From contig CANFCK010000018.1 in assembly GCA_947445035.1 (NCBI GenBank), positions 1-64,000 on the forward strand: a stretch of DNA of 64,000 bases, in the 5' to 3' direction. This DNA is from Deltaproteobacteria bacterium. GTDB lineage: Bacteria > Myxococcota_A > UBA796 > SXON01. The notes beneath the pieces were generated by a model. That model saw nothing but the letters and a program-made list of their open reading frames with translations, was not told the DNA's origin and did no database searches. The position numbers and the translations under genes were made by a program. This document shows, piece by piece, positions 1-64,000 of this stretch. The first letter of the stretch is position 1; every line of letters begins with the position of its first letter.

Positions 1-601
1 ACCACCCCGAGGGCGGCACGCCGACGACGGCGCGCCGCCCTCGGTCGTTTTCACGCTGCCCGCCCCCACTGCGACGGCATCGCGAACACGTTTGGAGGGT
101 GGCAAGGTTTTCGTAAGCAGGAGTGGACTGGTTTTGGTGAGCGGTGACAAGTAGGAGATGGTCGGCGACGAAGTAACCGAGGTGGCCGTGTTCGAGCGCG
201 CCTTTGTGCTGCAGCCGCGAGAGTCGCATCCGAAAGGCCGCTTCGCTTACTTCCTCGCCCGTCAGCGCCGCGTAGCCGGCGAGCACGACGGGAATACGAC
301 GGATGCGCCCATGGACCGTGATGAAGTACAGGGTGGCACGCTCATGCTGCGTCAGCTCGCTCCACGTCGCGGGGAGCGGAGTGGGGTCGATATCGGGGAA
401 CGCCTTCTTCATCTGCGCCACCAGCTTTGCCTTCCTGATGCGGGCATCACGGGCATGCGCCAAGTGGCGCGCCTCCTGGGCTTCGAGCACGTCCATGCGC
501 AGGCGCATGTGGTTTGCGATGCGAACCCGGTCGGCGGGAGTGATGCCGTCCTCGCTGAGGGATGTCGTGAGATGGAAGATGGTTGGTTCGGGGGTATTCA
601 T
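1..601 (-). CDS. Hypothetical protein, partial (3' end outside window)
   Basis: I do not recognise this protein. The minus-strand frame opens with ATG at 599-601 (MNTPEPTIFHLTT) and stays open to the left edge, about 200 residues. The first 70 residues are helical and charged. The middle (ATWSELTQHERATLYFITVH) resembles a helical DNA-binding or regulatory domain, but this is only an impression. A TATAAC-like sequence lies just upstream of the ATG and no good ribosome binding site is visible. The last ~50 residues are Arg/Gly-rich and overlap the hairpin at 7-51, so the true end may differ. Base composition looks less GC-rich than its neighbours. Confidence 0.5.
   Translation of the reverse strand, partial: MNTPEPTIFHLTTSLSEDGITPADRVRIANHMRLRMDVLEAQEARHLAHARDARIRKAKLVAQMKKAFPDIDPTPLPATWSELTQHERATLYFITVHGRIRRIPVVLAGYAALTGEEVSEAAFRMRLSRLQHKGALEHGHLGYFVADHLLLVTAHQNQSTPAYENLATLQTCSRCRRSGGGQRENDRGRRAVVGVPPSGW
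7..51 (+). terminator. Strong hairpin terminator at left edge
   Basis: An 11-bp perfect stem (positions 7-17 with 34-44) continues after one mismatch into a 5-bp inner stem (19-23 with 28-32) closed by an ACGA loop. It is followed on the plus strand by TCGTTTT. This is the form of an intrinsic terminator for a plus-strand gene lying left of the window. The minus-strand reading frame from 601 runs through it without a stop. Confidence 0.65.
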
Positions 602-675
602 GCGGGAATGTTATAGGGAGCAGGCGGGTAGTGGAAGGCACGATCAGGTTTTGGGCACTACCCCAACGGTAACGA

Positions 676-703
676 TTGGACCTCCCGCGATCCTCGGTTA
701 TAC
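676..703 (+). promoter_or_regulatory. Sigma-70-type promoter of the DUF2934 gene
   Basis: TTGGAC (676-681) and TTATAC (698-703) are separated by 16 nt, close to the housekeeping consensus. The predicted transcription start lies about 20 nt before the ATG at 728. It would drive the 728-2928 gene set. Confidence 0.5.
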
Positions 704-727
704 GCCGCGCCTCACGAGTGCTTGACA

Positions 728-1000
728 ATGGCAACCGCCCCCGGGACCCCCGCTCCCCTGACCCCGAAAGCCGCCAAGACCCCGAAGGCAAAGGCGGCGA
801 ATCCGGCCACGAAAGAACCGAAGGCTCCGAAGGCCACTCCCGCCGCTGCCGCACCGCCCGGCGCCGCTCCGACCCCGTCCTTGACCCCAGCGGCGCCCGT
901 CCACGCGGAGATCGCCCGGCGCGCGTACGAGCTCTGGTTGGCCCACGGCGGCTCCACCCACGAAAACTGGCTCGAGGCAGAGCGCCAGCTTCGCCGCTGA
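728..1000 (+). CDS. Small DUF2934 domain protein
   Basis: This is a 90-residue protein of two parts. Residues 1-58 are a low-complexity Ala/Pro/Lys tail of AKTPKA-type repeats. Residues 60-90 carry the short helical DUF2934 signature (EIARRAYELWLAHGG, then WLEAERQL). The family is widespread in proteobacteria and its function is not established. ATG at 728 is preferred over the in-frame TTG at 722 because it sits at a normal distance from the promoter at 676-703. The basic, Pro/Ala-rich arm resembles histone-like or nucleic-acid-binding tails, which is inference only. The next gene starts 17 nt downstream. Confidence 0.75.
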   Translation: MATAPGTPAPLTPKAAKTPKAKAANPATKEPKAPKATPAAAAPPGAAPTPSLTPAAPVHAEIARRAYELWLAHGGSTHENWLEAERQLRR

Positions 1001-1017
1001 GGGCGTTAGGCCTGCGC

Positions 1018-1440
1018 ATGAGACACTTCGAGCAGGTGCACGCGGTGTACTTCGACGACCTCGACGCGTTTCAGATTCTCCACAATGCGCGGTATCTGCT
1101 GCTTTTTGAGCGGACCATCGGCGCGTTCTGGCAGCGCCTCGGGTGGGGCGGAACGCTCGACGCGCAGCGCAACCCGGATCAGTTCCACGTGGTCCGCGCC
1201 AACAGCATCGAGTACCTGCGCGCCTTCCACGGCACCGGGGACTTGCGCGTGCGGGTTTGGGTTGAGCGATTGGGAAGCTCCTCCCTGACCTTCGGGGTGA
1301 AGGTGCTGCCCATGGATCAGGATGTGCCACACGCGCAAGGGACTCGCACCATCGTCCGTGTCCACCCGGCTGCGTTCCGGCCGCTCCCGTGGACCGACTC
1401 CTTTCGCGATGATCTCGCCCCCTGGCTCCCGAAGGACTGA
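1018..1440 (+). CDS. Hotdog-fold acyl-CoA thioesterase (4HBT / YbgC-FadM type)
   Basis: This 140-residue protein has the single hotdog domain of YbgC/FadM-type thioesterases, which hydrolyse acyl-CoA or acyl-ACP thioesters. The N-terminal motif YFDDLDAFQILHNARY (residues 11-26) matches the family's catalytic Asp region (YxDxDxxGHxxxxxY), with D16 as the likely catalytic residue. The start is ATG 1018. Its TGA ends at 1440 and the next gene's ATG is at 1441, so it is co-translated with a PlsB-like acyltransferase. This suggests it works on acyl chains entering or leaving phospholipid synthesis. Its precise substrate cannot be read from sequence. Confidence 0.85.
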   Translation: MRHFEQVHAVYFDDLDAFQILHNARYLLLFERTIGAFWQRLGWGGTLDAQRNPDQFHVVRANSIEYLRAFHGTGDLRVRVWVERLGSSSLTFGVKVLPMDQDVPHAQGTRTIVRVHPAAFRPLPWTDSFRDDLAPWLPKD

Positions 1441-2928
1441 ATGCTGCGCATCCTGCTGGCGATCGTCACCACCATCGTCGTATGGGAGTTCGTTCGTCGA
1501 GCGGCGTGGAAGGCGCTGCGAGGGCGTTGGGAGCACAGCATCGGCGAATGGATGCGTCGGCACGACGTTCGGCTGGAGCACTTCCGCTTCGTAGACCGGC
1601 TGTGGGTCCGGCAGTCCTTGCTCCAGGATGCCGAACTGGACAAGGCGGCGGCCGAGCGTGCCACGGAGACCGGAACCACCATCGGCGAGGTGCGTGCCCG
1701 CATGGAGACCTGGCTCGATGAGATCGTGCCAGTTTTCAACGTGTTCAGCTACTACAAGCTCGGTGGCAACGTAGCGACAGGGGCGGTGCGCATCTGCTAC
1801 GAGCTGGTCTTCGATCACGAGGGCTTGGCGGCTGCACGAAGGGCCATCCCCGCAGGCTCCGTGACAGTCTACGTCGCAAACCATAGAAGCAACGCCGATT
1901 ATGTGGTGCTGTCCGTCGGCGCGATGAAGCAGGTGGCGCTCAGCTATGCCGTGGGGGAGTGGGCGCGGGTGTGGCCGCTTGACAGCCTTTTTCGAAGCTT
2001 CGGAAGCTACTTCGTGCGCCGCGGGGAGAAGGACCCGCTCTACCACCGCGTCCTGAGTCGGTACCTGCAACTGGTGGCGTCGCGCGGCCTGACGACCGCG
2101 TTCTTCCTCGAAGGAGCGCTCAGCCGAGACGGCGCGTTCCGCGTGCCGAAGATCGGCCTGCTCGACTATCTGGTGGGCATCCTTCGCGACGATCCTGACC
2201 GGGCGATCACCTTTGTCCCGGTTGGGCTCAACTTCGACCGCGTGCTCGAAGATCGGACGCTGACCTCGGAGACGGCGGGGGCGCCGCCGCCTCGCGCCCT
2301 GGAGAAGTTCCGATCGCTGGGACGCATTGTCTCCGCTGCCCCTCGGTTCCTCCTGGGAGTCTTCGGGCCAGGGTGGCTCGCGGCCCATCGCAGGAATGGC
2401 TACGCGGCCGTCAGCTTCGGCCCGACCGTGTCGTTGTCGGAACTCGTGGAGGATCCGGCGGCGATGGCCCGGCTTCCCCGCGCGGAGCGGCTCGACGCCA
2501 TCGCCGAGGTCGCGGATGCGTTGTTGGCGCGGGTTGCGACGGTCGTGCCCGCGACGCCCGTGGTGCTGACCTGTCGTGCCCTCGACCGGGGCCACACTCG
2601 AGCGGCCGCCATCCGCGCCGCGGTGCGCGATGAGCTTCGTGAACTGCGCGCGGCGGGGCGACCCATCGCCCAAGGGGCGGCCTTCGAGAGCGTCCGCCGC
2701 GCCCGCGCCGACGAGAAGGACACGGCGGCGGAGATGGACCGCGAGATCGTCGATGCCGACGAAGCAGACCGCACCGTGGACCTCGCGATGGCACTTTTGG
2801 AGCGGCGCGGACTGGTTCGTGGCGTGGGCGACGTCGCGACCGTTGACCCGCGGGCGTGGGCGCTGATCCGCTACTACGCCCGCTCCCTGGATGCGCCGGA
2901 GACGCTGGCGCGCAGGGCGGTGGGGTAG
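1441..2928 (+). CDS. PlsB-like glycerol-3-phosphate acyltransferase
   Basis: This 495-residue protein is a PlsC/PlsB-superfamily acyltransferase. It starts with a hydrophobic segment (LLAIVTTIVVWEF, about residues 4-16) that should anchor it to the membrane. Motif I, HX4D, is HRSNAD with H148. Motif III is EGALSR with E224. An N-terminal helical region and a long C-terminal extension are typical of PlsB, which transfers the first acyl chain to glycerol-3-phosphate. It is much shorter than E. coli PlsB (about 800 residues), so it may represent a compact branch or act on another acceptor. It abuts the thioesterase gene with no gap. Confidence 0.85.
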   Translation: MLRILLAIVTTIVVWEFVRRAAWKALRGRWEHSIGEWMRRHDVRLEHFRFVDRLWVRQSLLQDAELDKAAAERATETGTTIGEVRARMETWLDEIVPVFNVFSYYKLGGNVATGAVRICYELVFDHEGLAAARRAIPAGSVTVYVANHRSNADYVVLSVGAMKQVALSYAVGEWARVWPLDSLFRSFGSYFVRRGEKDPLYHRVLSRYLQLVASRGLTTAFFLEGALSRDGAFRVPKIGLLDYLVGILRDDPDRAITFVPVGLNFDRVLEDRTLTSETAGAPPPRALEKFRSLGRIVSAAPRFLLGVFGPGWLAAHRRNGYAAVSFGPTVSLSELVEDPAAMARLPRAERLDAIAEVADALLARVATVVPATPVVLTCRALDRGHTRAAAIRAAVRDELRELRAAGRPIAQGAAFESVRRARADEKDTAAEMDREIVDADEADRTVDLAMALLERRGLVRGVGDVATVDPRAWALIRYYARSLDAPETLARRAVG

Positions 2929-3057
2929 GCGAGGGGGAACCACGCGATGCCGATCCGTGGATAGATTCGTTGTCGCCGGCGAGCGCGGCTCTCTTGCGTC
3001 GCCTGCGGCGACCTCGCCGCCGCGAGCGCCGGCGGCCAAGCCCACGGGCGTGGCCAA

Positions 3058-3134
3058 TGGCGCCCCCGGCGCGGTTCGAACGCGCGACCCCCAGTTTAGG
3101 AAACTGGTGCTCTATCCAGCTGAGCTACGGGAGC
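3058..3134 (-). tRNA. tRNA-Arg (anticodon CCT), CCA encoded
   Basis: The minus strand folds as a full cloverleaf of 77 nt. The acceptor stem is GCTCCCG paired with CGGGGGC, including one G-U pair. The D-arm carries TAGCTCAGCTGGATAGAGC. The anticodon stem-loop CCAGTTTCCTAAACTGG gives anticodon CCT. The T-arm contains GTTCGAA. The 3' CCA is encoded in the DNA (3058-3060). It lies 10 nt beyond the stop codon of the lipoprotein gene at 3145 on the same strand, so it may be processed from that transcript. Confidence 0.95.
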
Positions 3135-3144
3135 AATTCGTTGT

Positions 3145-3615
3145 TCAGAGCGGGGAGACCGTCACCGACGTCGTCGATGACCCGGCGATCTCCATGCAGC
3201 CGATGGTGAGGCGGTCGGCCCCCCCCTTCATCGTCACCGCCCACGTTCCCGAGACATTGGTGTCGAACTCAGTGGTGTAGCCGGCGTCCTCCGCCCAGGC
3301 CTTGACCGTCTTGCAGTTGTCGGCCGGAGCGCCGCCGCCGCTGAGCACGATGCTGTCGCTGCCCCCGCCCTCGCTGCACACCATCACGCTTGCGCCGGCG
3401 GGTGCCGCCATGTCCTTGAACTTGCCGCATGCTCCGGCCAGCGCGACACCGGCCGCGGCGGGCGCACTGGGCGCCGCCGCCTCCCCCGGGGTGGCAGTGG
3501 GCTGTTCCACGGTGGGTACGCTCAGCTCCTCAAGCTTGGACGTCATGTCGTCCCCGCAACAGCAGCACGCCGCGGCCGCGAAAACAAGCGCGGAGACCGG
3601 GAGGAGGAGCTTCAT
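3145..3615 (-). CDS. Small lipoprotein, unknown function
   Basis: This 156-residue protein starts at ATG 3615 (MKLLLPVSALVFAAAACCCCG). The charged n-region, hydrophobic core and AAAC lipobox predict a lipoprotein. Four consecutive cysteines follow the core, so which Cys is lipidated is uncertain. A Pro/Ala-rich linker (about residues 30-60) leads to a C-terminal domain with three further cysteines and Gly/Ser-rich loops, ending TSVTVSPL. I do not recognise the C-terminal domain. A longer in-frame extension upstream is rejected because it overlaps the divergent gene at 3691 and has no signal peptide. The tRNA-Arg gene follows 10 nt downstream. Confidence 0.75.
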   Translation of the reverse strand: MKLLLPVSALVFAAAACCCCGDDMTSKLEELSVPTVEQPTATPGEAAAPSAPAAAGVALAGACGKFKDMAAPAGASVMVCSEGGGSDSIVLSGGGAPADNCKTVKAWAEDAGYTTEFDTNVSGTWAVTMKGGADRLTIGCMEIAGSSTTSVTVSPL

Positions 3616-3690
3616 CCGAACACCTTGATGGCGGCTCTCTACTGCGTGGGAGCGAGGCCGGCCAGCGGCGCAACGCGCTACGCTCTGCGG

Positions 3691-5004
3691 ATGCTCGCTC
3701 TGTACCTGGCCTGCGCGACGGACGCGGCCACCGACGCGCCCGCGGAGCCCGTCCCCTGGACGCACCAGCGCCCACCGCTCGACGAATTGTCGCCCGATGG
3801 CTTCGACACTCGGCGGGCGATCATTCATCTGCACTCGCCCTTGTCTCACGATGCGTGCGACGATCACGAGATGGAGGACGCACCATGCCTCGCGGACCTC
3901 CGTGCAGGGCTCTGCGATGACGCCATCGATTTCGCGTTCTTCACGGACCATCCCTCAGAAGCCGCCAGCACCCCCTTCGCCGAACTTTTCAACCCGCAAG
4001 CGGAAGACGAGGCGGTGGACGGCGTCGCCAGTCGAGTCCACTGCGATAGCGGCCACGAGCTGCTGTGGTTGGCCGGGATCGAGGACGAGCTGATGCCGGT
4101 GGGGCTCGATCGACACGTCAGCGACGATGCTGCAGAGAATGACCGCATCTACAACGGGAGCGACGCGGAGAGCTTCGATGCCGAGATCGCGGCGGGCGGC
4201 GTGGTGCTCCAAGCCCACACGGAGGGGCAGACGACGGAGGTACTTCTGGCCCGCCAACAGCTCGGTCTTCACGGCGTTGAGATGTTCAACCTTCATGCGA
4301 TGGTGGACCCGAGAAAGCGTGAAGACGACTTGGGCCTCGAAGCGCTCGCCTACCTGACGGCGGCCGGCCCCTTCATCAGCGGGACCACGACCGCGGAGCC
4401 GGATCTGGTTTTCCTCGCGTTCTACCAGGAGCAGACGGTTTCCCTGGAACGTTGGGATGCGCTGAGCAGGGTCGCACCCACCTTGGGCACCGCGGGCACG
4501 GACGCCCACCAAAACGCCCTGCCAATGCTGATGAGCGACGGAGAGCGTGTCGATTCATATCGTCGCATGATGTCGTGGTTCTCCAACTACCTCCTCGTCG
4601 ACGACAACAGTCCCGCCGCCGCCGAGGCCGCGCTCCGAGCACACCGCTCCTACGCCGTCTTCGACTCGCTGGGGACGCCGAACGGCTTCGCGATCCAATA
4701 CGGAGACGAGTACTGGTCGAGCCGTAGCGCCCAGCTTGGCCAGGAGCTCGTTCTGAGGTGCCCCACGCTGGCCGCCAACTCGCCGACCGACACCAGCGCC
4801 CCAACCGTCACCGCAATCGTCTATAAGGACGGCGTTCCCTGGCAAACTGGTTGCGGAACCTGGACAGTGACCGACGCCGGCGTCTACCGCGCCCGCATCG
4901 ACATCGTCCCTGAGCACCTCCGCACCCTCCTGGCCAACATGGCCACCGAACTCGTCCATGCCTACCCTTGGGTGTACTCGCAGGCCTTCCGCATCGGTCT
5001 TTGA
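3691..5004 (+). CDS. PHP-domain-like lipoprotein (putative metal-dependent hydrolase)
   Basis: The protein is 437 residues from ATG 3691 (MLALYLAC), giving a lipobox after only seven residues. An in-frame start at 3625 would give a longer N-terminus, so the start is not certain. The body has the metal-ligand motifs of PHP phosphoesterases in order: IIHLHSPLSHD (HxH) near the N-terminus, FAFFTDHPS (DH), a central Glu/His region with QAHTEG, and GTDAHQN (DxH). PHP enzymes cut phosphoester bonds using two or three metals. The C-terminal ~100 residues look like a beta-rich appended domain. The likely location is the outer-membrane or periplasmic face. The substrate is unknown. Confidence 0.7.
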   Translation: MLALYLACATDAATDAPAEPVPWTHQRPPLDELSPDGFDTRRAIIHLHSPLSHDACDDHEMEDAPCLADLRAGLCDDAIDFAFFTDHPSEAASTPFAELFNPQAEDEAVDGVASRVHCDSGHELLWLAGIEDELMPVGLDRHVSDDAAENDRIYNGSDAESFDAEIAAGGVVLQAHTEGQTTEVLLARQQLGLHGVEMFNLHAMVDPRKREDDLGLEALAYLTAAGPFISGTTTAEPDLVFLAFYQEQTVSLERWDALSRVAPTLGTAGTDAHQNALPMLMSDGERVDSYRRMMSWFSNYLLVDDNSPAAAEAALRAHRSYAVFDSLGTPNGFAIQYGDEYWSSRSAQLGQELVLRCPTLAANSPTDTSAPTVTAIVYKDGVPWQTGCGTWTVTDAGVYRARIDIVPEHLRTLLANMATELVHAYPWVYSQAFRIGL

Positions 5005-5057
5005 CCGATTGACGGCAGACCCTGCCCCCGCTACCCTGCCCCCACCTGGAGTTTCGC

Positions 5058-6221
5058 ATGCGCGCTCGCGCACTGATCGCTTGGCTTGTCCTGCTCACCC
5101 TCGGGCTCGAAGGCTGCGAAAGCTGCAACGACCAGGAAATCTCCCCCAAAGCCGATGAAGCGCCTGGGTTCACCAACGACGCGGGCTCGTGGTTGTCGAT
5201 GGCCGTGACCCCTGACGGGCAGCCTGCAATCGCGTACTACGACCGTTCGATGGACGCGCTCGGCTATGCCGTCGGCACCGTCGGCAAGGATGGCTCCGCG
5301 ACGTGGGCGCGGGAAGAAGTCGATTCCTACCCGGACGAAAATGGCCTGAATCCAGGCGATTCGGGGCGGTACGCCAGCATGGCGATCGACGGAAGGGGTC
5401 AGGTGTGGATCGCCTACCAGGACTCGTCCAACGGCACGCTGAAGGTGGCCCACCGGGCGGACGGCGCGTGGGACGCGAAGTTGGCCGACGTCGGCGGTGG
5501 CTCCAAGCCGGACTCGGGGTACTGGGCCAGCCTGGCGCTCGACACCAGCGGCAATCCGGTCGTGGCTCACTACGACCAGGGAATGGGCACCTTGCGGGTG
5601 GCCCGCTGGAACGGAAGCGCGTTCACCGGCGCGGTCGCCCACGAAGGCGAGGACCGCGGACTCGCCGATACCGGGGCCGGCGAGGTGGTGGTCGACGCAA
5701 ACGTCGGCGAGTACGCCAAGGTCTACATCCACACCGACGGCACCGAGTACATCGCGTTCTACGACCGTGCGTGGGGCGCACTCCGGCTCGCGACCGGCAA
5801 AGGCGGCACCTACGAGGTCACCACGGTGGACGACACCGGGGACGTCGGGCAGTGGCCGTCCATCGCAGTGGATGGCAGCACCGTGTGGATTGCCTATCAC
5901 GACGTCGCCAACGCAGACTTGAAGGTGGCGCGCGGCACCCCGGGCGCGTTCGAGATCGAGACGGTGGACAGCGGAGACCACGTCGGCGCCGATACCGCCA
6001 TGTTCGTCGACGGGGGCGCCGCAGGCGTTCTGTATTACGACGGCTTCAACAACGACATGAAGCTTGCGCGGCGCAGCGATGGCGCCTGGACGACGGAGAC
6101 CGTGACTGGCAGCCAGGGCGCTCTCGGCTTCCACAACGAGAGCGTGCGCATCGGTGACGAGCGGTTCGCGGCTTGCTACGACTTCACCGCGCGCTCTGTG
6201 TTCTTCTCCGCGCTGCCGTAG
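5058..6221 (+). CDS. Repeat lipoprotein, propeller-like
   Basis: This 387-residue protein has a standard lipoprotein signal (MRARALIAWLVLLTLGLEGC), with C20 lipidated. The mature part holds about six degenerate repeats of 50-60 residues. Each contains a hydrophobic strand, a Tyr-Asp or Tyr-His turn and a second strand: YYDRSMDALGYA, YQDSSNGTLKVAH, YDQGMGTLRVAR, YDRAWGALRLAT, YHDVANADLKVAR and YDGFNNDMKLAR. This pattern suggests a beta-propeller, probably six-bladed, exposed outside the inner membrane. No catalytic motif is evident, so a binding role is more likely. A GGAG ribosome site precedes ATG 5058, and the next gene begins 6 nt after its stop. Confidence 0.75.
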   Translation: MRARALIAWLVLLTLGLEGCESCNDQEISPKADEAPGFTNDAGSWLSMAVTPDGQPAIAYYDRSMDALGYAVGTVGKDGSATWAREEVDSYPDENGLNPGDSGRYASMAIDGRGQVWIAYQDSSNGTLKVAHRADGAWDAKLADVGGGSKPDSGYWASLALDTSGNPVVAHYDQGMGTLRVARWNGSAFTGAVAHEGEDRGLADTGAGEVVVDANVGEYAKVYIHTDGTEYIAFYDRAWGALRLATGKGGTYEVTTVDDTGDVGQWPSIAVDGSTVWIAYHDVANADLKVARGTPGAFEIETVDSGDHVGADTAMFVDGGAAGVLYYDGFNNDMKLARRSDGAWTTETVTGSQGALGFHNESVRIGDERFAACYDFTARSVFFSALP

Positions 6222-6227
6222 GTCGTC

Positions 6228-7328
6228 ATGCTGGCTCTCGCCGTACTTCTGCTGGCAACACTTGCGCGCGCGGGCGACGTGGTCGTGGACGTGCTGGATG
6301 TTGGGCAGGGTGATGCGATCCTCATCCGCACGCCCGCTCACAAAAACATCCTCATCGATGCAGGGGACAAAGGCTCCGGTGTGGTCGAGGAGCTGACGCG
6401 GCTCGGTGTAGACCACCTGGACCTCGTGGTGTCCTCCCACCCCCACGCGGACCATATTGGCGCGATGGAAAGCGTCATCCGGGCGCTCCCGCCCAAGCGC
6501 TACCTCGACACCGGCCTCGCCCACACCACGCAGACCTACCGTAGCTTGATGGCGACGATCGAGGCCAACGCGACGATTATCTATCAGACCGCCCAGACGG
6601 GGCAGGTCTTCAACCTCGACGACCGCGCCCGGCTGGAGGTCCTGCTTCCCGACTCGGCCCGTCGTTTCCGCGATACCCGTTCGGACCTCAACTCGAACAG
6701 CGTGGTGCTCAAGCTGGTCCACGGCGAAACCTGCATGCTTTTCACTGGCGACGCGGAGGAGCCGACCGAGCGTGCGCTCATCGACGCCAAGATCGGTACC
6801 TGCGCGGTGTTGAAGGTCGCCCATCATGGAAGCGGCCACAGCACCATTCAGCCGTTTTTGGACATGCTCCGCCCAACGATTGCGCTGGTGAGCGTCGGGC
6901 TCGGAAATCGGTATCACCACCCCGGCCACGGGACGCTGGCCCGCTTGGAGCAAGCCAAGGCGACGGTGTACCGAACCGACCGCGACGGTCGGGTGACACT
7001 CACCTCCAACGGCAAGTCCATTCGCGTTACGACGTTCAAGCGCGAGGACCCTGGCGGCGCCTTGCTCCCCGTGGCGAAGGTGCCAAAGTCGGACACCCCC
7101 CCGTTGGTGCCCACCCTGCCGAAGAGTATCGACCCCGAGCCGGAGCTCACGCCCGACGTGCTGGAACACGAGGCATGCCCGTTTGCCGCCAGTCGAAAAA
7201 GCGAGGTCTTCCATGAGGCCGGCTGCGGGAATGCGCAGAAGATCAATGCCGAAAACCTGGTCTGTTACGCGTCGAAGGAAGCCGCCGAAAAGGCTGGCCG
7301 CCGATCGGCTGGATGTTGCAAGCCATGA
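6228..7328 (+). CDS. Secreted ComEC-like metallo-beta-lactamase-fold hydrolase with Cys-rich tail
   Basis: This 366-residue protein has a signal peptide (MLALAVLLLATLARAG). Next comes a metallo-beta-lactamase domain of the ComEC/Rec2 hydrolase type: DVGQGDAILI, then HPHADH (H71, H73, D75, H76), then FTGDAEE, AHHGSGHS and HHPGHGT. In ComEC this domain is thought to degrade the non-imported DNA strand. Here the membrane channel is absent and the enzyme stands alone as an exported protein. The last 50 residues carry five cysteines (C317, C333, C346, C363, C364). The pattern VFHEAGCGNAQKI plus GCCKP resembles the Ada-type zinc-binding tail seen in other secreted nucleases. Its stop overlaps the DUF3006 start (ATGA). 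Confidence 0.85.
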   Translation: MLALAVLLLATLARAGDVVVDVLDVGQGDAILIRTPAHKNILIDAGDKGSGVVEELTRLGVDHLDLVVSSHPHADHIGAMESVIRALPPKRYLDTGLAHTTQTYRSLMATIEANATIIYQTAQTGQVFNLDDRARLEVLLPDSARRFRDTRSDLNSNSVVLKLVHGETCMLFTGDAEEPTERALIDAKIGTCAVLKVAHHGSGHSTIQPFLDMLRPTIALVSVGLGNRYHHPGHGTLARLEQAKATVYRTDRDGRVTLTSNGKSIRVTTFKREDPGGALLPVAKVPKSDTPPLVPTLPKSIDPEPELTPDVLEHEACPFAASRKSEVFHEAGCGNAQKINAENLVCYASKEAAEKAGRRSAGCCKP

Positions 7329-7549
7329 TTGTCGTCGACCGGATCGAAGGCGGTCGGGCCGTCCTTGAAATCGATGGAAAAACCCTGGACATTCCGGTGG
7401 CGTTTTTGCCACCGGGTGCCAAGGAAGGCGACGTGCTTCGCCTCACTTTGGAGACGGAACGGACGGTTGACGCTGTCGTCGAGGCCGAGGCAAGACTTCA
7501 CCGACTTCGGGAACGTTCGACACAGGGTCCGGGTACATTTGACCTATAG
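7325..7549 (+). CDS. DUF3006 small protein
   Basis: This 74-residue protein starts at ATG 7325, overlapping the stop of the ComEC-like gene by 4 nt. It matches the DUF3006 pattern: MIVVDRIEGGRAVLEIDGKT, then IPVAFLPPGAKEGDVLRL. It is a small beta-barrel-like fold whose function is not known. From memory, DUF3006 proteins are often encoded next to secreted ComEC-like metallo-beta-lactamase proteins in Gram-positive bacteria, so the coupling here supports a functional link. There is no signal peptide, so it should stay in the cytoplasm unless it is exported with a partner. Confidence 0.85.
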   Translation: MIVVDRIEGGRAVLEIDGKTLDIPVAFLPPGAKEGDVLRLTLETERTVDAVVEAEARLHRLRERSTQGPGTFDL

Positions 7550-7561
7550 GCGGGAGCCGAG

Positions 7562-8065
7562 ATGTTCGCGTGGCTGATCTTCGTCGTAAGCGCGCTCGCC
7601 GCGGTGGACGTCAATACCGCCGATGCAGCCGCGCTTGAGTCCCTGCCCGGAATCGGGCCGGGGAAGGCTTCAGCGATTCTGGCGTACCGAGGCGAGCACG
7701 GGCTCTTCACGTCGCTGTCCGACCTCGACAACGTGGAGGGCATCGGTCCTAGCACGTTGGTGAACCTCAAGGACTTGGTGTCCTTCGGCACGAAATCCAC
7801 GCCGGCCCGGTCGGACAGCGCCCTGGCGCCCGTGCCGGCTTCTCCACCCGTCGCCACGACGTCGGGCAGCTGCGCGGTGAACATCAACACCGGCGACGCC
7901 GCCTCGATCGAGGGGCTGCCCGGCATCGGGCCTGGAAAAGCGTCAGCAATCGTGCAATATCGGACGGACCATGGTCCCTTTGCAAGCTGCGACGCGCTCG
8001 ATGATGTGTCTGGAATCGGTCCGTCCACGCTGGCCGCGCTCCGGCCCTGCTGCATCACGAAGTAG
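7562..8065 (+). CDS. Exported double helix-hairpin-helix (ComEA-like) protein
   Basis: This 167-residue protein has a signal peptide (MFAWLIFVVSALA, mature AVDVN). It carries two ComEA-type HhH modules: residues ~15-75 (VNTADAAALESLPGIGPGKA, later GIGPSTL) and ~105-165 (NINTGDAASIEGLPGIGPGK, later GIGPSTL). They are joined by a Ser/Pro/Ala linker. ComEA binds double-stranded DNA outside the inner membrane during natural transformation. Standard ComEA has one such module plus a membrane anchor. This one has two and no anchor, so it should be soluble in the periplasm. Cysteines in the second module could form a disulfide. It belongs to the 6228-8065 set. Confidence 0.85.
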   Translation: MFAWLIFVVSALAAVDVNTADAAALESLPGIGPGKASAILAYRGEHGLFTSLSDLDNVEGIGPSTLVNLKDLVSFGTKSTPARSDSALAPVPASPPVATTSGSCAVNINTGDAASIEGLPGIGPGKASAIVQYRTDHGPFASCDALDDVSGIGPSTLAALRPCCITK

Positions 8066-8074
8066 ACTGCGGCG

Positions 8075-9301
8075 ATGGGACTCCTGCTGCTTTGCGTGGC
8101 CTGCCTTTCCGGCGATGGCGCCGCCGACGTCGAGGACGCGGACGACCCCGCGGAAACGGGGACCGACAGCGCCGACACAGCAGGCGATACCGGCGACAGC
8201 TCCTTCGACCTCGATCCCGCCGAGTGCCCTGAACCGTCCGAGTATGCGGGGCAGGCTCCGCGTGCGGCCGGCGTGCTGTCCGGCGACGGAGTCTGGACAC
8301 TCGACTTCGACTCGGAAGCGGAAGACGCCGGCTACGTCGATTGCAGCTACCACCGGAGCTATCCCTCACTGATCGAGATGGAGGGCCACGCGTGGCAGTG
8401 CCCGGACTGTTCGCTCTTGACGGCCGGTGAAAGCACCGTCGATGAGGGCTACGAGGACTGCTTCCTGCTGATTTCGAGCGCCGAGGCGACTCGCGTGGAA
8501 CACCTCGGGATCGGCGAGGTGGACGGTGTCGCCCACATTTTCCGCACCGGGGGCGAGAACCTGGTGCTGGCCGACATGGGAGAGGCGCCGGGAACGGGCT
8601 CCGCCGAAGACCCGCTCGTCGCCTATTGGTCGGACGACGGGAGCTTCACCGACGGCGGCGGTTTCTTGCTCACGGCCACGTTGGTTCTCCGCCGCGACGT
8701 CGATGAGAGCGTGCTCGTAGAGGATTCGAACGTCCCGCTCGCCGCCGCTTCCGAATGCGGCTGGCCGCACTGCAATCCAGGCGGACCGTCCCCGACCCAG
8801 GCGGTGACCACCGGAGCCGTGCTCCCGAACGAGCGCTTCGCCGACGTTTGCGGCGGCGAGTACGACCTTTGGGACGGTTGGGGTCGCTACCTGGTGATCG
8901 ACGCCTCGTCACCGGACTGTGGCCCCTGCCGGACGCTGGCCGAAAACGAAGAAGCTTGGGTCGAGGCCATGGCGGAACGGGGGATCACGGTCGAGTGGAT
9001 CACCCTGTTGAACGCCTCGTTGTCGATGGTGAACCAACCCGCTGACGCCGACATTCTGGCAAGCTGGGTCGATACCTTCGGCAGCACCGGACCCGTTCTG
9101 GCCGACGAGGGCTACGCGTATGGACTCTTCCCGGCCTACCTCGGCGACACCGACGGCGGCATGGGCTTTCCTACGATGATCGTGGTGAATCCGGACATGC
9201 AGGTGCTCGGCTCGGATGGGGGCTTCGCCACCGAGGAGTCCGGCGGCACGGGATTTTCGGTGATGGAGGCGCTCATCGTCGCGGACGCGGCAACGCGGTG
9301 A
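8075..9301 (+). CDS. Thioredoxin-fold lipoprotein
   Basis: The protein is 408 residues. The start at ATG 8075 is fixed by an in-frame TAG 12 nt upstream, giving MGLLLLCVAC, an unusually short lipoprotein signal with no charged residue. After the lipobox comes a 30-residue Asp/Thr/Gly linker, then an unrecognised beta-rich domain with several cysteine pairs (about residues 48-235). Last is a thioredoxin-like domain (about 250-408) with the active site DCGPC (C282, C285) and a GFPTMIVV segment containing the cis-Pro. It probably acts as an envelope thiol-disulfide oxidoreductase or heme/copper-type thioredoxin. The partner is unknown. Confidence 0.75.
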   Translation: MGLLLLCVACLSGDGAADVEDADDPAETGTDSADTAGDTGDSSFDLDPAECPEPSEYAGQAPRAAGVLSGDGVWTLDFDSEAEDAGYVDCSYHRSYPSLIEMEGHAWQCPDCSLLTAGESTVDEGYEDCFLLISSAEATRVEHLGIGEVDGVAHIFRTGGENLVLADMGEAPGTGSAEDPLVAYWSDDGSFTDGGGFLLTATLVLRRDVDESVLVEDSNVPLAAASECGWPHCNPGGPSPTQAVTTGAVLPNERFADVCGGEYDLWDGWGRYLVIDASSPDCGPCRTLAENEEAWVEAMAERGITVEWITLLNASLSMVNQPADADILASWVDTFGSTGPVLADEGYAYGLFPAYLGDTDGGMGFPTMIVVNPDMQVLGSDGGFATEESGGTGFSVMEALIVADAATR

Positions 9302-9831
9302 GCGCCGCCGGCGTCATCATCGGCGCGGCCGTCGACCGTGACGCGCGGGGGTTGGTCGAACTGCGGCGCGCGATCCTCGAAGAAGCAGCGTGGTTCACCG
9401 CGGAAGCCGGCGAAGTACCAGATGACGTGAGGCTGCGCACTGACAGAATGCGGGAGGCAAGACGGTCGGGAAACCAGGTCCATCTCGTTGCGCGCATCGG
9501 GGGCGACCTCGTGGGCGCGGTGGCCGTAGAGGGTGGGCGTCTTCGCCGGGTCCGCCATGTGGGGCGCCTGGAAATCATGGTGGGGCGCGCCTGGCGGGGG
9601 CGCGGGATCGGCGCCGCCCTCCTCGAAGCAGCGCTGGCGTCCAGCCGCATGCACCCCGCGCTGGAAAAGGTGGAGCTCGCCGTCTACGCCCACAATGCCC
9701 GCGCGCTGAGCTTATACCAACGGTACGGATTCGTGGAGGAGGGGCGCAGGATCCGACAGCAGCGGCTCGCGGACGGGAGCTATGCCGACGAAGTGTGGAT
9801 GGCGCGCTGGCTGCGGCCACTGAGCGGGTAG
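9298..9831 (+). CDS. GNAT-family N-acetyltransferase
   Basis: This 177-residue protein is a single GNAT domain. The central motif A is visible: LEIMVGRAWRGRGIGAALLE, with the RGRGIGAALL acetyl-CoA pyrophosphate loop. It is followed by VELAVYAHNARALSLYQRYGF (motif B, NxRAxxLYxxxGF). It transfers an acyl group from acyl-CoA to an amine. The acceptor cannot be predicted. The start is GTG 9298, overlapping the TGA of the thioredoxin-like gene by 4 nt (GTGA), so the pair is co-translated. Its 3' end faces the NtrC-type regulator with only 15 nt between them. Confidence 0.9.
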   Translation: MSAAGVIIGAAVDRDARGLVELRRAILEEAAWFTAEAGEVPDDVRLRTDRMREARRSGNQVHLVARIGGDLVGAVAVEGGRLRRVRHVGRLEIMVGRAWRGRGIGAALLEAALASSRMHPALEKVELAVYAHNARALSLYQRYGFVEEGRRIRQQRLADGSYADEVWMARWLRPLSG

Positions 9832-9846
9832 CCGGCGGCATCCTGC

Positions 9847-11214
9847 CTAATCGTCCCGCCACTCGGCCTCGCGCCGGTAAATGCTTCGCGCGGAGATGCC
9901 CAAGAGGTTCGCCGCGAGGTTTCGATCGCCGTTACAATGGCGCAAGGTCGCCTCGATCATTCGACGTTCTACCTGATGAAGTGGCGCCCCGACCACAAAT
10001 GTCAGCCAACCCGCCTCAGGCGTGGCGCCGGCCCCGGACCGGAGCGCCACGGGCAAGTCGGCGGTGGTGACCGTCGCGCCGCGGGCGAGCACCACCGCCC
10101 GCTCGAGGGTATTTTCGAGCTCCCGGATGTTTCCCGGCCAGTTGTGGCGTTCCAGCGCCGACATCGCGTCGTCGTCGATCCCGACCAGGTCACGGCCGTG
10201 CCGAGCGGACTGCAGCGCCACAAAATGGCGCGCCAAGAGCGCAATGTCCTCGCGCCTTTCGCGAAGAGGCGGCACCTGGAGCGGAATGACATTGAGTCGA
10301 TAAAAGAGATCCTCGCGCAGCCGCCCCTCGGCGACCGCACGCACCGGATCACGGTTTGTGGCCGCGATGATTCGCACGTCGGCGCGGAGGGTGCGCGTGC
10401 CGCCAAGCCGTTCGTACTCGCCGTCTTGCAGCACGCGCAGCAACTTCACCTGCAGCAACTGCGGCATCTCGGTGATCTCGTCGAGAAACAGGGTCCCCCC
10501 CGCCGCCAAGTCGAACCTGCCTTCCTTGCGGCCGGCCGCACCGGTGAACGCGCCGGGCTCGTACCCGAAAAGCTCGCTCTCCAAAAGGGCGTCTGGAATC
10601 GCGCCACAGTTCACGGTCACCATGCGCCGATCGCGACGCGGACTCAGCTCGTGAATCCACCGGGCCAGGAGCCCCTTGCCGGTGCCGCTTTCGCCCGTGA
10701 CCAGCACGCTCGCCATCGAGGGCGCCACCTGCCCCGCTTCTTCGAGCAAGGCGCGCGTCGCCGCGGACTGCCCGATCAACTCAGTCCGGGCCACTTGCGC
10801 GATCTGATAGCGCAAACGTACGTTTTCACGAATCAACTCGTGCTTTTCCAACGCTTTCTGCACGCTGTGCACCACCGCGTCCTTCCGCAGCGGCTTGGTG
10901 ACGAAGTCGTAGGCGCCTTCTTTCATCGCCTCGACAGCGGTCTCCACCGAGCCGTATGCGGTCACGACGATCACCTGCGTTTCCGGGGCCACTTGTCGCG
11001 AAGCGCGCAGGAGTTCCAGCCCGCTCATGCCCGGCATCTTCAGGTCGGTGAGGACCACCCCGACGGCTCCGTCCCGCAGCAGGTCCAAGGCCGCGCGACC
11101 ATCGGCTGCCGTTCGCACTTCGTAGCCTTCACGCGAGAAGATGCGCTCCAGCGCAAGACGGTTCGGCTCTTCGTCGTCGACGACCAGGAGGACGGGCATC
11201 TGCCAAACTGACAC
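9847..11214 (-). CDS. NtrC-family sigma-54-dependent response regulator
   Basis: The protein is 455 residues from GTG 11214; ATG 11199 is an alternative start. Receiver domain: residues 6-120, with phosphoacceptor D57 in LTDLKMPG and K in FVTKPL. AAA+ sigma-54 interaction domain: GESGTGKG Walker A, the diagnostic ELFGYEPGAFTGA loop that contacts sigma-54, GGTLFLDEI Walker B and NWPGNIRELEN sensor region. C-terminal Fis-type helix-turn-helix: residues 410-455 (NRNLAANLLGISARSIYRR-like). It activates sigma-54 promoters after phosphorylation by the kinase encoded 22 nt upstream. Two direct CAAACTG copies, 19 nt apart, lie at the kinase-regulator junction (11204 and 11223). Confidence 0.95.
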   Translation of the reverse strand: MSVWQMPVLLVVDDEEPNRLALERIFSREGYEVRTAADGRAALDLLRDGAVGVVLTDLKMPGMSGLELLRASRQVAPETQVIVVTAYGSVETAVEAMKEGAYDFVTKPLRKDAVVHSVQKALEKHELIRENVRLRYQIAQVARTELIGQSAATRALLEEAGQVAPSMASVLVTGESGTGKGLLARWIHELSPRRDRRMVTVNCGAIPDALLESELFGYEPGAFTGAAGRKEGRFDLAAGGTLFLDEITEMPQLLQVKLLRVLQDGEYERLGGTRTLRADVRIIAATNRDPVRAVAEGRLREDLFYRLNVIPLQVPPLRERREDIALLARHFVALQSARHGRDLVGIDDDAMSALERHNWPGNIRELENTLERAVVLARGATVTTADLPVALRSGAGATPEAGWLTFVVGAPLHQVERRMIEATLRHCNGDRNLAANLLGISARSIYRREAEWRDD

Positions 11215-11235
11215 GAACGTGACAAACTGGCAAGA

Positions 11236-12879
11236 TCAGGGCACCGGAATCCAGAGCGTGAAGGTCGTCCCCCGACCCGGCGTCGATTCTACGGTCACCC
11301 GCCCGCCGAGGTCCTCGATGTCCTGTCGCGTCACCGCCAGGCCGAGCCCCGTGCCTCGGGCTTTGGTCGTAAAAAAGGGCTCGAAAACCCGCGCCGCCGT
11401 GACCTCATCAAGCCCGGCTCCATCGTCGGCGACGACCAATACCAGCTGATCGGCGGCGCGCCGAACCGAGAGCCGCACCGTCTTCGCGCCCCCTTCTGCC
11501 GCGTTCCGGAGCAGGTTGAGCAAGGCACGCCTCACGACGTTTCCGTCCATTTCCACCATGCCACAGGGCTCGGCCTCGACGTGCACGACCACCGACAGCC
11601 GCCGCAGCCGCTCGTCCTCAAGCGCGACCACGCTTCGAACCAGGGCGACCGGGTCCTCGGGCCCGAGCTCGGGCGCGCGACGCCGCGCGAGGTCCAGGTA
11701 CCGCTCGGTGACAGCCTCAAGCCGGCGCACCTCGTCCACGACCGTCCCCACCAGCGCCGCGTGATCGGTGCCCGCCAGCTCGTCGGCCAAGAGCTCCGCG
11801 TGCAGCGACATTGCGTTGAGCGGGTTGCGAACCTCGTGGGTGACTTGCGCGAGGAGCTGACCTACCAGCGCCAGCCGTTCACTCCGGAGCAATCGTTCAC
11901 GGTCGGCCAACCGCTCGGTCACGTCTTCGCCCACCAGAATCCGCCCGCCATCGCCGAACGGCGCCACGAAGACATCCTCGGTCCGACCCGCCACGGCGCG
12001 CTCCTGCCGACCCTCGGAAAGGCCCCTCAGCGCGATTGGGAGCGCGCTACCCTCGGTGAGCGCCCACAGCGTGCTCGCCGCCGGATTGGCCACCCGGACC
12101 CCGTCCTGTTCCACCACGGCAACCGCCACGTTCAGGCTGTCGAGCACCTGCCGTACCTGCAACGACACCGCGCGGAGCTGCCGGTCTCGCTCGTCCACCG
12201 CGAGCGCCATGGCCTCGAACGCGCGGGACAGGGCGCCGATCTCGTCGTCGCCGCCCACGTCCACGGGGCCGGGCCGCTCACCCGCTTCCAGCCGGCGCAC
12301 CTGGCCCGTCAGCGCCCGCACTGGCCGCAGCGCCGTCCCCGCCAGCCATAGGAGCAGGCCTCCCAAGGGCACAGACAGCCCCGCGAGCACCAGTGAGACC
12401 TGCACCGCCTCACGCTGGGCTCGGGCCGTCCGCAGGCTCAGCGCGCTGACCCGGGCCTCGGCGAGCGCCCCGAGTTGCAGTACCTCGTCGCGAAGCGCCC
12501 GCCTCGTCCCTTCGTCGTCCCCAGCTTCGAGCGCGGCGGTGCCTACCTCATCGAGCTGCGCGCCAGCCGCCGCCAGGCTCGCCGCCTCCTCACCGTCGCG
12601 GGCAAGCTGCTGCCCACGCACCACGGCCGCCCGGGCATCGTCCAGAAGATCGTCCAGCCGTGGCGCCGGTGACCGCGGCCGATCCAGCTGACCCTCCATG
12701 CGGGCCGCGAGTCGCGCCAGCGGCAACCAGGACTCGTTGACCGTGTCCACGGAGTCCCCGATCCGGCGGAACCAGGCCACCTCAAACCCCAGCGCAGCGA
12801 GCTGACAGAGCGCCCCCACCGCCACCGCGCCCAGCACGCGACCCCGAAGCGTGCGCGCCCAGCCGAGACCCAACATCAC
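11236..12879 (-). CDS. Membrane sensor histidine kinase (NtrB/AtoS-like)
   Basis: This 547-residue protein has an N-terminal membrane segment (VLGAVAVGALCQLAALGFEV), a roughly 130-residue periplasmic helical sensor region and a second segment (VSLVLAGLSVPLGGLLLWLA). Next come a HAMP linker (ALRPVRALTGQVRRLEAGE), a PAS-like region and a kinase core. The core has an H-box (VTHEVRNPLNAMSLHAELL), an N-box (LLNLLRNAAEGG), DDGAGL, FEPFFTTKARGTGLGLA and GRGTTF. The phosphoacceptor is the His of THEVRNPL. It pairs with the NtrC-type regulator downstream. The helical sensor region gives no clear ligand. Confidence 0.93.
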   Translation of the reverse strand: MMLGLGWARTLRGRVLGAVAVGALCQLAALGFEVAWFRRIGDSVDTVNESWLPLARLAARMEGQLDRPRSPAPRLDDLLDDARAAVVRGQQLARDGEEAASLAAAGAQLDEVGTAALEAGDDEGTRRALRDEVLQLGALAEARVSALSLRTARAQREAVQVSLVLAGLSVPLGGLLLWLAGTALRPVRALTGQVRRLEAGERPGPVDVGGDDEIGALSRAFEAMALAVDERDRQLRAVSLQVRQVLDSLNVAVAVVEQDGVRVANPAASTLWALTEGSALPIALRGLSEGRQERAVAGRTEDVFVAPFGDGGRILVGEDVTERLADRERLLRSERLALVGQLLAQVTHEVRNPLNAMSLHAELLADELAGTDHAALVGTVVDEVRRLEAVTERYLDLARRRAPELGPEDPVALVRSVVALEDERLRRLSVVVHVEAEPCGMVEMDGNVVRRALLNLLRNAAEGGAKTVRLSVRRAADQLVLVVADDGAGLDEVTAARVFEPFFTTKARGTGLGLAVTRQDIEDLGGRVTVESTPGRGTTFTLWIPVP

Positions 12880-12993
12880 CGAAGCCTATTCCGCCCCGGG
12901 GTCCTTGGTCACTTCTCGTCGCCAGCCCGGCTCGCGGGCGTTGCCACCGCGACATTGCAGGTTAGCGGGGCCCCGCCCATAGCTGGAGGTTCG

Positions 12994-14061
12994 ATGTCTT
13001 CGATGTTCCGTTCCGTTCTCGTCTCGCTCACCCTGACAACCGCAATCCTGGCGGGCTGCGACACTGCAGCCGAGGGCGGCAGCGTGGCCGGCGCCCCAGC
13101 GGAAGACGCGGGCGAGACCCTCGCCTCCGTGAACGGACTCACCGTTGGCAGTAAGGAATTCCTCACCGCCGCCGAGCGTAAGACGCCGGCCAGCGGCGAC
13201 GCACTCTCCCCCGAAGAGAAGCGTGAAGTGCTCGACGGGCTGGTCGAAGAGAAGCTCCTCTACGCCCAGGCACTCAAGAAGGGCCTCGACAAGGACCCCA
13301 AGGTGCAAAAGGTGATGGTCAACACCCTTCTGCGCGAAGAGGTCTACAGCACCGTCAAGAACAGCGACTTCACCGACGAGTTGCTTCAGAAGTACTACGA
13401 CGACCACAAGGCCGAGTTCATCGTCCCCGAAAAGGTCCAGATCCGCCGCATCCTCATCAAGGTGACCGAGGCTCGCGCCGACGACGCCGCGAAGACCGAA
13501 GCCGAGCGCATCCGCAAGGAAGTCGCCGCCAAGCCCGAAAGCTTCAAGGAAGTCGCGGCCAAGTTCTCCGAGGACATGTACAAGCGCCGCGGCGGCGACG
13601 TCGGCTTTGTCTCCAAAGAAGGCAAGCCCGGCCTGGACCAGGCCATCGTCGAACGTGCGTTCGCACTCGAGACGGAGGCCATCTCCGAGGTCTTCAAGAC
13701 TGGCGACGGCTACAACATCGTCCAAGTGGCGACCCGTCGTGAGCAGGTCGAGCGCACCTTCCAGCAGATGAAGGGCTCGGTCCTGCGCAAGGTCAAGAAC
13801 GACAAGATGAAGGAGCTCTACGACGGCTACATCGCCACCGTGAAGGGCGGCGCCAAGATCGACATCGAGGAGGCGAAGCTCGCGGCGATCGAAGTCAAGG
13901 CCGCGCGCCGCGCCGGCTCTATGCCCGCCATGCCGATGCTCGGCGGTGGCGGTGAGGGCGAAGAAGGCGTCGAGGAAGCTCCGGAAGCCCCGGCGATCCT
14001 CCCCGAAGGTCCGGCCGCCGCGGGTGGCGATCCCGCGGTCAAGGCACCGGAACACGAGTAG
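12994..14061 (+). CDS. Parvulin-type peptidyl-prolyl isomerase lipoprotein (PpiC/PrsA-like)
   Basis: The protein is 355 residues from ATG 12994, preceded by GGAGG. The signal ends in TAILAGC with C22 lipidated. A helical SurA/PrsA-type N-domain (VNGLTVGSKEFLTAAERK, then LDGLVEEKLLYAQALKKG) is followed by a parvulin domain (about residues 150-260: VQIRRILIKVTEA, FKEVAAKFSED, RGGDVGFVSKEGKPGLDQA). The C-terminal ~60 residues are Gly/Glu/Ala-rich. It should help fold exported proteins on the periplasmic side. The SurA-like gene follows after 3 nt and pdxA follows that, as in the classic surA-pdxA order. Confidence 0.9.
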   Translation: MSSMFRSVLVSLTLTTAILAGCDTAAEGGSVAGAPAEDAGETLASVNGLTVGSKEFLTAAERKTPASGDALSPEEKREVLDGLVEEKLLYAQALKKGLDKDPKVQKVMVNTLLREEVYSTVKNSDFTDELLQKYYDDHKAEFIVPEKVQIRRILIKVTEARADDAAKTEAERIRKEVAAKPESFKEVAAKFSEDMYKRRGGDVGFVSKEGKPGLDQAIVERAFALETEAISEVFKTGDGYNIVQVATRREQVERTFQQMKGSVLRKVKNDKMKELYDGYIATVKGGAKIDIEEAKLAAIEVKAARRAGSMPAMPMLGGGGEGEEGVEEAPEAPAILPEGPAAAGGDPAVKAPEHE

Positions 14062-14064
14062 CTG

Positions 14065-15051
14065 GTGTCGGTCGCGGCGCGCGTGATGGTCTGCCTGGCG
14101 AGTTTCGTCGTCGGGCTGGCACACGCCGCCGAGCTTGGCCGGGTCACCGACCGCGTGGCGGCCGCCGTCAATGACGAGGTCATCAGCCTTTCGGAAGTGT
14201 ACGAGCTCGGTGGCGAGTATGTGGAGTCGGCGGTCACCACCGGCGGCGAATCGATGCGTCCCCCGGCCGAACACGCGGTTCTGGAGCGCCTGATCGAGCG
14301 AAAACTGGTCGAGCAGCAGATCGCCACGCTCGGCATCGACGTCACGGAGCAAGAGCTCGACAAGGCCATCGACGACGTCGCCCGCCGCAACGGCATGGAC
14401 CGGGATCAGGTCAAAGAGGCGGTCGAAGCCCAGGGCATGGACTGGGAGGCGTTTCGCACCGAACAGCGCGAACAGCTGCGCGAGCTGAAGTTCCAGCGGT
14501 CGGTCTTGCAGCCACGGGTCACCATCACCGACGACGAACTGCGGGACGCGTACCTTCGCACCGGGGGAACGCTCGGCGGCGAGGTAGCCAAGCTTCAAGG
14601 GCTATTCATCGGCATCCCCCGTGATGCCGACGCCACCGCGCTCGCAGCGGTGCGGGCGCGCGCGCAGGAGGCGCTGGTCAAGCTCACGGGGGGCGCCCCG
14701 TTCGCCGAGGTGGCGACGGCCTACGACGAAGGCGCCACCAAGGCTTCAGGTGGAGAGATGGGCGAATTTCAGCGCGGACAGCTGGTCCCGGCGCTCGACG
14801 GCCCCGTTTTCGCTTCGGAGGTCGGCAAGCCCTTCGTCGTCGAGCTGCCCACCGCGATTTTCGTGTTCAACGTCGCCAGCAAAAAGCGTCAGGACACAGG
14901 CTTGGAAGACGTGCGATCCAAGTTGACCGAGCAGATATTCCAGCAGCGGATGAAGGACGAGCAAGGGCGGTGGTATGAACAGGCCCGCCGGGCCGCCGTT
15001 GTGCGCGTGCTCCTCCCCGGCGGCGACGGGCGCGGGCCAAAAAACCCGTGA
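14065..15051 (+). CDS. surA: SurA-like periplasmic chaperone / peptidyl-prolyl isomerase
   Basis: The protein is 328 residues from GTG 14065, with MVCLASFVVGLAHAAEL at 14086 as an alternative start. A signal peptide ends at AHA. The N-terminal SurA domain is clear: RVTDRVAAAVNDEVISLSEV, then a helical block LERLIERKLVEQQIATLGID and DQVKEAVEAQGMDWEAFRTE. One degenerate parvulin domain follows (about residues 170-280: AKLQGLFIGIP, FAEVATAYDEG, GGEMGEFQRGQLVPALDGPVF). E. coli SurA has two parvulin domains and 428 residues, so this is a one-parvulin form. It assists outer-membrane protein folding. pdxA starts inside its stop codon (GTGA). Confidence 0.85.
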   Translation: MSVAARVMVCLASFVVGLAHAAELGRVTDRVAAAVNDEVISLSEVYELGGEYVESAVTTGGESMRPPAEHAVLERLIERKLVEQQIATLGIDVTEQELDKAIDDVARRNGMDRDQVKEAVEAQGMDWEAFRTEQREQLRELKFQRSVLQPRVTITDDELRDAYLRTGGTLGGEVAKLQGLFIGIPRDADATALAAVRARAQEALVKLTGGAPFAEVATAYDEGATKASGGEMGEFQRGQLVPALDGPVFASEVGKPFVVELPTAIFVFNVASKKRQDTGLEDVRSKLTEQIFQQRMKDEQGRWYEQARRAAVVRVLLPGGDGRGPKNP

Positions 15052-15953
15052 ATCTGGCCCCGCTGGTCCTCACCCCCGGGGACCCGCGCGGAATCGGCCC
15101 CGAAGTCAGCGTCATGGCCCTGGGCCGCGTCGACGTCGGGCGTGTATTGGTTGTCGGCGACGGAGACGCAATGCGCGCGGCGGGTCTCTGCGAGGGGCCT
15201 GACGTCGAGCTCTTTGAGCCGCCGGACACCGGTGAGCCCGCGGAGATCGCCGCGCTCCGTTGGGCGGTCCAGGCCTGCCAGGAGGGCCGGGCGCGAGGCC
15301 TCTGTACCGGTCCCATCCACAAAGCACGGCTGGCCGCGCAAGGGTTCCGCCACCACGGCCACACCGACTTCCTCGGGGAGCTCTGCGGTGTGCCCGAACC
15401 GGTGATGGCCTTCGTCGGCGGAAGCGTACGGGTGGCGCTGGTCACCGTCCACCACGCGCTCCGAGACGTGCCGGCCCTCATCACCGAAGCGCGGGTCTAC
15501 CGGACCCTGGAGACCGTCGATCGGGCGCTCCGCGGCCAACTCGGCCTGGCGCGCCCGCGCATCGCCGTGTGCGGGCTGAATCCCCACGCTGGCGAGGGCG
15601 GGCTTCTGGGCCGCGAAGAACTGGACGAGATCGCCCCGGCGATCGCGCGCGCCCGACAGGCCGGCATCGACGTTTCAGGGCCGATCAGCGCCGAGGAAGC
15701 ATTCATGCATCCGGATGGGTGTGACCTGATCCTGGCGATGTACCATGACCAGGGGCTGGCGCCGCTCAAGCGCGTGGACTTCGGCCGCACGGTGAACTGG
15801 ACGATGGGCTTGCCGATCGTTCGAACCAGCGTCGATCACGGGACCGCGGACGCGCTCGTGGGCACCGGCCTGGCCCGCAGCGACAGCATGGAGGCCGCGC
15901 TCCGCCTGTGTGATCAGCTGTCCCGACAGCCTACGGGAGTGGCTCGACCGTGA
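15048..15953 (+). CDS. pdxA: 4-hydroxythreonine-4-phosphate dehydrogenase
   Basis: This 301-residue protein catalyses the NAD-dependent oxidation of 4-phosphohydroxy-L-threonine in pyridoxal phosphate synthesis. Family motifs run in order: LTPGDPRGIGPEV at the N-terminus, TGPIHKARLAAQGFRHHGHTDFL, CGLNPHAGEGGLLGREE, AMYHDQGLAPLKRVDFG and a final RTSVDHGTADALVG. The His residues of HHGHTDF, the NPHAGE region and MYHDQ supply the metal ligands. The start is GTG 15048, overlapping the TGA of surA. It is slightly shorter than E. coli PdxA (329). Its last 23 nt overlap the 3' end of the convergent lipoprotein gene at 15931. Confidence 0.96.
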   Translation: MNLAPLVLTPGDPRGIGPEVSVMALGRVDVGRVLVVGDGDAMRAAGLCEGPDVELFEPPDTGEPAEIAALRWAVQACQEGRARGLCTGPIHKARLAAQGFRHHGHTDFLGELCGVPEPVMAFVGGSVRVALVTVHHALRDVPALITEARVYRTLETVDRALRGQLGLARPRIAVCGLNPHAGEGGLLGREELDEIAPAIARARQAGIDVSGPISAEEAFMHPDGCDLILAMYHDQGLAPLKRVDFGRTVNWTMGLPIVRTSVDHGTADALVGTGLARSDSMEAALRLCDQLSRQPTGVARP

Positions 15954-16407
15954 TCACCTCGGCGCACTCGCCGATTCCCCACTCGGACCATCGCAGCGGC
16001 TCGTCCCCGAAGACCCGGCAGTCGGTCAGCGCGCTCGCATCACGGTTTTGGAGCACGAGCAGCCCCTGAAGCAACGGTGTCCCGCAGTTGAACCAGGTGC
16101 TGGAGCCCTCGTGCACATCTTGGAACTCCCCGGCCACGCCGAGGCTCAGCTTCAAGTGGTCCGCTGACCCGTCCACCGCGGCTTCGTAGCTGCCGAAGCC
16201 GTGCTCTTCGACGTAAACCCCGTCGGTGCTCAGGAAGAGGGCGCCGCCGCCAGTCCAGGCGTCCGCCTTCATGTCGAGCGCCCATTTGCCGGCGTCACCG
16301 TCACAGCTGGCACGAACGGTGGTGAAGAGAGGGTCCCGCACCTCTGGATCGGCCGCAGCAGTATCGATCAGGGGTGCGGGGCAGGCCAGGATCAGTCCCA
16401 GCCACAT
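15931..16407 (-). CDS. Lipoprotein of unknown function
   Basis: This 158-residue protein starts at ATG 16407, sharing one base with the TGA of the upstream gene (TGATG). The N-terminus MWLGLILACPAP gives an ILAC lipobox after eight residues. An upstream in-frame GTG at 16437 would add a basic n-region, so the start is ambiguous. The mature domain is beta-rich with three cysteines (about residues 34, 97 and 122) and ends TVEPLP. It is not recognised. It is coupled to the small calcium-loop lipoprotein gene at 16407-16601, so the two may work together at the envelope. Its 3' end overlaps that of pdxA by 23 nt. Confidence 0.65.
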   Translation of the reverse strand: MWLGLILACPAPLIDTAAADPEVRDPLFTTVRASCDGDAGKWALDMKADAWTGGGALFLSTDGVYVEEHGFGSYEAAVDGSADHLKLSLGVAGEFQDVHEGSSTWFNCGTPLLQGLLVLQNRDASALTDCRVFGDEPLRWSEWGIGECAEVITVEPLP

Positions 16408-16601
16408 CAGGCGGTGTCGCCCTCTTCGCCCGCACACTCCTCGCCCTCCGGCGCGATGCCGACGTCCGGATCACGGTCGTCGCAGTCGTACCGCTTCAGG
16501 ATGCCGTCCTGGTCACGGTCGGTGTTGGGGTGGCTGTCCTCGCCAGCAGCGGGGCAGCCAGCCACCAGGGCGAGAACGGGGAGGAGAGCGCGTGGGCTCA
16601 T
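16407..16601 (-). CDS. Small lipoprotein with calcium-binding-like loops
   Basis: This 64-residue protein starts at ATG 16601 (MSPRALLPVLALVAGC), a normal lipoprotein signal with lipidated C16. The mature part is about 48 residues and very acidic. It has DRDQDGILKRYDCDDRDPDVG, which looks like a thrombospondin type-3 or EF-hand-like calcium loop (DxDxDG). Such Asp-rich stretches are common in predicted outer-surface proteins of myxobacteria. A longer upstream extension is a shadow. It is translationally coupled to the next lipoprotein gene (TGATG). No function is known. Confidence 0.6.
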   Translation of the reverse strand: MSPRALLPVLALVAGCPAAGEDSHPNTDRDQDGILKRYDCDDRDPDVGIAPEGEECAGEEGDTA

Positions 16602-16657
16602 GCGGAGGCTCCGTTGATGTTGGGCAGCGTAGCTTGGGTGGGCGCGGCGTGGAGGGC

Positions 16658-16694
16658 AAAACCGCGAACGGCACGGGGAGGCCCGTGCCGTTCG
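16658..16694 (-). terminator. Intrinsic terminator of the 16711-17235 lipoprotein gene
   Basis: On the minus strand a perfect 13-bp stem (16682-16694 with 16665-16677, loop of 4) is followed by CGGTTTTG. It lies 17 nt past the stop of the lipoprotein gene and before the small lipoprotein gene at 16407-16601. Confidence 0.8.
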
Positions 16695-16710
16695 ACTCAG
16701 GCTTACGCCC

Positions 16711-17235
16711 TTAGTCTTCGATACAGCTCGCGTAGTAGCCGTCGGCGTCGTTCTGCTGGAGGCAGGAGGCATCGTCGTTGCTGATGAGCACGTAGGCAAC
16801 GTGCCCAGCTTCGGCGATCGTCACGGAGATCAGCGTGGTTTCGTTCGCAACCACCTCCCGCAGCACGCTGACCGCGTCGAGGGTCAGGCCGGTCGTAGAC
16901 GCCCCGTCGTGGCAGATGTCGAAGTCGGCCGAGTTCGGGCCGGCTCCGTCCACGCAGTCCTCGCCGTACCAACCCTGCGCGGACTGTTCGGCCATGCCGA
17001 AGGAGTAGCCCATGCCCGAGCCGTTGCTGATGCTGAGCGTGGCGCCGGCGGCGACCCAAGCGACGTTGAAGGTGAGGTCGGTATCCTCGGTGTCATCGGT
17101 ATCGCTGGTGTCCGCCGTGTCCGTGCCCGAATCACAGCTGCCGCTGTCGTCCGCGGTGTCACAGACTTTGGGGCCGGCAGTGCAGCCGACGAGGAAGAGG
17201 GCAGCGCCGAGCGCGCCGAGAGTATTGAGAGCCAT
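16711..17235 (-). CDS. Lipoprotein with Asp/Thr-rich linker, unknown function
   Basis: The protein is 174 residues from ATG 17235, with GGAGG eight bases upstream. The signal MALNTLGALGAALFLVGC places the lipidated Cys at residue 18. A linker of about 35 residues rich in Asp, Ser and Thr (SGTDTADTSDTDDTEDTD) follows. The rest (about residues 55-174) is a small beta-rich domain with cysteines that could form disulfides (EDCVDGAG, DICHDG, SCLQQN, ASCIED). The C-terminal domain matches no family I can name. The gene stands alone, with its own promoter (17270-17297) and terminator (16658-16694). Confidence 0.7.
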   Translation of the reverse strand: MALNTLGALGAALFLVGCTAGPKVCDTADDSGSCDSGTDTADTSDTDDTEDTDLTFNVAWVAAGATLSISNGSGMGYSFGMAEQSAQGWYGEDCVDGAGPNSADFDICHDGASTTGLTLDAVSVLREVVANETTLISVTIAEAGHVAYVLISNDDASCLQQNDADGYYASCIED

Positions 17236-17269
17236 TGTGTCCTCCATGCCGCGGAGATGCGGCGCATGC

Positions 17270-17297
17270 ATAGTACAGTAGAATCCCGCAGCCGCAA
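17270..17297 (-). promoter_or_regulatory. Sigma-70-like promoter of the lipoprotein gene
   Basis: On the minus strand TTGCGG (17297-17292) and TACTAT (17275-17270) are 16 nt apart, and the -10 carries a preceding TG. The predicted start lies about 28 nt before ATG 17235. Confidence 0.45.
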
Positions 17298-17311
17298 GGG
17301 GAGAGGCCACG

Positions 17312-18997
17312 TCAAGAACGGTCGGTCAATAACTCGTGTGGTTGTCCGCGCAACTGCTCCGCGCGGGCGTGCGCGGCTCCTGCTCTCGACCGAAACACTT
17401 CGGTTTCGATCCGGGATAACAACGCGTCGGTCCCGCCACCCGACAGGGCGCTCACGCACTCGGCGTCGAACTGAAGCGCCAACGCCGCGACGCGCTCCGG
17501 GTCGGCCCGGTCCACCTGGTTCAACACGATGATCCTGGGCACGTCACGCGCGCCCAGCTCGTCCAGGGTGCGTTCGACCGTCTCCTTGTGGAAGAGGACC
17601 TCGTCATCGGCGGCGTTGAGCACCAAAAGCAAGAGCTCGGCCTGCACGGATTCGTCCAGCGTGCTTCGGAAGGCGTGGACAAGGTCCTTCGGCAGGTTGC
17701 GGATGAAGCCCACGGTGTCGGTGAGGACGATCTCGCGCTCCTCGGGGAACCTCAACCGGCGACTCGTAGGGTCCAAGGTCGCGAACAGCTTGTCTTCGGC
17801 GTCCACGGCCGCGTTGGTCATGCGATTGAGCAGCGTGCTCTTTCCGGCGTTGGTGTACCCGACGATGGCCACCAGCGGCAGCCCTACGCGCTTACGACGG
17901 TCCCGTCGCATCGTCCGTTGCTCGCTGATCTCACGGAGTTGCCGCTCGATGCGATGCTCTCGCTCGTCGGCGCGGCGCCGATTGATCTCCAGCTTGGTTT
18001 CTCCAGGACCGGTGCCGCCGATTCCGCCCGTGAGTCGCGACATCGCGGTGGGCATCAACGCCAGGCGCGGGCGGCGGTACCGTAGTTGAGCCAGCTCGAC
18101 CTGGAGTTTTCCCTCCCTGGTCGTGGCCCGCTGCGCGAAGATGTCGAGGATGAGCTGAGTGCGGTCGAGCACCTTCAGATCGGTCTCAGTGGCGATGTTC
18201 CGCAGTTGAGACGGCGACAACTCCTGGTCGAAGATCAGGTGTTCGGCGCCGAGATGCATGCACCGGACCACCAGCTCCTTGAGCTTGCCCTGGCCGACCA
18301 ACGTCCGACCATCCAGCTCGCGCCGCACCTGAAGCACGCGGTCAACTGTCCGCAAACCTGCGGTATCGGTCAGCCGCTCCAGCTCCTCCAACGAGCGGCG
18401 AGCGGCGTGGGGGTTGCCAACCGTGATCGACACGCAGACCGCGGCGTCGCGCGCGTCCACCTGCCGTGTGGCCGCCTTGAACTGCGCCTCCAGCCCCTTG
18501 ATGAACGCGCCGAAGTCGTCCGACCAGCCGTAGATGTCGGCCACTGGCTCGACCCGCCAGATGTCGCCGGACCCGGGGGGCAGCAGGTGCGCATACTCGG
18601 CCGCGCCCGGCAGTCCATCGCCCTTGCTTTGCACCACCACCACCCCGTCGAGGCGCAAAAGTGCGAGATCGGTGAGGTCGTCTCGGCTGAGGCCTTCGCC
18701 GCGCAGGTGCGTGTGCAAGAGCCGGACCCCGCGAAAGCGGCCGCCACCCGCTCGTTCGCGACCGAGCTCTGGAATGAAGAGCTTGTGGGCATCCCCCACG
18801 ACCACCTTTTCGATCACGCCTACCCGATCGACCAGCACGCCAACTTGCCGGTTCATCTCCCGTGACAGCTCTGTCATACGACGCGCCAACTCGGGACTCA
18901 GCCACCGGTCAGCGGGCACCCGGCGGTGATAGAGCGCTTGGAGTGCCTTGTTTTCGGAGGGCTTCAGGCCCTCCTTGTTGCCGAAAAGTTCTTCCAC
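17312..18997 (-). CDS. hflX: HflX-family ribosome-associated GTPase
   Basis: The protein is 561 residues from GTG 18997, with GGAG six bases upstream. HflX binds ribosomes and splits stalled or stressed ribosomes. An N-terminal extension of about 150 residues precedes the HflX domain. It starts MEELFGNKEG and includes a conserved LLHTHLRGEGLSRDDLTDLA. The HflX domain has RTLVGQGKLKELV and SQLRNI, then a coiled-coil REHRIERQLREISEQ. The G domain carries GYTNAGKST (about residues 380-388), DTVGFIRNLP and NQVD. The extension makes it longer than E. coli HflX (426) and like the longer cyanobacterial and deltaproteobacterial forms. The HD operon lies upstream. Confidence 0.93.
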   Translation of the reverse strand: MEELFGNKEGLKPSENKALQALYHRRVPADRWLSPELARRMTELSREMNRQVGVLVDRVGVIEKVVVGDAHKLFIPELGRERAGGGRFRGVRLLHTHLRGEGLSRDDLTDLALLRLDGVVVVQSKGDGLPGAAEYAHLLPPGSGDIWRVEPVADIYGWSDDFGAFIKGLEAQFKAATRQVDARDAAVCVSITVGNPHAARRSLEELERLTDTAGLRTVDRVLQVRRELDGRTLVGQGKLKELVVRCMHLGAEHLIFDQELSPSQLRNIATETDLKVLDRTQLILDIFAQRATTREGKLQVELAQLRYRRPRLALMPTAMSRLTGGIGGTGPGETKLEINRRRADEREHRIERQLREISEQRTMRRDRRKRVGLPLVAIVGYTNAGKSTLLNRMTNAAVDAEDKLFATLDPTSRRLRFPEEREIVLTDTVGFIRNLPKDLVHAFRSTLDESVQAELLLLVLNAADDEVLFHKETVERTLDELGARDVPRIIVLNQVDRADPERVAALALQFDAECVSALSGGGTDALLSRIETEVFRSRAGAAHARAEQLRGQPHELLTDRS

Positions 18998-19015
18998 CGG
19001 GGCTCCGCCTTGGAC

Positions 19016-19354
19016 CTAGGGCTTCGACGTAGCGGCGAGAACCCAGCCCACGATAAGCACCGCACCACCTACCGGAGTGATGGCACCGAACCAGCCCTGG
19101 CCGGTCAGCACCAGAAGGTAAAGGCTGCCGGCGAAAACCACAGTACCGCCCAGCAGAAGTCGGCGAGTCCAGACGGGGAGGCCCGGCACGCACAACGCGA
19201 TCGCGTGGAGCAGGTGGTAGTGCGACGCGGTGTGCCAGGTCTCAATTCGGGGATGTGCACCCAGGGCGTGAGCCCCAAAGGCGCCCAATGCCGCCGCCGC
19301 CGCCGCCATGCCGGCGCCAACCCGCCGCCAGAAGCGATCACCTTCCGGGCTCAC
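19016..19354 (-). CDS. DUF423 membrane protein (YgdD-like)
   Basis: The protein is 112 residues from GTG 19354, which overlaps the TGA of the preceding gene (GTGA). It has the DUF423 pattern: an N-terminal GAGMAAAAAALGAFGAHAL, then WHTASHYHLLHAIAL and a GxLFAGSLYxL-like segment (GGTVVFAGSLYLLVL). The end is WFGAITPVGGAVLIVGWVLA. Four membrane helices are likely. The family's role is unknown. It is the third gene of an operon whose other members are an HD hydrolase and a small Cys-rich protein. Confidence 0.85.
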   Translation of the reverse strand: MSPEGDRFWRRVGAGMAAAAAALGAFGAHALGAHPRIETWHTASHYHLLHAIALCVPGLPVWTRRLLLGGTVVFAGSLYLLVLTGQGWFGAITPVGGAVLIVGWVLAATSKP

Positions 19355-19566
19355 GGCTGGGCCAGGATGCCGAGGGCCTCGACGACCTCGGCGGCGCCCG
19401 AACAGCGGAGCATCGCGCCCTCGATCCGGACCAGCAGCGTCCGCTCGCAAGCCTCGCACTTGTCGAAACACTCGACAGTCGAAAAGGTCGCACCCGCCGA
19501 AATCACTGCTGCCCGCAGGTCCGGCGCATGGCGCGCCACCCCGGTGTCACACCCCACGACGTGCAT
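19351..19566 (-). CDS. Small Cys-rich protein (DUF1450-like)
   Basis: This 71-residue protein starts at ATG 19566 inside the stop of the HD gene (TGATG). It has a cysteine pattern C7, then C35, C39 and C42 (VECFDKCEACERT), with another Cys near the end. The spacing is like small thioredoxin-like [2Fe-2S] or DUF1450/YuzB-type proteins, with a final segment MLRCSGAAEVVEALG that resembles their C-terminal helix. The assignment is by pattern only. There is no signal peptide, so it should be cytoplasmic. A longer N-terminal extension would overlap the HD gene and is less likely. Confidence 0.6.
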   Translation of the reverse strand: MHVVGCDTGVARHAPDLRAAVISAGATFSTVECFDKCEACERTLLVRIEGAMLRCSGAAEVVEALGILAQP

Positions 19567-20144
19567 CAGCTGGCCTCTCGCAAAAGACCATCCACCTCGA
19601 CCCGCAACCGGACAGAAAGCGGATGCGACCATTCTTCCGCAAGGGCGCTGGCGACAGCATCATAGTACCATAGCGTGCCCTCGCGCCCGGCGGTGAACCG
19701 GCCCCACAGCGCGTCTCCGACTTCGCCGAAATCGCGGCGGATGGACAGGCAGTTGTGCAGCTTGTCCGCAGCAGAGATCAGCTTCAGCTCGGCAGGGGCG
19801 ACCCGCAAGTGCGCCAGATATCGTTCTTTCCGCTGGCGCCAGGGTGGTTTGGGGTGACCAACCGAATCCGAGAGCCCGGCGACGAGACCGGCCACTCGGG
19901 CGCCGAATTGGGCCTCAAGCACGGACCGTTCGGCACCCGGCACGTCCTCCAGCCAATCGTGAAGCACCGCGGCCGCCATCTGCTCTTCGTCCCCGCCGTA
20001 CTCACCGACGAGGCTCGCCACGGCAAAGAGGTGCGTCACATAAGGCACATCGCTGCCTTTCCGACGAATCCCGCGGAAGTCCGCCACCGCCAACGCCACC
20101 GCGCGGTCGAAGCCTTCGCCGTATGCATCTCGCCGCTGGGCCAT
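19566..20144 (-). CDS. HD-domain hydrolase, small alarmone hydrolase (Mesh1)-like
   Basis: This 192-residue protein consists of one HD domain of the RelA/SpoT hydrolase type. Metal-binding motifs run in order: RKGSDVPYVTHLFAVASLV, then AVLHDWLEDVPG (HDxxED) and AADKLHN. Stand-alone proteins of this form (Mesh1 or small alarmone hydrolases) remove the 3'-pyrophosphate of (p)ppGpp. That activity is inferred. The length matches the family (about 180-200). The next gene starts inside its stop, so it is the first gene of a coupled HD / Cys-rich / DUF423 set. It diverges from the GAF gene at 20203. Confidence 0.85.
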   Translation of the reverse strand: MAQRRDAYGEGFDRAVALAVADFRGIRRKGSDVPYVTHLFAVASLVGEYGGDEEQMAAAVLHDWLEDVPGAERSVLEAQFGARVAGLVAGLSDSVGHPKPPWRQRKERYLAHLRVAPAELKLISAADKLHNCLSIRRDFGEVGDALWGRFTAGREGTLWYYDAVASALAEEWSHPLSVRLRVEVDGLLREAS

Positions 20145-20202
20145 CGCCGCCCCCTATCCCTTCTCCCTTGCCCAAGGGCCCGGGGGGCCATAGCCGTTGA
20201 GC

Positions 20203-21135
20203 ATGTCGATGACGCAAGACTGGCTCGTGACCTGTGGCGAAACCCGGGCCGAGGTCCGCGCGGACAACTGGCTCGGGGCGCTCGCGCTCGCGCTGCCGCA
20301 GCTCGGGCTCGATCTCGGCGTGATGGCCCGACTGGTGTGCGCGACGGAAGCCGACGGCTCCGCCACAGCACATGACAGTCGCGCGGGGCTCGAGATCCGC
20401 GTGACCCCGGTTGGGACCGCGGCCCCGCCGAGCTTCACGATGCCAGAATCCAGCTTCGCATCGATCAACATTCCATTTCTTCGGATTCCCGCCACACCAG
20501 ACGTCGCGACGCCCGCCGACGCATCGCCGATGCAGGCCGAAGCGCCGACCCTTCCCAACGCCAAGATGGCGGCATCCCCCACCGTCGAGATTGAAGGCCC
20601 CGGCGCCTTCCTCGCCGTCCCCCCGCCGGCCGCTGCCCTACCCTTCGATGACCGCATGGAAGAGCTTTTCCTGCGCCTGGGAGAGATCAACGAGGCCGCA
20701 ACAACGAAGGACGCCTGCACCTCCGCGTTGCGCCTCGCCGGAGAACTCGTCACTTCCGAGGCCGGCGCGTTGCTCATCCGGACCCGAGCTGGTGATGGAC
20801 TCCGCTTCCGGGCGGCCTTCGGCCCGGCCGCCGCGGCGCTGCTCGACACGACGATCCCGCTCGACCGTGGCATCGCTGGGTTCGTGAATCAGATCGGAGT
20901 GGGCGTGGCCATCGGCGACGCGCGGCGGGACGACCGCCACTACGCACGAGTCGACAAGAGCACGGGCTACACCACCCGCGAGCTGCTCGCGGTGCCCGTG
21001 CGCGCCGAAGACGGCGGAACGTACGGCGTGCTGGAGCTCATCAACCCGCCCCGCCCGTTCACCGCGGACGATCTGGAGCTGGCCACCCGCGTCGCCGTGT
21101 CCTTGGGCAACGTCTTCCGTGGCATGGACCAGTAG
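20203..21135 (+). CDS. GAF-domain protein
   Basis: This 310-residue cytoplasmic protein has no signal peptide. Its first ~60 residues (after MTQDWLVTCGETRAEVRADN) are a small unrecognised domain. A Pro/Ala-rich linker covers ~70-145. A C-terminal GAF domain (~150-310) has ACTSALRLAGELVTSEAGAL, IPLDRGIAGFVNQIG, RRDDRHYARVDKSTGYTTRE and LLAVPVRAEDGGTYGVLELI. GAF domains bind cyclic nucleotides or other small molecules. There is no output domain, so it may act through another protein. TTG 20197 and ATG 20203 or 20209 are all possible starts, with no clear ribosome site to choose. It converges on the flagellar cluster. Confidence 0.8.
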   Translation: MSMTQDWLVTCGETRAEVRADNWLGALALALPQLGLDLGVMARLVCATEADGSATAHDSRAGLEIRVTPVGTAAPPSFTMPESSFASINIPFLRIPATPDVATPADASPMQAEAPTLPNAKMAASPTVEIEGPGAFLAVPPPAAALPFDDRMEELFLRLGEINEAATTKDACTSALRLAGELVTSEAGALLIRTRAGDGLRFRAAFGPAAAALLDTTIPLDRGIAGFVNQIGVGVAIGDARRDDRHYARVDKSTGYTTRELLAVPVRAEDGGTYGVLELINPPRPFTADDLELATRVAVSLGNVFRGMDQ

Positions 21136-21150
21136 CGCACGCGGTCATCG

Positions 21151-21444
21151 CTAGACCGGCATGTTCCACACCGCCTGGTAGGCCTCCACGAACTTGTCGC
21201 GGACGCTGCCCATGGCCCGAAGCGAGATGTTCGCCTCCTCCAAAGAAAGCATCATCTGTGCGTAGTCGTGCTTGCCGGTCCCCACGTCGTAGAGCGCCTT
21301 GTCGCCTTGCGTCTGCTGGGCCTCAACGGCCGCGATCGCCTTGCTCAGGGTCCCGTCGAACTCGTTTTTCCCAGTGGGGCGGGCGGCGCTCGGCGCCTCG
21401 AACCCGTTGATGGCGGCGGTTGCAGAAGGCAGCCCGGTGATCAT
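21151..21444 (-). CDS. fliE: Flagellar hook-basal body complex protein FliE
   Basis: This 97-residue protein has the FliE C-terminal helical pattern YAQMMLSLEEANISLRAMGS followed by VRDKFVEAYQAVWNMPV. FliE links the MS ring to the proximal rod. The N-terminal ~30 residues are variable. Its ATG (21444) is 3 nt after the flgC stop, so flgB-flgC-fliE is one unit, as in most flagellated bacteria. It is the last flagellar gene on this side. No MS-ring or motor gene follows within the window. Confidence 0.93.
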   Translation of the reverse strand: MITGLPSATAAINGFEAPSAARPTGKNEFDGTLSKAIAAVEAQQTQGDKALYDVGTGKHDYAQMMLSLEEANISLRAMGSVRDKFVEAYQAVWNMPV

Positions 21445-21447
21445 GGG

Positions 21448-21873
21448 CTACTTCCCGATGCCGATGGCGGTCATGGCCATCGTGCGGGCGGCCTCGATCA
21501 CGTTCGCGTTGGCGTCGTAGGCCCGCTGGGCGGTCATCATGTCCACCATCTCCTCCATCACGTTGATGTCAGGGTAGGCGACGAACCCGTCGGCGCCCGC
21601 GTCGGGGTGAGTCGGGTCAAAAACCCGCCGGGGAGGCGCGGTGTCGCGCGTGACATCGCCAATCTTGACGCGAGAGCTTGCCGCATCGAGCGCCTGGCCG
21701 AACGGGTCGAGTGCCTCCGCCTCGAAGCTCGGCAAGAGCCGCCGGTAGGGGCCGCCCTCGGCGGTGCGTGTCGTACGCGCATTGGCCAGGTTGGAGGCAA
21801 TCATCGTGAGGCGTGTACGCTCGGCGCTCAGACCGCTCGACGCGATGGCGAAGGTATCGAAGAAGTCGGCCAT
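21448..21873 (-). CDS. flgC: Flagellar basal-body rod protein FlgC
   Basis: This 141-residue protein starts at ATG 21873, sharing a base with the flgB stop (TGATG). It has the FlgC N-terminal motif FDTFAIASSGLSAERTRLTM followed by ASNLANARTTRT. The C-terminal motif is YPDINVMEEMVDMMTAQRAY then DANANVIEAARTM. These are the paired coiled-coil segments of axial rod proteins. FlgC forms part of the proximal rod with FlgB and FliE. The length is normal for the family. Confidence 0.95.
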   Translation of the reverse strand: MADFFDTFAIASSGLSAERTRLTMIASNLANARTTRTAEGGPYRRLLPSFEAEALDPFGQALDAASSRVKIGDVTRDTAPPRRVFDPTHPDAGADGFVAYPDINVMEEMVDMMTAQRAYDANANVIEAARTMAMTAIGIGK

Positions 21874-22271
21874 CACATCTTTCCGTCGGAAGCGGCGAAG
21901 CGGAGCATCGCGAGGCGACGGCTGACGCCACCTGCGAGCGCCTGGTAGTAGACCTGGTCCTCGACGAGGCGCCCGGCCTCGCGCTCCAAGTCAACCGAGT
22001 TGCCGTCCAAGGCACTCGCGGGCGCGGCCAGCTCGGAGATTGACTCCTCCAAGGTGTGTCCCACGTCGAAGATGTCGCCCGAAACCCCCTTCTCCATGAC
22101 TTCGTTCAGCATGGTGTCGAAGGGGAATATTTCCTTCGCGAGGTACCCAGGCGTATTCACGTTCGCCAAATTACTGGCGGTCAAGGTCTGTCGAGCCTGG
22201 GTCAACTCGATGACGTTTCCGAGCCCTTCGTACATCCCGTCGAAGAGACGCATGCCTGTTCCAGGAACCAT
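21873..22271 (-). CDS. flgB: Flagellar basal-body rod protein FlgB
   Basis: The protein is 132 residues from ATG 22271, preceded by CCAGGAGG. The rod-protein N-terminal helix is TQARQTLTASNLANVNTPGY. The C-terminal half ends EDQVYYQALAGGVSRRLAML. FlgB forms the proximal rod. The 76-nt gap before it (22272-22347) separates it from the HDOD gene. That gap contains an inverted repeat TCGATC / GATCGA on the minus strand but no clear promoter, so it may be read through from upstream flagellar genes. Confidence 0.94.
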   Translation of the reverse strand: MVPGTGMRLFDGMYEGLGNVIELTQARQTLTASNLANVNTPGYLAKEIFPFDTMLNEVMEKGVSGDIFDVGHTLEESISELAAPASALDGNSVDLEREAGRLVEDQVYYQALAGGVSRRLAMLRFAASDGKM

Positions 22272-22347
22272 TGTCGGCCTCCTGGATCACTCTTCGGTCA
22301 CCCCCGGAAAAGATTGAGGGCCCGGGTCGATCTTTTTTCGGATCGAT

Positions 22348-23298
22348 CTACCTCGCCTTCTTGGCCCGCCGGTCCTGTTTGACGTCTTGCTCCACCCGGC
22401 TGCGGTCTCGAACCAGGCCAAGCCGTTCAAGTTCAACCCAAACCTCGCGGCGAACCTCGAGCTGCTGGTCGGCGTTGAGCCGTAGCCGGACGAAAATTGG
22501 ATGATCTTCCGGCAACGCTGGCCCCTCGGGGTGGATGCCGAGTCGATTGAGCAGCGCGATTCCCGCCGCCACCCCGTACGCCACGGGCGCGCCGACCTCG
22601 GCGAGCTCGGGCTCATGATGCCAACGAATCGCCGCGCCCAGGGCCGGAGGAAAGCGCCATCGATCCGCGACGATTCCGCCCAGTTCACAATGGGTTCGCT
22701 CGACGGCGCGGAGCATCGCCATGGTGTCCGTCACCCAGTGGACGGGGAGCTGCGCGCGGTAACGATGGACGATCCCCACGCCGACGCTCCAACCGATGTC
22801 GTGCAACAGCCCGGCGGCGAACGCATCCCCGCGATCGTTTCCGACCCTCCGGAGTACACCCTCGACAGCAATCGCGACACCCACTGCCCGAACCTGAAGC
22901 CGACGGGTCAACTCCGGTTGCCCGCGGACATGGAATACGCGCCCCGACGCCGCGCCGAGCAGCACCGACTGCAGCCCGCGCTCACCCACCCGCATCAACG
23001 CGTGCGAGATGTTCGCGACCGGCCGATTCTCTCCGTAAAACGCTGAGTTTGCCACCTGCAGGACTCGTGCGGCCAGCGCTGCGTCTTGGACGATGGCGCT
23101 GGCCATCCTGTCGAACGGCAGCTCCGCCAGCTGGCAGAGCCGCATGACGTCAGCCGCAGCGCCGGGTTGCACCGGGTGCTCGATCACCTGGTTGTTGGCC
23201 AGGTTCGTCAAAAGCGTGGCTTCATCGCCCTCGACATCCGTGTCGCCGCAGATCACGGTTCCACGGCCGAAATCTGGACGAATGACAACGGCGCTCAT
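22348..23298 (-). CDS. HDOD-domain protein in the flagellar cluster
   Basis: The protein is 316 residues from ATG 23298, which overlaps the TGA of the TPR gene (ATGA). The HDOD region starts after a ~35-residue tail: VIEHPVQPGAAADVMRLCQL, LPFDRMASAIVQDAALAARV, LQVANSAFYG and ALMRVGERGLQSVLLGAA. It retains an HD pair in AAGLLHDIGWSVG. HDOD proteins usually regulate second-messenger or flagellar signalling and often lack enzymatic activity. It sits between a TPR protein and flgB within the fliD-to-fliE unit, so a role in flagellar control is likely but unproven. Confidence 0.85.
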   Translation of the reverse strand: MSAVVIRPDFGRGTVICGDTDVEGDEATLLTNLANNQVIEHPVQPGAAADVMRLCQLAELPFDRMASAIVQDAALAARVLQVANSAFYGENRPVANISHALMRVGERGLQSVLLGAASGRVFHVRGQPELTRRLQVRAVGVAIAVEGVLRRVGNDRGDAFAAGLLHDIGWSVGVGIVHRYRAQLPVHWVTDTMAMLRAVERTHCELGGIVADRWRFPPALGAAIRWHHEPELAEVGAPVAYGVAAGIALLNRLGIHPEGPALPEDHPIFVRLRLNADQQLEVRREVWVELERLGLVRDRSRVEQDVKQDRRAKKAR

Positions 23299-25445
23299 GG
23301 GGACCTCGGCGGGCGGGGCTGTTTCGAAAAGGCATGGTGCGCGGCTTCTTCGCGAGCGAGGGCGCCCCACAAGCCGGTTGAGCCGTGCGCCGCGGCGGCC
23401 AGGAGCGGTCGCGGAGGGGTGCCTATGGTTCCGTCCAGGCGCGCGGCGCGCCAGGTTGACCAGTCGCGGGTGTCGTCGTCGGCGCTGAGCCCGGCGGTCC
23501 GAACCGCCAGTTGGGCCGCGTCGGGCACCCGGCCTATGGCGACGAGGCAGCGTAGAAGCGCCTCGCGAATCAGGCCGTGATCGACGTCGTCGCCCGGAGG
23601 GGCCCCCGCGGCGAGCTCGAGCGGCCCGATCGCCTCGGTGCAGCGCCCGTCCGAGGCATCAAGGAGCGCAAGGCGCACCTGCGCGCGTGCGGCGAATCGA
23701 GGCGACGCGGCTGCCTGCTCCCAGGCCCTTCGCGCTTGAACGCTGCGCCCCGCCTGATGCGCCGCCACTCCTTCGATCAAGGCGTACTCCGCCGTTTCCT
23801 CGGGCCCGGCGTCCTGGCGACGCAACCACTCCACCGAATCGAGCGCGTCCTCATCGTGACCGGTCGCCACATAGAGCCATGCTAGCTGCCGGACGCTGTC
23901 CCGGCCGTCGATGCCTTGCACGCGCTCCAGATCGGCGACGTCCCGCCACACCTTGAGCGCACTTTCACGCAATCCGACCGCGCTGTACGCCGCAGCGATG
24001 CGCCGCAGCGGTTCTGGATCAAAAAGATTTCGCGCCAACGCCGGTGACCACGCCGACCGGTGCAGCGCGAGCGCGTCCATCGGGCGCTCTTCGGCGAAAG
24101 CCTGTTCCACCCTAGCCTTCCAGGCGCCGGTGAACTCGACAGCGACCCGGCCGTCCTGAAGCCGCGGATACCTCCGAATCAATTCGGCGAAGGCGTCCAC
24201 CGCCGCACGATCATCGCCAAGGTGGGCGTGGAGCTGTGCCACCACGTAGAGGCTTTCCGCGCCCGCCTCTCCGGGGAACTGGGCATCGACCGTTGCGCCC
24301 GGCAGGAAGCTCCCCCACGTCGCCGGCGGCGCGCCGAGGATTGCGAGCAGCCGGGTTCGCCCGCGTAGCACGCGTCGGGTGTCGAGATCAAGGGCGGCGC
24401 CCTCGACCGAGGTGAGCGCTCGCGACGCGCCGATCAGGTCGCCGTTGGCAAGGGCGCTCTCCGCCAGAAGCATCCTGGCGGTCTCACGGACCGGCCCCTC
24501 GGTGTCCACCACTGCGCGCACGAACACCTCCCGTGCCTCCGCGATGCAGCCACCATCGGCTAGAAGCGCACCGGCTAGGATCTGCGCCTCGGGGTCGATC
24601 GCGACCGAGGCCAGTGCCCGCCCGTACCCGGCCGACTCTTGACCCCCGGTGGCCCACTCGACGATCGCGACGACCTGCAAGGCCAATTCTCGCGCGCCGC
24701 CCGCGCCGACTGCCGCGCGTGCGCTCTTTTCCGCTTCGGACCAGTTCCGGACCGCGAGTTGAGACCTAGCCGCCTGAAACCACGCTGCCGGCGGGGCTCC
24801 TGCCTTCGCCGCCCGCGTAAAGTAATAGGCCGCCTCACGATGATGCCCCAGGTCGCGCGCCAGGGCTGCAAGACGGTAGAGCAGCCGTGGCCGATCGGCG
24901 CCACGCCGGCTCAACAGGGCGCGGGTGTCATCGGCGTCCGCCCAGCTGACGACCGAGGGTTCGCCGGTCGACCACAGGGGCATGCGCGGTGTGCGACTGA
25001 CCGCCTGGGCGAACCACCGGCCCTCCCTGCCGCCCAGAGGCCGTACAGCAACCGGCATCGGTGCGCACGGCCGCGCGTCGACCTTTCCTGCCAGCGCGCC
25101 GGCAAGATCGGTCGCACCAAAAAGCGGCCGTTGGTCGACATCTATCGGCACCACGATCAACCGCCAACCGTACGCTTTCCGCTCCAGACGGACGGTAGTC
25201 GCCGCACTGTCCATTTCCAGACTGACCAGCCAATCCCCCGCCAGATCAAAGGCACGGGCACGGCGAACCCCGGTCCCCACGGTCCAGCCAACCTGTTCGT
25301 GCAAGTCGATGGTGTTGCCGTGAAGGATCATATCCGTGCGTCCGTCCACGACCGGCGGCAGCACATCCACCGTGGCACCTGGCGTGGCCACCAACTCCAG
25401 AGGCGCCGCCGACGCTATACCGATCACCACCAAGAACCAGGCCAT
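23295..25445 (-). CDS. Exported TPR-repeat protein in the flagellar cluster
   Basis: The protein is 716 residues from ATG 25445, sharing one base with the stop of the upstream gene (TGATG). A signal peptide (MAWFLVVIGIASAAP) precedes a ~150-residue beta-rich N-terminal domain. From about residue 180 to the end are many TPR-like helical repeats, for example LARDLGHHREAAYYFTRAAK and AERPMDALALHRSAW-like segments. It should lie in the periplasm as a protein-binding scaffold. The best-known flagellum-linked periplasmic TPR protein is PflA of epsilonproteobacteria, but that comparison is by architecture and context, not sequence. The HDOD gene starts inside its stop. Confidence 0.75.
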   Translation of the reverse strand: MAWFLVVIGIASAAPLELVATPGATVDVLPPVVDGRTDMILHGNTIDLHEQVGWTVGTGVRRARAFDLAGDWLVSLEMDSAATTVRLERKAYGWRLIVVPIDVDQRPLFGATDLAGALAGKVDARPCAPMPVAVRPLGGREGRWFAQAVSRTPRMPLWSTGEPSVVSWADADDTRALLSRRGADRPRLLYRLAALARDLGHHREAAYYFTRAAKAGAPPAAWFQAARSQLAVRNWSEAEKSARAAVGAGGARELALQVVAIVEWATGGQESAGYGRALASVAIDPEAQILAGALLADGGCIAEAREVFVRAVVDTEGPVRETARMLLAESALANGDLIGASRALTSVEGAALDLDTRRVLRGRTRLLAILGAPPATWGSFLPGATVDAQFPGEAGAESLYVVAQLHAHLGDDRAAVDAFAELIRRYPRLQDGRVAVEFTGAWKARVEQAFAEERPMDALALHRSAWSPALARNLFDPEPLRRIAAAYSAVGLRESALKVWRDVADLERVQGIDGRDSVRQLAWLYVATGHDEDALDSVEWLRRQDAGPEETAEYALIEGVAAHQAGRSVQARRAWEQAAASPRFAARAQVRLALLDASDGRCTEAIGPLELAAGAPPGDDVDHGLIREALLRCLVAIGRVPDAAQLAVRTAGLSADDDTRDWSTWRAARLDGTIGTPPRPLLAAAAHGSTGLWGALAREEAAHHAFSKQPRPPRSP

Positions 25446-26086
25446 CAGAAACGGACCAAAACGCCCGCGCCCACCCGCAGGGCCGACCAGTCGAATCCGC
25501 ACGGCTCCTCAGCGCACCCCGCGCCCGCTGCACTGTCTGCGACATCGCTGAAGCGCGCCCCGAACGAGGCGAAGATGTCGAGGCCCGCCGCCGAGGTGCC
25601 GGCCCGCTCGAGGTACATGGGCTGCCGGAGAAACGGGGTATGCCAGCGCGCCGACGCTTCCACGAGCACCCCGAACCGAGCGCCCGAATCCTGACGGCCC
25701 GTCGTCGCCTCGGGGCTCCCCTGCTCCTGCCACACAACCATCGACGGTCCGAGGCCGCCCAGCACGGAAACCGCGCCCAGATCGAGGCGTCCGGACGCCA
25801 GCACGCTCACGGGCGCGTACCATATCCACGAGCTGCTGCCGTCTTGTCGTTGACCCGTCAGCCGCCGATAGCCGAGCTCAAGCCCGATTTCGAGCGGCCC
25901 GCGCACCTGCACGCTGACCAGCCCTTCGAGCGAAAAACTGCCCCCGATCTTCGGGTATGCATCGACAAGTCCCCCTTGCATCACGCTCTCCGCGCTGCCC
26001 AAGAGGCCCACCGAGACTTCGCGCACCCCCGCCGGGGCTGGTGGAGCGGGGCTCGCAGCGAACGCAGATGCAATCAATAGGATCAT
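25445..26086 (-). CDS. Outer-membrane beta-barrel protein in the flagellar cluster
   Basis: The protein is 213 residues from ATG 26086, 6 nt after the stop of the small upstream gene. A signal peptide (MILLIASAFAASP) is followed by alternating beta-strands (VSVGLLGS, FSLEGLVSVQV, LEIGLELGYRRL, RFGVLVEASARWH, LRVGAGVLVRF). The last residue is Phe after a barrel-closing strand (VGAGVLVRF), which fits the usual outer-membrane C-terminal signature. Eight to ten strands are likely. Its gene is coupled to that of the TPR protein (TGATG), so a barrel-plus-TPR pair at the outer membrane is plausible. Confidence 0.7.
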   Translation of the reverse strand: MILLIASAFAASPAPPAPAGVREVSVGLLGSAESVMQGGLVDAYPKIGGSFSLEGLVSVQVRGPLEIGLELGYRRLTGQRQDGSSSWIWYAPVSVLASGRLDLGAVSVLGGLGPSMVVWQEQGSPEATTGRQDSGARFGVLVEASARWHTPFLRQPMYLERAGTSAAGLDIFASFGARFSDVADSAAGAGCAEEPCGFDWSALRVGAGVLVRF

Positions 26087-26092
26087 GGTGCC

Positions 26093-26398
26093 TCAGACGC
26101 GAACACGAAGGTGGGGGGGGGAAGCGCTGCGAAGGCATGCGTGAGCACGAATGGCCCGACGTCGGCCGGGAATCAACGTTTGTTCCTGGACGACGGCGGC
26201 ACGCGCCTCGTGAAGGCGATCGAGCACCCGGTCGAGCTGGCCGTGCACGCGCCCCAGGAGGTTCGGGTCGCGACGCGCAAGGTCCATCAACCGCTGCAGG
26301 TGAACGCCCAACTCGCCAGGGCGCACCGGCTGGCCACGCACCCAACCGTCGCTGGTGGTCTCGAGTTGGAGCATCAGCTCGTCGATCGAGGAGGTCAT
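26093..26398 (-). CDS. Small protein coupled to fliS (FliT-like position)
   Basis: This 101-residue protein starts at ATG 26398 overlapping the fliS TGA (ATGA). Residues 1-70 look like amphipathic helices (IDELMLQLETTSDGW, LGVHLQRLMDLARRD, QLDRVLDRLHEARAAV). The last 25 residues are Arg-rich and unusual. In many flagellar loci fliT follows fliS and encodes the FliD chaperone. This gene occupies that position but shows no clear FliT sequence. It may be a divergent FliT or a novel flagellar factor. The overlap argues that it is a real gene. Confidence 0.55.
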   Translation of the reverse strand: MTSSIDELMLQLETTSDGWVRGQPVRPGELGVHLQRLMDLARRDPNLLGRVHGQLDRVLDRLHEARAAVVQEQTLIPGRRRAIRAHACLRSASPPHLRVRV

Positions 26399-26808
26399 AC
26401 CGCTTCCGCCACCGGCTCGTCTTGTTCGACGTTGACCGCCTGGGTGGCGTGCCGGAAGGCCCCTAGCAGCGTGTCGGCCACCCGAATGAGCCCGTCAACC
26501 TCGTTAGGATCACCCGACCGACCGACCTCGCCGAGCCGACGCACGACCCACTGGTACGTCAGACTCAGGTTGCGGGCGAGCTCCGGCGCCGCTTCCGCGT
26601 CGAGCGCGTTGTTCAACTCGATGAAGATCGCGCGCACGTGACCGAGGTCGCCGGCCCATTCGATGCGTGCCCCTCGATGTCCCGACACCATGGCCTCGCG
26701 CGCACGCTCCAGCCGATGGATCGCTGTCTCGAAGAGCATGACCACGACTTGCTCGTTGGGGGCATTGAATACTCGCGCGTTACGATATGCGGCAAGACCC
26801 TTCATCAT
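26395..26808 (-). CDS. fliS: Flagellin export chaperone FliS
   Basis: This 137-residue protein has FliS signatures: YRNARVFNAPNEQVVVMLFE followed by TAIHRLERAREAMVSG and, later, LARNLSLTYQWVVRRLGEV. FliS binds the C-terminal helix of flagellin to keep it unassembled in the cytoplasm. The start is ATG 26808, with an internal ATG at 26805. It follows fliD by 11 nt. The C-terminal tail is acidic. It is normal length for the family. Confidence 0.93.
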   Translation of the reverse strand: MMKGLAAYRNARVFNAPNEQVVVMLFETAIHRLERAREAMVSGHRGARIEWAGDLGHVRAIFIELNNALDAEAAPELARNLSLTYQWVVRRLGEVGRSGDPNEVDGLIRVADTLLGAFRHATQAVNVEQDEPVAEAV

Positions 26809-26819
26809 GACAGACCTCT

Positions 26820-28184
26820 CTACGAACTGGAGTTGGAGGACGAGGAGCCGTCGCCGAGCATCGCTGCGAGCTGAGCGGACGCGTCGTTGAGCTTGGCGAG
26901 CGCCAATTCCATCGCGATGAACTGCTTGCGGAGGCGGGCCTCGTAGGAGTCCATCCGGGTGTCGAAGTCGTCGATCTCGGTCTCGAGGTCGGCGATGCGA
27001 TCGTCGATCGTCTCGGTACGGAGCGTCAGGTAGCCCTCGTCCTCGTCGTTGTAGGCGGTGATCAGGTCCTTCAGCGCGTCTCCAAAGGTGCCGGCGTCCT
27101 TCTCGAAGAGCGCGACGATGTCCTCGGGGCTGTCCTCGAGCGCCGCTTTGAGCACGTCCTCGTCGATCTCGATGCTCCCATCCTGCTGGGTCTCAAAACC
27201 GATCGAACCGAGGGACTCGTAGATTCCTCCGGTGGTGTACGCCGCACCGACGACGCTCTGGAGCGACTGCATCAGCCCCACGACAGTGGATTCGCCGACG
27301 AACTCACCTTTGATCTCGTTTTCGGCGTCGTAGGCACGATGGGTACGGATGTAGGTCCGTAGTTCGTTGTACGCGTCCACAAACGTGGTGAGGTTCGCGA
27401 CCGTCGTGTCCGCGTCGGTTTCAATCGTCACGGTGATCGCCGAGGTGGTCACATCTTCGAGATTGAAGGTGATTCCACTCACGACGTCGTCGATGGCGTT
27501 GTCGGCGCTGGTGATCGCAATGCCGTTGACCGTGAGCGCAGCGTCCGCCGCGGTGGAGGTCTCGGTGAAGGTCGGCACGGTGCCGGTGCCCGTCAGGCCG
27601 GAGGTGTCCAGCGTCAGGGTGTTGGCCGCCCCGGTGTCCTTCCCGGTCACCACCAACCGGTAGGGGCTGGTCGCGTCGCCCGTGTCCATGATGTAAGCGG
27701 TGACCCCGTCGACACCGTCGTTGATGAGGTCGGCGAGCTCTTCCAACGACGAGTTGGTGCTGTCGATGGTCAGCGCGGTGGTCGTGCCGGCGTAGGTGAC
27801 TGAAAATGTACCCTCTGCAATGGTTCCCAACGTGTCCTTGTCAGAGAAGCCATCGGAAACCTCGGTCTCGTTCGCGGCCAGCTTCGTGACCTCGATGCTG
27901 TAGCGGCCGGCGACGGCGCCGCCCTCAGCCTCCACGCTCACGGCCCCGTCGTCCGAGCTGGTCGCGGTCGTGGCCCGAAGCTCGTCGGCGGTGTCGATCG
28001 CCTCGTAGGCATCCTGAAGCGCGGTGACCTTCTCAATCAGGGTCGCGTAGGTGTCCTTGAGGTCCTCGAGCTCGCTCAGATCGGTCTCCATGACCGTTTG
28101 AGGCGTGCGAGCGGCCGCCACGAGCTGGGTGATCATCGTATCGGTGTCGATACCAGAGACGATGCCGCCGACGCTGATGCCCAT
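26820..28184 (-). CDS. fliD: Flagellar filament cap protein FliD
   Basis: The protein is 454 residues from ATG 28184 with a GGAAGGGAG ribosome site. The N-terminal motif GISVGGIVSGIDTDTMITQL and the following coiled-coil DLSELEDLKDTYATL match the FliD N-domain. The central region is the Thr/Asp-rich variable domain. The C-terminal coiled coil LETEIDDFDTRMDSYEARLR then KQFIAMELALAKLNDASAQL is the conserved FliD end. It caps the growing filament and promotes flagellin folding. A sigma-28-like promoter lies at 28215-28241. Confidence 0.95.
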   Translation of the reverse strand: MGISVGGIVSGIDTDTMITQLVAAARTPQTVMETDLSELEDLKDTYATLIEKVTALQDAYEAIDTADELRATTATSSDDGAVSVEAEGGAVAGRYSIEVTKLAANETEVSDGFSDKDTLGTIAEGTFSVTYAGTTTALTIDSTNSSLEELADLINDGVDGVTAYIMDTGDATSPYRLVVTGKDTGAANTLTLDTSGLTGTGTVPTFTETSTAADAALTVNGIAITSADNAIDDVVSGITFNLEDVTTSAITVTIETDADTTVANLTTFVDAYNELRTYIRTHRAYDAENEIKGEFVGESTVVGLMQSLQSVVGAAYTTGGIYESLGSIGFETQQDGSIEIDEDVLKAALEDSPEDIVALFEKDAGTFGDALKDLITAYNDEDEGYLTLRTETIDDRIADLETEIDDFDTRMDSYEARLRKQFIAMELALAKLNDASAQLAAMLGDGSSSSNSSS

Positions 28185-28214
28185 GACTCCCTTCCGGTTC
28201 TCGAGATGTCCTCC

Positions 28215-28241
28215 TCATCGGCCAACAAACGCGACCCTTGA
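28215..28241 (-). promoter_or_regulatory. Sigma-28-like promoter of fliD
   Basis: On the minus strand TCAA (28241-28238) and GCCGATGA (28222-28215) are 15 nt apart. The FliA consensus is TAAA-N15-GCCGATAA. It is about 30 nt before the fliD ATG and just beyond a terminator, as expected of an independent late promoter. Confidence 0.55.
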
Positions 28242-28256
28242 GGCGGAGATCGCGGC

Positions 28257-28294
28257 AAAACGCAAGACGGCCGCGACGAGAAACGCCGCGGCCG
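28257..28294 (-). terminator. Terminator after flagellin (28310) and before fliD
   Basis: On the minus strand CGGCCGCG and CGCGGCCG form an 8-bp stem (28287-28294 with 28268-28275), followed within 7 nt by GTTTT (28260-28257). It lies 15 nt after the flagellin stop, so it should separate the flagellin transcript from fliD. Confidence 0.6.
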
Positions 28295-28309
28295 CTCTGG
28301 CAGTCGCGC

Positions 28310-29143
28310 CTACCCCTGGAGAAGCTGCGTGACCGATTGGTTGATGTTCTTGGCCTGGGCGAGGACGGCGATGCCGGCCTGCTGCATGATCTGCCACTTG
28401 GAGAGGTTCGCGGTCTCTTCGCCGAAATCGGCGTCGCGGATCTGGCTCTCGGCCGCCTTGGTATTCTCGGCGTACACCTCAAGGTTGTTCAGCGCGCTTC
28501 CGAGGCGGTTCTCGGCAGCACCGAGGTCGGAGCGGTAGGCGCTGACCGACTGGATGGCGCTGTCGACGATGCTCAGCGCAAGACTCGCGCCGGAGGCCGT
28601 GCTCAGATCGATCGAGCCGGTGTCGACGCCGAGCGTCGTCGCCCGAAGATCGCCCAGCGTGATGTCAACCTGATCGTCCGCCGTGTTGTTGATGCCGACC
28701 TGGACCGCCAGCGACGTCACCGAGCCGTCGGTGAGCTGCATGCCGTTGAACTCGGTGACGTTGGCGATCCGGTCGATTTCCTGGGCGATGGCCGCGTATT
28801 CGTCCTGGATGTAGGCGCGTTCATCGTCGCTGAGGGTCTCCGAGGCGCTCTGGACCGCGAGTTCCCGGATACGACCGAGGATGTTGGTGACTTCCGAGCT
28901 TGCGCCTTCCGCCACCGCCACCATCGAGATGCCATCGCCGATGTTGCGGGAGGCAACCTTCGACGAGTTGTAGGCGACCTTGAGGTTCTCGGCGACGCCG
29001 AGCCCCGCAGCGTCGTCCGCGGCACGAGAGATGCGCAACCCCGAAGAGATGCGCTGGAAGGACTTGTTGAGCATGCGACCAGTCTGACCCAGCTTGCTGA
29101 GGGCTGAGTTGGCCGCCGTGTTGGTATTGACCGTGATTGCCAT
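28310..29143 (-). CDS. fliC: Flagellin (copy 1, fliC type)
   Basis: The protein is 277 residues from ATG 29143 with a GGAG site. It has both conserved flagellin ends: ITVNTNTAANSALSKLGQTG then KSFQRISSGLRISRAADDAA at the N-terminus, and TKAAESQIRDADFGEETANL then SKWQIMQQAGIAVLAQAKNI at the C-terminus. The variable central region is very short, so the D2/D3 domains are reduced. The FliS-binding and secretion signals are in the terminal helices. It follows copy 2 on the same strand, separated by a terminator. The two copies look about 60% identical by eye over the D0/D1 helices. Confidence 0.95.
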   Translation of the reverse strand: MAITVNTNTAANSALSKLGQTGRMLNKSFQRISSGLRISRAADDAAGLGVAENLKVAYNSSKVASRNIGDGISMVAVAEGASSEVTNILGRIRELAVQSASETLSDDERAYIQDEYAAIAQEIDRIANVTEFNGMQLTDGSVTSLAVQVGINNTADDQVDITLGDLRATTLGVDTGSIDLSTASGASLALSIVDSAIQSVSAYRSDLGAAENRLGSALNNLEVYAENTKAAESQIRDADFGEETANLSKWQIMQQAGIAVLAQAKNINQSVTQLLQG

Positions 29144-29256
29144 CTTTCACTCCTTGCCACCCCGGCGGGGGGCCGATGTTCGAGTCAAGGGCGACCCGAT
29201 GCACACCAGTCGGCCCCGACCGACAAGGACTTGAATGAAATCGGCATTCAGATCAC

Positions 29257-29297
29257 AAAAAAGCCAAACCCAGCGTCCGATGGCGGTGGACGCTGGG
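29257..29297 (-). terminator. Strong intrinsic terminator after flagellin copy 2
   Basis: On the minus strand CCCAGCGTCC pairs with GGACGCTGGG (29297-29288 with 29278-29269; loop of 9). After the stem come TTTGGC and six T residues (A-run at 29257-29262 on the plus strand). It lies 17 nt after the flagellin stop at 29315. Confidence 0.85.
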
Positions 29298-29314
29298 CTT
29301 GGGATGTGACGTTG

Positions 29315-30145
29315 TTACTGGATGAGCTGGAGGGCGCCCTGGTTCACCGTCTTCGCCTGGGCGAGGATGGCGGTGCCGGCCTGCGTCAGGATCTGGTTCT
29401 TGCTCATCTCGGCGGTTTCGTAGCCGAAGTCGGCGTCGCGGATCTGGCTCTCGGCGGCGAGGGTGTTCTCGGTGAAGGTCTCGAGGTTGTTCAGCGCGCT
29501 GTTGAGGCGGTTCTCCGCCGCACCGTAGACGGAGCGGTAGCCGCTGACCAAGGAGATGGCATCGTCGATCACGGTGAGCGCCGAGGACGCGCCGGTCGCG
29601 GTGCTGAGGTCGACGGCGCCGGTGTCGACGCCGAGGGTGGTGGCGCTGAGGTCGCCGAGGGTGATGTCGACCTGGTCGTTCGCGGTGGCGTTGATGCCGA
29701 CCTGGACACCGACCGTGGCCGTGGTGCCGTCAGTCAGGGCCTTGCCGTTGAACTCGGTGACGCCCGAGATGCGATCCACTTCTGCGGACAGCGCCAAGAA
29801 CTCGTCCTGAACGTAGGCCCGCTCGTCGTCGCCGAGGGTGTCCGACGCGCTCTGAACGGCCAGTTCACGCATACGGCCGAGGATGTTGCCGACTTCCGAG
29901 GAGGCGCCTTCCGCCACCGCGATCATCGAGATGCCGTCCGCCGTGTTGCGGCTGGCGACCTTGGCCGACTTCGCGGCGACCTTCAGGTTCTCCGCGACAC
30001 CCAGGCCGGCCGCGTCATCGGCGGCCTTGCTGATGCGGAGACCGCTGGAGATGCGCGAGAAGGAACCGGAGAGAGCGCGGCCCGCCCGGTTCAGCTGGGT
30101 CATTGCGCGGTTGGCGGCGGTGTTGGTGTTGACGGTCATGGCCAT
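29315..30145 (-). CDS. Flagellin (copy 2)
   Basis: The protein is 276 residues. ATG 30145 with GGGAGA upstream is taken as start because it matches the copy-1 start and gives MAMTVNTNTAAN. Conserved N-terminal SGSFSRISSGLRISKAADDA then GLGVAENLKVA, and C-terminal AAESQIRDADFGYETAEMSK then QILTQAGTAILAQAKTVNQG, define a flagellin with a short variable region. The C-terminus ends IQ. A possible sigma-28-type site upstream has TAAT (30245-30248) and TCCGATCA (30221-30228) with 16 nt between. The terminator at 29257-29297 follows. Confidence 0.95.
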   Translation of the reverse strand: MAMTVNTNTAANRAMTQLNRAGRALSGSFSRISSGLRISKAADDAAGLGVAENLKVAAKSAKVASRNTADGISMIAVAEGASSEVGNILGRMRELAVQSASDTLGDDERAYVQDEFLALSAEVDRISGVTEFNGKALTDGTTATVGVQVGINATANDQVDITLGDLSATTLGVDTGAVDLSTATGASSALTVIDDAISLVSGYRSVYGAAENRLNSALNNLETFTENTLAAESQIRDADFGYETAEMSKNQILTQAGTAILAQAKTVNQGALQLIQ

Positions 30146-30337
30146 GATGAAATCTCCCTTTGTTCGGCGACTTTGTGCCGCCTGGTGCCTGTCGGTCCGC
30201 GGCTTGCGAACCTGGCACAATGATCGGAGAGGGAGTTCCAGGCCATTAGGGGTCAGGCAGCACGGAGGTCGTATTCCGCGAAGCAAACCGCCAAATCAAC
30301 GGCGTTTTAACAGTCTAAACTGGAGATCGAAAGAAGA

Positions 30338-31210
30338 TCAGATCAAATCGAAGAGGCTCTGCCCCTTGCTGCTGGAGGCCACCTGGAGGGCGGTTTCATA
30401 CGCCTGCCGGAGCTCGGAAAGCCGCGTGTACGTCTCTGCCGGGTCGGCGGAGAGCAGTGTGTCCATGCGGGACTCAATCTCAGAGGAGAGGCTGTCCGCT
30501 AGCGAGCCGGCATCTTCTGCGGTGCGCGCGTCATTCCCTACATCTGCCCGGGCGGCCATCACCTGGTCGAGCGCGCCGTCGAGATCATCCAGCGCCGCCT
30601 GGATCGCCATGGTGTCGTTGGACTCGAGCGCGGTCTGAAAGTCGTCCAGCACGCCGAAGACATCGACCGGCCCTGAGAAGACGGCCGACCCGTCACGGCC
30701 GGTCTGGACCCAGTTTTCGTCGCCGACGCGGATCGAAGGGACGTCGGCGGAGCCCGTGTAGGCCCCTGTGGCGTCGAAAGGCGGCGCGTCCCAGTTGGTG
30801 CCCGCAAAAAGGTAGCGCCCAGCGAAGTCCACGTTCGCAGCGTCAAGCACCGAACCGCGAATGGAGCCAACCTCCTGTGCGGTGTAGCCCCGCTGCTCGG
30901 CGTTGCTCAGTTCGCTGGCGCTCTGCACGGCCAATTCCCGCGCGCGCGTGAGGGCGTCGTGGATTTGACCCAGGGTGGAGTCCAGCTGGTCCAACTGCGC
31001 GAGCGCCTGCGAGGAGTTGGTCTCAAAAACCGATTGGTCCAGTCGGGTCGCGTGGAGCCGGTCGACCTGCCCGACCAGCTGAGGCGCGTCGGACGGACGG
31101 TTGATGACCATCCCGGTGACGGCTTGCTCTTCCACGACGCGGGTCCGCGCGTTGGTCGCGCGGAGGTTTGCGCGAACGAGGGCCCAGAGTCCGTTGCGGG
31201 TCACTCGCAC
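30338..31210 (-). CDS. flgL: Flagellar hook-filament junction protein FlgL
   Basis: The protein is 290 residues from GTG 31210, one base after the flgK TGA. The start gives VRVTRNGLWALVRANLRATN, which matches the FlgL N-terminus. The following RVVEEQAVTGMVINRPSDAP is diagnostic. C-terminal RLSELRQAYETALQVASSSK ends the flagellin-like D0 helix. FlgL is the second junction protein between hook and filament. The 192-nt gap between it and the flagellin gene (30146-30337) includes the putative flagellin promoter and a weak hairpin. Confidence 0.92.
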   Translation of the reverse strand: MRVTRNGLWALVRANLRATNARTRVVEEQAVTGMVINRPSDAPQLVGQVDRLHATRLDQSVFETNSSQALAQLDQLDSTLGQIHDALTRARELAVQSASELSNAEQRGYTAQEVGSIRGSVLDAANVDFAGRYLFAGTNWDAPPFDATGAYTGSADVPSIRVGDENWVQTGRDGSAVFSGPVDVFGVLDDFQTALESNDTMAIQAALDDLDGALDQVMAARADVGNDARTAEDAGSLADSLSSEIESRMDTLLSADPAETYTRLSELRQAYETALQVASSSKGQSLFDLI

Positions 31211-31211
31211 A

Positions 31212-32597
31212 TCAAGCTCCGATGGCCAGGAGAGCGCGGAGCAGCTCGTCCGCAGCGCTGATGACCCTGGCGGAGGCCCGGTAGGCCGACTGGAACTCGA
31301 GCAGGTGGGTTGCCTCTTCGTCGGTGTCGACGCCAGCGGTGCTTTCCCGGAGCTGTTCGAGGTCGCCGACCAACGCGGACTGGGCCTCTTCGTTGCCCTG
31401 CGCTGCCGCCACGGTGGCACCCACGTCCGCAGTGATGGCGCTCAGCGCCGATCGTGCGTTCCCGGAGGCGAAGATCGTCGTGTCGTCTTCGAGGTCGAGC
31501 ATCGCTTCGAGATTGACGCCATCGCCTCCGTAGGCGGTTGCCGCGCCTGCGAAAGCGAGGAGCGACGGGTCGTCGGCGACGGCCGTGTCCACCGCCAACC
31601 CCGACGCGGCGCCACTGGCGGTGGCGGTGAGGGCAAAGAGGTCGGCCCCCGGCGCCCCGCTCTGATCGAAGCCGAGCGCGTGCTGCGCGTTGAACGCCGA
31701 GCCGATGGCGAACGCGAAGGCATCGAGGTCCTCGATCCAGCCTTCCAGTTCCCCCCTCGCCTCCACCAGGCCCCCGAGACGGCCACCGACGACATCCGTC
31801 GCGTCCATGGCGCCGTTGTCCATCGCGACCTGAATCGCGGCGTTGCCGTCAGCGTCCTCGGAAGTGGCGAGCTCTCGCCAATCGCCACCGCTCACGATCG
31901 CGTGGCCGCCGAGGTAGACGACCGCCTGGCCGTCGGCTTTGAGCTCGGCGGTGGCACCGACTGCGCCGGCAAGGTCGAGGATGAGCTGATCGCGGCGATC
32001 CAATAGATCGGCCGGACCGAGGGTCGCGCCCTGGCTGCCGACCCGGGCGTTGAGCGCCGCCACCTCGGCGAGGGTCGCGTTGACCTCCTCCAGGCTGGTG
32101 CCGATCTGCTCGTCGATCGCCTCGACCGTCTCGGCGAATCCGCTGGCGATCCGAGAGGTTGTCTCTGCAAAGACCTCGCAAGCGTGAACCACGCCGCGGC
32201 GGAGGGAGGCGTCCGAAGGATCCGTGCTCGCGCTGCCGAGCGCGTCGAAGATATGATCCAGCGCCTCGGCCATGCCCGTGGAGTTGCTGCTGTTGAGGTA
32301 GCTCTCCGCCACTCGAAGGCTTTCGGCGAGCGTCGTGGACGAAGCCTGCGCGCCCGTGGCGTCGATGAGCCGGACGCCAAGAAGTCGATCGGCGGACCGC
32401 ACGATCGCCGAAGGCGTAGCGCCCTGGCCGACGAAGAGGCCGCGCTGCTGTACCGGCGAAAGTTGCTCGGTGCGGAGGGCTCGGCGCGTGTAGCCCGGGG
32501 TGCTGGCCCCGGTGACGTTCTGCGTGGTGACATCGATGCCCGCAGACGCCACGGCAAGGCCGCGCGAGCCGGTCTGGATGGCGCCGAGAAGGCTCAT
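31212..32597 (-). CDS. flgK: Flagellar hook-associated protein FlgK
   Basis: The protein is 461 residues from ATG 32597, overlapping the flgN stop (ATGA). N-terminal SLLGAIQTGSRGLAVASAGI then TQNVTGASTPGYTRRAL is the FlgK signature. C-terminal THLLEFQSAYRASARVISAA then DELLRALLAIGA closes the D0 domain. FlgK is the first junction protein. It is shorter than E. coli FlgK (547), consistent with a reduced variable domain as in the flagellins. A longer upstream start is rejected because it would overlap flgN. Confidence 0.93.
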   Translation of the reverse strand: MSLLGAIQTGSRGLAVASAGIDVTTQNVTGASTPGYTRRALRTEQLSPVQQRGLFVGQGATPSAIVRSADRLLGVRLIDATGAQASSTTLAESLRVAESYLNSSNSTGMAEALDHIFDALGSASTDPSDASLRRGVVHACEVFAETTSRIASGFAETVEAIDEQIGTSLEEVNATLAEVAALNARVGSQGATLGPADLLDRRDQLILDLAGAVGATAELKADGQAVVYLGGHAIVSGGDWRELATSEDADGNAAIQVAMDNGAMDATDVVGGRLGGLVEARGELEGWIEDLDAFAFAIGSAFNAQHALGFDQSGAPGADLFALTATASGAASGLAVDTAVADDPSLLAFAGAATAYGGDGVNLEAMLDLEDDTTIFASGNARSALSAITADVGATVAAAQGNEEAQSALVGDLEQLRESTAGVDTDEEATHLLEFQSAYRASARVISAADELLRALLAIGA

Positions 32598-32929
32598 CGC
32601 ATCCCCCGAACCATGCCGAAGCGGGTGTAGGTCGTCGGCGCCCGGTCCGGCGAGAGCGCCGCGATGGCGCCGGTGATGATCTCTCCGCACGTGCGAATGC
32701 GGGAGTCCAGCGAGCGAATCCGCAACGCGACACGGGCCGCTTCGGCCGTCGTGGTGGCGCTGCCACGGCGAATGGCCTCGACATCGAGGGCATCCTGAAG
32801 ACTACGCCTCTCCTCAGTGCTCGCCACCAGCGCGCCGGCATTGGCCGTGCGCGCTGCAGCGAGCTGGGACTCGACCGCGTGCAGCAGGAGCTGCAGGGTC
32901 TCGTCGACCGTTGGGGAGGCTTCCGTCAC
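32594..32929 (-). CDS. flgN: FlgN-like flagellar export chaperone
   Basis: This 111-residue protein lies between flgM and flgK, the standard flgN position. Residues 1-85 are helical, with the heptad-rich LQLLLHAVESQLAAARTANA and SLQDALDVEAIRRGSATTTA. It ends YTRFGMVRGMR. FlgN binds FlgK and FlgL in the cytoplasm before export. Sequence similarity is weak; the call rests on location, size and helical content. The stop overlaps the flgK start. It is preceded by flgM with 3 nt between. Confidence 0.75.
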   Translation of the reverse strand: MTEASPTVDETLQLLLHAVESQLAAARTANAGALVASTEERRSLQDALDVEAIRRGSATTTAEAARVALRIRSLDSRIRTCGEIITGAIAALSPDRAPTTYTRFGMVRGMR

Positions 32930-32932
32930 GGT

Positions 32933-33223
32933 TCAGAAGCCGCGCAACAAGGCGTCGACGGTCGCCGCAAAATCGTCTTCGTTGCCCAGCCGCCCCGAGG
33001 CGATGTCCGCCTTGGCTTCGGCAACCTTGTCGGAGCGAACTTCGCCCCAGGGGGTGCTCCGCGCGGCCGCGTGAAGTTCCGAGAGGAAGTCGCTGGTGTG
33101 CAGCGAGGCCGCGCGGTCAGGCGCCGCCGGGCCGATGGAACGACCGTTGGGTTCACCGCCCCGATTCACCCTCCCGTAGGTAAGGTTTTCCGTCGGTGCG
33201 AGAGAGGGAGCGGCGATCTTCAC
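32933..33223 (-). CDS. flgM: Anti-sigma-28 factor FlgM
   Basis: The protein is 96 residues from GTG 33223, with AGGAG ten bases upstream. The first ~45 residues are disordered and polar. The C-terminal part has the FlgM sigma-binding helices: HAAARSTPWGEVRSDKVAEA then KADIASGRLGNEDDFAATVD. FlgM holds FliA inactive until the hook is complete and is then exported. The presence of FlgM implies that a sigma-28 (FliA) regulon exists in this organism. A sigma-28-like promoter lies directly upstream (33242-33268). Confidence 0.85.
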   Translation of the reverse strand: MKIAAPSLAPTENLTYGRVNRGGEPNGRSIGPAAPDRAASLHTSDFLSELHAAARSTPWGEVRSDKVAEAKADIASGRLGNEDDFAATVDALLRGF

Positions 33224-33241
33224 GGTTGGACTCCTGGGCTC

Positions 33242-33268
33242 GATTCGGACACCGTCGCCAGAACTTGA
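33242..33268 (-). promoter_or_regulatory. Sigma-28-like promoter of flgM-flgN-flgK-flgL
   Basis: On the minus strand TCAAGTT starts at 33268 and TCCGAATC occupies 33249-33242, with 15 nt between TCAA and TCCGAATC. The -10 matches only the CCGA core of GCCGATAA. Geometry is the same as at fliD. It lies 19 nt before the flgM GTG, just after the flgJ stop. Confidence 0.4.
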
Positions 33269-33274
33269 GCCCGG

Positions 33275-34033
33275 TCAGCGTTTTTCTTTCGCGAGAGGAG
33301 AGATTCCTCCCCAAGTCGACGGGTCGATGGCCTCGCCGTCACGACGGACCTCGAAGTGAAGGTGCGCGCCGGTGCTCCGGCCGGTGCTCCCAACCGTCGC
33401 AATCGCCTGACCGGAACCCACACGTTCTCCGGCCTTCACCGTAAGCTCGCGGCAGTGGGCGTACCGGCTTTCGGTTCCGTCGTCGTGCTCGACGATGACC
33501 ACATTGCCGTAGCCGCCGCGTCGCCCCGAGTACCGCACCGTCCCGCCTGCGGCGGCCAGGACCGGTGTGCCTTCCGGCGCCGCGAGGTCCAGCCCATGGT
33601 GCATGCGTTCGCGCCCTGAGAATGGGTCCAGGCGCGCGCCAAATCCGCTGGTGACCCGGGTAGCCTCCCTCCCGGACGGCGCGTAGTGACGTTCGTGGTC
33701 CCCTCCTTGCGCGACAAGGGGCTCCGGACCACGCCAGGACTCCAGAATGCTCTCCTTCAACCCGAAGCCCCCGCCCTCCGACACCCGCTTGCCAATCTCC
33801 TGGTCAAAGAGATCCGCAAAGGTTGCCATGGCACCTTCCGACCACGGACCGCCCTTCACGGACTCCCGCATCTGCTTCGCCATGAAGGCCACCATCCAAG
33901 ACTCGAACTCCTGAGCCGCTTTTTCGTCCTTCCCCGTGGGAATCTTGTCCGGATCGGGCTGTAGTGTCGGCGCGAGTGCAGAGAGACTGTCCACAGCCGA
34001 GGGTCGGTCACGCCCGAAATTACTTGAGCACAC
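33275..34033 (-). CDS. FlgJ rod-binding domain fused to an M23 peptidase
   Basis: The protein is 252 residues from GTG 34033; GTG 33994 is an alternative start. Residues ~35-100 form a FlgJ-type rod-binding domain (EKAAQEFESWMVAFMAKQMR, then GGPWSEGAMATFADLFDQEI and GGGFGLKESIL). Residues ~125-250 are an M23/LytM peptidase with a full zinc set: HHGLD (H145, D149), YAH (H193) and HLHF (H224, H226). FlgJ of enteric bacteria pairs this rod domain with a glucosaminidase; here the wall-cutting partner is a peptide-bond endopeptidase. It would open peptidoglycan for rod assembly. It heads the flagellar cluster. Confidence 0.85.
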   Translation of the reverse strand: MCSSNFGRDRPSAVDSLSALAPTLQPDPDKIPTGKDEKAAQEFESWMVAFMAKQMRESVKGGPWSEGAMATFADLFDQEIGKRVSEGGGFGLKESILESWRGPEPLVAQGGDHERHYAPSGREATRVTSGFGARLDPFSGRERMHHGLDLAAPEGTPVLAAAGGTVRYSGRRGGYGNVVIVEHDDGTESRYAHCRELTVKAGERVGSGQAIATVGSTGRSTGAHLHFEVRRDGEAIDPSTWGGISPLAKEKR

Positions 34034-34042
34034 CAGACACGA

Positions 34043-35653
34043 TTAAAAACTGTCGGACCCGCTTGGGGCCGCGGCGCCGGCGTCGGCGCCGGTCATACCG
34101 ATGATGCGCGCACGGTAGGTGCCGAGCGCCTTGGCGCGGGCGACCACCGGAGACCGAAGCGCCTGTCGCAACGAATGAATCGCCGACTTCGCTGCGGTAC
34201 CGGCCGGCGCCATGTAGTCGCTGGTCATCACGTCGACGACCCGCCGGTCGATCAGCACCTTGAGCAGACCGTGGGGGAACTTGCCACTTCGGGCAAGGAA
34301 AAGGAGGGTGTTGGTGTAGCTGTCGTGACGCTCGAAGAACATCCGGTCGTAGATCTCGGCCTTCTCGTCGTTCACTAGACCGTCGCGACTGGCGAGGGTG
34401 TGCAGCGACGTACCTGGGTAGTAGATCACCGAGAATACCTGCAGTCGGTACGGCTTGGGGAGCTCACTGACCAGCCGGAGGGTGTCGAGCTTGTCCTCCA
34501 TCGTCTCGTACGCGAGATCATAAATGAGATCGTACTGAGGCGGTGCCGTTCGATCGGTGTACTTAGTAATGATCTCGGCGCTCTTGAGCACCTTGTCGTT
34601 GCCCATCGTCGAGCGCTTGAACATCTTCTGGATGCGCTTGCTGCCGTGTTCGACGCCCATCTGAATGCAGTGCAGGCCGGCATCGACCAGCGCGCTGTAC
34701 TTTTCGTCCGTGATCGTGCCCGGACTGCCGAGCAAGTAGAAGGGGTCGCCAATTTTTGCCTTGTACTGCGCCGCGAAGTCGAGGAGGTCGGGCAGCGGGC
34801 GGCCGAAGAAGCTGTCGTCAGAGAACCAGATGAAGTTGATGAACGGATACTCCCGCTTGATCGTCTCCAGCTCGCCGATCACGTGCGGCGTGCTGCGATA
34901 GCGCACGTAGCGCTGACGCTTGTAGAGATCCCGGTAGAAGCTGTTGCCGCAGTAGGTGCAGGCGTGTGGGCAACCGCGCCCGGTCATGGTCTGGTAGCCA
35001 GTGCGGCCGAACATCCGGCTGACGGTGCCGTTGTGCATATACCGGCGCAGAAGATCTTTTGTTACCGGTGCCAGCTGCCCCTCGAACAGAATGTGGTGAT
35101 CCTCCCTGGAGAAGTCGGGAGCGGGATACCGGTCCAACTCCTGTTCAAGGCTGCCGGGTTGGTTCCGCACCACGTCAGTCCCGTTGCGCCAGACCAGCGA
35201 CTTGATGTCATGCAACCTGGTGCTCTCGCCTGCGTCCAGGCGATTGCACAGGTCCAGCATCAGGTCCTCGGCGTCGCCGATCGCCACGTAATCGGCCCAC
35301 TTTGCGCACTCGTCGGGCCGCACCGAGGGGTGGAATCCGCCCCAGATCACCGGGATCCCCAGTCGCGACTTGATGGCGCTGGTGATCTGTTTCGCCGAGT
35401 CGAAGTAGTGGGTCATCAGCGTGACGCCGACCATGTCGCTGTCGCCGCAGAGGGCTACCATCTGGTCGATGACCTGCTGCGAATAGCGGGCCTCGCTCAT
35501 CCGGACATGCAGACTCTCGCCGTCACCTGCGAAGTCGGGCATACAGATGACCTGCGTTTGGTGGCCATTCGCCCGAAGGTGGGCGCTGATGCTACGGAGC
35601 CCGTAGTTGGTAATGTCAGGGTACGGGCTGATGAGCGAGACCTTCACGGGCAC
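34043..35653 (-). CDS. B12-binding radical SAM enzyme
   Basis: The protein is 536 residues from GTG 35653; GTG 35647 is also possible. An N-terminal B12-binding domain covers ~1-145 (ISPYPDITNYGLRSISAHLR; HPSVRPDECAKWADYVAIGD). The radical SAM core begins at GRGCPHACTYC (C228, C232, C235), which binds the 4Fe-4S cluster. Then come FSDDSFFGRPLPDLLDFAAQ, LGSPGTITDEKYSALVDAG and MGVEHGSKRIQKMFKRSTMG. Class-B methyltransferases and cyclizing enzymes share this form. The substrate cannot be inferred. It lies between the flagellar cluster and the Bat operon and has no clear partner gene. Confidence 0.88.
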   Translation of the reverse strand: MPVKVSLISPYPDITNYGLRSISAHLRANGHQTQVICMPDFAGDGESLHVRMSEARYSQQVIDQMVALCGDSDMVGVTLMTHYFDSAKQITSAIKSRLGIPVIWGGFHPSVRPDECAKWADYVAIGDAEDLMLDLCNRLDAGESTRLHDIKSLVWRNGTDVVRNQPGSLEQELDRYPAPDFSREDHHILFEGQLAPVTKDLLRRYMHNGTVSRMFGRTGYQTMTGRGCPHACTYCGNSFYRDLYKRQRYVRYRSTPHVIGELETIKREYPFINFIWFSDDSFFGRPLPDLLDFAAQYKAKIGDPFYLLGSPGTITDEKYSALVDAGLHCIQMGVEHGSKRIQKMFKRSTMGNDKVLKSAEIITKYTDRTAPPQYDLIYDLAYETMEDKLDTLRLVSELPKPYRLQVFSVIYYPGTSLHTLASRDGLVNDEKAEIYDRMFFERHDSYTNTLLFLARSGKFPHGLLKVLIDRRVVDVMTSDYMAPAGTAAKSAIHSLRQALRSPVVARAKALGTYRARIIGMTGADAGAAAPSGSDSF

Positions 35654-35740
35654 ACCTACACCCTTCCCCTATAGACGTCGCCCGCGGGCTCGTCTACCGC
35701 TGGCCCAGGCCGATCACCAAGCCGGTGAGGCAAACCACGG

Positions 35741-36271
35741 TCAATCCGCCCAACCCGGCTTCTCGATGATCTCGGCCACGAGGTCCGAGTCGAGGATGAC
35801 TTCGCGCCGAAAGCGCTCAGCGGCTTTGTACTCGGTGGTGCTGCCCGGGACGAAGACCAGCACCGACCCATCCTCGTGCTTTTCAAACTTGTAGATCAGC
35901 ATTTCGGAGCGGGGGGCGGGGCGGCCCACCACCTTCTTCTTGTCGTACGGGGGGCCCCACGACATCAAAACCATCTCCTTGTTCCACCCGGTCTGCACCG
36001 CGCCGTCCACGACCGCCTGCCGAATGTGCTCGGGGTAGTTGTAGAACATGTCGTAGAGGGTGGTGGGCGGGATCCGCTCGATCTTGATCGACTTGAGGTA
36101 CGCGTTGCGCTCTTCCTCGGTCTTGGTCTTGAGGTAGGCCTTCTGGGTGTCCTCATCCATGAACGGTTTCAGGGCATAGTAGGCCTTGAACTCGTCATCG
36201 CTGAGGAACTTGACGCGGGACTGCCAGGAGCAGGCAGAGACGAAGATCGCGAAAAAGAGTATCCACCGCAT
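35741..36271 (-). CDS. Lipoprotein, unknown function
   Basis: The protein is 176 residues from ATG 36271 (MRWILFFAIFVSAC), with lipidated C14. The mature part is mixed alpha-beta and charged: SDDEFKAYYALKPFMDEDTQ, then TKTEEERNAYLKSIKIERIP, then MVLMSWGPPYDKKKVVGRPA. It ends AEIIEKPGWAD. The WGPPYDKK segment followed by a strand-rich tail resembles the SmpA/BamE-like fold of small outer-membrane assembly lipoproteins, but this is weak. It follows the last Bat gene by 8 nt and may belong to that operon. Confidence 0.7.
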   Translation of the reverse strand: MRWILFFAIFVSACSWQSRVKFLSDDEFKAYYALKPFMDEDTQKAYLKTKTEEERNAYLKSIKIERIPPTTLYDMFYNYPEHIRQAVVDGAVQTGWNKEMVLMSWGPPYDKKKVVGRPAPRSEMLIYKFEKHEDGSVLVFVPGSTTEYKAAERFRREVILDSDLVAEIIEKPGWAD

Positions 36272-36279
36272 GCAGGCTC

Positions 36280-37023
36280 TCAGGAACCTCCCGCAGCTAA
36301 CACGGCCTGCGGCATCGCCGCCGCGGGCGCTACCCACCCGACACTGCCGGCAGGCAGCCAGCCCCGCCGGCCATCCGCAAGAGCGACGAGCACCTGGTCA
36401 GCCGCCACCTCCACGACCTGAATCTCTGCGCCACCGTGCAAAACGAAGAGATCGACGCCACCGCCCAGATCGCTGTGCGCGGTGACCTCATCGACCAGGA
36501 TCACGGCCGACGGCGGCATCGCCGCCTCCATCACACCGCCCAGTCCGAGCCCACACCCCAGGAGCGCGGCGACTCCACCGACCCCCGCCATCGGCAACTC
36601 TGGCCAGCGCCGGCGCAAACCAAGCGCCATCAAGCCCAAGCCCAGCAGCGCCCCGCCCGCCAGCTGCCCTTCTCCCGGCGTCAGGGCGGCTTGCCACGGC
36701 GCCCACGCGGGGCAGGGGTCGGGGGCACCAGACGCATCGCGCACTTGCCTGCGCGCAAAGTCGAGGTTTGCAGAGGCATCCGGATCGCGAGGCGCCAAAA
36801 CCAGGGCGCGCCGCCATGCCAGGAGCGCCAACGGAAGCTCCTTCTGCCGAAACAGCACATTCCCGAGGTTGTAGTACACGTCAGCATCGATCGCCCCCGC
36901 TTCGAGGGCGTGGCGGTAGCCAGCCTCCGCGCCGGCCAGATGTCCCGCGGCAAGTGCCCTGTTGCCTGCGGCGAACTCGGCCTCTCCCACCGCCAGGGCA
37001 GCCGCGACGAGTACGAGCATCAT
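36280..37023 (-). CDS. BatE-like TPR membrane protein
   Basis: The protein is 247 residues from ATG 37023, overlapping the TGA of the batD-like gene (ATGA). A signal peptide or first helix (MMLVLVAAALAVGEAE) precedes TPR-like repeats (AEFAAGNRALAAGHLAGAEA, DADVYYNLGNVLFRQKELPL). Next come two membrane helices (about 120-170) and a C-terminal SH3-like domain (GAEIQVVEVAADQVLVALAD then GRRGWLPAGSVGWV). The last Bat gene in other bacteria encodes a TPR protein of this kind. It is likely part of the MoxR-Bat membrane complex. Confidence 0.8.
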   Translation of the reverse strand: MMLVLVAAALAVGEAEFAAGNRALAAGHLAGAEAGYRHALEAGAIDADVYYNLGNVLFRQKELPLALLAWRRALVLAPRDPDASANLDFARRQVRDASGAPDPCPAWAPWQAALTPGEGQLAGGALLGLGLMALGLRRRWPELPMAGVGGVAALLGCGLGLGGVMEAAMPPSAVILVDEVTAHSDLGGGVDLFVLHGGAEIQVVEVAADQVLVALADGRRGWLPAGSVGWVAPAAAMPQAVLAAGGS

Positions 37024-38609
37024 TGGGCGCCGATCCACGCGCGCACGCGACTCTCTGGAAGGTCGACGCCGCCGCGATAGCGGGCGAGATCGAGCTCCCG
37101 ATAGATTGCGATGGCCTCATCACCAAGCGTCGCGACATCCTCACGTTTTATCGCCGGAGGAGGACGTCCGAGGCGACGCCCCACCTCGTCGCGGAAGATG
37201 CGCTCGAGCCCCGCCAAGCGGCCTTCCGCATCGTCGGGAAGGTCGCCAAAGCCGTAGGATCGCGCCTTCACTCTCTTTCCGAAGGCTCCCCGCATCCGGG
37301 CCGCGCCCTCGACCCCGAGCAGCGCCGCACCGGGGACGGCGAGCAGCCAGCCCCACCATGCCGGCCATCCCCCAGACAACGATGCCTGTGTTCGAACCGG
37401 TAGAATATCGTCCCCCAGCGCCGCCACAGCGGTGCCGCCCGCGCCCGGGACCCCGTAGGTCTCGACCGCGGCGGCCTCGGCGGCACCTCCCACCTCGACC
37501 GAGCCCAACAGGACCTCGCGCTCCACGTACTCGCCAGTCCTGGGGTCAAACCACGACATCCGAACCGGCGGTAGGGCCAGCGTGCCAGGGCGCTCGGGGA
37601 CGACGGCCCGCCGGAAGCGAGCCGACGCCGAGAGCTTGCCATCGGAAAGCTTGGCGGACAACGCCGGAGTATCGTCGTACACGCGGTAGCCATCCGGGGG
37701 CCACGGCGGCAGGGTGGCCCCCGCCACCGCACCTTCACCGGACAGAAGCACGTCAACCGTCAGGGTGTCGCCGACCTCGATGCGCTTGGGCAGCGCGGTG
37801 ACGGTAAGCTGGAAGCTGCCTACCAATCCGGAAAATCCATCAGGTTTGTCCTTGGGAAGCTCCTTGACAACAAGCCGAAGCACATTGCTGACCACCGTCT
37901 GGTTCTCCGTATCCGTGAACCCTGGTAGATCGCGGAAGAACGGATCGCGGCTGCCGCCTCGGCGCCGCTGGACGGCCACCTGCGCCAGGAGCGTCCCCGC
38001 ATCCACGGTCGTGACCCCCGCCGTCTTGACGCGGAACGGGTACCACAGCTCCGCAACCGAGACGGCGCCTGTCCCAGCGCCGAGCCGGTACTCCGCGGTG
38101 AGGGGCTCGACGCCAGGCTCGGCCATCAAAAGGCCGCTGTCGGGTGGCCCCCAGCGCGCGTTGACCAGGGACTGCTTGGTCTTGAACTTCAGGTGGTACA
38201 CCAAAACCTGGCCCACCCAGGCGACCCCGTCGCCCAGCTCGGCCACCAGCCCGTCCACTCCGGAAGGATCGGCGGCGGCTACATGGAGCATGACTGAATC
38301 GGCCCGGAGCTTTCCTGCCGGGGTGTCGACTGTCAGCGGACCGATCTGGTAGTCTCCGGGCGTCGGAGCGGTCACGTCATACCGGAAGGTCAACGTCTCG
38401 GTGATGTCGAAGTTGATCATCTGACGCGCGCGCGCCTGTGTCACGAAACGGACGGTGGCGCCCTGAGGTGCAGGGATCGACGGCGGTCGCGACAGGAACG
38501 CATCGGACAACTGAAGGGTGAGTCCAACACTCTGACCGGCGACGACCTCCGTCGCATCGAGCTGCATGACGAGCCCACCGGCAAGGGCGAGGTTGACGAG
38601 GGCGAACAT
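37020..38609 (-). CDS. BatD-like protein
   Basis: The protein is 529 residues from ATG 38609, sharing one base with the TGA of the upstream gene (TGATG). A signal peptide (MFALVNLALAGGLVMQLDA) is followed by long repetitive beta-domains (VAGQSVGLTLQLSDAFLSRP; DTLTVDVLLSGEGAVAGATL). One membrane helix near residue 420 (WAWWGWLLAVPGAALL-like) precedes a cytoplasmic tail. BatD proteins carry oxygen-tolerance-type domains in Bacteroides and sit with VWA proteins BatA and BatB. The function is thought to be periplasmic assembly or stress tolerance. The start of batE lies inside its stop. Confidence 0.85.
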   Translation of the reverse strand: MFALVNLALAGGLVMQLDATEVVAGQSVGLTLQLSDAFLSRPPSIPAPQGATVRFVTQARARQMINFDITETLTFRYDVTAPTPGDYQIGPLTVDTPAGKLRADSVMLHVAAADPSGVDGLVAELGDGVAWVGQVLVYHLKFKTKQSLVNARWGPPDSGLLMAEPGVEPLTAEYRLGAGTGAVSVAELWYPFRVKTAGVTTVDAGTLLAQVAVQRRRGGSRDPFFRDLPGFTDTENQTVVSNVLRLVVKELPKDKPDGFSGLVGSFQLTVTALPKRIEVGDTLTVDVLLSGEGAVAGATLPPWPPDGYRVYDDTPALSAKLSDGKLSASARFRRAVVPERPGTLALPPVRMSWFDPRTGEYVEREVLLGSVEVGGAAEAAAVETYGVPGAGGTAVAALGDDILPVRTQASLSGGWPAWWGWLLAVPGAALLGVEGAARMRGAFGKRVKARSYGFGDLPDDAEGRLAGLERIFRDEVGRRLGRPPPAIKREDVATLGDEAIAIYRELDLARYRGGVDLPESRVRAWIGAQ

Positions 38610-40405
38610 TACCAGTCCTTCTCCGTCTCGCGCCCGGCAACCCGTACCCGGGGCCGTCCGTCGACCACGGAATCTACAAGCCGCGCCGCGGCCTCGGCCG
38701 ACAGCTCCCCCGTTGAGGACGCGGGAGTGTCCACGGCCGCCTCCGTCCCCTCCCCGGTGTCGGGCTCGCCGGTCTGCCCCGGTCCAGCTTGGCCCCCCGG
38801 GGGCTTGTCGCCGGGTTTCGCCTCCAACTTGCCCCCGTCCCCGCTGTCGGCGCCGCCGGGCTCGCCCTCTTGGCCGTCACCGCCCTCTCCCGGCTCGCCC
38901 TCTTCTCCGGGCTCGCCCGGCTCGCCCTTTTCTCCGGAGCCAACCCCGCCTTCGCCGGGCTCACCTTCGGGCGGAGGCTGCTGCTCGCGCAGCGCGACCT
39001 CTTTCTCCACCGCCTCGAAATTCTTGGTGGCGCTCTCGAGCTCCGGATCGGCGGTGCGGACGTTGTCATAGAGGTTCAGCGCTCGCTCCAACCGGCCGTC
39101 AGCGTACGCACTGTTACCGGCGTTGTAGCGATGGGTGCTGGCGTGCACGGGGTCGGTCTCCGCCAACGAGAGGTACAGCTGCTCGGCCTCGCGGTACCGC
39201 CCTTTCCGATAGAGCGACTCGGCAAGCGCCTGGCCGACCTCGACGTCCCGACCGTCGTTCACCCGAGCCTGCCCGAGCTTCTCGGCCGCGGTACTCCAGT
39301 CCTTGGCCCGCCAGGCCGTGAGTCCGTCCTCGCGGGGACCGGCAATGGCGTGGCTCGGACTGGCCATGAGACCGAAGAGCAGGACGGCGACCGCGGCTGC
39401 CGACCGGCGAGCCAGCGGCCCGATTCCGAAAAACGATACCAGGGTCAGCGCCAGAAATCCCGCCGCCAGTGGCCATTGGTAACCTTCGTTCGGGATCTTT
39501 TCGCGGTGAAGCTCGCGCTCCTTCGCCTCAAGCTTCGCCCGGATCTCCCCTTCATACAGCGCCACGACGTCGTCGCTCCCCACCACCGCCTCCACGTACG
39601 CTCCGCCCGTCGCCGCCGCCAGCCCCCGCAGCCCTTCGGCCTCCAGGCGACTCAACACGATAGCGCCGGACCGGTCCTTTTTGAAGCCACCCTCCGGCAG
39701 TGGGATCGGCGCGCCGCCGCTGTCTCCGACACCCAGCCCGTACACGCGCACACCCGCTTTAGCGGCCCGAGCCGAGGCCGCCGCCAGGGCCTCGGGCGGG
39801 TCGTGGAACTCACCATCGCTCACGATCAGGACCGCCTTCCCAGCCCCGCCGCCGCGAGTGAGCATCTGGGTAGCGGTATCGAGCCCTTCCGCCATCGCGG
39901 TCCCCTGGGCGCCGATGGTGGTCGTCGTCGAGTCCGCAAGGCCCCAAACAAAAGTGCCGTAGTCGGTCGTCAACGGCGTACGCAGATACGCGCCGTTGGC
40001 CACGAGAACCAGCCCCACTCGATCTCCGCGCAGCAGGCCGACGAAATCAGTGACCTCGCGCCGCGCGCGCTCGATCCGCGAGGGTGAGACGTCCGCCGCG
40101 TCCATCGACCGCGACACGTCGAGCACCACGACAATGTCGACGCCTTTGCCCCGCCGCTGGACCCACTGGTGGCCAAGCTGCGGACGAGCCGCCGCCAAGC
40201 TGCACATCAACACGGCGACGGTGGCCGCAACCGCCTGAATGCCGCGGGCGCGGCCGAGCCCCGCCGGCACAAGCGAGACAAACGCTTCGGCGGAGAACAC
40301 GCGCGATATTGTGTCGCGACGACGCTGCCGCGCCCAGAAGACGACGAGCCCGGCCGCCGGCGTGAGCACCAAAAGCCAGAGGAGACCCGGCGAACCGAAG
40401 ATCAC
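38609..40405 (-). CDS. BatB-BatC fusion: VWA domain plus TPR and collagen-like tail
   Basis: The protein is 598 residues from ATG 40405. N-terminal membrane helices flank a VWA domain with an intact MIDAS (DIVVVLDVSRSMDAADV). A helix near residues 315-345 follows. Then come TPR-like repeats (ALAESLYRKGRYREAEQLYL; AGNSAYADGRLERALNLYDN) and a low-complexity acidic region of GEPGE repeats (about 485-560). Other bacteria encode the VWA (BatB) and TPR (BatC) parts as separate genes. Here they form one protein. The stop shares one base with the batD start (TGATG), and its own ATG overlaps the batA TGA. Confidence 0.85.
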   Translation of the reverse strand: MIFGSPGLLWLLVLTPAAGLVVFWARQRRRDTISRVFSAEAFVSLVPAGLGRARGIQAVAATVAVLMCSLAAARPQLGHQWVQRRGKGVDIVVVLDVSRSMDAADVSPSRIERARREVTDFVGLLRGDRVGLVLVANGAYLRTPLTTDYGTFVWGLADSTTTTIGAQGTAMAEGLDTATQMLTRGGGAGKAVLIVSDGEFHDPPEALAAASARAAKAGVRVYGLGVGDSGGAPIPLPEGGFKKDRSGAIVLSRLEAEGLRGLAAATGGAYVEAVVGSDDVVALYEGEIRAKLEAKERELHREKIPNEGYQWPLAAGFLALTLVSFFGIGPLARRSAAAVAVLLFGLMASPSHAIAGPREDGLTAWRAKDWSTAAEKLGQARVNDGRDVEVGQALAESLYRKGRYREAEQLYLSLAETDPVHASTHRYNAGNSAYADGRLERALNLYDNVRTADPELESATKNFEAVEKEVALREQQPPPEGEPGEGGVGSGEKGEPGEPGEEGEPGEGGDGQEGEPGGADSGDGGKLEAKPGDKPPGGQAGPGQTGEPDTGEGTEAAVDTPASSTGELSAEAAARLVDSVVDGRPRVRVAGRETEKDW

Positions 40406-41373
40406 GGGACCCTCCTCAGGAGCGTCGAGGCGAGGACGATGTCGAGCAGCAAGAGGACGAGCGCCGGCCCAAGCGCACGGAGGAACAACTCGTCACGGTG
40501 GACATACTCCTTCACTTTCGCGGTCGACGGCTCCAACTCGTCGATGCGAGCGTACACCTCGGCGAGGGCGCGGGTGTCGGTCGCCCGGAAGTATTGGCCA
40601 CCGGTGACCGACGCAATCCGGCCGAGCGTGCGCTCGTCCACCTCCGCTCCCCCGGCACTGAACATCCCGAGCAGACCGGCCCGAGCGCCGCTGGCGCCGA
40701 CGCCGATGGTGTAAACCCGAATGCCCAACGCGGCGGCCGCTTCCGCGGCCTGCACCGGATCGATCTGGCCCGAGTTGGACTTGCCGTCGGTCACCAGGAT
40801 GATGACCTTGCTCGGCGCCGTGAGTTCCTTGAGCCGCTTGGCCGACACCGCGATCGCGTCCCCAACCGCGGTGGCCGACTTTCCGGCCAGTCCGACCTCG
40901 AGCTGCCCGATGAAGTCGTTGAGGCCGACGTGATCGAGGGTAAGGGGCACCTGGGTGAAGGCTTCCTCACCGAAGACCACCAGGGCGATCCGGTCGTCGG
41001 GGCGTTGGTCCACGAACTCCGCCATGACGCGTTGACCAGCCTGCAGCCGCGTGAGCCGCGTGGCGCCCAGGCCCATGTCGTCCGCCTTCATCGAGCCCGA
41101 CGTGTCCATCGCCAAGACGATGTCGACGCCTTCGCTCTCGCGTTCACTTTCGCGCGTCACCCGCTGGGGGCGTGCGAGGGCCAAAACCACCAGCAACAGC
41201 ACCGCCGCCTGCAAAAGGGCGGGGAGCCAAGCGAGGCTCGACCGCAACGATCGCCCCCCGCGCATCGCCGCAAACGACGAGAATCTCAGGGCCCACGGGC
41301 GAAAAAGGCCCACGATCGGCAGCGCCGCGAGCGGGAGGGCCCAAAACCACAGCGGCGAGGCCCACTCAAGCAC
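40402..41373 (-). CDS. BatA-like von Willebrand factor A protein
   Basis: The protein is 323 residues from GTG 41373. It starts VLEWASPLWFWALPLAALPI, a membrane helix typical of BatA (DUF/aerotolerance N-terminal type). A second helix (LPALLQAAVLLLVVLALARP) precedes the VWA domain. Its MIDAS is DIVLAMDTSGSMKADDM with D, S and S ligands plus the later T and D positions (LVTDGKSNSG). The C-terminus is a membrane helix (ALGPALVLLLLDIVLASTLL). The start overlaps the upstream gene's stop by 8 nt. A longer start lacks support. Confidence 0.88.
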   Translation of the reverse strand: MLEWASPLWFWALPLAALPIVGLFRPWALRFSSFAAMRGGRSLRSSLAWLPALLQAAVLLLVVLALARPQRVTRESERESEGVDIVLAMDTSGSMKADDMGLGATRLTRLQAGQRVMAEFVDQRPDDRIALVVFGEEAFTQVPLTLDHVGLNDFIGQLEVGLAGKSATAVGDAIAVSAKRLKELTAPSKVIILVTDGKSNSGQIDPVQAAEAAAALGIRVYTIGVGASGARAGLLGMFSAGGAEVDERTLGRIASVTGGQYFRATDTRALAEVYARIDELEPSTAKVKEYVHRDELFLRALGPALVLLLLDIVLASTLLRRVP

Positions 41374-42130
41374 GTCGCACCGGGCGGACAATCGCGTAGA
41401 AGTCGTGGTCAAGTCGGTCGAAGAGGTCGGCGTGCTCGGACCTTTCTGCGAATTTCACCAGGTCTGTGGCCGATAGGAGCCGTCGGCCCGCGTCGAGTTC
41501 GGTCGCCGTGACGTACCCCGCGAGCACATCGAGAATTTCCCGCCGCGTCCGTTGCGGCGCGGGAAAATGCAAGTCGGCCTCGAGCCAGGAGCGGAAGATG
41601 TCCGACATCTGGCCGGCCACCTGGTCCGGAGGCAGGTCGTTTCTGGCGCGGAGGGCCACCCAAGCCCGGTGCGCGACGAGGTGAGCAGCCAGCGGTGCCG
41701 GCGGAGGCGGTACCGGCTTGAACCGCTTCCACGCCCAAACCGCCCCGATCGCGAGGGCTCCGACCGCGACAACGGCCCCGAGGACCCAAGGCCACAGCGG
41801 CGGGGGCGGGGGCGGGAGCTGCCGCAGCTCGTCCATCGGGCCGCCGGTCGGACCGTCCACCCCAATGTCGACGAAGAGCCGGACCGCGTCACCGGCAGGT
41901 GGAGAGACGCTCACGATGTAGCTGCCATCGGCACCAGAGAGCCCCCACTGCCCTTCGGACACCCCGGACACGATGAGCCCGGTGTTGCCTTCGACCGTCG
42001 AGCCCGCCGTCGCATGCAACTCAATGGTGCCCCCCGACGCAGCCTTCCGCGCGTCCACGTAGACCGTGGCCGCCGGAGAATCAACGGGCGCCGGCGCCGG
42101 GCACCCCCAAAAAAGGAGGAATAACGCCAT
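41366..42130 (-). CDS. Lipoprotein with C-terminal Bat-associated (DUF4381-like) domain
   Basis: The protein is 254 residues from ATG 42130, sharing one base with the DUF58 stop (TGATG). The N-terminus MALFLLFWGC gives a lipobox after only nine residues. Residues 20-105 are a beta-sandwich (IELHATAGSTVEGNTGLIVS). A membrane helix (PWVLGAVVAVGALAIGAVWAWKRF-like, about 115-140) is followed by a cytoplasmic helical domain (LVAHRAWVALRARNDLPPDQ; DIFRSWLEADLHFPAPQRTR). The last part resembles DUF4381 proteins found in Bat and MoxR operons. A lipid anchor plus a transmembrane helix is odd and may mean the true signal is a cleaved helix. Confidence 0.75.
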   Translation of the reverse strand: MALFLLFWGCPAPAPVDSPAATVYVDARKAASGGTIELHATAGSTVEGNTGLIVSGVSEGQWGLSGADGSYIVSVSPPAGDAVRLFVDIGVDGPTGGPMDELRQLPPPPPPLWPWVLGAVVAVGALAIGAVWAWKRFKPVPPPPAPLAAHLVAHRAWVALRARNDLPPDQVAGQMSDIFRSWLEADLHFPAPQRTRREILDVLAGYVTATELDAGRRLLSATDLVKFAERSEHADLFDRLDHDFYAIVRPVRRA

Positions 42131-42984
42131 CAGCGCGCCCGGAAATGGGTGTGCATGCGCTGGAAGGCGTCGTCAGCGGTGCTCACCGCGCTGACGCGCA
42201 CGCCCAGTCGGCGCAAGTTGGCGAGCCGGCGTTCAACCGCGGCCTCGGCAACCCACCGACGCGCGTCCACCGTGCGGACCGCGCCCGTCTCGGCGTCGGC
42301 CACGGTGACCAGCCCGAGATCGGGGATCCCGGCTTCCGCGGGGTCGTGCACCAGAAAGGCGTGCACACGATGCCGCTTCTGGAGCACCCGGAGGGCGTCC
42401 ACCCAGGTGTCGGGGCCGAGGAAGTCAGACACGATCACGACCGCGGCGCGCCGCTTGAGGACCGCCTGAGCCTTGACGATGGCCGCCTGGAGGTTGGTGC
42501 CTCGATCGCGTTGCACCGACTCGTAGACGGCGCGAATGACCGACCACGCGTGCCCCCTCGTCTTCCGAGGCGGCAGGTACTGCTCAACCCCGTCGGAGAA
42601 CGTGATGAGGCCGACGCGGTCGCTGCTGCGGAGCGCAGCGTAGCTGAGCGCGCCCGCCACCCTCGCCATCTGTAGGCGCTTGTCGGTACGCCCGTCCCGC
42701 CCACCACCGCCGAACCGGACCGATCCCGACCGATCGACGATCAGCAGCATGGTCAGCTCCCGCTCCTCGCGAAACACCTTCAAAAAGGGGTCGCCCGTCC
42801 GCGCGGAGACGTTCCAATCGATGCGGCGAATGTCGTCGCCCGGACTGTACGGACGGACCTCTTCGAACTCCATGCCGGAGCCCCGAAACGCCGAGCGGTA
42901 CTCGCCCGCCAGGAGCGCATCGACGCGTCGGCCCACCTGGGCGTGAAGGCGGCCAATCTGGCGGAGCTCGTCGGGGGTCAGCAA
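42130..42984 (-). CDS. DUF58 protein of MoxR/Bat operon
   Basis: The protein is 284 residues from ATG 42984. DUF58 features include SAFRGSGMEFEEVRPYSPGD followed by DIRRIDWNVSARTGDPFLKV, then a degenerate VWA-like LLIVDRSGSVRFGGG and VIVSDFLGPDTWVDAL. These proteins partner with MoxR AAA+ ATPases. It follows moxR after 9 nt and precedes the lipoprotein gene with a TGATG overlap. Confidence 0.9.
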   Translation of the reverse strand: MLTPDELRQIGRLHAQVGRRVDALLAGEYRSAFRGSGMEFEEVRPYSPGDDIRRIDWNVSARTGDPFLKVFREERELTMLLIVDRSGSVRFGGGGRDGRTDKRLQMARVAGALSYAALRSSDRVGLITFSDGVEQYLPPRKTRGHAWSVIRAVYESVQRDRGTNLQAAIVKAQAVLKRRAAVVIVSDFLGPDTWVDALRVLQKRHRVHAFLVHDPAEAGIPDLGLVTVADAETGAVRTVDARRWVAEAAVERRLANLRRLGVRVSAVSTADDAFQRMHTHFRAR

Positions 42985-42993
42985 GACCAGACC

Positions 42994-43989
42994 TCAGGGC
43001 GTCCGGACCGCGGCGAGCACCTCGCGCACGACCGCGTCCGCCGAGAGTCCCTCAGCCTCCGCCTCGTAGGTGAGCAGCAGGCGGTGCCTGAGCACGTCGG
43101 GCGCGATCTCCTTCACATCGTCCGGCGTGGCGAAGTCGCGACCGTCTAACAGCGCAATCGCGCGTGCCGCCGCGGCGAGCGAGATGGTGGCGCGCGGCGA
43201 AGCCCCGTACTGCACAAATCGCGCAAGCCGCGTCGAGATCGTCCCCGGCTGCCGCGTGGCGTGGACCAGACCGACGATGTAGTTTTGAAGCACCGGCTTG
43301 AGTGTCACGCGCCGACAAAGCGACTGGAGCTCAAGCAGTCGCGACGGCGTAAGCACGGCGCCGACCCGCTCCACCGGTCGGCTGCTGCGTTCCAAGATCA
43401 GTCGCTCCTCGTCCTGCGAAGGGTAGGTCACCAAGAGCTTCATCATGAAGCGGTCGACCTGCGCTTCGGGTAGCGGGTAGGTGCCCTCCTGCTCAATCGG
43501 ATTTTGGGTGGCGAGCACCAGAAAGGGGGCTGGAAGCAGGTGTGTCTCATCAGCGAGCGTCACCTGACGCTCCTGCATCGCTTCGAGCAGCGCGCTCTGA
43601 ACCTTGGCGGGTGCGCGGTTGATCTCGTCGGCCAGAACGATATTCGCAAAGATCGGGCCCTTCTTCGTGGTGAAGCTCATTTCCCGGGGGTTGTAGATCT
43701 GGGTGCCGACCAGGTCCGCGGGAAGCAGGTCCGGGGTGAACTGGATGCGGGCAAAGCTGCCCGCAATCGCACCCGCCAGGGCTTTGATGGCCGTCGTCTT
43801 GGCCAGTCCCGGCACCCCTTCCACCAGCAGGTGGCCGTCGGCCAGGAGCGCCACGAGCATTCTATCGACCAGGTACCGCTGGCCGACGAGCACCCGGCCG
43901 ACCTCCGTCCGGACGCGGGCCACCTCTGCCGCGGCTACCGCGATCTCGCTTTCACTCGGCGGCGCCGCCACCCCAGATTCGTTGGACAC
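42994..43989 (-). CDS. moxR: MoxR-family AAA+ ATPase
   Basis: This 331-residue protein is a MoxR-type AAA+ chaperone. Motifs: VEGVPGLAKTTAIKALAGAI (Walker A), VLADEINRAPAKVQSALLEA (Walker B and sensor), VLATQNPIEQEGTYPLPEAQ and DRFMMKLLVTYPS (arginine-finger region). MoxR ATPases activate or assemble partner VWA proteins. It is the first gene of the operon moxR, DUF58, lipoprotein, batA, batBC, batD and batE, all with overlaps or small gaps. The 65-nt gap upstream separates it from dnaJ. Confidence 0.95.
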   Translation of the reverse strand: MSNESGVAAPPSESEIAVAAAEVARVRTEVGRVLVGQRYLVDRMLVALLADGHLLVEGVPGLAKTTAIKALAGAIAGSFARIQFTPDLLPADLVGTQIYNPREMSFTTKKGPIFANIVLADEINRAPAKVQSALLEAMQERQVTLADETHLLPAPFLVLATQNPIEQEGTYPLPEAQVDRFMMKLLVTYPSQDEERLILERSSRPVERVGAVLTPSRLLELQSLCRRVTLKPVLQNYIVGLVHATRQPGTISTRLARFVQYGASPRATISLAAAARAIALLDGRDFATPDDVKEIAPDVLRHRLLLTYEAEAEGLSADAVVREVLAAVRTP

Positions 43990-44054
43990 GGCCTCTCCTC
44001 CCGCCGACCTTTAGCGCGGTGGCGGCCTGCTGACGCCGCCGCTGTGACAGGCGT

Positions 44055-45164
44055 TTACGACCCGAAGCCCTTGAAGACCGCTCCCCAGAAGCTCCGGTCG
44101 CGGATCTTGACTCCTTGGACCTTGGCCAGGTCGCGGAGGAGCTCCTCCTCGCGCGTCGACAACTGTCGGGGCACATCCACCACCAGCTGCACCAGCTGGT
44201 CGCCGCGGCCGCGCCCGTGAATCGCCACGACGCCCTTCCCCCGCATGGTGATGACCTTTCCTGAGGGTGTGCCGTGTTCGATCGCCACCGTCTCATCGCC
44301 GTCGACGGTCGGCACGACCAGCTCACCACCGAGGACCGCGAGCACGTACGGGATGGGGCGTCGAACGATGATGTTCGTCGCATCGCGCTTGAATACGTCG
44401 TGCTCCGCAACGCGGATGGTGACGTATAGATCACCGGAAGGGCCGCCAGGTTCCCCCGCCTCTCCCTTACCGGTCAAGCGAAGCTGCATGCCCTCGTCCA
44501 CCCCGGCGGGGATGTTCACCTTCAGCTTCTCTTCGCGCCGCGTCCGCCCGCTGCCGGTGCATCCGCCGCAGGGGTCACGAACGACCTTCCCTCGGCCGTT
44601 GCACGCGGGGCAGACGGTACGAATGCGGAGGAACATCTGCGCCTGTTGAATCACCTCGCCGGCACCCCGACAGGTCCCACAGGTTTGGGGCTCCGATCCG
44701 GCCCGCGCGCCCGTGCCGGAGCATTGCTGGCAGGCGTCGTGCTTCGGGTAGCTGATCTCCTTCTCGACGCCCTTGACCGCCTCAAGGAACTCGACCGTCA
44801 GCGGATACTCAAGATCGGCTCCCCGACGCGGACCGCGCTGCCCACCCCCACCCCGGAATCCGAAAAGATCCCCGAAAATGTCGGCGAAATGACTGAAGAC
44901 CTCGTCCGAGCTCTGGAACCCGCTGTTCATTCCGGCGCCGCGCAGGCCCTCGTGGCCGAAGCGGTCGTACATCTGCCGCTTCTGCTCATCCCCGAGAATC
45001 TCGTAGCCCTCCGCGACCTCCTTGAACCGGGTCTCGGCGTCTTTGTCCCCCGGATTCTTGTCCGGATGCAACTTCATGGCGAGGGCGCGAAAGGCCTTCT
45101 TGATCTCGGCCTGAGAGGCGTCCCGGGCTACGCCCAGAACCTCGTAGTAGTCGCGCTTCGCCAT
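44055..45164 (-). CDS. dnaJ: Chaperone DnaJ
   Basis: This 369-residue protein has a complete DnaJ architecture. The J domain (residues 1-70) has HPD in LAMKLHPDKNPGDKDAETRF. A Gly/Phe-rich segment follows. The zinc domain has four CxxCxGxG repeats (CQQCSGTG, CGTCRGAG, CPACNGRG, CGGCTGSG). The C-terminal substrate domains and dimerisation end are intact. It stimulates DnaK. Its ATG is 4 nt from the dnaK stop, so the two form one operon. No grpE gene is seen near it in this window. Confidence 0.97.
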   Translation of the reverse strand: MAKRDYYEVLGVARDASQAEIKKAFRALAMKLHPDKNPGDKDAETRFKEVAEGYEILGDEQKRQMYDRFGHEGLRGAGMNSGFQSSDEVFSHFADIFGDLFGFRGGGGQRGPRRGADLEYPLTVEFLEAVKGVEKEISYPKHDACQQCSGTGARAGSEPQTCGTCRGAGEVIQQAQMFLRIRTVCPACNGRGKVVRDPCGGCTGSGRTRREEKLKVNIPAGVDEGMQLRLTGKGEAGEPGGPSGDLYVTIRVAEHDVFKRDATNIIVRRPIPYVLAVLGGELVVPTVDGDETVAIEHGTPSGKVITMRGKGVVAIHGRGRGDQLVQLVVDVPRQLSTREEELLRDLAKVQGVKIRDRSFWGAVFKGFGS

Positions 45165-45168
45165 CGGC

Positions 45169-47064
45169 TCAGGTTTCCTCGAAGTCGGCGTCGATCACGT
45201 CGTCGCGCTTTGCGCCGCCGTTGGGCGGAGGGCTTCCTGCCGGAGCACCATCCGGGGCGGCGCCGGGTGCACTGTAGGCCGCCTCTCCCATCTTCATACT
45301 CGCCGCCTGCAGCTTGTCGAAGGCACCCTTGAGTCGGGTGGCATCGTCACTGTCCAAGGCGCTCCGCGCCTCGCCGAGTGCCTCCTCGACGCTACTGACT
45401 TCGGCCGCCGGCATCTTGTCCTTGCTCTCGCGAAGGAGCTTGTCCACCTGATAGACAATATTATCCAGGTTGTTCCTTGCCTCGATGGTCTCCCGACGCG
45501 CCTTGTCGCCCGTTTCGTTCGCGGCCGCTTCTTTGACCAGCCGCTCGACGTCGTCCTTGGAAAGGCCACCGGAGGTCTGGATGGTCACCCGTTGCTCACG
45601 CCCGGTGGCCTTGTCCTTGGCCTTGACGTTCACAATCCCGTTGGCGTCGATGTCGAACGTCACCTCCACTTGGGGGGTGCCGCGGGGCGCGTGGGCGATG
45701 CCGTCCAGACGGAAATTGGCGAGCGACCGGTTGTCCTTCGCAAGCGGGCGTTCGCCCTGGTACACCTGCACGTCGACCGCGGTCTGGCCGTCCGCGGCCG
45801 TGGAAAACGTTTCGCTCTTGGAAACCGGAATCGTGGTGTTGCGCGCGATGAGGACCGTCAGCACGCCGCCGAGCGTTTCGATGCCGAGCGAGAGCGGGGT
45901 CACGTCGAGCAGCAGCATGTCCGTCACGTCGCCGCCCAAGACTCCGCCCTGCACCGCAGCACCGAGAGCAACGACCTCATCAGGGTTGACCGAACGATTC
46001 GGTTCACGACCGAACAACTTCTTCACTTTCTCCTGCACCATCGGGATGCGGGTGCTTCCGCCGACGAGCACGACCTCGTGGATCTCCGACGGGGTCAGCT
46101 TGGCGTCCTTGAGCGCCTGCCGACAGGGCTCCATGGTGCGTTCGATCACCGCCTCGATCATCTGCTCGAAGCGGCTGCGGGCCAGGGTGCGCTCCAAGTG
46201 TTTGGCGCCCGTCGCATCGCCGGCGAGGAACGGAAGGCTGACCTGCGTGCTCAAGCTAGAGCTAAGCTCGATCTTCGCCTTCTCGGCCGCGTCCTTGAGG
46301 CGCTGAAGGATCATCTTGTCGTTGCTGACGTCGATCCCGGTGTCCGACTTGAACTCCTTGGCGAGCCAGTCGATCAGCAGGTTGTCGATGTCGTCACCGC
46401 CGAGGTGGGTGTCGCCTGCGGTGGACCGAACCTCGACGATATTTTCGCCGACGTCGAGCACCGACACGTCGAACGTGCCACCGCCAAAGTCGTACACGAC
46501 GATGGTCTGGTCCTTCTTCTTCTTGTCGAAGCCATAGGCCAGCGCCGCCGCGGTGGGCTCGTTGATGATACGCTTGACGTCAAGCCCGGCGATACGGCCG
46601 GCGTCCTTTGTCGCCTGCCGCTGGGCGTCATTGAAGTACGCGGGCACCGTGATGACCGCCTCGGTCACCGCCTCGCCGAGGTAACGCTCGGCCTCCCGCT
46701 TGAGCTTCTGCAAAATCATCGCGCTGACTTCCGGGGCGCTGAACTCCTTACCGTCGATGTCGACGCGCGGGGCGCCATCACTGCCGCGAACCATCTTGTA
46801 AGGCACCCGCTTGCCCTCTTTCTCAGCCTCCTCCCAACGTAATCCCATGAATCGCTTGATGGAGTACACGGTGCGAGTGGGGTGCAGCATCGCCTGCCGA
46901 CGCGCCGTGGCGCCCACCAGTCGTTCGCTGTCTTTGCCGAAGCCGACCACCGACGGCGTGGTCCTCCCCCCTTCTTCGTTGATGATGACGGTCGGCGAGT
47001 CGCCTTCCATGATGGCCACGACCGAATTGGTGGTGCCGAGGTCGATCCCGATAATCTTGCCCAT
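45169..47064 (-). CDS. dnaK: Chaperone DnaK (Hsp70)
   Basis: The protein is 631 residues from ATG 47064 with GGAG upstream. The ATPase domain carries [56 protein letters not shown] and [16 protein letters not shown]. The substrate domain and helical lid follow. The C-terminus ends with the acidic tail [11 protein letters not shown] longer N-terminus (from 47148) has no support. The promoter is not clearly visible upstream of 47064; no CIRCE element (TTAGCACTC repeats) was found. Confidence 0.98.
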
Positions 47065-47297
47065 TGCAGGACTCCGCGCGGTTCCGCCACCGCAAAACTC
47101 AGTTTCTATGCGTGCATTCGAATCGACGCCCAAGGCGCGGGCGAGCACCGCGAAACGCTAATCCCCGAATCCCCTCCGTCAAGCGCCGGCCGCCCGCGCC
47201 GCCGTTTCCAACGCATTCGATAGGCCCCGCGGCCGCGCAGACAATGGGGCACTGCCAGTCCGCCGGACAGCGCGGTCGTGGACAGTCGGACATACGG
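47065..47297. other. dnaK upstream region, no gene seen
   Basis: This stretch lies between the dnaK start and the candidate small RNA promoter. Neither strand shows a convincing open frame with a ribosome site, and there is no CIRCE, tRNA or strong repeat. It should hold the dnaK promoter, which I could not assign with confidence. Confidence 0.5.
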
Positions 47298-47323
47298 GTG
47301 AAAAGTGACCCTTCTACCTATAT
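47298..47323 (+). promoter_or_regulatory. Possible heat-shock (sigma-32-like) promoter of the small RNA
   Basis: GTGAAA (47298-47303) and CCTATAT (47317-47323) are 13 nt apart, which is similar to the sigma-32 pattern CTTGAAA-N13..15-CCCCATNT. Matches are partial. A sigma-70 reading (-10 TATATG) has no -35. The predicted transcript start would be about 47331-47335. Confidence 0.3.
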
Positions 47324-47329
47324 GGCACG

Positions 47330-47463
47330 CCTCTTGCTACCGAGCACGGCGTCCCGGCGTGGGGCGCTCGTCTTCAAAACCAAAATATCCGTGCCCTGAC
47401 CCAACTACGCCCCACGCCGGGACTCCACCGCCGCCGGAATCCCCTGGCGGCGGTTTTCTTTTT
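47330..47463 (+). ncRNA. Candidate small structured RNA between dnaK and groES
   Basis: A perfect 16-bp stem pairs GTCCCGGCGTGGGGCG (47351-47366) with CGCCCCACGCCGGGAC (47408-47423) across a 41-nt loop. GCACGG (47344-47349), just before the stem, is complementary to CCGTGC (47389-47394) in that loop, so an H-type pseudoknot can form. The stem is followed after 3 nt by a strong terminator hairpin. The next gene, groES, has its own promoter further on, so the transcript would be separate. No open reading frame of note is present. The exact 5' end is uncertain. Confidence 0.55.
47427..47463 (+). terminator. Intrinsic terminator of the small RNA
   Basis: ACCGCCGCC (47427-47435) pairs with GGCGGCGGT (47446-47454), a perfect 9-bp stem with a 10-nt loop. 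TTTTCTTTTTGG follows. It lies just upstream of the groES promoter at 47475. Confidence 0.85.
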
Positions 47464-47474
47464 GGCCCCGGCGG

Positions 47475-47503
47475 TTGACACCCCGGTGGCCCGTGCGTAA
47501 TCC
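47475..47503 (+). promoter_or_regulatory. Sigma-70-type promoter of groES-groEL
   Basis: TTGACA (47475-47480) and TAATCC (47498-47503) are separated by 17 nt. The -35 is a perfect consensus. The 5' untranslated region would be about 70 nt and contains TGGCG / CGCCA arms (near 47523-47534). No CIRCE element is present. Confidence 0.6.
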
Positions 47504-47582
47504 CCTCCCCGCTCCAGGCGGCTTGGCGTGCGCCAGTGGTCCGCTCCTAATAATCTTAAAGCTACAAACATAGGAGTTCGAA

Positions 47583-47870
47583 ATGAGCTTCCGTCCCCTC
47601 TACGATCGTGTCCTTGTCAAGCGCGTCACCGCCGAACAGAAAACGGCGGGCGGCCTGATCATCCCCGACTCCGCGAAAGAAAAGCCGCAGGAGGCGTTGG
47701 TCATGGCGGTCGGAAACGGCCGGGTGCTCGAGGGCGGAGCGATCCGCGCCATGAGCGTCAACGTGGGCGACAAGATCCTCTTCGGAAAGTACACCGGCGA
47801 CGAACTCAAGCTCGAAGGCGAGGAGATGCTCATTCTCCGCGAAGAAGACATCCTCGCGGTCCTTTCCTAA
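47583..47870 (+). CDS. groES: Co-chaperonin GroES
   Basis: The protein is 95 residues from ATG 47583 with AGGAG nine bases upstream. GroES family sequence: [20 protein letters not shown], then [20 protein letters not shown] (mobile loop) and [20 protein letters not shown]. It caps the GroEL chamber. It is separated from groEL by 33 nt and has a promoter at 47475-47503. Confidence 0.98.
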
Positions 47871-49577
<1,707 letters not shown>

Positions 49578-49610
49578 ACCGGTTAGGGCGCGGGCCCTCC
49601 CACAGGCGCC

Positions 49611-51218
49611 GTGCCCGACCCGTCCTTGCCCTCGGATCGTTTTTTTTCCAGGGCGAACGCTCCAGTACTCGCAGCGGCGCTCTTTTCGGGCGCCGTTTTG
49701 CGTTTGGTCTCGCCGCCAATCGGGCTGCACTGGCTCCACTGGGTGAGCTTCGTGCCGCTGCTGCTCGCCGTGGCGACGCCGGCGCCGGTGAGCCCCGTCA
49801 CCGGTCGGGGCTGGTTCGGGCGTCTGGTACGCGGGCGGAACTTCCGGCTTGGCTATCTCACCGGGTTTTCCGGCGTTTTTCTACTCTTCTTCTGGCTCGC
49901 CCAGACCATCGACACCTTCAGCAACATCCCGCTGCCGGTCGCCGCGATGATCGTGGGGCTCTTCGCCGCGGTCTTCGGATTGCCCTACGGCCTCCTTGGC
50001 GCTTCCGTCGCACCCCTGCGGGCGCGGCTCGGGGCTGGCTGGGTTTTCGCGTTTCCGACGCTCTGGGTGGCGGCGGAGTTCGCACAACCAGCTTTATTCC
50101 CTTATTATCAGGGGGTCGGGCAGTATCGAAATCCATACACTTGGCAGCTGGCGAGCGTGTTCGGCGCCTACGGGCTGAGCTGGCTGATCATCGCCACCAA
50201 CGCCACCGTCGCCGAGGTCGTGCTCGCGCGTAGGGCGGGTGCCAGGGCGCCCGTTTTGCCCATGGTCATCACCGGCGCATGTCTGGTCGGCACGGTCGGC
50301 TTTGGCGCCTGGCGCTTTGCGCATGTCGAAGCTCAGCTTCAGCAGGCCCCCGTCGCGAAGATCGCCCTGCTTCAGCAAGGGGTGTCGATGGTCCAGCACA
50401 TCAGCGAGCGGGGTCAGGTCGTGCTCAAGGGGTGGCTCGACCTGACGGCCCGCGTGGTCGCAGACAAGCCGGACCTGGTCATCTGGCCCGAGGGCTCGAT
50501 CTACGACACCCCCACCGACAGACGAGTGCGCACCGGGTTCGCGGAGATGTCCCGAAAGGGAGAATTCGCGTTCTTTCTGGGCGGGGGCACCCGCGAAGCC
50601 GACCCGGACGACCCGAAGAAGCGCGCGAGTTGGAACAGCGCCTATCTGTTCGGCAAAGATGGAGAGGTCAAGGGCCGTTACGACAAGATGGTGCCGATGC
50701 CCTTCGGAGAGTACCTCCCCTGGCCGGTCAGCTATCTGAAACCGTACATCGACGGAGTGGGTAGCTTCCGCGCTGGCGACGAGGCGACCGTCTTTCACAC
50801 CGAGAAATTCAGCTTCACCTCGCCGATCTGCTACGAGGCGATCCTCGAAGCCCAGATGCGGGTGCTCTCCGATGCGGACGTCTTCGTCAACATCACCAAC
50901 GACGGCTGGTTCGGTGACACCGCTGCGCCTCACCAGCATGCGATGCTCGCGGCCGCCTACGCGACGGAGCTGGGACGGCCCATGGTCCGCGTGGCCTACA
51001 CCGGCATTTCGATGGTGGTCGAGCCGCACGGCGTCATCCGGTACGAGACCGTGCCCTACACCGAAGTAGCCGAGGTGGTGGACCTCCGGCTTGCGACGTT
51101 TGAAACGCCCTACCGCACCTGGGGACGGTACTTCCCACACCTGTGCGCGTTGCTCGTCGCGCTTTACGCAGCGGCAGAAACTGTGCGCGTTGTCACACGC
51201 CGCACACCGTCGGCGTAG
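49611..51218 (+). CDS. lnt: Apolipoprotein N-acyltransferase
   Basis: The protein is 535 residues from GTG 49611. Lnt adds the third acyl chain to lipoproteins in the inner membrane, a necessary step before Lol sorting. Six to eight membrane helices cover residues ~20-245. The nitrilase-like periplasmic domain holds the catalytic triad E294 (WPEGS), K359 (GRYDKM) and C407 (SPICYEA). A last helix ends near 530. The many lipoproteins in this window depend on it. It follows groEL on the same strand. Confidence 0.95.
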   Translation: MPDPSLPSDRFFSRANAPVLAAALFSGAVLRLVSPPIGLHWLHWVSFVPLLLAVATPAPVSPVTGRGWFGRLVRGRNFRLGYLTGFSGVFLLFFWLAQTIDTFSNIPLPVAAMIVGLFAAVFGLPYGLLGASVAPLRARLGAGWVFAFPTLWVAAEFAQPALFPYYQGVGQYRNPYTWQLASVFGAYGLSWLIIATNATVAEVVLARRAGARAPVLPMVITGACLVGTVGFGAWRFAHVEAQLQQAPVAKIALLQQGVSMVQHISERGQVVLKGWLDLTARVVADKPDLVIWPEGSIYDTPTDRRVRTGFAEMSRKGEFAFFLGGGTREADPDDPKKRASWNSAYLFGKDGEVKGRYDKMVPMPFGEYLPWPVSYLKPYIDGVGSFRAGDEATVFHTEKFSFTSPICYEAILEAQMRVLSDADVFVNITNDGWFGDTAAPHQHAMLAAAYATELGRPMVRVAYTGISMVVEPHGVIRYETVPYTEVAEVVDLRLATFETPYRTWGRYFPHLCALLVALYAAAETVRVVTRRTPSA

Positions 51219-51235
51219 AGCCGGGTGGAGGACGG

Positions 51236-51757
51236 GTGAGTCGCCCGGACACCGACGAGGAGCTGATGGACGCGGTGCGGGATGGCAACGAGGCGGCGTA
51301 TGTGACGCTGTTCGAACGCCACCGTGCGTCGCTCTACGGGTATGCGCTGCGCATGACGCGCCGTCCAGAGGCGGCGGACGATGCGTTCCAGGAAACCTTC
51401 CTGCGTGTCCACCGGGCGCGCGCCACCTGGTCGGCCACCAGCGGCACCTTTCGTAGCTGGCTCTTCCGCATCTGTACGAACACGCTCCGCGATCGCGCCC
51501 GGAGCTCGGCCCGGCGCCCCGAAGTGCTGGGAGACGCCTGGGAGCCGTTCGTGCACGCCAACTACACCGACAAAATCGCGCTGGAGCAGGCGCTGGGCCA
51601 ACTCCCGGAAAATTTGCGGGACGCCTTCCTGCTGACCGCCGTCGAGGGTCTCGACCACAACGAGGTCGCCGCCGCACTGGACATTTCACCCGACAACGCC
51701 CGGGCGCGGGCCTCGCGGGCGCGGGCAAAGTTGCGAGAACTGCTGGAGGCGTCGTGA
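51236..51757 (+). CDS. ECF-type sigma-70 factor
   Basis: The protein is 173 residues from GTG 51236, with GGAGGA six bases upstream. Region 2 (about 10-75): DGNEAAYVTLFERHRASLYG and DDAFQETFLRVHRARATW. Region 4 (about 110-165): LEQALGQLPENLRDAFLLTA then VEGLDHNEVAAALDISPDNA. It has no extra domains, so it is a simple ECF. Its TGA overlaps the GTG of the anti-sigma-like gene (GTGA). It would be held by that membrane protein until a signal arrives. The next gene codes for a caspase-fold protein. Confidence 0.92.
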   Translation: MSRPDTDEELMDAVRDGNEAAYVTLFERHRASLYGYALRMTRRPEAADDAFQETFLRVHRARATWSATSGTFRSWLFRICTNTLRDRARSSARRPEVLGDAWEPFVHANYTDKIALEQALGQLPENLRDAFLLTAVEGLDHNEVAAALDISPDNARARASRARAKLRELLEAS

Positions 51758-52290
51758 CCGACGAGGAGTTCGACGCCCGCTTCGGCGCGCTCGGATCGAT
51801 CGAGCCCCCGGCGCGCGTTGTGGACAAGACCCTCGCGGCGTGGCGATCTGAGCGCCAACGCAGTGCCTGGCGGACGCGGGCTTTCGCGGTCACGGGCATG
51901 GTGGCCATGGCGGCACTTTCGCTTTTCGTGGTCTCAGACCCTGCAGAACGCGGCGATCCGGCACTGATGGTCGAACGCGGAAGCGGAGACACCCTCCCGA
52001 CCGTCGTCATCAAGGCCGCCATCCGCTCTACCCGCGGCTCGGTCGAGCGGTTCGCCACCAACCAGCGCTATGCTGCCGGGGACACCCTTATGCTCCGCGT
52101 GCAATGCTCCGCACCCGCCACCGTGACCCTTCGGCGTGAAGGCGTCGTCCTTTGGTCAGGAAGCGTGCCAGCCGGCGAGACCGATCTCCCCGTCAGCTAC
52201 GCGTTCGAAGCCGGAGAGGCGCCAGCGCGCTTTACCGTCGAGGGTGGCGCCCAGACCCAGACCGTGTACGTCCCTGCGGTGATGCCTTGA
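51754..52290 (+). CDS. Membrane anti-sigma-like protein
   Basis: The protein is 178 residues from GTG 51754. A cytoplasmic head (about 1-40, MTDEEFDARFGALGSIEPPA then RVVDKTLAAWRSERQRSAWR) precedes one membrane helix (about 43-61, AFAVTGMVAMAALSLFVV). The C-terminal ~100 residues lie outside and form a beta-sandwich-like domain (DTLMLRVQCSAPATVTLRRE then GVVLWSGSVPAGETDLPVSY). This is the architecture of membrane anti-sigma factors, although no canonical zinc motif (HxxxCxxC) is present. The overlap with the ECF gene supports the pairing. Its TGA overlaps the TTG of the caspase gene. Confidence 0.7.
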   Translation: MTDEEFDARFGALGSIEPPARVVDKTLAAWRSERQRSAWRTRAFAVTGMVAMAALSLFVVSDPAERGDPALMVERGSGDTLPTVVIKAAIRSTRGSVERFATNQRYAAGDTLMLRVQCSAPATVTLRREGVVLWSGSVPAGETDLPVSYAFEAGEAPARFTVEGGAQTQTVYVPAVMP

Positions 52291-53858
52291 TCCTCGCGCT
52301 CGCCAGTCTTGCCCTGGCCGGAGCCGTCGCAACCCCCGGCGGCGCCGACGCCAGCTACAAGCCGCGGCGGGTCGCGGTCCTCGTGGGCATCCAGGACTAC
52401 GAAGATCCTGCCCTCAAGGGGCTGCGTTTCCCAGAAAAAGACGCGCGTGACCTCGGCGCGGTTCTGGGCTCCCCGGATGTCGGCGGCTTCGATCGGGTCT
52501 TCGTCATCGAAGGCCACGACGCCACGACGCGCGACGGGCTGCTGCGTTCGATCAAGGTCGCGACCGCCGACCTCCAGCGCGACGACACCTTTGTCCTGTA
52601 CCTCAGCGGACACGGCACCCTGGCGATCGATCCCGTCGAGGGCAGCCAGCTCTATTTCCTTCCGTCGGATGGCAGGTTGGACGAGCCGGAGCGCACCGGA
52701 TTGGCGGTGGTGGATGTCGAGGCGCTTGTTCACGAGCTGCCGGCGCGGCGACGGGTGATGATCCTGGACACCTGCCACAACGGCCGCGCCGGCAGTCGCA
52801 GCGCGGTGTCCTCGCCGACCCAGCAGCTGCTGAGCGGCTTCCGTGGCGAGCCCCCGGCGCCTAGGGGCGGTCGCGACGTGTCGGAGTCCGAGGCGCGCCT
52901 CTACGCCGCGCAGTACTGGCAGCCGGCGATGGAGGATCCGACGCTGGAAAACGGGGTCTACACCCACTTCCTCATCGACGCGCTCACCGCCGCAGAAGAT
53001 CGCGCCGACCTCGATGAGGACGGCCTCGTCGATGTCATGGAGGCACACCAATACGCGCGCGACCGGACGATGACGTGGACCGGCGGCCTGCAGATTCCCC
53101 GGGCTGAGTACCGAATCGTGGGCCGAGAGGAGATATTCCTCGGCGGGGCGCGCTCGCTCCGCGGTGCCGCCGAGCGGGCGCTGATCGCTGCCTGCGACGC
53201 GGTCCTTTCCCGCGCCAAGCTGTTCATCAACGGTACCGCGCGTGGTGAGCTTCCCGGCGTGTACGCCATCGATCCGGGCTCGCAGCTGGTGGAGATCCAG
53301 ACGGCGGACGGGCGGACGCTGATGAAGGAACGGGTCACCGTCTCCGCAGGGGAAACCTTGGGCGTGGAGGAGTTGCTTCGACGCCGCGAGTCCACGCTCA
53401 GCGTCCTCGGTGGGGTGGCCGTCCACGGCGGTGCACCGGGGGTGGCTCCGGTAGGCGTCAGCCTAGCCGCGATCTGGGCGAACCCGATCCGCGTCTCGGG
53501 CTGGCGCAGCGACGTGCACCTCACGGCCGACCTCGCCCACGGCCTCGCTCCCATCGAGCAGGTGGAGCAGTCCTCCGGCGCGCTTGCCCTCGGAGTGGGC
53601 TTCGGACCCAGCTTCGGCCCCGCCTGGGCCGCGCTGACCGTGGACGCGCGGGACAACTGGCGGACCAGCCTGTACGGGTCCCAGGCCGAGCTCGGGGTGG
53701 CCGGTGGGGTAGCTTTTGGCGCGGACGTCCTGGTGAACCAGCGCCTACGGGTTGCAATCCGGGCCGATGGCTGGACGGGCTACCAGGAATGGAACGGGGA
53801 GCCCGGCGCGACGTGGGGCGCCGGGCTGCGCGTAGGCGTGGGCGTACCGGTCAAATAG
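52287..53858 (+). CDS. Exported caspase-fold (C14) protein with PEGA-like and barrel-like C-terminal parts
   Basis: The protein is 523 residues from TTG 52287, which overlaps the anti-sigma TGA. The signal peptide is LILALASLALAGAVATPGGA. A caspase p20 domain follows, with catalytic His in YLSGHG (H109) and Cys in LDTCHNG (C163). A calcium-like loop DLDEDGLVD lies at 241-249. Residues ~310-360 resemble a PEGA domain (KLFINGTARGELPGVYAIDP). Residues ~370-523 are repeated amphipathic strands ending VGVGVPVK, like an outer-membrane barrel. It should be a periplasmic or surface protease. The length and parts are unusual for bacterial caspases. Confidence 0.8.
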   Translation: MILALASLALAGAVATPGGADASYKPRRVAVLVGIQDYEDPALKGLRFPEKDARDLGAVLGSPDVGGFDRVFVIEGHDATTRDGLLRSIKVATADLQRDDTFVLYLSGHGTLAIDPVEGSQLYFLPSDGRLDEPERTGLAVVDVEALVHELPARRRVMILDTCHNGRAGSRSAVSSPTQQLLSGFRGEPPAPRGGRDVSESEARLYAAQYWQPAMEDPTLENGVYTHFLIDALTAAEDRADLDEDGLVDVMEAHQYARDRTMTWTGGLQIPRAEYRIVGREEIFLGGARSLRGAAERALIAACDAVLSRAKLFINGTARGELPGVYAIDPGSQLVEIQTADGRTLMKERVTVSAGETLGVEELLRRRESTLSVLGGVAVHGGAPGVAPVGVSLAAIWANPIRVSGWRSDVHLTADLAHGLAPIEQVEQSSGALALGVGFGPSFGPAWAALTVDARDNWRTSLYGSQAELGVAGGVAFGADVLVNQRLRVAIRADGWTGYQEWNGEPGATWGAGLRVGVGVPVK

Positions 53859-53954
53859 TCGGCGACGTCGGCTCATGGGCCGTGAACGGCTGCCGCATGG
53901 GTGACGCCCAGGTAGGCAGAGCCCTTTCCCCCCGTTGCATGGTAGGCTGGACGT

Positions 53955-55454
53955 GTGGTACTCGTCGTTCTCGCGCTTGCCTGTGGCAGGATGGCCCCCT
54001 GGCCAGTAGACACCCACTCGCTCCCGGAGAACGAACGCATCGCCGTGAGTCCGGCGCTCTTGGACTTCGGCGGGATCTCCGTCAACGTGATCGGCGACGC
54101 GACGAGGACCCTGACCATCTACAACCTCGGCGACAGCGATGTCACCGTGACGGGGCAGGACGAGCCCGTCGGCGACGACGAAGTTTTCCGGGTGACGGAG
54201 CAGCCCGTCCTGGTCATACCCGGCGGTGAGTCTCGGGACGTGGAAGTCGCGTTCGTACCGGCCACCGACGACGAGTACCTGGCCCGCCTCCGGTTCGAAC
54301 CAGGGAGCGAGTTGGTCGAGCTCCGGGGGTCCGGCACCGCCCCCGTGATCAAGACCGGAGACTCCGACATCGCGCCCACCGTTCTGGGGTGCACCGGACA
54401 AGGGATCGTGACCGTCGAAAATCTGGGTTCTGAGGCCCTGATCGCCGATCCGTCGACATCTGGCGACGAGTTCAGCCTCGTCGGTTGGACCCGTGATGTC
54501 GCACCTGGAGCCACCATGGAGGTCGGCGTGGCCTTCACCCCCTCCTGGGGTGGCAGCCGGTCGGGCCTGCTCAGGTTGGCGACCAACGACCCGGTGCGTC
54601 CGGTCGCGACCGTGGACCTATCCGGACTCGGCTACGAAGGGGAGCGTGTGAGCGAGCGCTTCGTGTATGCGCCGGCTGCGCCGACGGACGTCATCTTTGC
54701 GGTGGAAGGCCAGCTCTACGCCGGCGACAACCGTGTGGAGCCAGCGGTGGAGGCGTACGCCACCCACATGCACGACGCTGGGATCGACCTGAACGCCACC
54801 TCTGTCTCGTCGGCCGGGGCCTGTGAGGGTCCGGCGCCCCGGTACAGCGAACCGGGCGACTCTGCGCTCCGGCTGGAGGCGATCCTGATGCACGGCTTCG
54901 AGGGCGGCGGGGGGCGCTTTGACGCCGACCTCGTGGGGCTCGTCGCCGACGTGCTTCTGGAAGCCGGGACGGGCGGGTGCCTGGCCGATTTTCGTCGTGA
55001 TGATGCCGCGCTTGACGTCGTGGTGATCGCGGAGTCGGCGCCATCGGACGACCCGCTCCCCGCGTTGGTGGGTCTCGTCGAGGGATTGCCAGACGGCACC
55101 AGGGTGCGGGTGAGCGTACTCGTACCAACCAGCGGCGAATGCGGTGCGGGCGGAGGGGCCTACGCCGTCCTCGCCGACGAGTACGACGGCGCCATCGGCA
55201 ATGGGTGCACAGGTTCCTGGGAGGCAGGTTTCACCGCGTTCGCCGCGCTGCCCACGGTCACCCGTGAGGTCCGGTATCCGCTGGCGGAATCGCCGGTTCC
55301 GAGCACCCTCTCGGTCAGCGCCGATGGGTCCGCCGCGACCGGCTGGAGTTGGGACGAGGCGACCAACGAGTTGGTCATCGACGCCGAGACGCACCCGGAC
55401 GTCGGCGCCGAGCTCTCAGTCACCTATGTCTCCGCGGTCAGCTGCTCGCCCTGA
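53955..55454 (+). CDS. Lipoprotein with Ig-like (choice-of-anchor D) repeats
   Basis: The protein is 499 residues from GTG 53955, which is fixed by an in-frame TAG 12 nt upstream. The signal MVLVVLALAC is only nine residues with no charge. Two Ig-like repeats of the ASPM/HYDIN kind cover ~25-230 (ALLDFGGISVNVIGDATRTL; LLRLATNDPVRPVATVDLSG). Residues ~240-410 look like a VWA-type domain (DVIFAVEGQLYAGDNRVEPA; DVVVIAESAPSDDPLP) but the first MIDAS Asp-x-Ser is replaced. The C-terminal part is another beta domain. No enzymatic motif is visible. It converges with the protease gene. Confidence 0.75.
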   Translation: MVLVVLALACGRMAPWPVDTHSLPENERIAVSPALLDFGGISVNVIGDATRTLTIYNLGDSDVTVTGQDEPVGDDEVFRVTEQPVLVIPGGESRDVEVAFVPATDDEYLARLRFEPGSELVELRGSGTAPVIKTGDSDIAPTVLGCTGQGIVTVENLGSEALIADPSTSGDEFSLVGWTRDVAPGATMEVGVAFTPSWGGSRSGLLRLATNDPVRPVATVDLSGLGYEGERVSERFVYAPAAPTDVIFAVEGQLYAGDNRVEPAVEAYATHMHDAGIDLNATSVSSAGACEGPAPRYSEPGDSALRLEAILMHGFEGGGGRFDADLVGLVADVLLEAGTGGCLADFRRDDAALDVVVIAESAPSDDPLPALVGLVEGLPDGTRVRVSVLVPTSGECGAGGGAYAVLADEYDGAIGNGCTGSWEAGFTAFAALPTVTREVRYPLAESPVPSTLSVSADGSAATGWSWDEATNELVIDAETHPDVGAELSVTYVSAVSCSP

Positions 55455-55461
55455 CAGGCCC

Positions 55462-57828
55462 TCAAGTCGCGCGTTCTTTGCGCCCCTGAAGTCGAGCGAC
55501 GTCCTGGAAATAGTCCAACTTGGCCGCGCAGAGCCGGAGCACTTCGTCCAGCGGGCGGCCCATGAGCAGCTCAACCCCTTCGGATACGTGCGCCACCGAG
55601 TACAGGTGGAAGCGCCCGGCCGCACACGCCTGGACGACGTCGTCGTCAAGGCACAGGTCCGCAACATTGCTCTCAGGAATCGCGACACCCTGGTGCCCGG
55701 TAAGGCCGAGCGCGGTACAAACCGCGAAGAAGCCTTCGATCTTCTCGTTGATGCCGCCCACGGACTGCACCTCGCCGAACTGGTTGACGGAGCCGGTCAC
55801 GGCGATGGACTGGTTGATCGGAACGTCGGAGAGCGCCGACAAAAGCGCGTACAACTCCGTGGTGCTGGCGCTGTCCCCATCGACTCGACCGTAGGATTGT
55901 TCGAAAGCCAGCCCCGCCACGAACGCAAAGGTGCGGGTCTGGCCGAGGTGCGTGCGCAACCAGCCGGTGAGGATCTGGACGCCTTTGTCGTGGCTCCTCC
56001 CAGACAGCCCGACCTCACGCTCGATGCTCCCGATGCCTGATCGCCCAGCGCCCACCGTCGCGGAGATGCGCATCGGCCTGCCGAAGTCGTGACCGCCAAC
56101 ATGGTAGACCACCAGGGCGTTGATGCGTCCGACGGCGTGCCCGCCGACATCGAGCTTTACGATGCCGCGCTCGATGATCTCAAGCGTGCGGCGTTCCGCG
56201 AGGCCGTCCCGGTAGCGGCGGGCAGCCAGGGCGGCGGCGACGTGGCGGGGTTGGGCCAACCCAGGCCCGTCAATCGCGGCCTCGCACGCAGCCTCACGCA
56301 ACAGGTCGGCAACGGTGCCCATCTGGGTAGTGATTCGGTCCCCACGGCCCGGCTGGCGTACGGCCCACCGGAGCACCTCCCCGAGGGCGGCGCGCGTAAA
56401 GTGGGGGAGCCCCTCCGTACGCACCACCCTGCCACAGAACCGAGCGTAGTCCTCCAAAACCTCGGGGGTGATGGTGGCGTCCTCCTCGAACTCGGCCTTG
56501 ATCTTGAACAAGTTTCTGAAGTCGGGATCTCCGTAGTACAGCGCGGCAAAAACACCCGGTTCGCCCGCCAATATGACCTTGAGATCCACCGGAATCGGAT
56601 CGGGACGCAGACCCGTCGGACCGCTGCCCTGTCCCTCGGGATTCTGAACGTCCACCTCCCCGCTCAAAAGCGCCCGCTTCAGCACCTTCCAAACGCCTGG
56701 CTCCGCGAGTAGATCGGCGGCGTTAACCAGTATCCAGCCACCATCTGCGTCGAGGAGCGCCCCCGTCCGGATCGAACGGTGGTCGATCGCGCCCGGCTCA
56801 CCTTCCATCCCGCCGAGCAACTGCGGCCACGTGGGGTTGGTGACCGAGACGATCGACGCGCGACGGGAGCGACGCCCCAAGTGAACGAGATTGGCGCTGA
56901 ACGAGGAAAAAAGCTCCTCGTGATCGGGCTCCTCAGTGTCGAACCACTCCGGCGATTCCACCAACTCGTCCAGCAGTTCGTCCAGCCACCCTCGCGCGGC
57001 GGGCCAGCGGCGGGCGATGTCCCGGAACATCGTCGTGAGTCCACCTCGCACGGCCTCCGCCTCTGCCTCGCGCACCGAGCGGAGCGTTCCGAGGAGGTTG
57101 GACCGGGCAGCGTCGAGCGCGGCAGCAAGCTCCGCCTCCAGACCATTCCACCCCTCGGTGAAGGTGCTCGGATCCTTGGGAAGCGGGACGTCCCCCGACT
57201 CCCAATGAACCTGAAGCTCGGCTCGGGTCAGGAGGCGGGGCTCGTCATCGTCCTCGTCTTCAGGCGGCGCCCGCCACAAAACACCGGGGGCGCCTCCCTC
57301 CTCGTCATCGACGGCCGCGAGCACAAAACCGAGCGATTCGGCCCGTTCCTCCAACGCGACCATCGCCTTGTGCTGGGCCACCTCAGCATCGCGTCGAAAT
57401 TTTCCACGACGAATACGGATTTCATCACGATTCAGAATCCGAGGGACGTCCTCGATCAACAGCGCGGCGAGGCGCAGAAGTTCTTTGCGAAAAGCGAGCC
57501 CGCGGCCGGGTGCGAACTGCAAGAGCCGGGGGCGAGTCGGATCCACGAAGCTGCGGACGTACACAAAGTCGCGGGCGGCTCGGCGAGGGGGCGCCAACTC
57601 CGTCAGTATCCGTCCGATGCTTCCCAACCGCCCCGCCGACCGTGGACCGGCGACGAAGACGTTGAATCCGGGGCCGCGGAGCGCGACCGCCCGGCGAATC
57701 GCGGCGATGGCAGGGTCCTGCCCGATGAAACTTTCCAGCGGCTTGACGTCCGCGGTGCTGTCGAATCGGAGCGAAGAGTCGGGGAGCCGCCACGTGAGTG
57801 TGTCGACAGGGAGGGGTCGAGCGGGCAT
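55462..57828 (-). CDS. LonB/YcbZ-like ATP-dependent protease
   Basis: The protein is 788 residues from ATG 57828. It has the AAA_32-type N-terminal part and a Lon protease C-terminus. The active site Ser is in VDGDSASTTELYALL (S653) and the Lys in VGGINEKIEGFF (K696). They are 43 residues apart, as in E. coli Lon (S679, K722). The N-terminal nucleotide motif reads NVFVAGPRSAGRLGS, so the normal GKT/S is missing. An insert region (about 150-330) is charged. YcbZ-like proteins share this layout. It starts divergently to the pseudouridine synthase with 21 nt between. Confidence 0.88.
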   Translation of the reverse strand: MPARPLPVDTLTWRLPDSSLRFDSTADVKPLESFIGQDPAIAAIRRAVALRGPGFNVFVAGPRSAGRLGSIGRILTELAPPRRAARDFVYVRSFVDPTRPRLLQFAPGRGLAFRKELLRLAALLIEDVPRILNRDEIRIRRGKFRRDAEVAQHKAMVALEERAESLGFVLAAVDDEEGGAPGVLWRAPPEDEDDDEPRLLTRAELQVHWESGDVPLPKDPSTFTEGWNGLEAELAAALDAARSNLLGTLRSVREAEAEAVRGGLTTMFRDIARRWPAARGWLDELLDELVESPEWFDTEEPDHEELFSSFSANLVHLGRRSRRASIVSVTNPTWPQLLGGMEGEPGAIDHRSIRTGALLDADGGWILVNAADLLAEPGVWKVLKRALLSGEVDVQNPEGQGSGPTGLRPDPIPVDLKVILAGEPGVFAALYYGDPDFRNLFKIKAEFEEDATITPEVLEDYARFCGRVVRTEGLPHFTRAALGEVLRWAVRQPGRGDRITTQMGTVADLLREAACEAAIDGPGLAQPRHVAAALAARRYRDGLAERRTLEIIERGIVKLDVGGHAVGRINALVVYHVGGHDFGRPMRISATVGAGRSGIGSIEREVGLSGRSHDKGVQILTGWLRTHLGQTRTFAFVAGLAFEQSYGRVDGDSASTTELYALLSALSDVPINQSIAVTGSVNQFGEVQSVGGINEKIEGFFAVCTALGLTGHQGVAIPESNVADLCLDDDVVQACAAGRFHLYSVAHVSEGVELLMGRPLDEVLRLCAAKLDYFQDVARLQGRKERAT

Positions 57829-57849
57829 GTCGCGGCTATGTAACGGGAC

Positions 57850-58473
57850 GTGCCGCCCGTGCTCTACCAGGACCGACACCTCACGGTTTTCGACAAGCCC
57901 GCGGGGCTGCCCTCGATCCCGTCCCGGGGGGGCGGGCCCAGCCTAGCGACCGAAACCGGGCTCCTGGTTTGCCATCGGCTGGACGCCGAGACGACGGGGG
58001 TCATCGTGATGGCGCGGACCACAGCGGGTCAGCGGCTGGTCAGCGCCGCGTTCGAGGCGCGCAGGGTCGAGAAGGTCTACCTCGCGGTGTGCCGGGGGGT
58101 TCTCGCCGACCGCGGCGTCTGTACGATCCCCCTCGGCGAGTGGAAGCGGGGCAGGGTTCAGATCGGTCAGGGCAGGTCCGCCGAGACGGCGTGGACTGTA
58201 CGTGCGCGGGAACAGGGTCGCCTGCTCGTCGAGGCGCGTCCCCGCACCGGTCGTACCCACCAGGTGCGAGCCCACCTCGCCGAAAGTGGCGCACCCCTGC
58301 TGGGCGACGAAGCGTACGGCGGCGAGTCTGGTCACCCGTTGGCGCTTCACGCGTGGCGCTTGACGCTGCCGTGGCCCGGAGCCAACGACCGGCTCGAGTT
58401 CGTCGCCGCTCCACCGCCGTCACTCGAGGCCAGCTGGGGGGAGTCCTTGGCCGCACTCGAGCCTGCACCGTGA
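57850..58473 (+). CDS. RluA-family pseudouridine synthase
   Basis: The protein is 207 residues from GTG 57850. The catalytic motif is HRLDAETTGV with D45. Family motifs KPAGLPSIPS, KVYLAVCRG and RPRTGRTHQVRAHLAESG are present. There is no S4 domain, so it is a short RluA-type enzyme that converts uridine to pseudouridine in RNA. The target site is not predictable. The GTG of the lipoprotein gene overlaps its stop by 4 nt (GTGA). Confidence 0.92.
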   Translation: MPPVLYQDRHLTVFDKPAGLPSIPSRGGGPSLATETGLLVCHRLDAETTGVIVMARTTAGQRLVSAAFEARRVEKVYLAVCRGVLADRGVCTIPLGEWKRGRVQIGQGRSAETAWTVRAREQGRLLVEARPRTGRTHQVRAHLAESGAPLLGDEAYGGESGHPLALHAWRLTLPWPGANDRLEFVAAPPPSLEASWGESLAALEPAP

Positions 58474-59657
58474 TCCTCGCGCTTCTGTCGTCCTGCACAA
58501 CCGAGCCAGGCGCGACCTCCGTTTGTCTGCTTACGACCGAGGCCGAAGCGGGCGTGGTCGCGATCCAGTTGGAGGGTACGCCTGGGCTACTCGAAGCGGA
58601 ACTCCGATTTCCGGCCTCGCCCACCTCCCCGCTTCCCGTGGTCGTCCAGGTTTTCGGGGGATGGGACGACGAGGTGTCGGTAGACGCCGTCGGACTGCGC
58701 GAAGCCCTGGCGCTCCGGTTCGCGCTTTCCGGTCCCGAGTGGGCCGGGGGCGAACGCGACCTTCGCGGCCCGGTCGCACGGTCCGCTGTTGCGGCGGCAA
58801 TGGCGTACGCGCACGGCGACACCACCGACGCCGAGGGCTGTCGGCTCGCCGAGCGAGTACCCGACGTCGACTCCTCTGCGCTCATCCTCCTTGGGCTCAG
58901 CAACGGCGGCAATCTCGCGCTCGCGACCCTGGCCGACGCCACGCTCAGCATCGCGGAACCCGTCGCAGTGATCCTCTGGGAGACGCCAGTCGGCGCGCAG
59001 TTGATCAACATCGAACATCGCAACGCGAGCAAACTCTACACGAAAGGCAACTGTCAGCTCGATGGTAGCGGCCTCCACTGCCCATTCGCCGACGCAGGGC
59101 AGCTCAATGAGGACGGAAACCTTTGCTTCGACACCGATGGCGATGGCCTGTGCTCCGCGGATGAGGCTGCCCGCACCCCGCTGACGGATCCGCTGACCGG
59201 TCGCCTGGCCACCTCCGCGGAGCTGGTCGCCGCCGCACTCGCGCTGGGTCCACGTCCAGAGGGGTGGGACACCGAAGCGGAGGGCACTGCCTTTTGGGCC
59301 GACCGAGACGCGCTCCTGGCCGCCCCATCGGTGGTGACGCGCTTCCCGGACCTGGCGTTGATGATCCTGGCGAGCGAGACCGACCACGTCCTCGGCGGGC
59401 TCTCCGACCACCCTCATGTCTACGCCCTGGGCGAGACCCTCCAGACGGCGGGCGCCCGTTGGCTCCGGCTCAACCCTGGAACCCGTTGGAGCGGGCAACC
59501 ACAGGAGAACGCGATCGGCTTGCGACTCCAGCTCGACACGCCGGAGGGGTGGCTGTACTCCGAGCTGGCGGAGGAGCCACTCGCGGGCCCCATCGACGCC
59601 GCGGTGGCCGAGCTCGCGTGGCGGCACGACAGCGCCGACTGGGTCACAGAATGGTGA
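58470..59657 (+). CDS. Lipoprotein with alpha/beta-hydrolase-like elbow, unknown function
   Basis: The protein is 395 residues from GTG 58470 (MILALLSSC), with a lipobox after eight residues. A nucleophile-elbow-like motif (LILLGLSNGGNLALA, Ser in GLSNGG) suggests an alpha/beta-hydrolase fold. An Asp-rich DTDGDGLCSADEAA loop resembles an EF-hand or calcium site. The end (ELAWRHDSADWVTEW) is helical. A catalytic His is possible in ETDHVLGG. The substrate is unknown. A long upstream extension is the shadow of the synthase. Confidence 0.65.
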   Translation: MILALLSSCTTEPGATSVCLLTTEAEAGVVAIQLEGTPGLLEAELRFPASPTSPLPVVVQVFGGWDDEVSVDAVGLREALALRFALSGPEWAGGERDLRGPVARSAVAAAMAYAHGDTTDAEGCRLAERVPDVDSSALILLGLSNGGNLALATLADATLSIAEPVAVILWETPVGAQLINIEHRNASKLYTKGNCQLDGSGLHCPFADAGQLNEDGNLCFDTDGDGLCSADEAARTPLTDPLTGRLATSAELVAAALALGPRPEGWDTEAEGTAFWADRDALLAAPSVVTRFPDLALMILASETDHVLGGLSDHPHVYALGETLQTAGARWLRLNPGTRWSGQPQENAIGLRLQLDTPEGWLYSELAEEPLAGPIDAAVAELAWRHDSADWVTEW

Positions 59658-59846
59658 CTTTCGGTCACGCCGCCGCCCCGTGCGCCACGGATCGCTTGCG
59701 GGAACCGGCATCCGATCCTATGATTCACTCAACATACGGAATCGGTCCCCCCCGACCCCGCTTCGAACCGGCACGTCAAGCGTCTCCTCCATCTCTTGCG
59801 GTCAGGGCCAGGCGGGGGGGACTCTCCGAGGCAGCGTCCGGCCGGT

Positions 59847-60221
59847 TCATTTGGGCCAGGCCTGCTTTTTCAGGTGTGGACGCTTCACGGTGGTGTCGCA
59901 CTGCGACCGGAAAGCCTTGTCCTTGATATGTTTGCAGAGCGCGTCGGAAGCCGGATCACGGCTGGCTTTGACCCACTCCAAGTAGACAAAGTCGCGCTGC
60001 AACGGGTCAGCGATCCGTGCCTCGGTAAACTCCGCGCCCAGCCGGCCGTCCTTGGCGAAGATGGCCAGCGCCACGGCCACCATGCAATCCTTCTTCTTCC
60101 CGCTGGAGATGACCAGCGCGCAGTCCGACTCCTCGGTCGGGTTGGCGGGCGGGCGGGTCAGCAGGAAGAACGCGACAGGGGCGACGAGGACCAGGACGGT
60201 GACGACGAGCTTCCAACGCAT
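59847..60221 (-). CDS. Small membrane-anchored protein
   Basis: This 124-residue protein has an N-terminal membrane helix (MRWKLVVTVLVLVAPVAFFL) and a soluble domain with four cysteines (C34, C46, C96, C108 by count). Charged Lys/Asp-rich segments end KKQAWPK. It is not recognised. The 189 nt on its right-hand 3' side (59658-59846) hold no gene that I can support. Its start is divergent to the 60260 gene, with 38 nt between. Confidence 0.6.
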   Translation of the reverse strand: MRWKLVVTVLVLVAPVAFFLLTRPPANPTEESDCALVISSGKKKDCMVAVALAIFAKDGRLGAEFTEARIADPLQRDFVYLEWVKASRDPASDALCKHIKDKAFRSQCDTTVKRPHLKKQAWPK

Positions 60222-60259
60222 GGCGCCGCCGTATCGCGGGACGGTGCTACGATCCGCTC

Positions 60260-61051
60260 ATGCCGCCTGTACATCCGGGGGTGATTTCCCGCCTGGCGTC
60301 CTACCAGGCCGATCCGGCCGAGGCCGACACGCTCCTCGACGCCTGGCTTCGACGATTTGCCGGCGTCAGCGACGCGGGCCTCCGCAAGACCGTTTTGCGC
60401 GAGGGCCTCGACAGCCTCGATGATGCCTCGCTGATCGCGGTGCTCGACCAACTCGATCGGCGGGCCCGGCGCGGCGCTGGAGACGCACGCTGGATGCTGA
60501 CCGAGCTGGCCGTCAGCCCCGGCGTGCTCCAAGAGCTGCCGTACGAGCGACGAACCGAACTGTACGCGGCCGCCCGACAGCTGGAGTATCGCGAGGTGGC
60601 GCAGCGTTTCCTGGGCGACCGCCCCACCACCCGCACCAAGACTGGCGCCGACAACCCCCACCTGGAGCTTGCCTCGGGCATCCGGAAGAGCGCCGCGCGG
60701 GCGCGGGACCGCAACCTCATTGACCGGCTCCTCCACGACCGCGATCCGGGCGTGATCCGCGGCCTGCTCGACAATCCCCGCCTCGTCGAGCGCGACGCGG
60801 TGAAAATTGCCGCACTCCGACCGACCGCGCCGGAAGTCCTCCACGAGCTGGCTCGCCACCCGCGATGGTCCAGCAACTACCGGGTGCGCAAGGCGCTGGC
60901 GTTCAACCCCTGGACCCCGACGTCGCTTGCCCGCCAACTCGTCCGCACGCTGCTCAAACAGGACCTGCGCGCGCTGCGAGACACCGGAACCGTGGACAGC
61001 GAGCTACGCGCCGAGGCCAATCTGCTCCTGGCTCGACCGTCGGCTATTTGA
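60260..61051 (+). CDS. Helical-repeat protein of unknown function
   Basis: This 263-residue cytoplasmic protein is built of short helical repeats. The region ~150-245 resembles leucine-rich variant or HEAT-type repeats (LIDRLLHDRDPGVIRGLLDN; LHELARHPRWSSNYRVRKAL). No catalytic residues stand out. Such proteins usually bind other proteins. Its 3' end overlaps the convergent tatA gene by 8 nt. I could not identify a family. Confidence 0.6.
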   Translation: MPPVHPGVISRLASYQADPAEADTLLDAWLRRFAGVSDAGLRKTVLREGLDSLDDASLIAVLDQLDRRARRGAGDARWMLTELAVSPGVLQELPYERRTELYAAARQLEYREVAQRFLGDRPTTRTKTGADNPHLELASGIRKSAARARDRNLIDRLLHDRDPGVIRGLLDNPRLVERDAVKIAALRPTAPEVLHELARHPRWSSNYRVRKALAFNPWTPTSLARQLVRTLLKQDLRALRDTGTVDSELRAEANLLLARPSAI

Positions 61052-61334
61052 CTTCTTTCTCAGCGGAGTGGGCCTTCGCCTCGTCCGGATCGCCGTCCAA
61101 GTCGTCCTTGGCCGAGAGTTGTTTTCTTTTTTCTTCCCGTTTCTTCAGCCGGGCGGCCTTCTCGTCCTCGGACTCGGCGTCGTCCTCATCGCCCTTTCCC
61201 TTGCCCTCCGAGGCGTCCTTGAACGCCTTGATGCCTTTTCCAGCTTGCCGGAAGACGTCCGGTAGCTTGCCCGCGCCGAAAACGATCAGCACCAACAGAA
61301 CAATTAAGCCCAACTCCCAGCCGCCGAACCCCAT
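61044..61334 (-). CDS. tatA: Sec-independent protein translocase TatA
   Basis: This 96-residue protein has the TatA pattern: FGGWELGLIVLLVLIVFGAG then KLPDVFRQAGKGIKAFKDAS. An N-terminal membrane helix, a hinge (FGAGKLP), an amphipathic helix and an acidic/charged tail (about 42-96) are present. TatA oligomers move folded proteins across the inner membrane. TatB and TatC are not in the window. The tail is rich in Glu, Asp and Lys. Confidence 0.93.
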   Translation of the reverse strand: MGFGGWELGLIVLLVLIVFGAGKLPDVFRQAGKGIKAFKDASEGKGKGDEDDAESEDEKAARLKKREEKRKQLSAKDDLDGDPDEAKAHSAEKEVK

Positions 61335-61396
61335 GACCGTTCACTCCGACAGGCGTGGTCTATCCGCGCTGCTGGTCCTGCGCCCGCTCCGCACCG

Positions 61397-62572
61397 CTAT
61401 GAGCGCCGCCCCCGCCGGAGAAGTGCTGCTGTAACCAGGATGAAACCCATCGTTGGCCCCGCTGCGTTCGACGTCGAGCAGCCACATCCTGACGGGTCGC
61501 AGTCGCAGTCGAGGTCGCCGTCGCCGGTTTCCGGCTCGTCTCCGGTGTCGACATCCGCCGTGTCGCCGGTGTCCCCTGTGTCTTCGTCCACGGCCCAGGG
61601 ATCGGGACAGGCGCGGGGTCGGGGTGGGCCGAGCTCGGTGTCGGTCACCGCGGCACCGATCGTCTTGAGCCCGCTCGTGGGGTCGGTCCGGCTGTACCAC
61701 ATCGCCCATCCGTCGCCCGCGTGCAGCGCGTCCCAATGATTGAGCAGGCCATAATCGAGGCTGCCTGCCGACAACGGGCTTCCCGATGAAACGGTCCAGG
61801 CGGTGCCGTTGGACGATGCGGCGTAGGCCAGGCTGCGCACGAAGGGGGCCGTGGTGTCGCCCCCGAAAATCACCGAAAGCGGCTCAGGGTCGAGCTCATC
61901 GCAGGCAAGGCTCGGTCCGTGTACCCAGTTGGTAGCCCAGGTTCCGACCGCGTCGTGGTCGAGCATCGAGGTGGGCGCCGACCACTCACCGCCCGCAACC
62001 GCGCGAGAGATGCGGAGGAGATTCGGGTGCTCAGCGTAGGCCAGGTGCAGCACACCGTTGAGCACGCTGGCCGACGCCAGCCCGATGGAAGCAGTCTCGA
62101 ACGCGACCAGCGTCTCGTCCTGCACCGTCCAGCTCACGCCATCGGCGCTCGTCGCCCAGCCGATGCCCGTCGGTGCGTTGGTGCCGCCTGCCTCAAGCGG
62201 AAGGGAGGAGGCCGAATAGAACAGATTCCAGCGGAGACCGTCAAAGACCACCGCTGGCTGAGCAACCGAACATTGCCGTGGACTCGCCGCCTCGCCGGAA
62301 AAAGCGAAGCTCGGCGCAACGTCCGCCGTCCAGGTGACGCCGTCCGTGGAGATGGCTCGCCCGATGCGAAATGCCGTGGTGCAACCATCGGGAACATCCG
62401 CACTGGGAGCGGGGGATTCGAAGTACATCACCAGACGCCCGCCCTCACCGTCCCACTCCACGCTGGGGGCGCCAACACCCCCCGCAAACGCGTCCGTTCC
62501 AGCGTAGACGAACCCGACGTCGTAGAACGCGGTTGGCGGCGCGGCCAACGCCACAGAGATCAGTGCGAACAT
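61397..62572 (-). CDS. Secreted repeat protein with MYXO-CTERM-like tail
   Basis: The protein is 391 residues from ATG 62572 (MFALISVALAAPP), with a signal peptide cleaved after ALA. Residues ~20-330 hold repeated segments (VEWDGEGGRLVMYFES; WATSADGVSWTVQDE; AYAASSNGTAWTVSSG; MWYSRTDPTSGLKTIGAA) that suggest a beta-propeller. A linker of DTGDTGDTADVDTGDEP type leads to a Cys-rich CDCDPSGCGC, a hydrophobic stretch and RRGRRS at the end. This is the MYXO-CTERM sorting signal layout. It would be anchored to the cell surface. An upstream start (62611) is less likely. Confidence 0.8.
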   Translation of the reverse strand: MFALISVALAAPPTAFYDVGFVYAGTDAFAGGVGAPSVEWDGEGGRLVMYFESPAPSADVPDGCTTAFRIGRAISTDGVTWTADVAPSFAFSGEAASPRQCSVAQPAVVFDGLRWNLFYSASSLPLEAGGTNAPTGIGWATSADGVSWTVQDETLVAFETASIGLASASVLNGVLHLAYAEHPNLLRISRAVAGGEWSAPTSMLDHDAVGTWATNWVHGPSLACDELDPEPLSVIFGGDTTAPFVRSLAYAASSNGTAWTVSSGSPLSAGSLDYGLLNHWDALHAGDGWAMWYSRTDPTSGLKTIGAAVTDTELGPPRPRACPDPWAVDEDTGDTGDTADVDTGDEPETGDGDLDCDCDPSGCGCSTSNAAGPTMGFILVTAALLRRGRRS

Positions 62573-62604
62573 CGACACCTCTGCCGCCAGCATAGCGCGG
62601 GGTC

Positions 62605-62623
62605 GGTGCACTTCCGGTGCACC
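62605..62623. repeat. Short inverted repeat between two minus-strand genes
   Basis: GGTGCAC (62605-62611) and GTGCACC (62617-62623) form a 7-bp stem with a 5-nt loop. No T-run follows on either strand, so it is not a clear terminator. It lies between the M32 peptidase stop and the MYXO-CTERM protein start. Confidence 0.4.
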
Positions 62624-62641
62624 TTCGCTCCAGTACAGGCG

Positions 62642-64000
62642 CTACCTGGGCCGTTGCACGCCATACAGCGTTCCATGTCGCGACCAGATATGCGCAACGA
62701 AGTCCTCCACGGGGTCGCGACCACCGACCGCCGCCCGGAAGATCGCCTCGGCGTCAGCTTGGTGCCCCTGCTGGTGCACGTTGGTGCGCAACCAGCCCAG
62801 AATCGGCGCGAACTCGCCGCGCTCGACGTGCCCCCAGAAGCCGGGAACGTCGGCGACGACGCAGGCGCCGAAGCTGGCGGCATACAGGTTTCCCAGCGTA
62901 TAGCTCGGAAAGTACCCGAGGTAGCCACTGGACCAGTGCACGTCCTGCAAGACCCCCGTCTTGGGACTGGGCGCCACCACCCCCACGATACGGCGGTAGG
63001 CATCGTTCCAGGCTTCCGGCAGGTCGGCGGCTTGGAGTTTGCCCTCGAGGATCGCGACCTCCAGCGTGAACCGCACGATGATGTGCAGGTTGTACGTCGC
63101 CTCATCGGACTCGACGCGGACCAGAGAACGTTCCACTCGGTTCGCGGCGCCGTACAGGGTTTCGGGGCGGACCTCGAGATTCGGCCAGATCCCGCCCATT
63201 CGGGGGACGAGATAGCGGCAGAACGGCAGCGAACGCCCGACAAAATTCTCCCAGAATCGGCTTTGCGACTCGTGCATGCCCATCCCCGCGGCCTGATTCA
63301 GTCCGGTTCCGGCGAGGTCGTGGGGGAGCCCTTGCTCGTACATGCCGTGGCCGCATTCGTGAATCGTGCTCCCCAGCCCGCTCAGCACGTCGTCTTCGAA
63401 ATACCGCGTCGTCACGCGTACATCGCCCTGCCCCAGACCAATACTGAAGGGATGCTCACTCTTGTCCAGTCGCCCCCCGTCCATGTCGAAGCCGAGATCT
63501 CGCAGCACGCGATCCGAAAGGCGGCGCTGGCCCTCCAGATCGAGCCGCTCGCGGAACTGTGCAGGGTGCGGTCGGCCCTCGACGGCCTGGAGAAACTTGC
63601 CAAGCTCCGTCGCGAGCCGCTCAAACATCGGCCGCAGTTGGGCGGTGGTCGCCCCTTTGTCATAGTCATCGAGCAGCGCATCGTAGGGGTGGGCCACGTC
63701 TGGCGACACGATGGCAGCGTACTCGCGGGAGTGATCGAGCAGGGTCTGCAGCTTCGGCTGGAACCCGCGGAAGTCGTCGGCTTCCTTGGCCGCAACCCAG
63801 GCGTGGAAGCCGTCGGTACGCGCCAGAGACATCGCCTCGACGAGGTCGGCCGGCACCCGCACCGAACGGTTGTACCGGTGGCGGTGAAGTCGGACTGCGG
63901 CGTGCTGGGTCGCCGTGAGTTCGGCGCCCTCCAGCATCGCAAGCCACTCCCCAACTTCGGGCGCCGTGAAGCGTTCGTGGTAGAGCTTCTGCAAGAGCGC
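62642..64000 (-). CDS. M32 carboxypeptidase (Taq-type), N-terminus outside window
   Basis: 452 residues are visible and the frame is open to the right edge, so about 40-50 N-terminal residues are probably missing (family about 500). The zinc motif HExxH reads GSTIHECGHGMYEQ, and the downstream ligand Glu is in MGMHESQSRFWENFVGRSLP. Later motifs GGIWPNLE, LHIIVRFTLEVAILEG and HWSSGYLGYFPSYTLGN fit the M32 fold. These are cytoplasmic metallocarboxypeptidases. The ending YGVQRPR is intact. A TTG at 63994 is not the true start. Confidence 0.93.
   Translation of the reverse strand, partial: ALLQKLYHERFTAPEVGEWLAMLEGAELTATQHAAVRLHRHRYNRSVRVPADLVEAMSLARTDGFHAWVAAKEADDFRGFQPKLQTLLDHSREYAAIVSPDVAHPYDALLDDYDKGATTAQLRPMFERLATELGKFLQAVEGRPHPAQFRERLDLEGQRRLSDRVLRDLGFDMDGGRLDKSEHPFSIGLGQGDVRVTTRYFEDDVLSGLGSTIHECGHGMYEQGLPHDLAGTGLNQAAGMGMHESQSRFWENFVGRSLPFCRYLVPRMGGIWPNLEVRPETLYGAANRVERSLVRVESDEATYNLHIIVRFTLEVAILEGKLQAADLPEAWNDAYRRIVGVVAPSPKTGVLQDVHWSSGYLGYFPSYTLGNLYAASFGACVVADVPGFWGHVERGEFAPILGWLRTNVHQQGHQADAEAIFRAAVGGRDPVEDFVAHIWSRHGTLYGVQRPR

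Follow-up and report, generated by a model that had tools for sequence, protein, structure and literature searches.

In the window, the whole 64,000-nt stretch of DNA analysed here, the gap between dnaK and groES probably contains a gene for a trans-acting small RNA (RNA-A), which would be transcribed from an enhancer-dependent sigma-54 promoter and would use an apical loop as its seed. We put the probability of this reading at roughly 0.7. Covariation of a long stem, an invariant promoter and loop core and a terminator of its own strongly support a stand-alone structured small RNA at this place. The preliminary description had proposed such an RNA with a length of about 130 nt. Its stand-alone, structured character is borne out by the covariation, the promoter and the terminator, and the predicted length is nearer 115 nt.

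The predicted transcription unit

Pfam matches to HSP70, DnaJ, Cpn10 and Cpn60 in the window, whose source genome is incomplete (5.27 Mb, 60 contigs), confirmed dnaK, dnaJ, groES and groEL. The genes dnaJ and dnaK (dnaK start at 47064) lie on the minus strand, and groES (47583) and groEL lie on the plus strand. The dnaK-groES gap of 518 bp holds on its plus strand a sigma-54 promoter, a stem-loop and a terminator, which together make up the RNA-A unit (Table 1).

Table 1. Coordinates of the predicted RNA-A unit in the window
Feature	Position	Strand	Basis
Candidate enhancer (UAS) CCGGACAGCGCGGTCGTG	47263..47280	+	60 bp before the -24 element; 10/14 matches to CGCGACA-N4-TGTCGCG
Sigma-54 promoter TGGCACGCCTCTTGCT	47323..47338	+	Exact consensus match; no change in -24 TGGCAC or -12 TTGC across six genomes
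Predicted small RNA RNA-A	47349..47463	+	Start +/-2 nt; 3' end set by the T-run; fold z -7.1
5' arm of stem	47351..47366	+	44% identity in six genomes, with compensatory changes
Apical loop, 41 nt	47367..47407	+	Predicted fold
Conserved loop core CCGTGCCCTGACC, presumed seed	47389..47401	+	Near-invariant columns in six genomes
3' arm of stem	47408..47423	+	46% identity in six genomes
Intrinsic terminator	47427..47463	+	Terminator scan; 95% identity in six genomes

Inverted-repeat analysis confirmed the stem as a perfect helix of 16 bp (47351-47366 with 47408-47423), as described earlier, and showed that it lies within a 19-nt inverted repeat at 95%. The terminator reported to follow the stem was also found, as a hairpin and T-run at 47427-47454, 3 nt past the stem, by a scan that is not significant alone (1 found vs. 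1.5 expected in shuffles). The letters TGGCACG-CCTC-TTGCT at 47323-47338 match exactly what we take to be the sigma-54 consensus, a match that is likewise not significant alone (0.68 expected with one mismatch allowed). The case for RNA-A rests on conservation. Conserved GTTGAC and GTGCGTAA blocks are present at 47473-47500, past the terminator and ahead of groES, and the two promoter-like segments (47473-47478 and 47493-47500) have mean identities of 0.90 and 0.92 in six genomes. The blocks are probably the groES promoter, which agrees with the earlier proposal that this promoter follows the terminator.

The sigma-54 promoter places the start of RNA-A near 47349, counted 12 nt from the C of the -12 element, a spacing that we presume to apply here. 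This position is the foot of the stem, and the RNA would thus have a length of ~113-115 nt. From 47349 to 47463, RNA-A is predicted to fold into a single long hairpin, which contains a weak inner helix of 3 bp, and the terminator. The energy of this fold is -61.8 kcal/mol (z -7.1), and none of 200 shuffles was equally stable. With the start near 47349, the 5' arm of a pseudoknot proposed earlier (47344-47349 with 47389-47394) lies almost wholly upstream of RNA-A. The segment 47338-47348 has 0 of 11 columns invariant, and in our judgement a single nucleotide could hardly bridge a 16-bp helix; the pseudoknot is thus not retained. RpoN is encoded in the genome of the window (PF04552, E 5.6e-60), and Hfq was not found in this genome, which is 92% complete. 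With a promoter at the right spacing and RpoN in the host, RNA-A has two of the features expected of a sigma-54-dependent small RNA, and is a putative member of that class.

Conservation, covariation and distribution

A DNA search of 58 genomes, including that of the window, gave, apart from the window itself, five strong matches with E values from 1.6e-7 to 9.5e-42; they all belong to the same genus and are all located between dnaK and groES. Alignment of the six genomes showed that the -24 and -12 elements are 100% identical, the loop core (47388-47401) 98% and the terminator 95%, in comparison with 44% and 46% for the stem arms and 29% for the leader (47338-47348). Within the loop core, 13 of the 14 columns are invariant. 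This identity profile is the pattern of a promoter followed by a structured RNA with a presumably functional loop.

The covariance search of relatives suggested in the preliminary description extended the family over the order. Model R1, built from the window and one relative (G007), recovers the remaining four sequences of the genus with E values no higher than 1.4e-11. Model R2, comprising the promoter plus the hairpin, matches in 13 of the 63 genomes of the order. Model R3, built from 15 homologues, places RNA-A in 29 of the 63 at E<=0.01, and in 39 at E<=0.5, where some of the matches are doubtful. All 16 stem pairs vary on both sides in the 15-sequence alignment, with compensatory changes. 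The fraction of paired cells in this alignment is 88.9%, vs. 57.8% in shuffles and 35.6-39.9% for slid partners. Because the alignment was fitted to the structure, an alignment-free pairing check was made on 30 loci, namely those of the 29 genomes found with R3 at E<=0.01 plus that of G057. None of 5000 permutations paired the 5' and 3' segments as well as their own assignment. The own arm ranks first in only 8 of the 30 rows (median rank 4.5), as GC-rich arms pair with many partners. Single-genome folds of 90 nt are not always more stable than shuffles (z from -6.1 to +1.4).

Within the genus of the window, RNA-A is present in 8 of 11 genomes. Two of the other three have no groES at E<=1e-10, and one has only a copy of 59% identity; missing sequence can thus explain the gaps. 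In a sample of the phylum that includes the order, a match at E<=0.01 occurs in 28 of 377 genomes, and 25 of these belong to the order. The three outside the order are weak and have no loop core, and absence outside the order is a weak statement because 10 candidates per genome were scored in this sample. Each inspected genome has one credible copy of RNA-A.

The promoter and the loop core are kept across the 30 loci (CCGUGCCC in 24 of 30), and the stem is rewritten with compensation. The loop core contains GTGCCC in 27 loci, CCGTGCCC in 24 and CCGTGCCCTGAC in 14, and the other three loci keep GCCCTGAC; these counts are not independent, as the loci were picked by R3, which itself contains the core. 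Outside the 30 loci, three further ones resemble members by eye (L060 in G015, L064 in G026 and L065 in G029). In L065, the RNA-A-like unit at ~1969-2050 has the core CCTGCCCTGACC and lies upstream of groES on the opposite strand. Several candidates were dropped: L044, which adjoins an ORF resembling rpmE by eye; L093, with no promoter and neither dnaK nor groES; L127, where the stretch appears coding by eye; L146-L148, which have no core; and antisense matches of the palindromic stem, which are false, although one antisense row stayed in set A6 and enters the count made with it. The R3 matches inspected were those down to L145.

An upstream palindrome and a second candidate unit

The palindrome CGCGACA-N4-TGTCGCG, a candidate activator site, was first spotted by eye upstream of several RNA-A promoters. 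It occurs with at least 10 of 14 matches within 160 bp upstream of 27 of the 30 promoters, compared with 3.6 on average and 8 at most in 200 shuffled sets, in a test where the consensus comes partly from the same data, the shuffles are mononucleotide and kinship is uncorrected. Measured from the -24 element, the sites start ~60, 70, 81 or 91 bp upstream, so that one helical turn separates neighbouring positions; one outlier lies at -154. Taken alone, the phase statistic of these positions (R 0.77 at 10.5 bp) does not count as evidence, since 41 of 200 shuffles, which have few sites, reach the same value. In a genome-wide count over ten genomes the palindrome is not enriched (39 matches vs. 37 for the reversed control, up to one mismatch). 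The window's own site, with 10 of 14 matches, is at chance level when taken alone, and its only support comes from the position of the sites in homologues.

The palindrome search led to a second conserved unit, RNA-B, whose sigma-54 promoter is followed by GGAGACGC where the start is expected; further on, several genomes have a hairpin and then Ts. The pattern is present once per genome in 27 of the 63 genomes of the order (L167, L169-L172 and L173-L199; for example, L169:3025-3140), and the reversed control gave one match in all. The exact pattern is absent from the genomes of the window, G004 and G007, among others. The palindrome with at least 10 of 14 matches accompanies 24 of the 27 units, 23 of these at -101 to -116, a count that has no shuffle control. 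Among the downstream genes, only one has a Pfam match, to a FAD-binding domain. RNA-B could be either a small RNA or a gene's leader. At slightly less than even odds, RNA-A and RNA-B would together constitute an undescribed order-wide sigma-54 regulon, in which one activator recognises CGCGACA-N4-TGTCGCG and controls two unrelated Hfq-independent RNAs, with RNA-A acting via a near-fixed loop on a freely evolving stem.

Mode of action, alternatives and known systems

Conservation in many related species, together with the sigma-54 promoter and the near-fixed loop, indicates that RNA-A is probably an undescribed regulatory RNA. In the proposed mechanism, an enhancer-binding protein bound 60-90 bp upstream would, once activated by a signal, permit the sigma-54 polymerase to transcribe RNA-A. 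The stem would display and protect the loop, and the C-rich core CCGUGCCCUGACC would pair with mRNA leaders and alter their translation or stability, probably without Hfq.

In 12 genomes, the loop pairs with the groES leaders no better than with shuffles (mean z +0.34). A search of 13 genomes for exact complements of the core gave 18 matches, of which 10 are RNA-A itself and the other 8 are in no shared leader (8 vs. 6 for the reversed control). Pairing between RNA-A and RNA-B was unconvincing in 15 genomes (mean z -0.60). RNA-A could, as a decoy or scaffold, bind a protein via its loop or stem instead of pairing with mRNA. The absence of an mRNA target from the complement and leader searches favours such binding, and recognition of the loop by a protein would also account for a loop that is near-fixed while the stem changes freely. 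No direct evidence argues against this alternative, which we regard as unlikely. Two single complements were observed. In G007:C76, a segment of 16 nt (L112:1500-1515) is complementary to the RNA-A loop and lies inside an inverted repeat, and the ORF downstream (1645-2541) has no Pfam match. The groES leader of L050 (G021) holds GGGTCAGGGCAC, which is complementary to the common RNA-A core; RNA-A was not found in the genome of this locus, and the other leaders of group g2 do not have GGGTCAGGGCAC.

The placement between dnaK and groES is common, not essential. Among the 30 loci, 21 are between the two genes, 2 are beside dnaK on a fetched stretch without groES, and 7 have other surroundings, these being all five f3 loci and two from f1/g2. 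A terminator-like hairpin of their own is visible by eye in several of these relocated units. In three of the five f3 loci (L121, L137 and L145), RNA-A adjoins a gene in which CusF and SCO1 domains are fused. The unit might be a cis element, a 5' leader with an attenuator or thermometer that controls groES-groEL, as the window and 20 further inspected loci carry it upstream of groES and in the orientation of that gene. However, the unit ends in a terminator that is followed by a separate conserved promoter-like pair before groES, and the loop shows no pairing with the groES leaders. The 7 loci away from groES and dnaK, some with a terminator-like hairpin of their own, also argue against a cis role, which we consider improbable.

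The heat-shock neighbours would suit a small RNA under sigma-32, and the preliminary description had pointed to a weak sigma-32-like promoter and to heat-shock control. However, evidence for sigma-32 or for heat-shock control was not found; the conserved promoter belongs to the sigma-54 type, matches exactly and is invariant in six genomes, and it is also kept where RNA-A sits away from heat-shock genes, so that a sigma-32 RNA is very unlikely. A conserved DNA element or a short peptide gene is scarcely credible: short ORFs cross the region, but the stem covaries, the distance from the core to the start varies from 22 to 56 nt, and a 2-nt loop indel between the two closest sequences argues against a small protein, in keeping with the earlier statement that there is no convincing ORF.

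In comparisons with known families, a trans-acting RNA-A finds no close counterpart in Rfam 15, which has no family at the gathering threshold for it and identifies only a tRNA in the window; the best overlap below threshold is Scr3202 (25.2 bits vs. 52). We know of no described regulatory RNA for this uncultured order. The Qrr RNAs of Vibrio are sigma-54-dependent trans-acting small RNAs that exist in several copies and depend on Hfq, whereas RNA-A has one credible copy per inspected genome and Hfq was not found. The accessible portions of the open-access literature contain no description of RNA-A, subscription journals being mostly outside this scope, and in the available extract of PMC2704228 an intergenic region next to groES of Pelagibacter is no more than an entry in a list.

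According to the portions available of PMC5568312 and PMC5684412, Pxr of Myxococcus xanthus and other myxobacteria is an intergenic RNA of ~108 nt with an apparent sigma-54 promoter and an essential loop, from a deltaproteobacterial lineage without hfq. RNA-A resembles it in size, promoter type, intergenic location, a presumably functional loop and a deltaproteobacterial lineage in which Hfq was not found. As described there, Pxr is located between nla19 and a NADH dehydrogenase gene and has three stem-loops, whereas RNA-A in the window has dnaK and groES as its neighbours and is predicted to form one long hairpin plus the terminator. The small RNA GlmY of the Enterobacteriaceae also has a sigma-54 promoter, which the enhancer-binding protein QseF activates at upstream sites, but the QseF consensus given in the available part of the source is TGTN12ACA, not CGCGACA-N4-TGTCGCG (PMC6075780), and glmY adjoins the qseEGF genes. 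With sX13 and similar RNAs, RNA-A shares a C-rich loop as the presumed contact (the extract of PMC3771888 mentions 'C-rich loop' and 'Hfq-independent'); it differs from them in its one large loop, longer mixed core and sigma-54 promoter. We regard RNA-A as a new family of a known kind, resembling Pxr and GlmY, in a comparison that covers the published description of Pxr.

If the reading of RNA-A is true, a small-RNA family would be added to an uncultured order, probably with a partner under the same activator. It would also offer a clean case in which the promoter and the loop are fixed, the stem is rewritten and the RNA has moved in the genome. The promoter, the upstream site and the loop core make the putative activator and targets directly testable.
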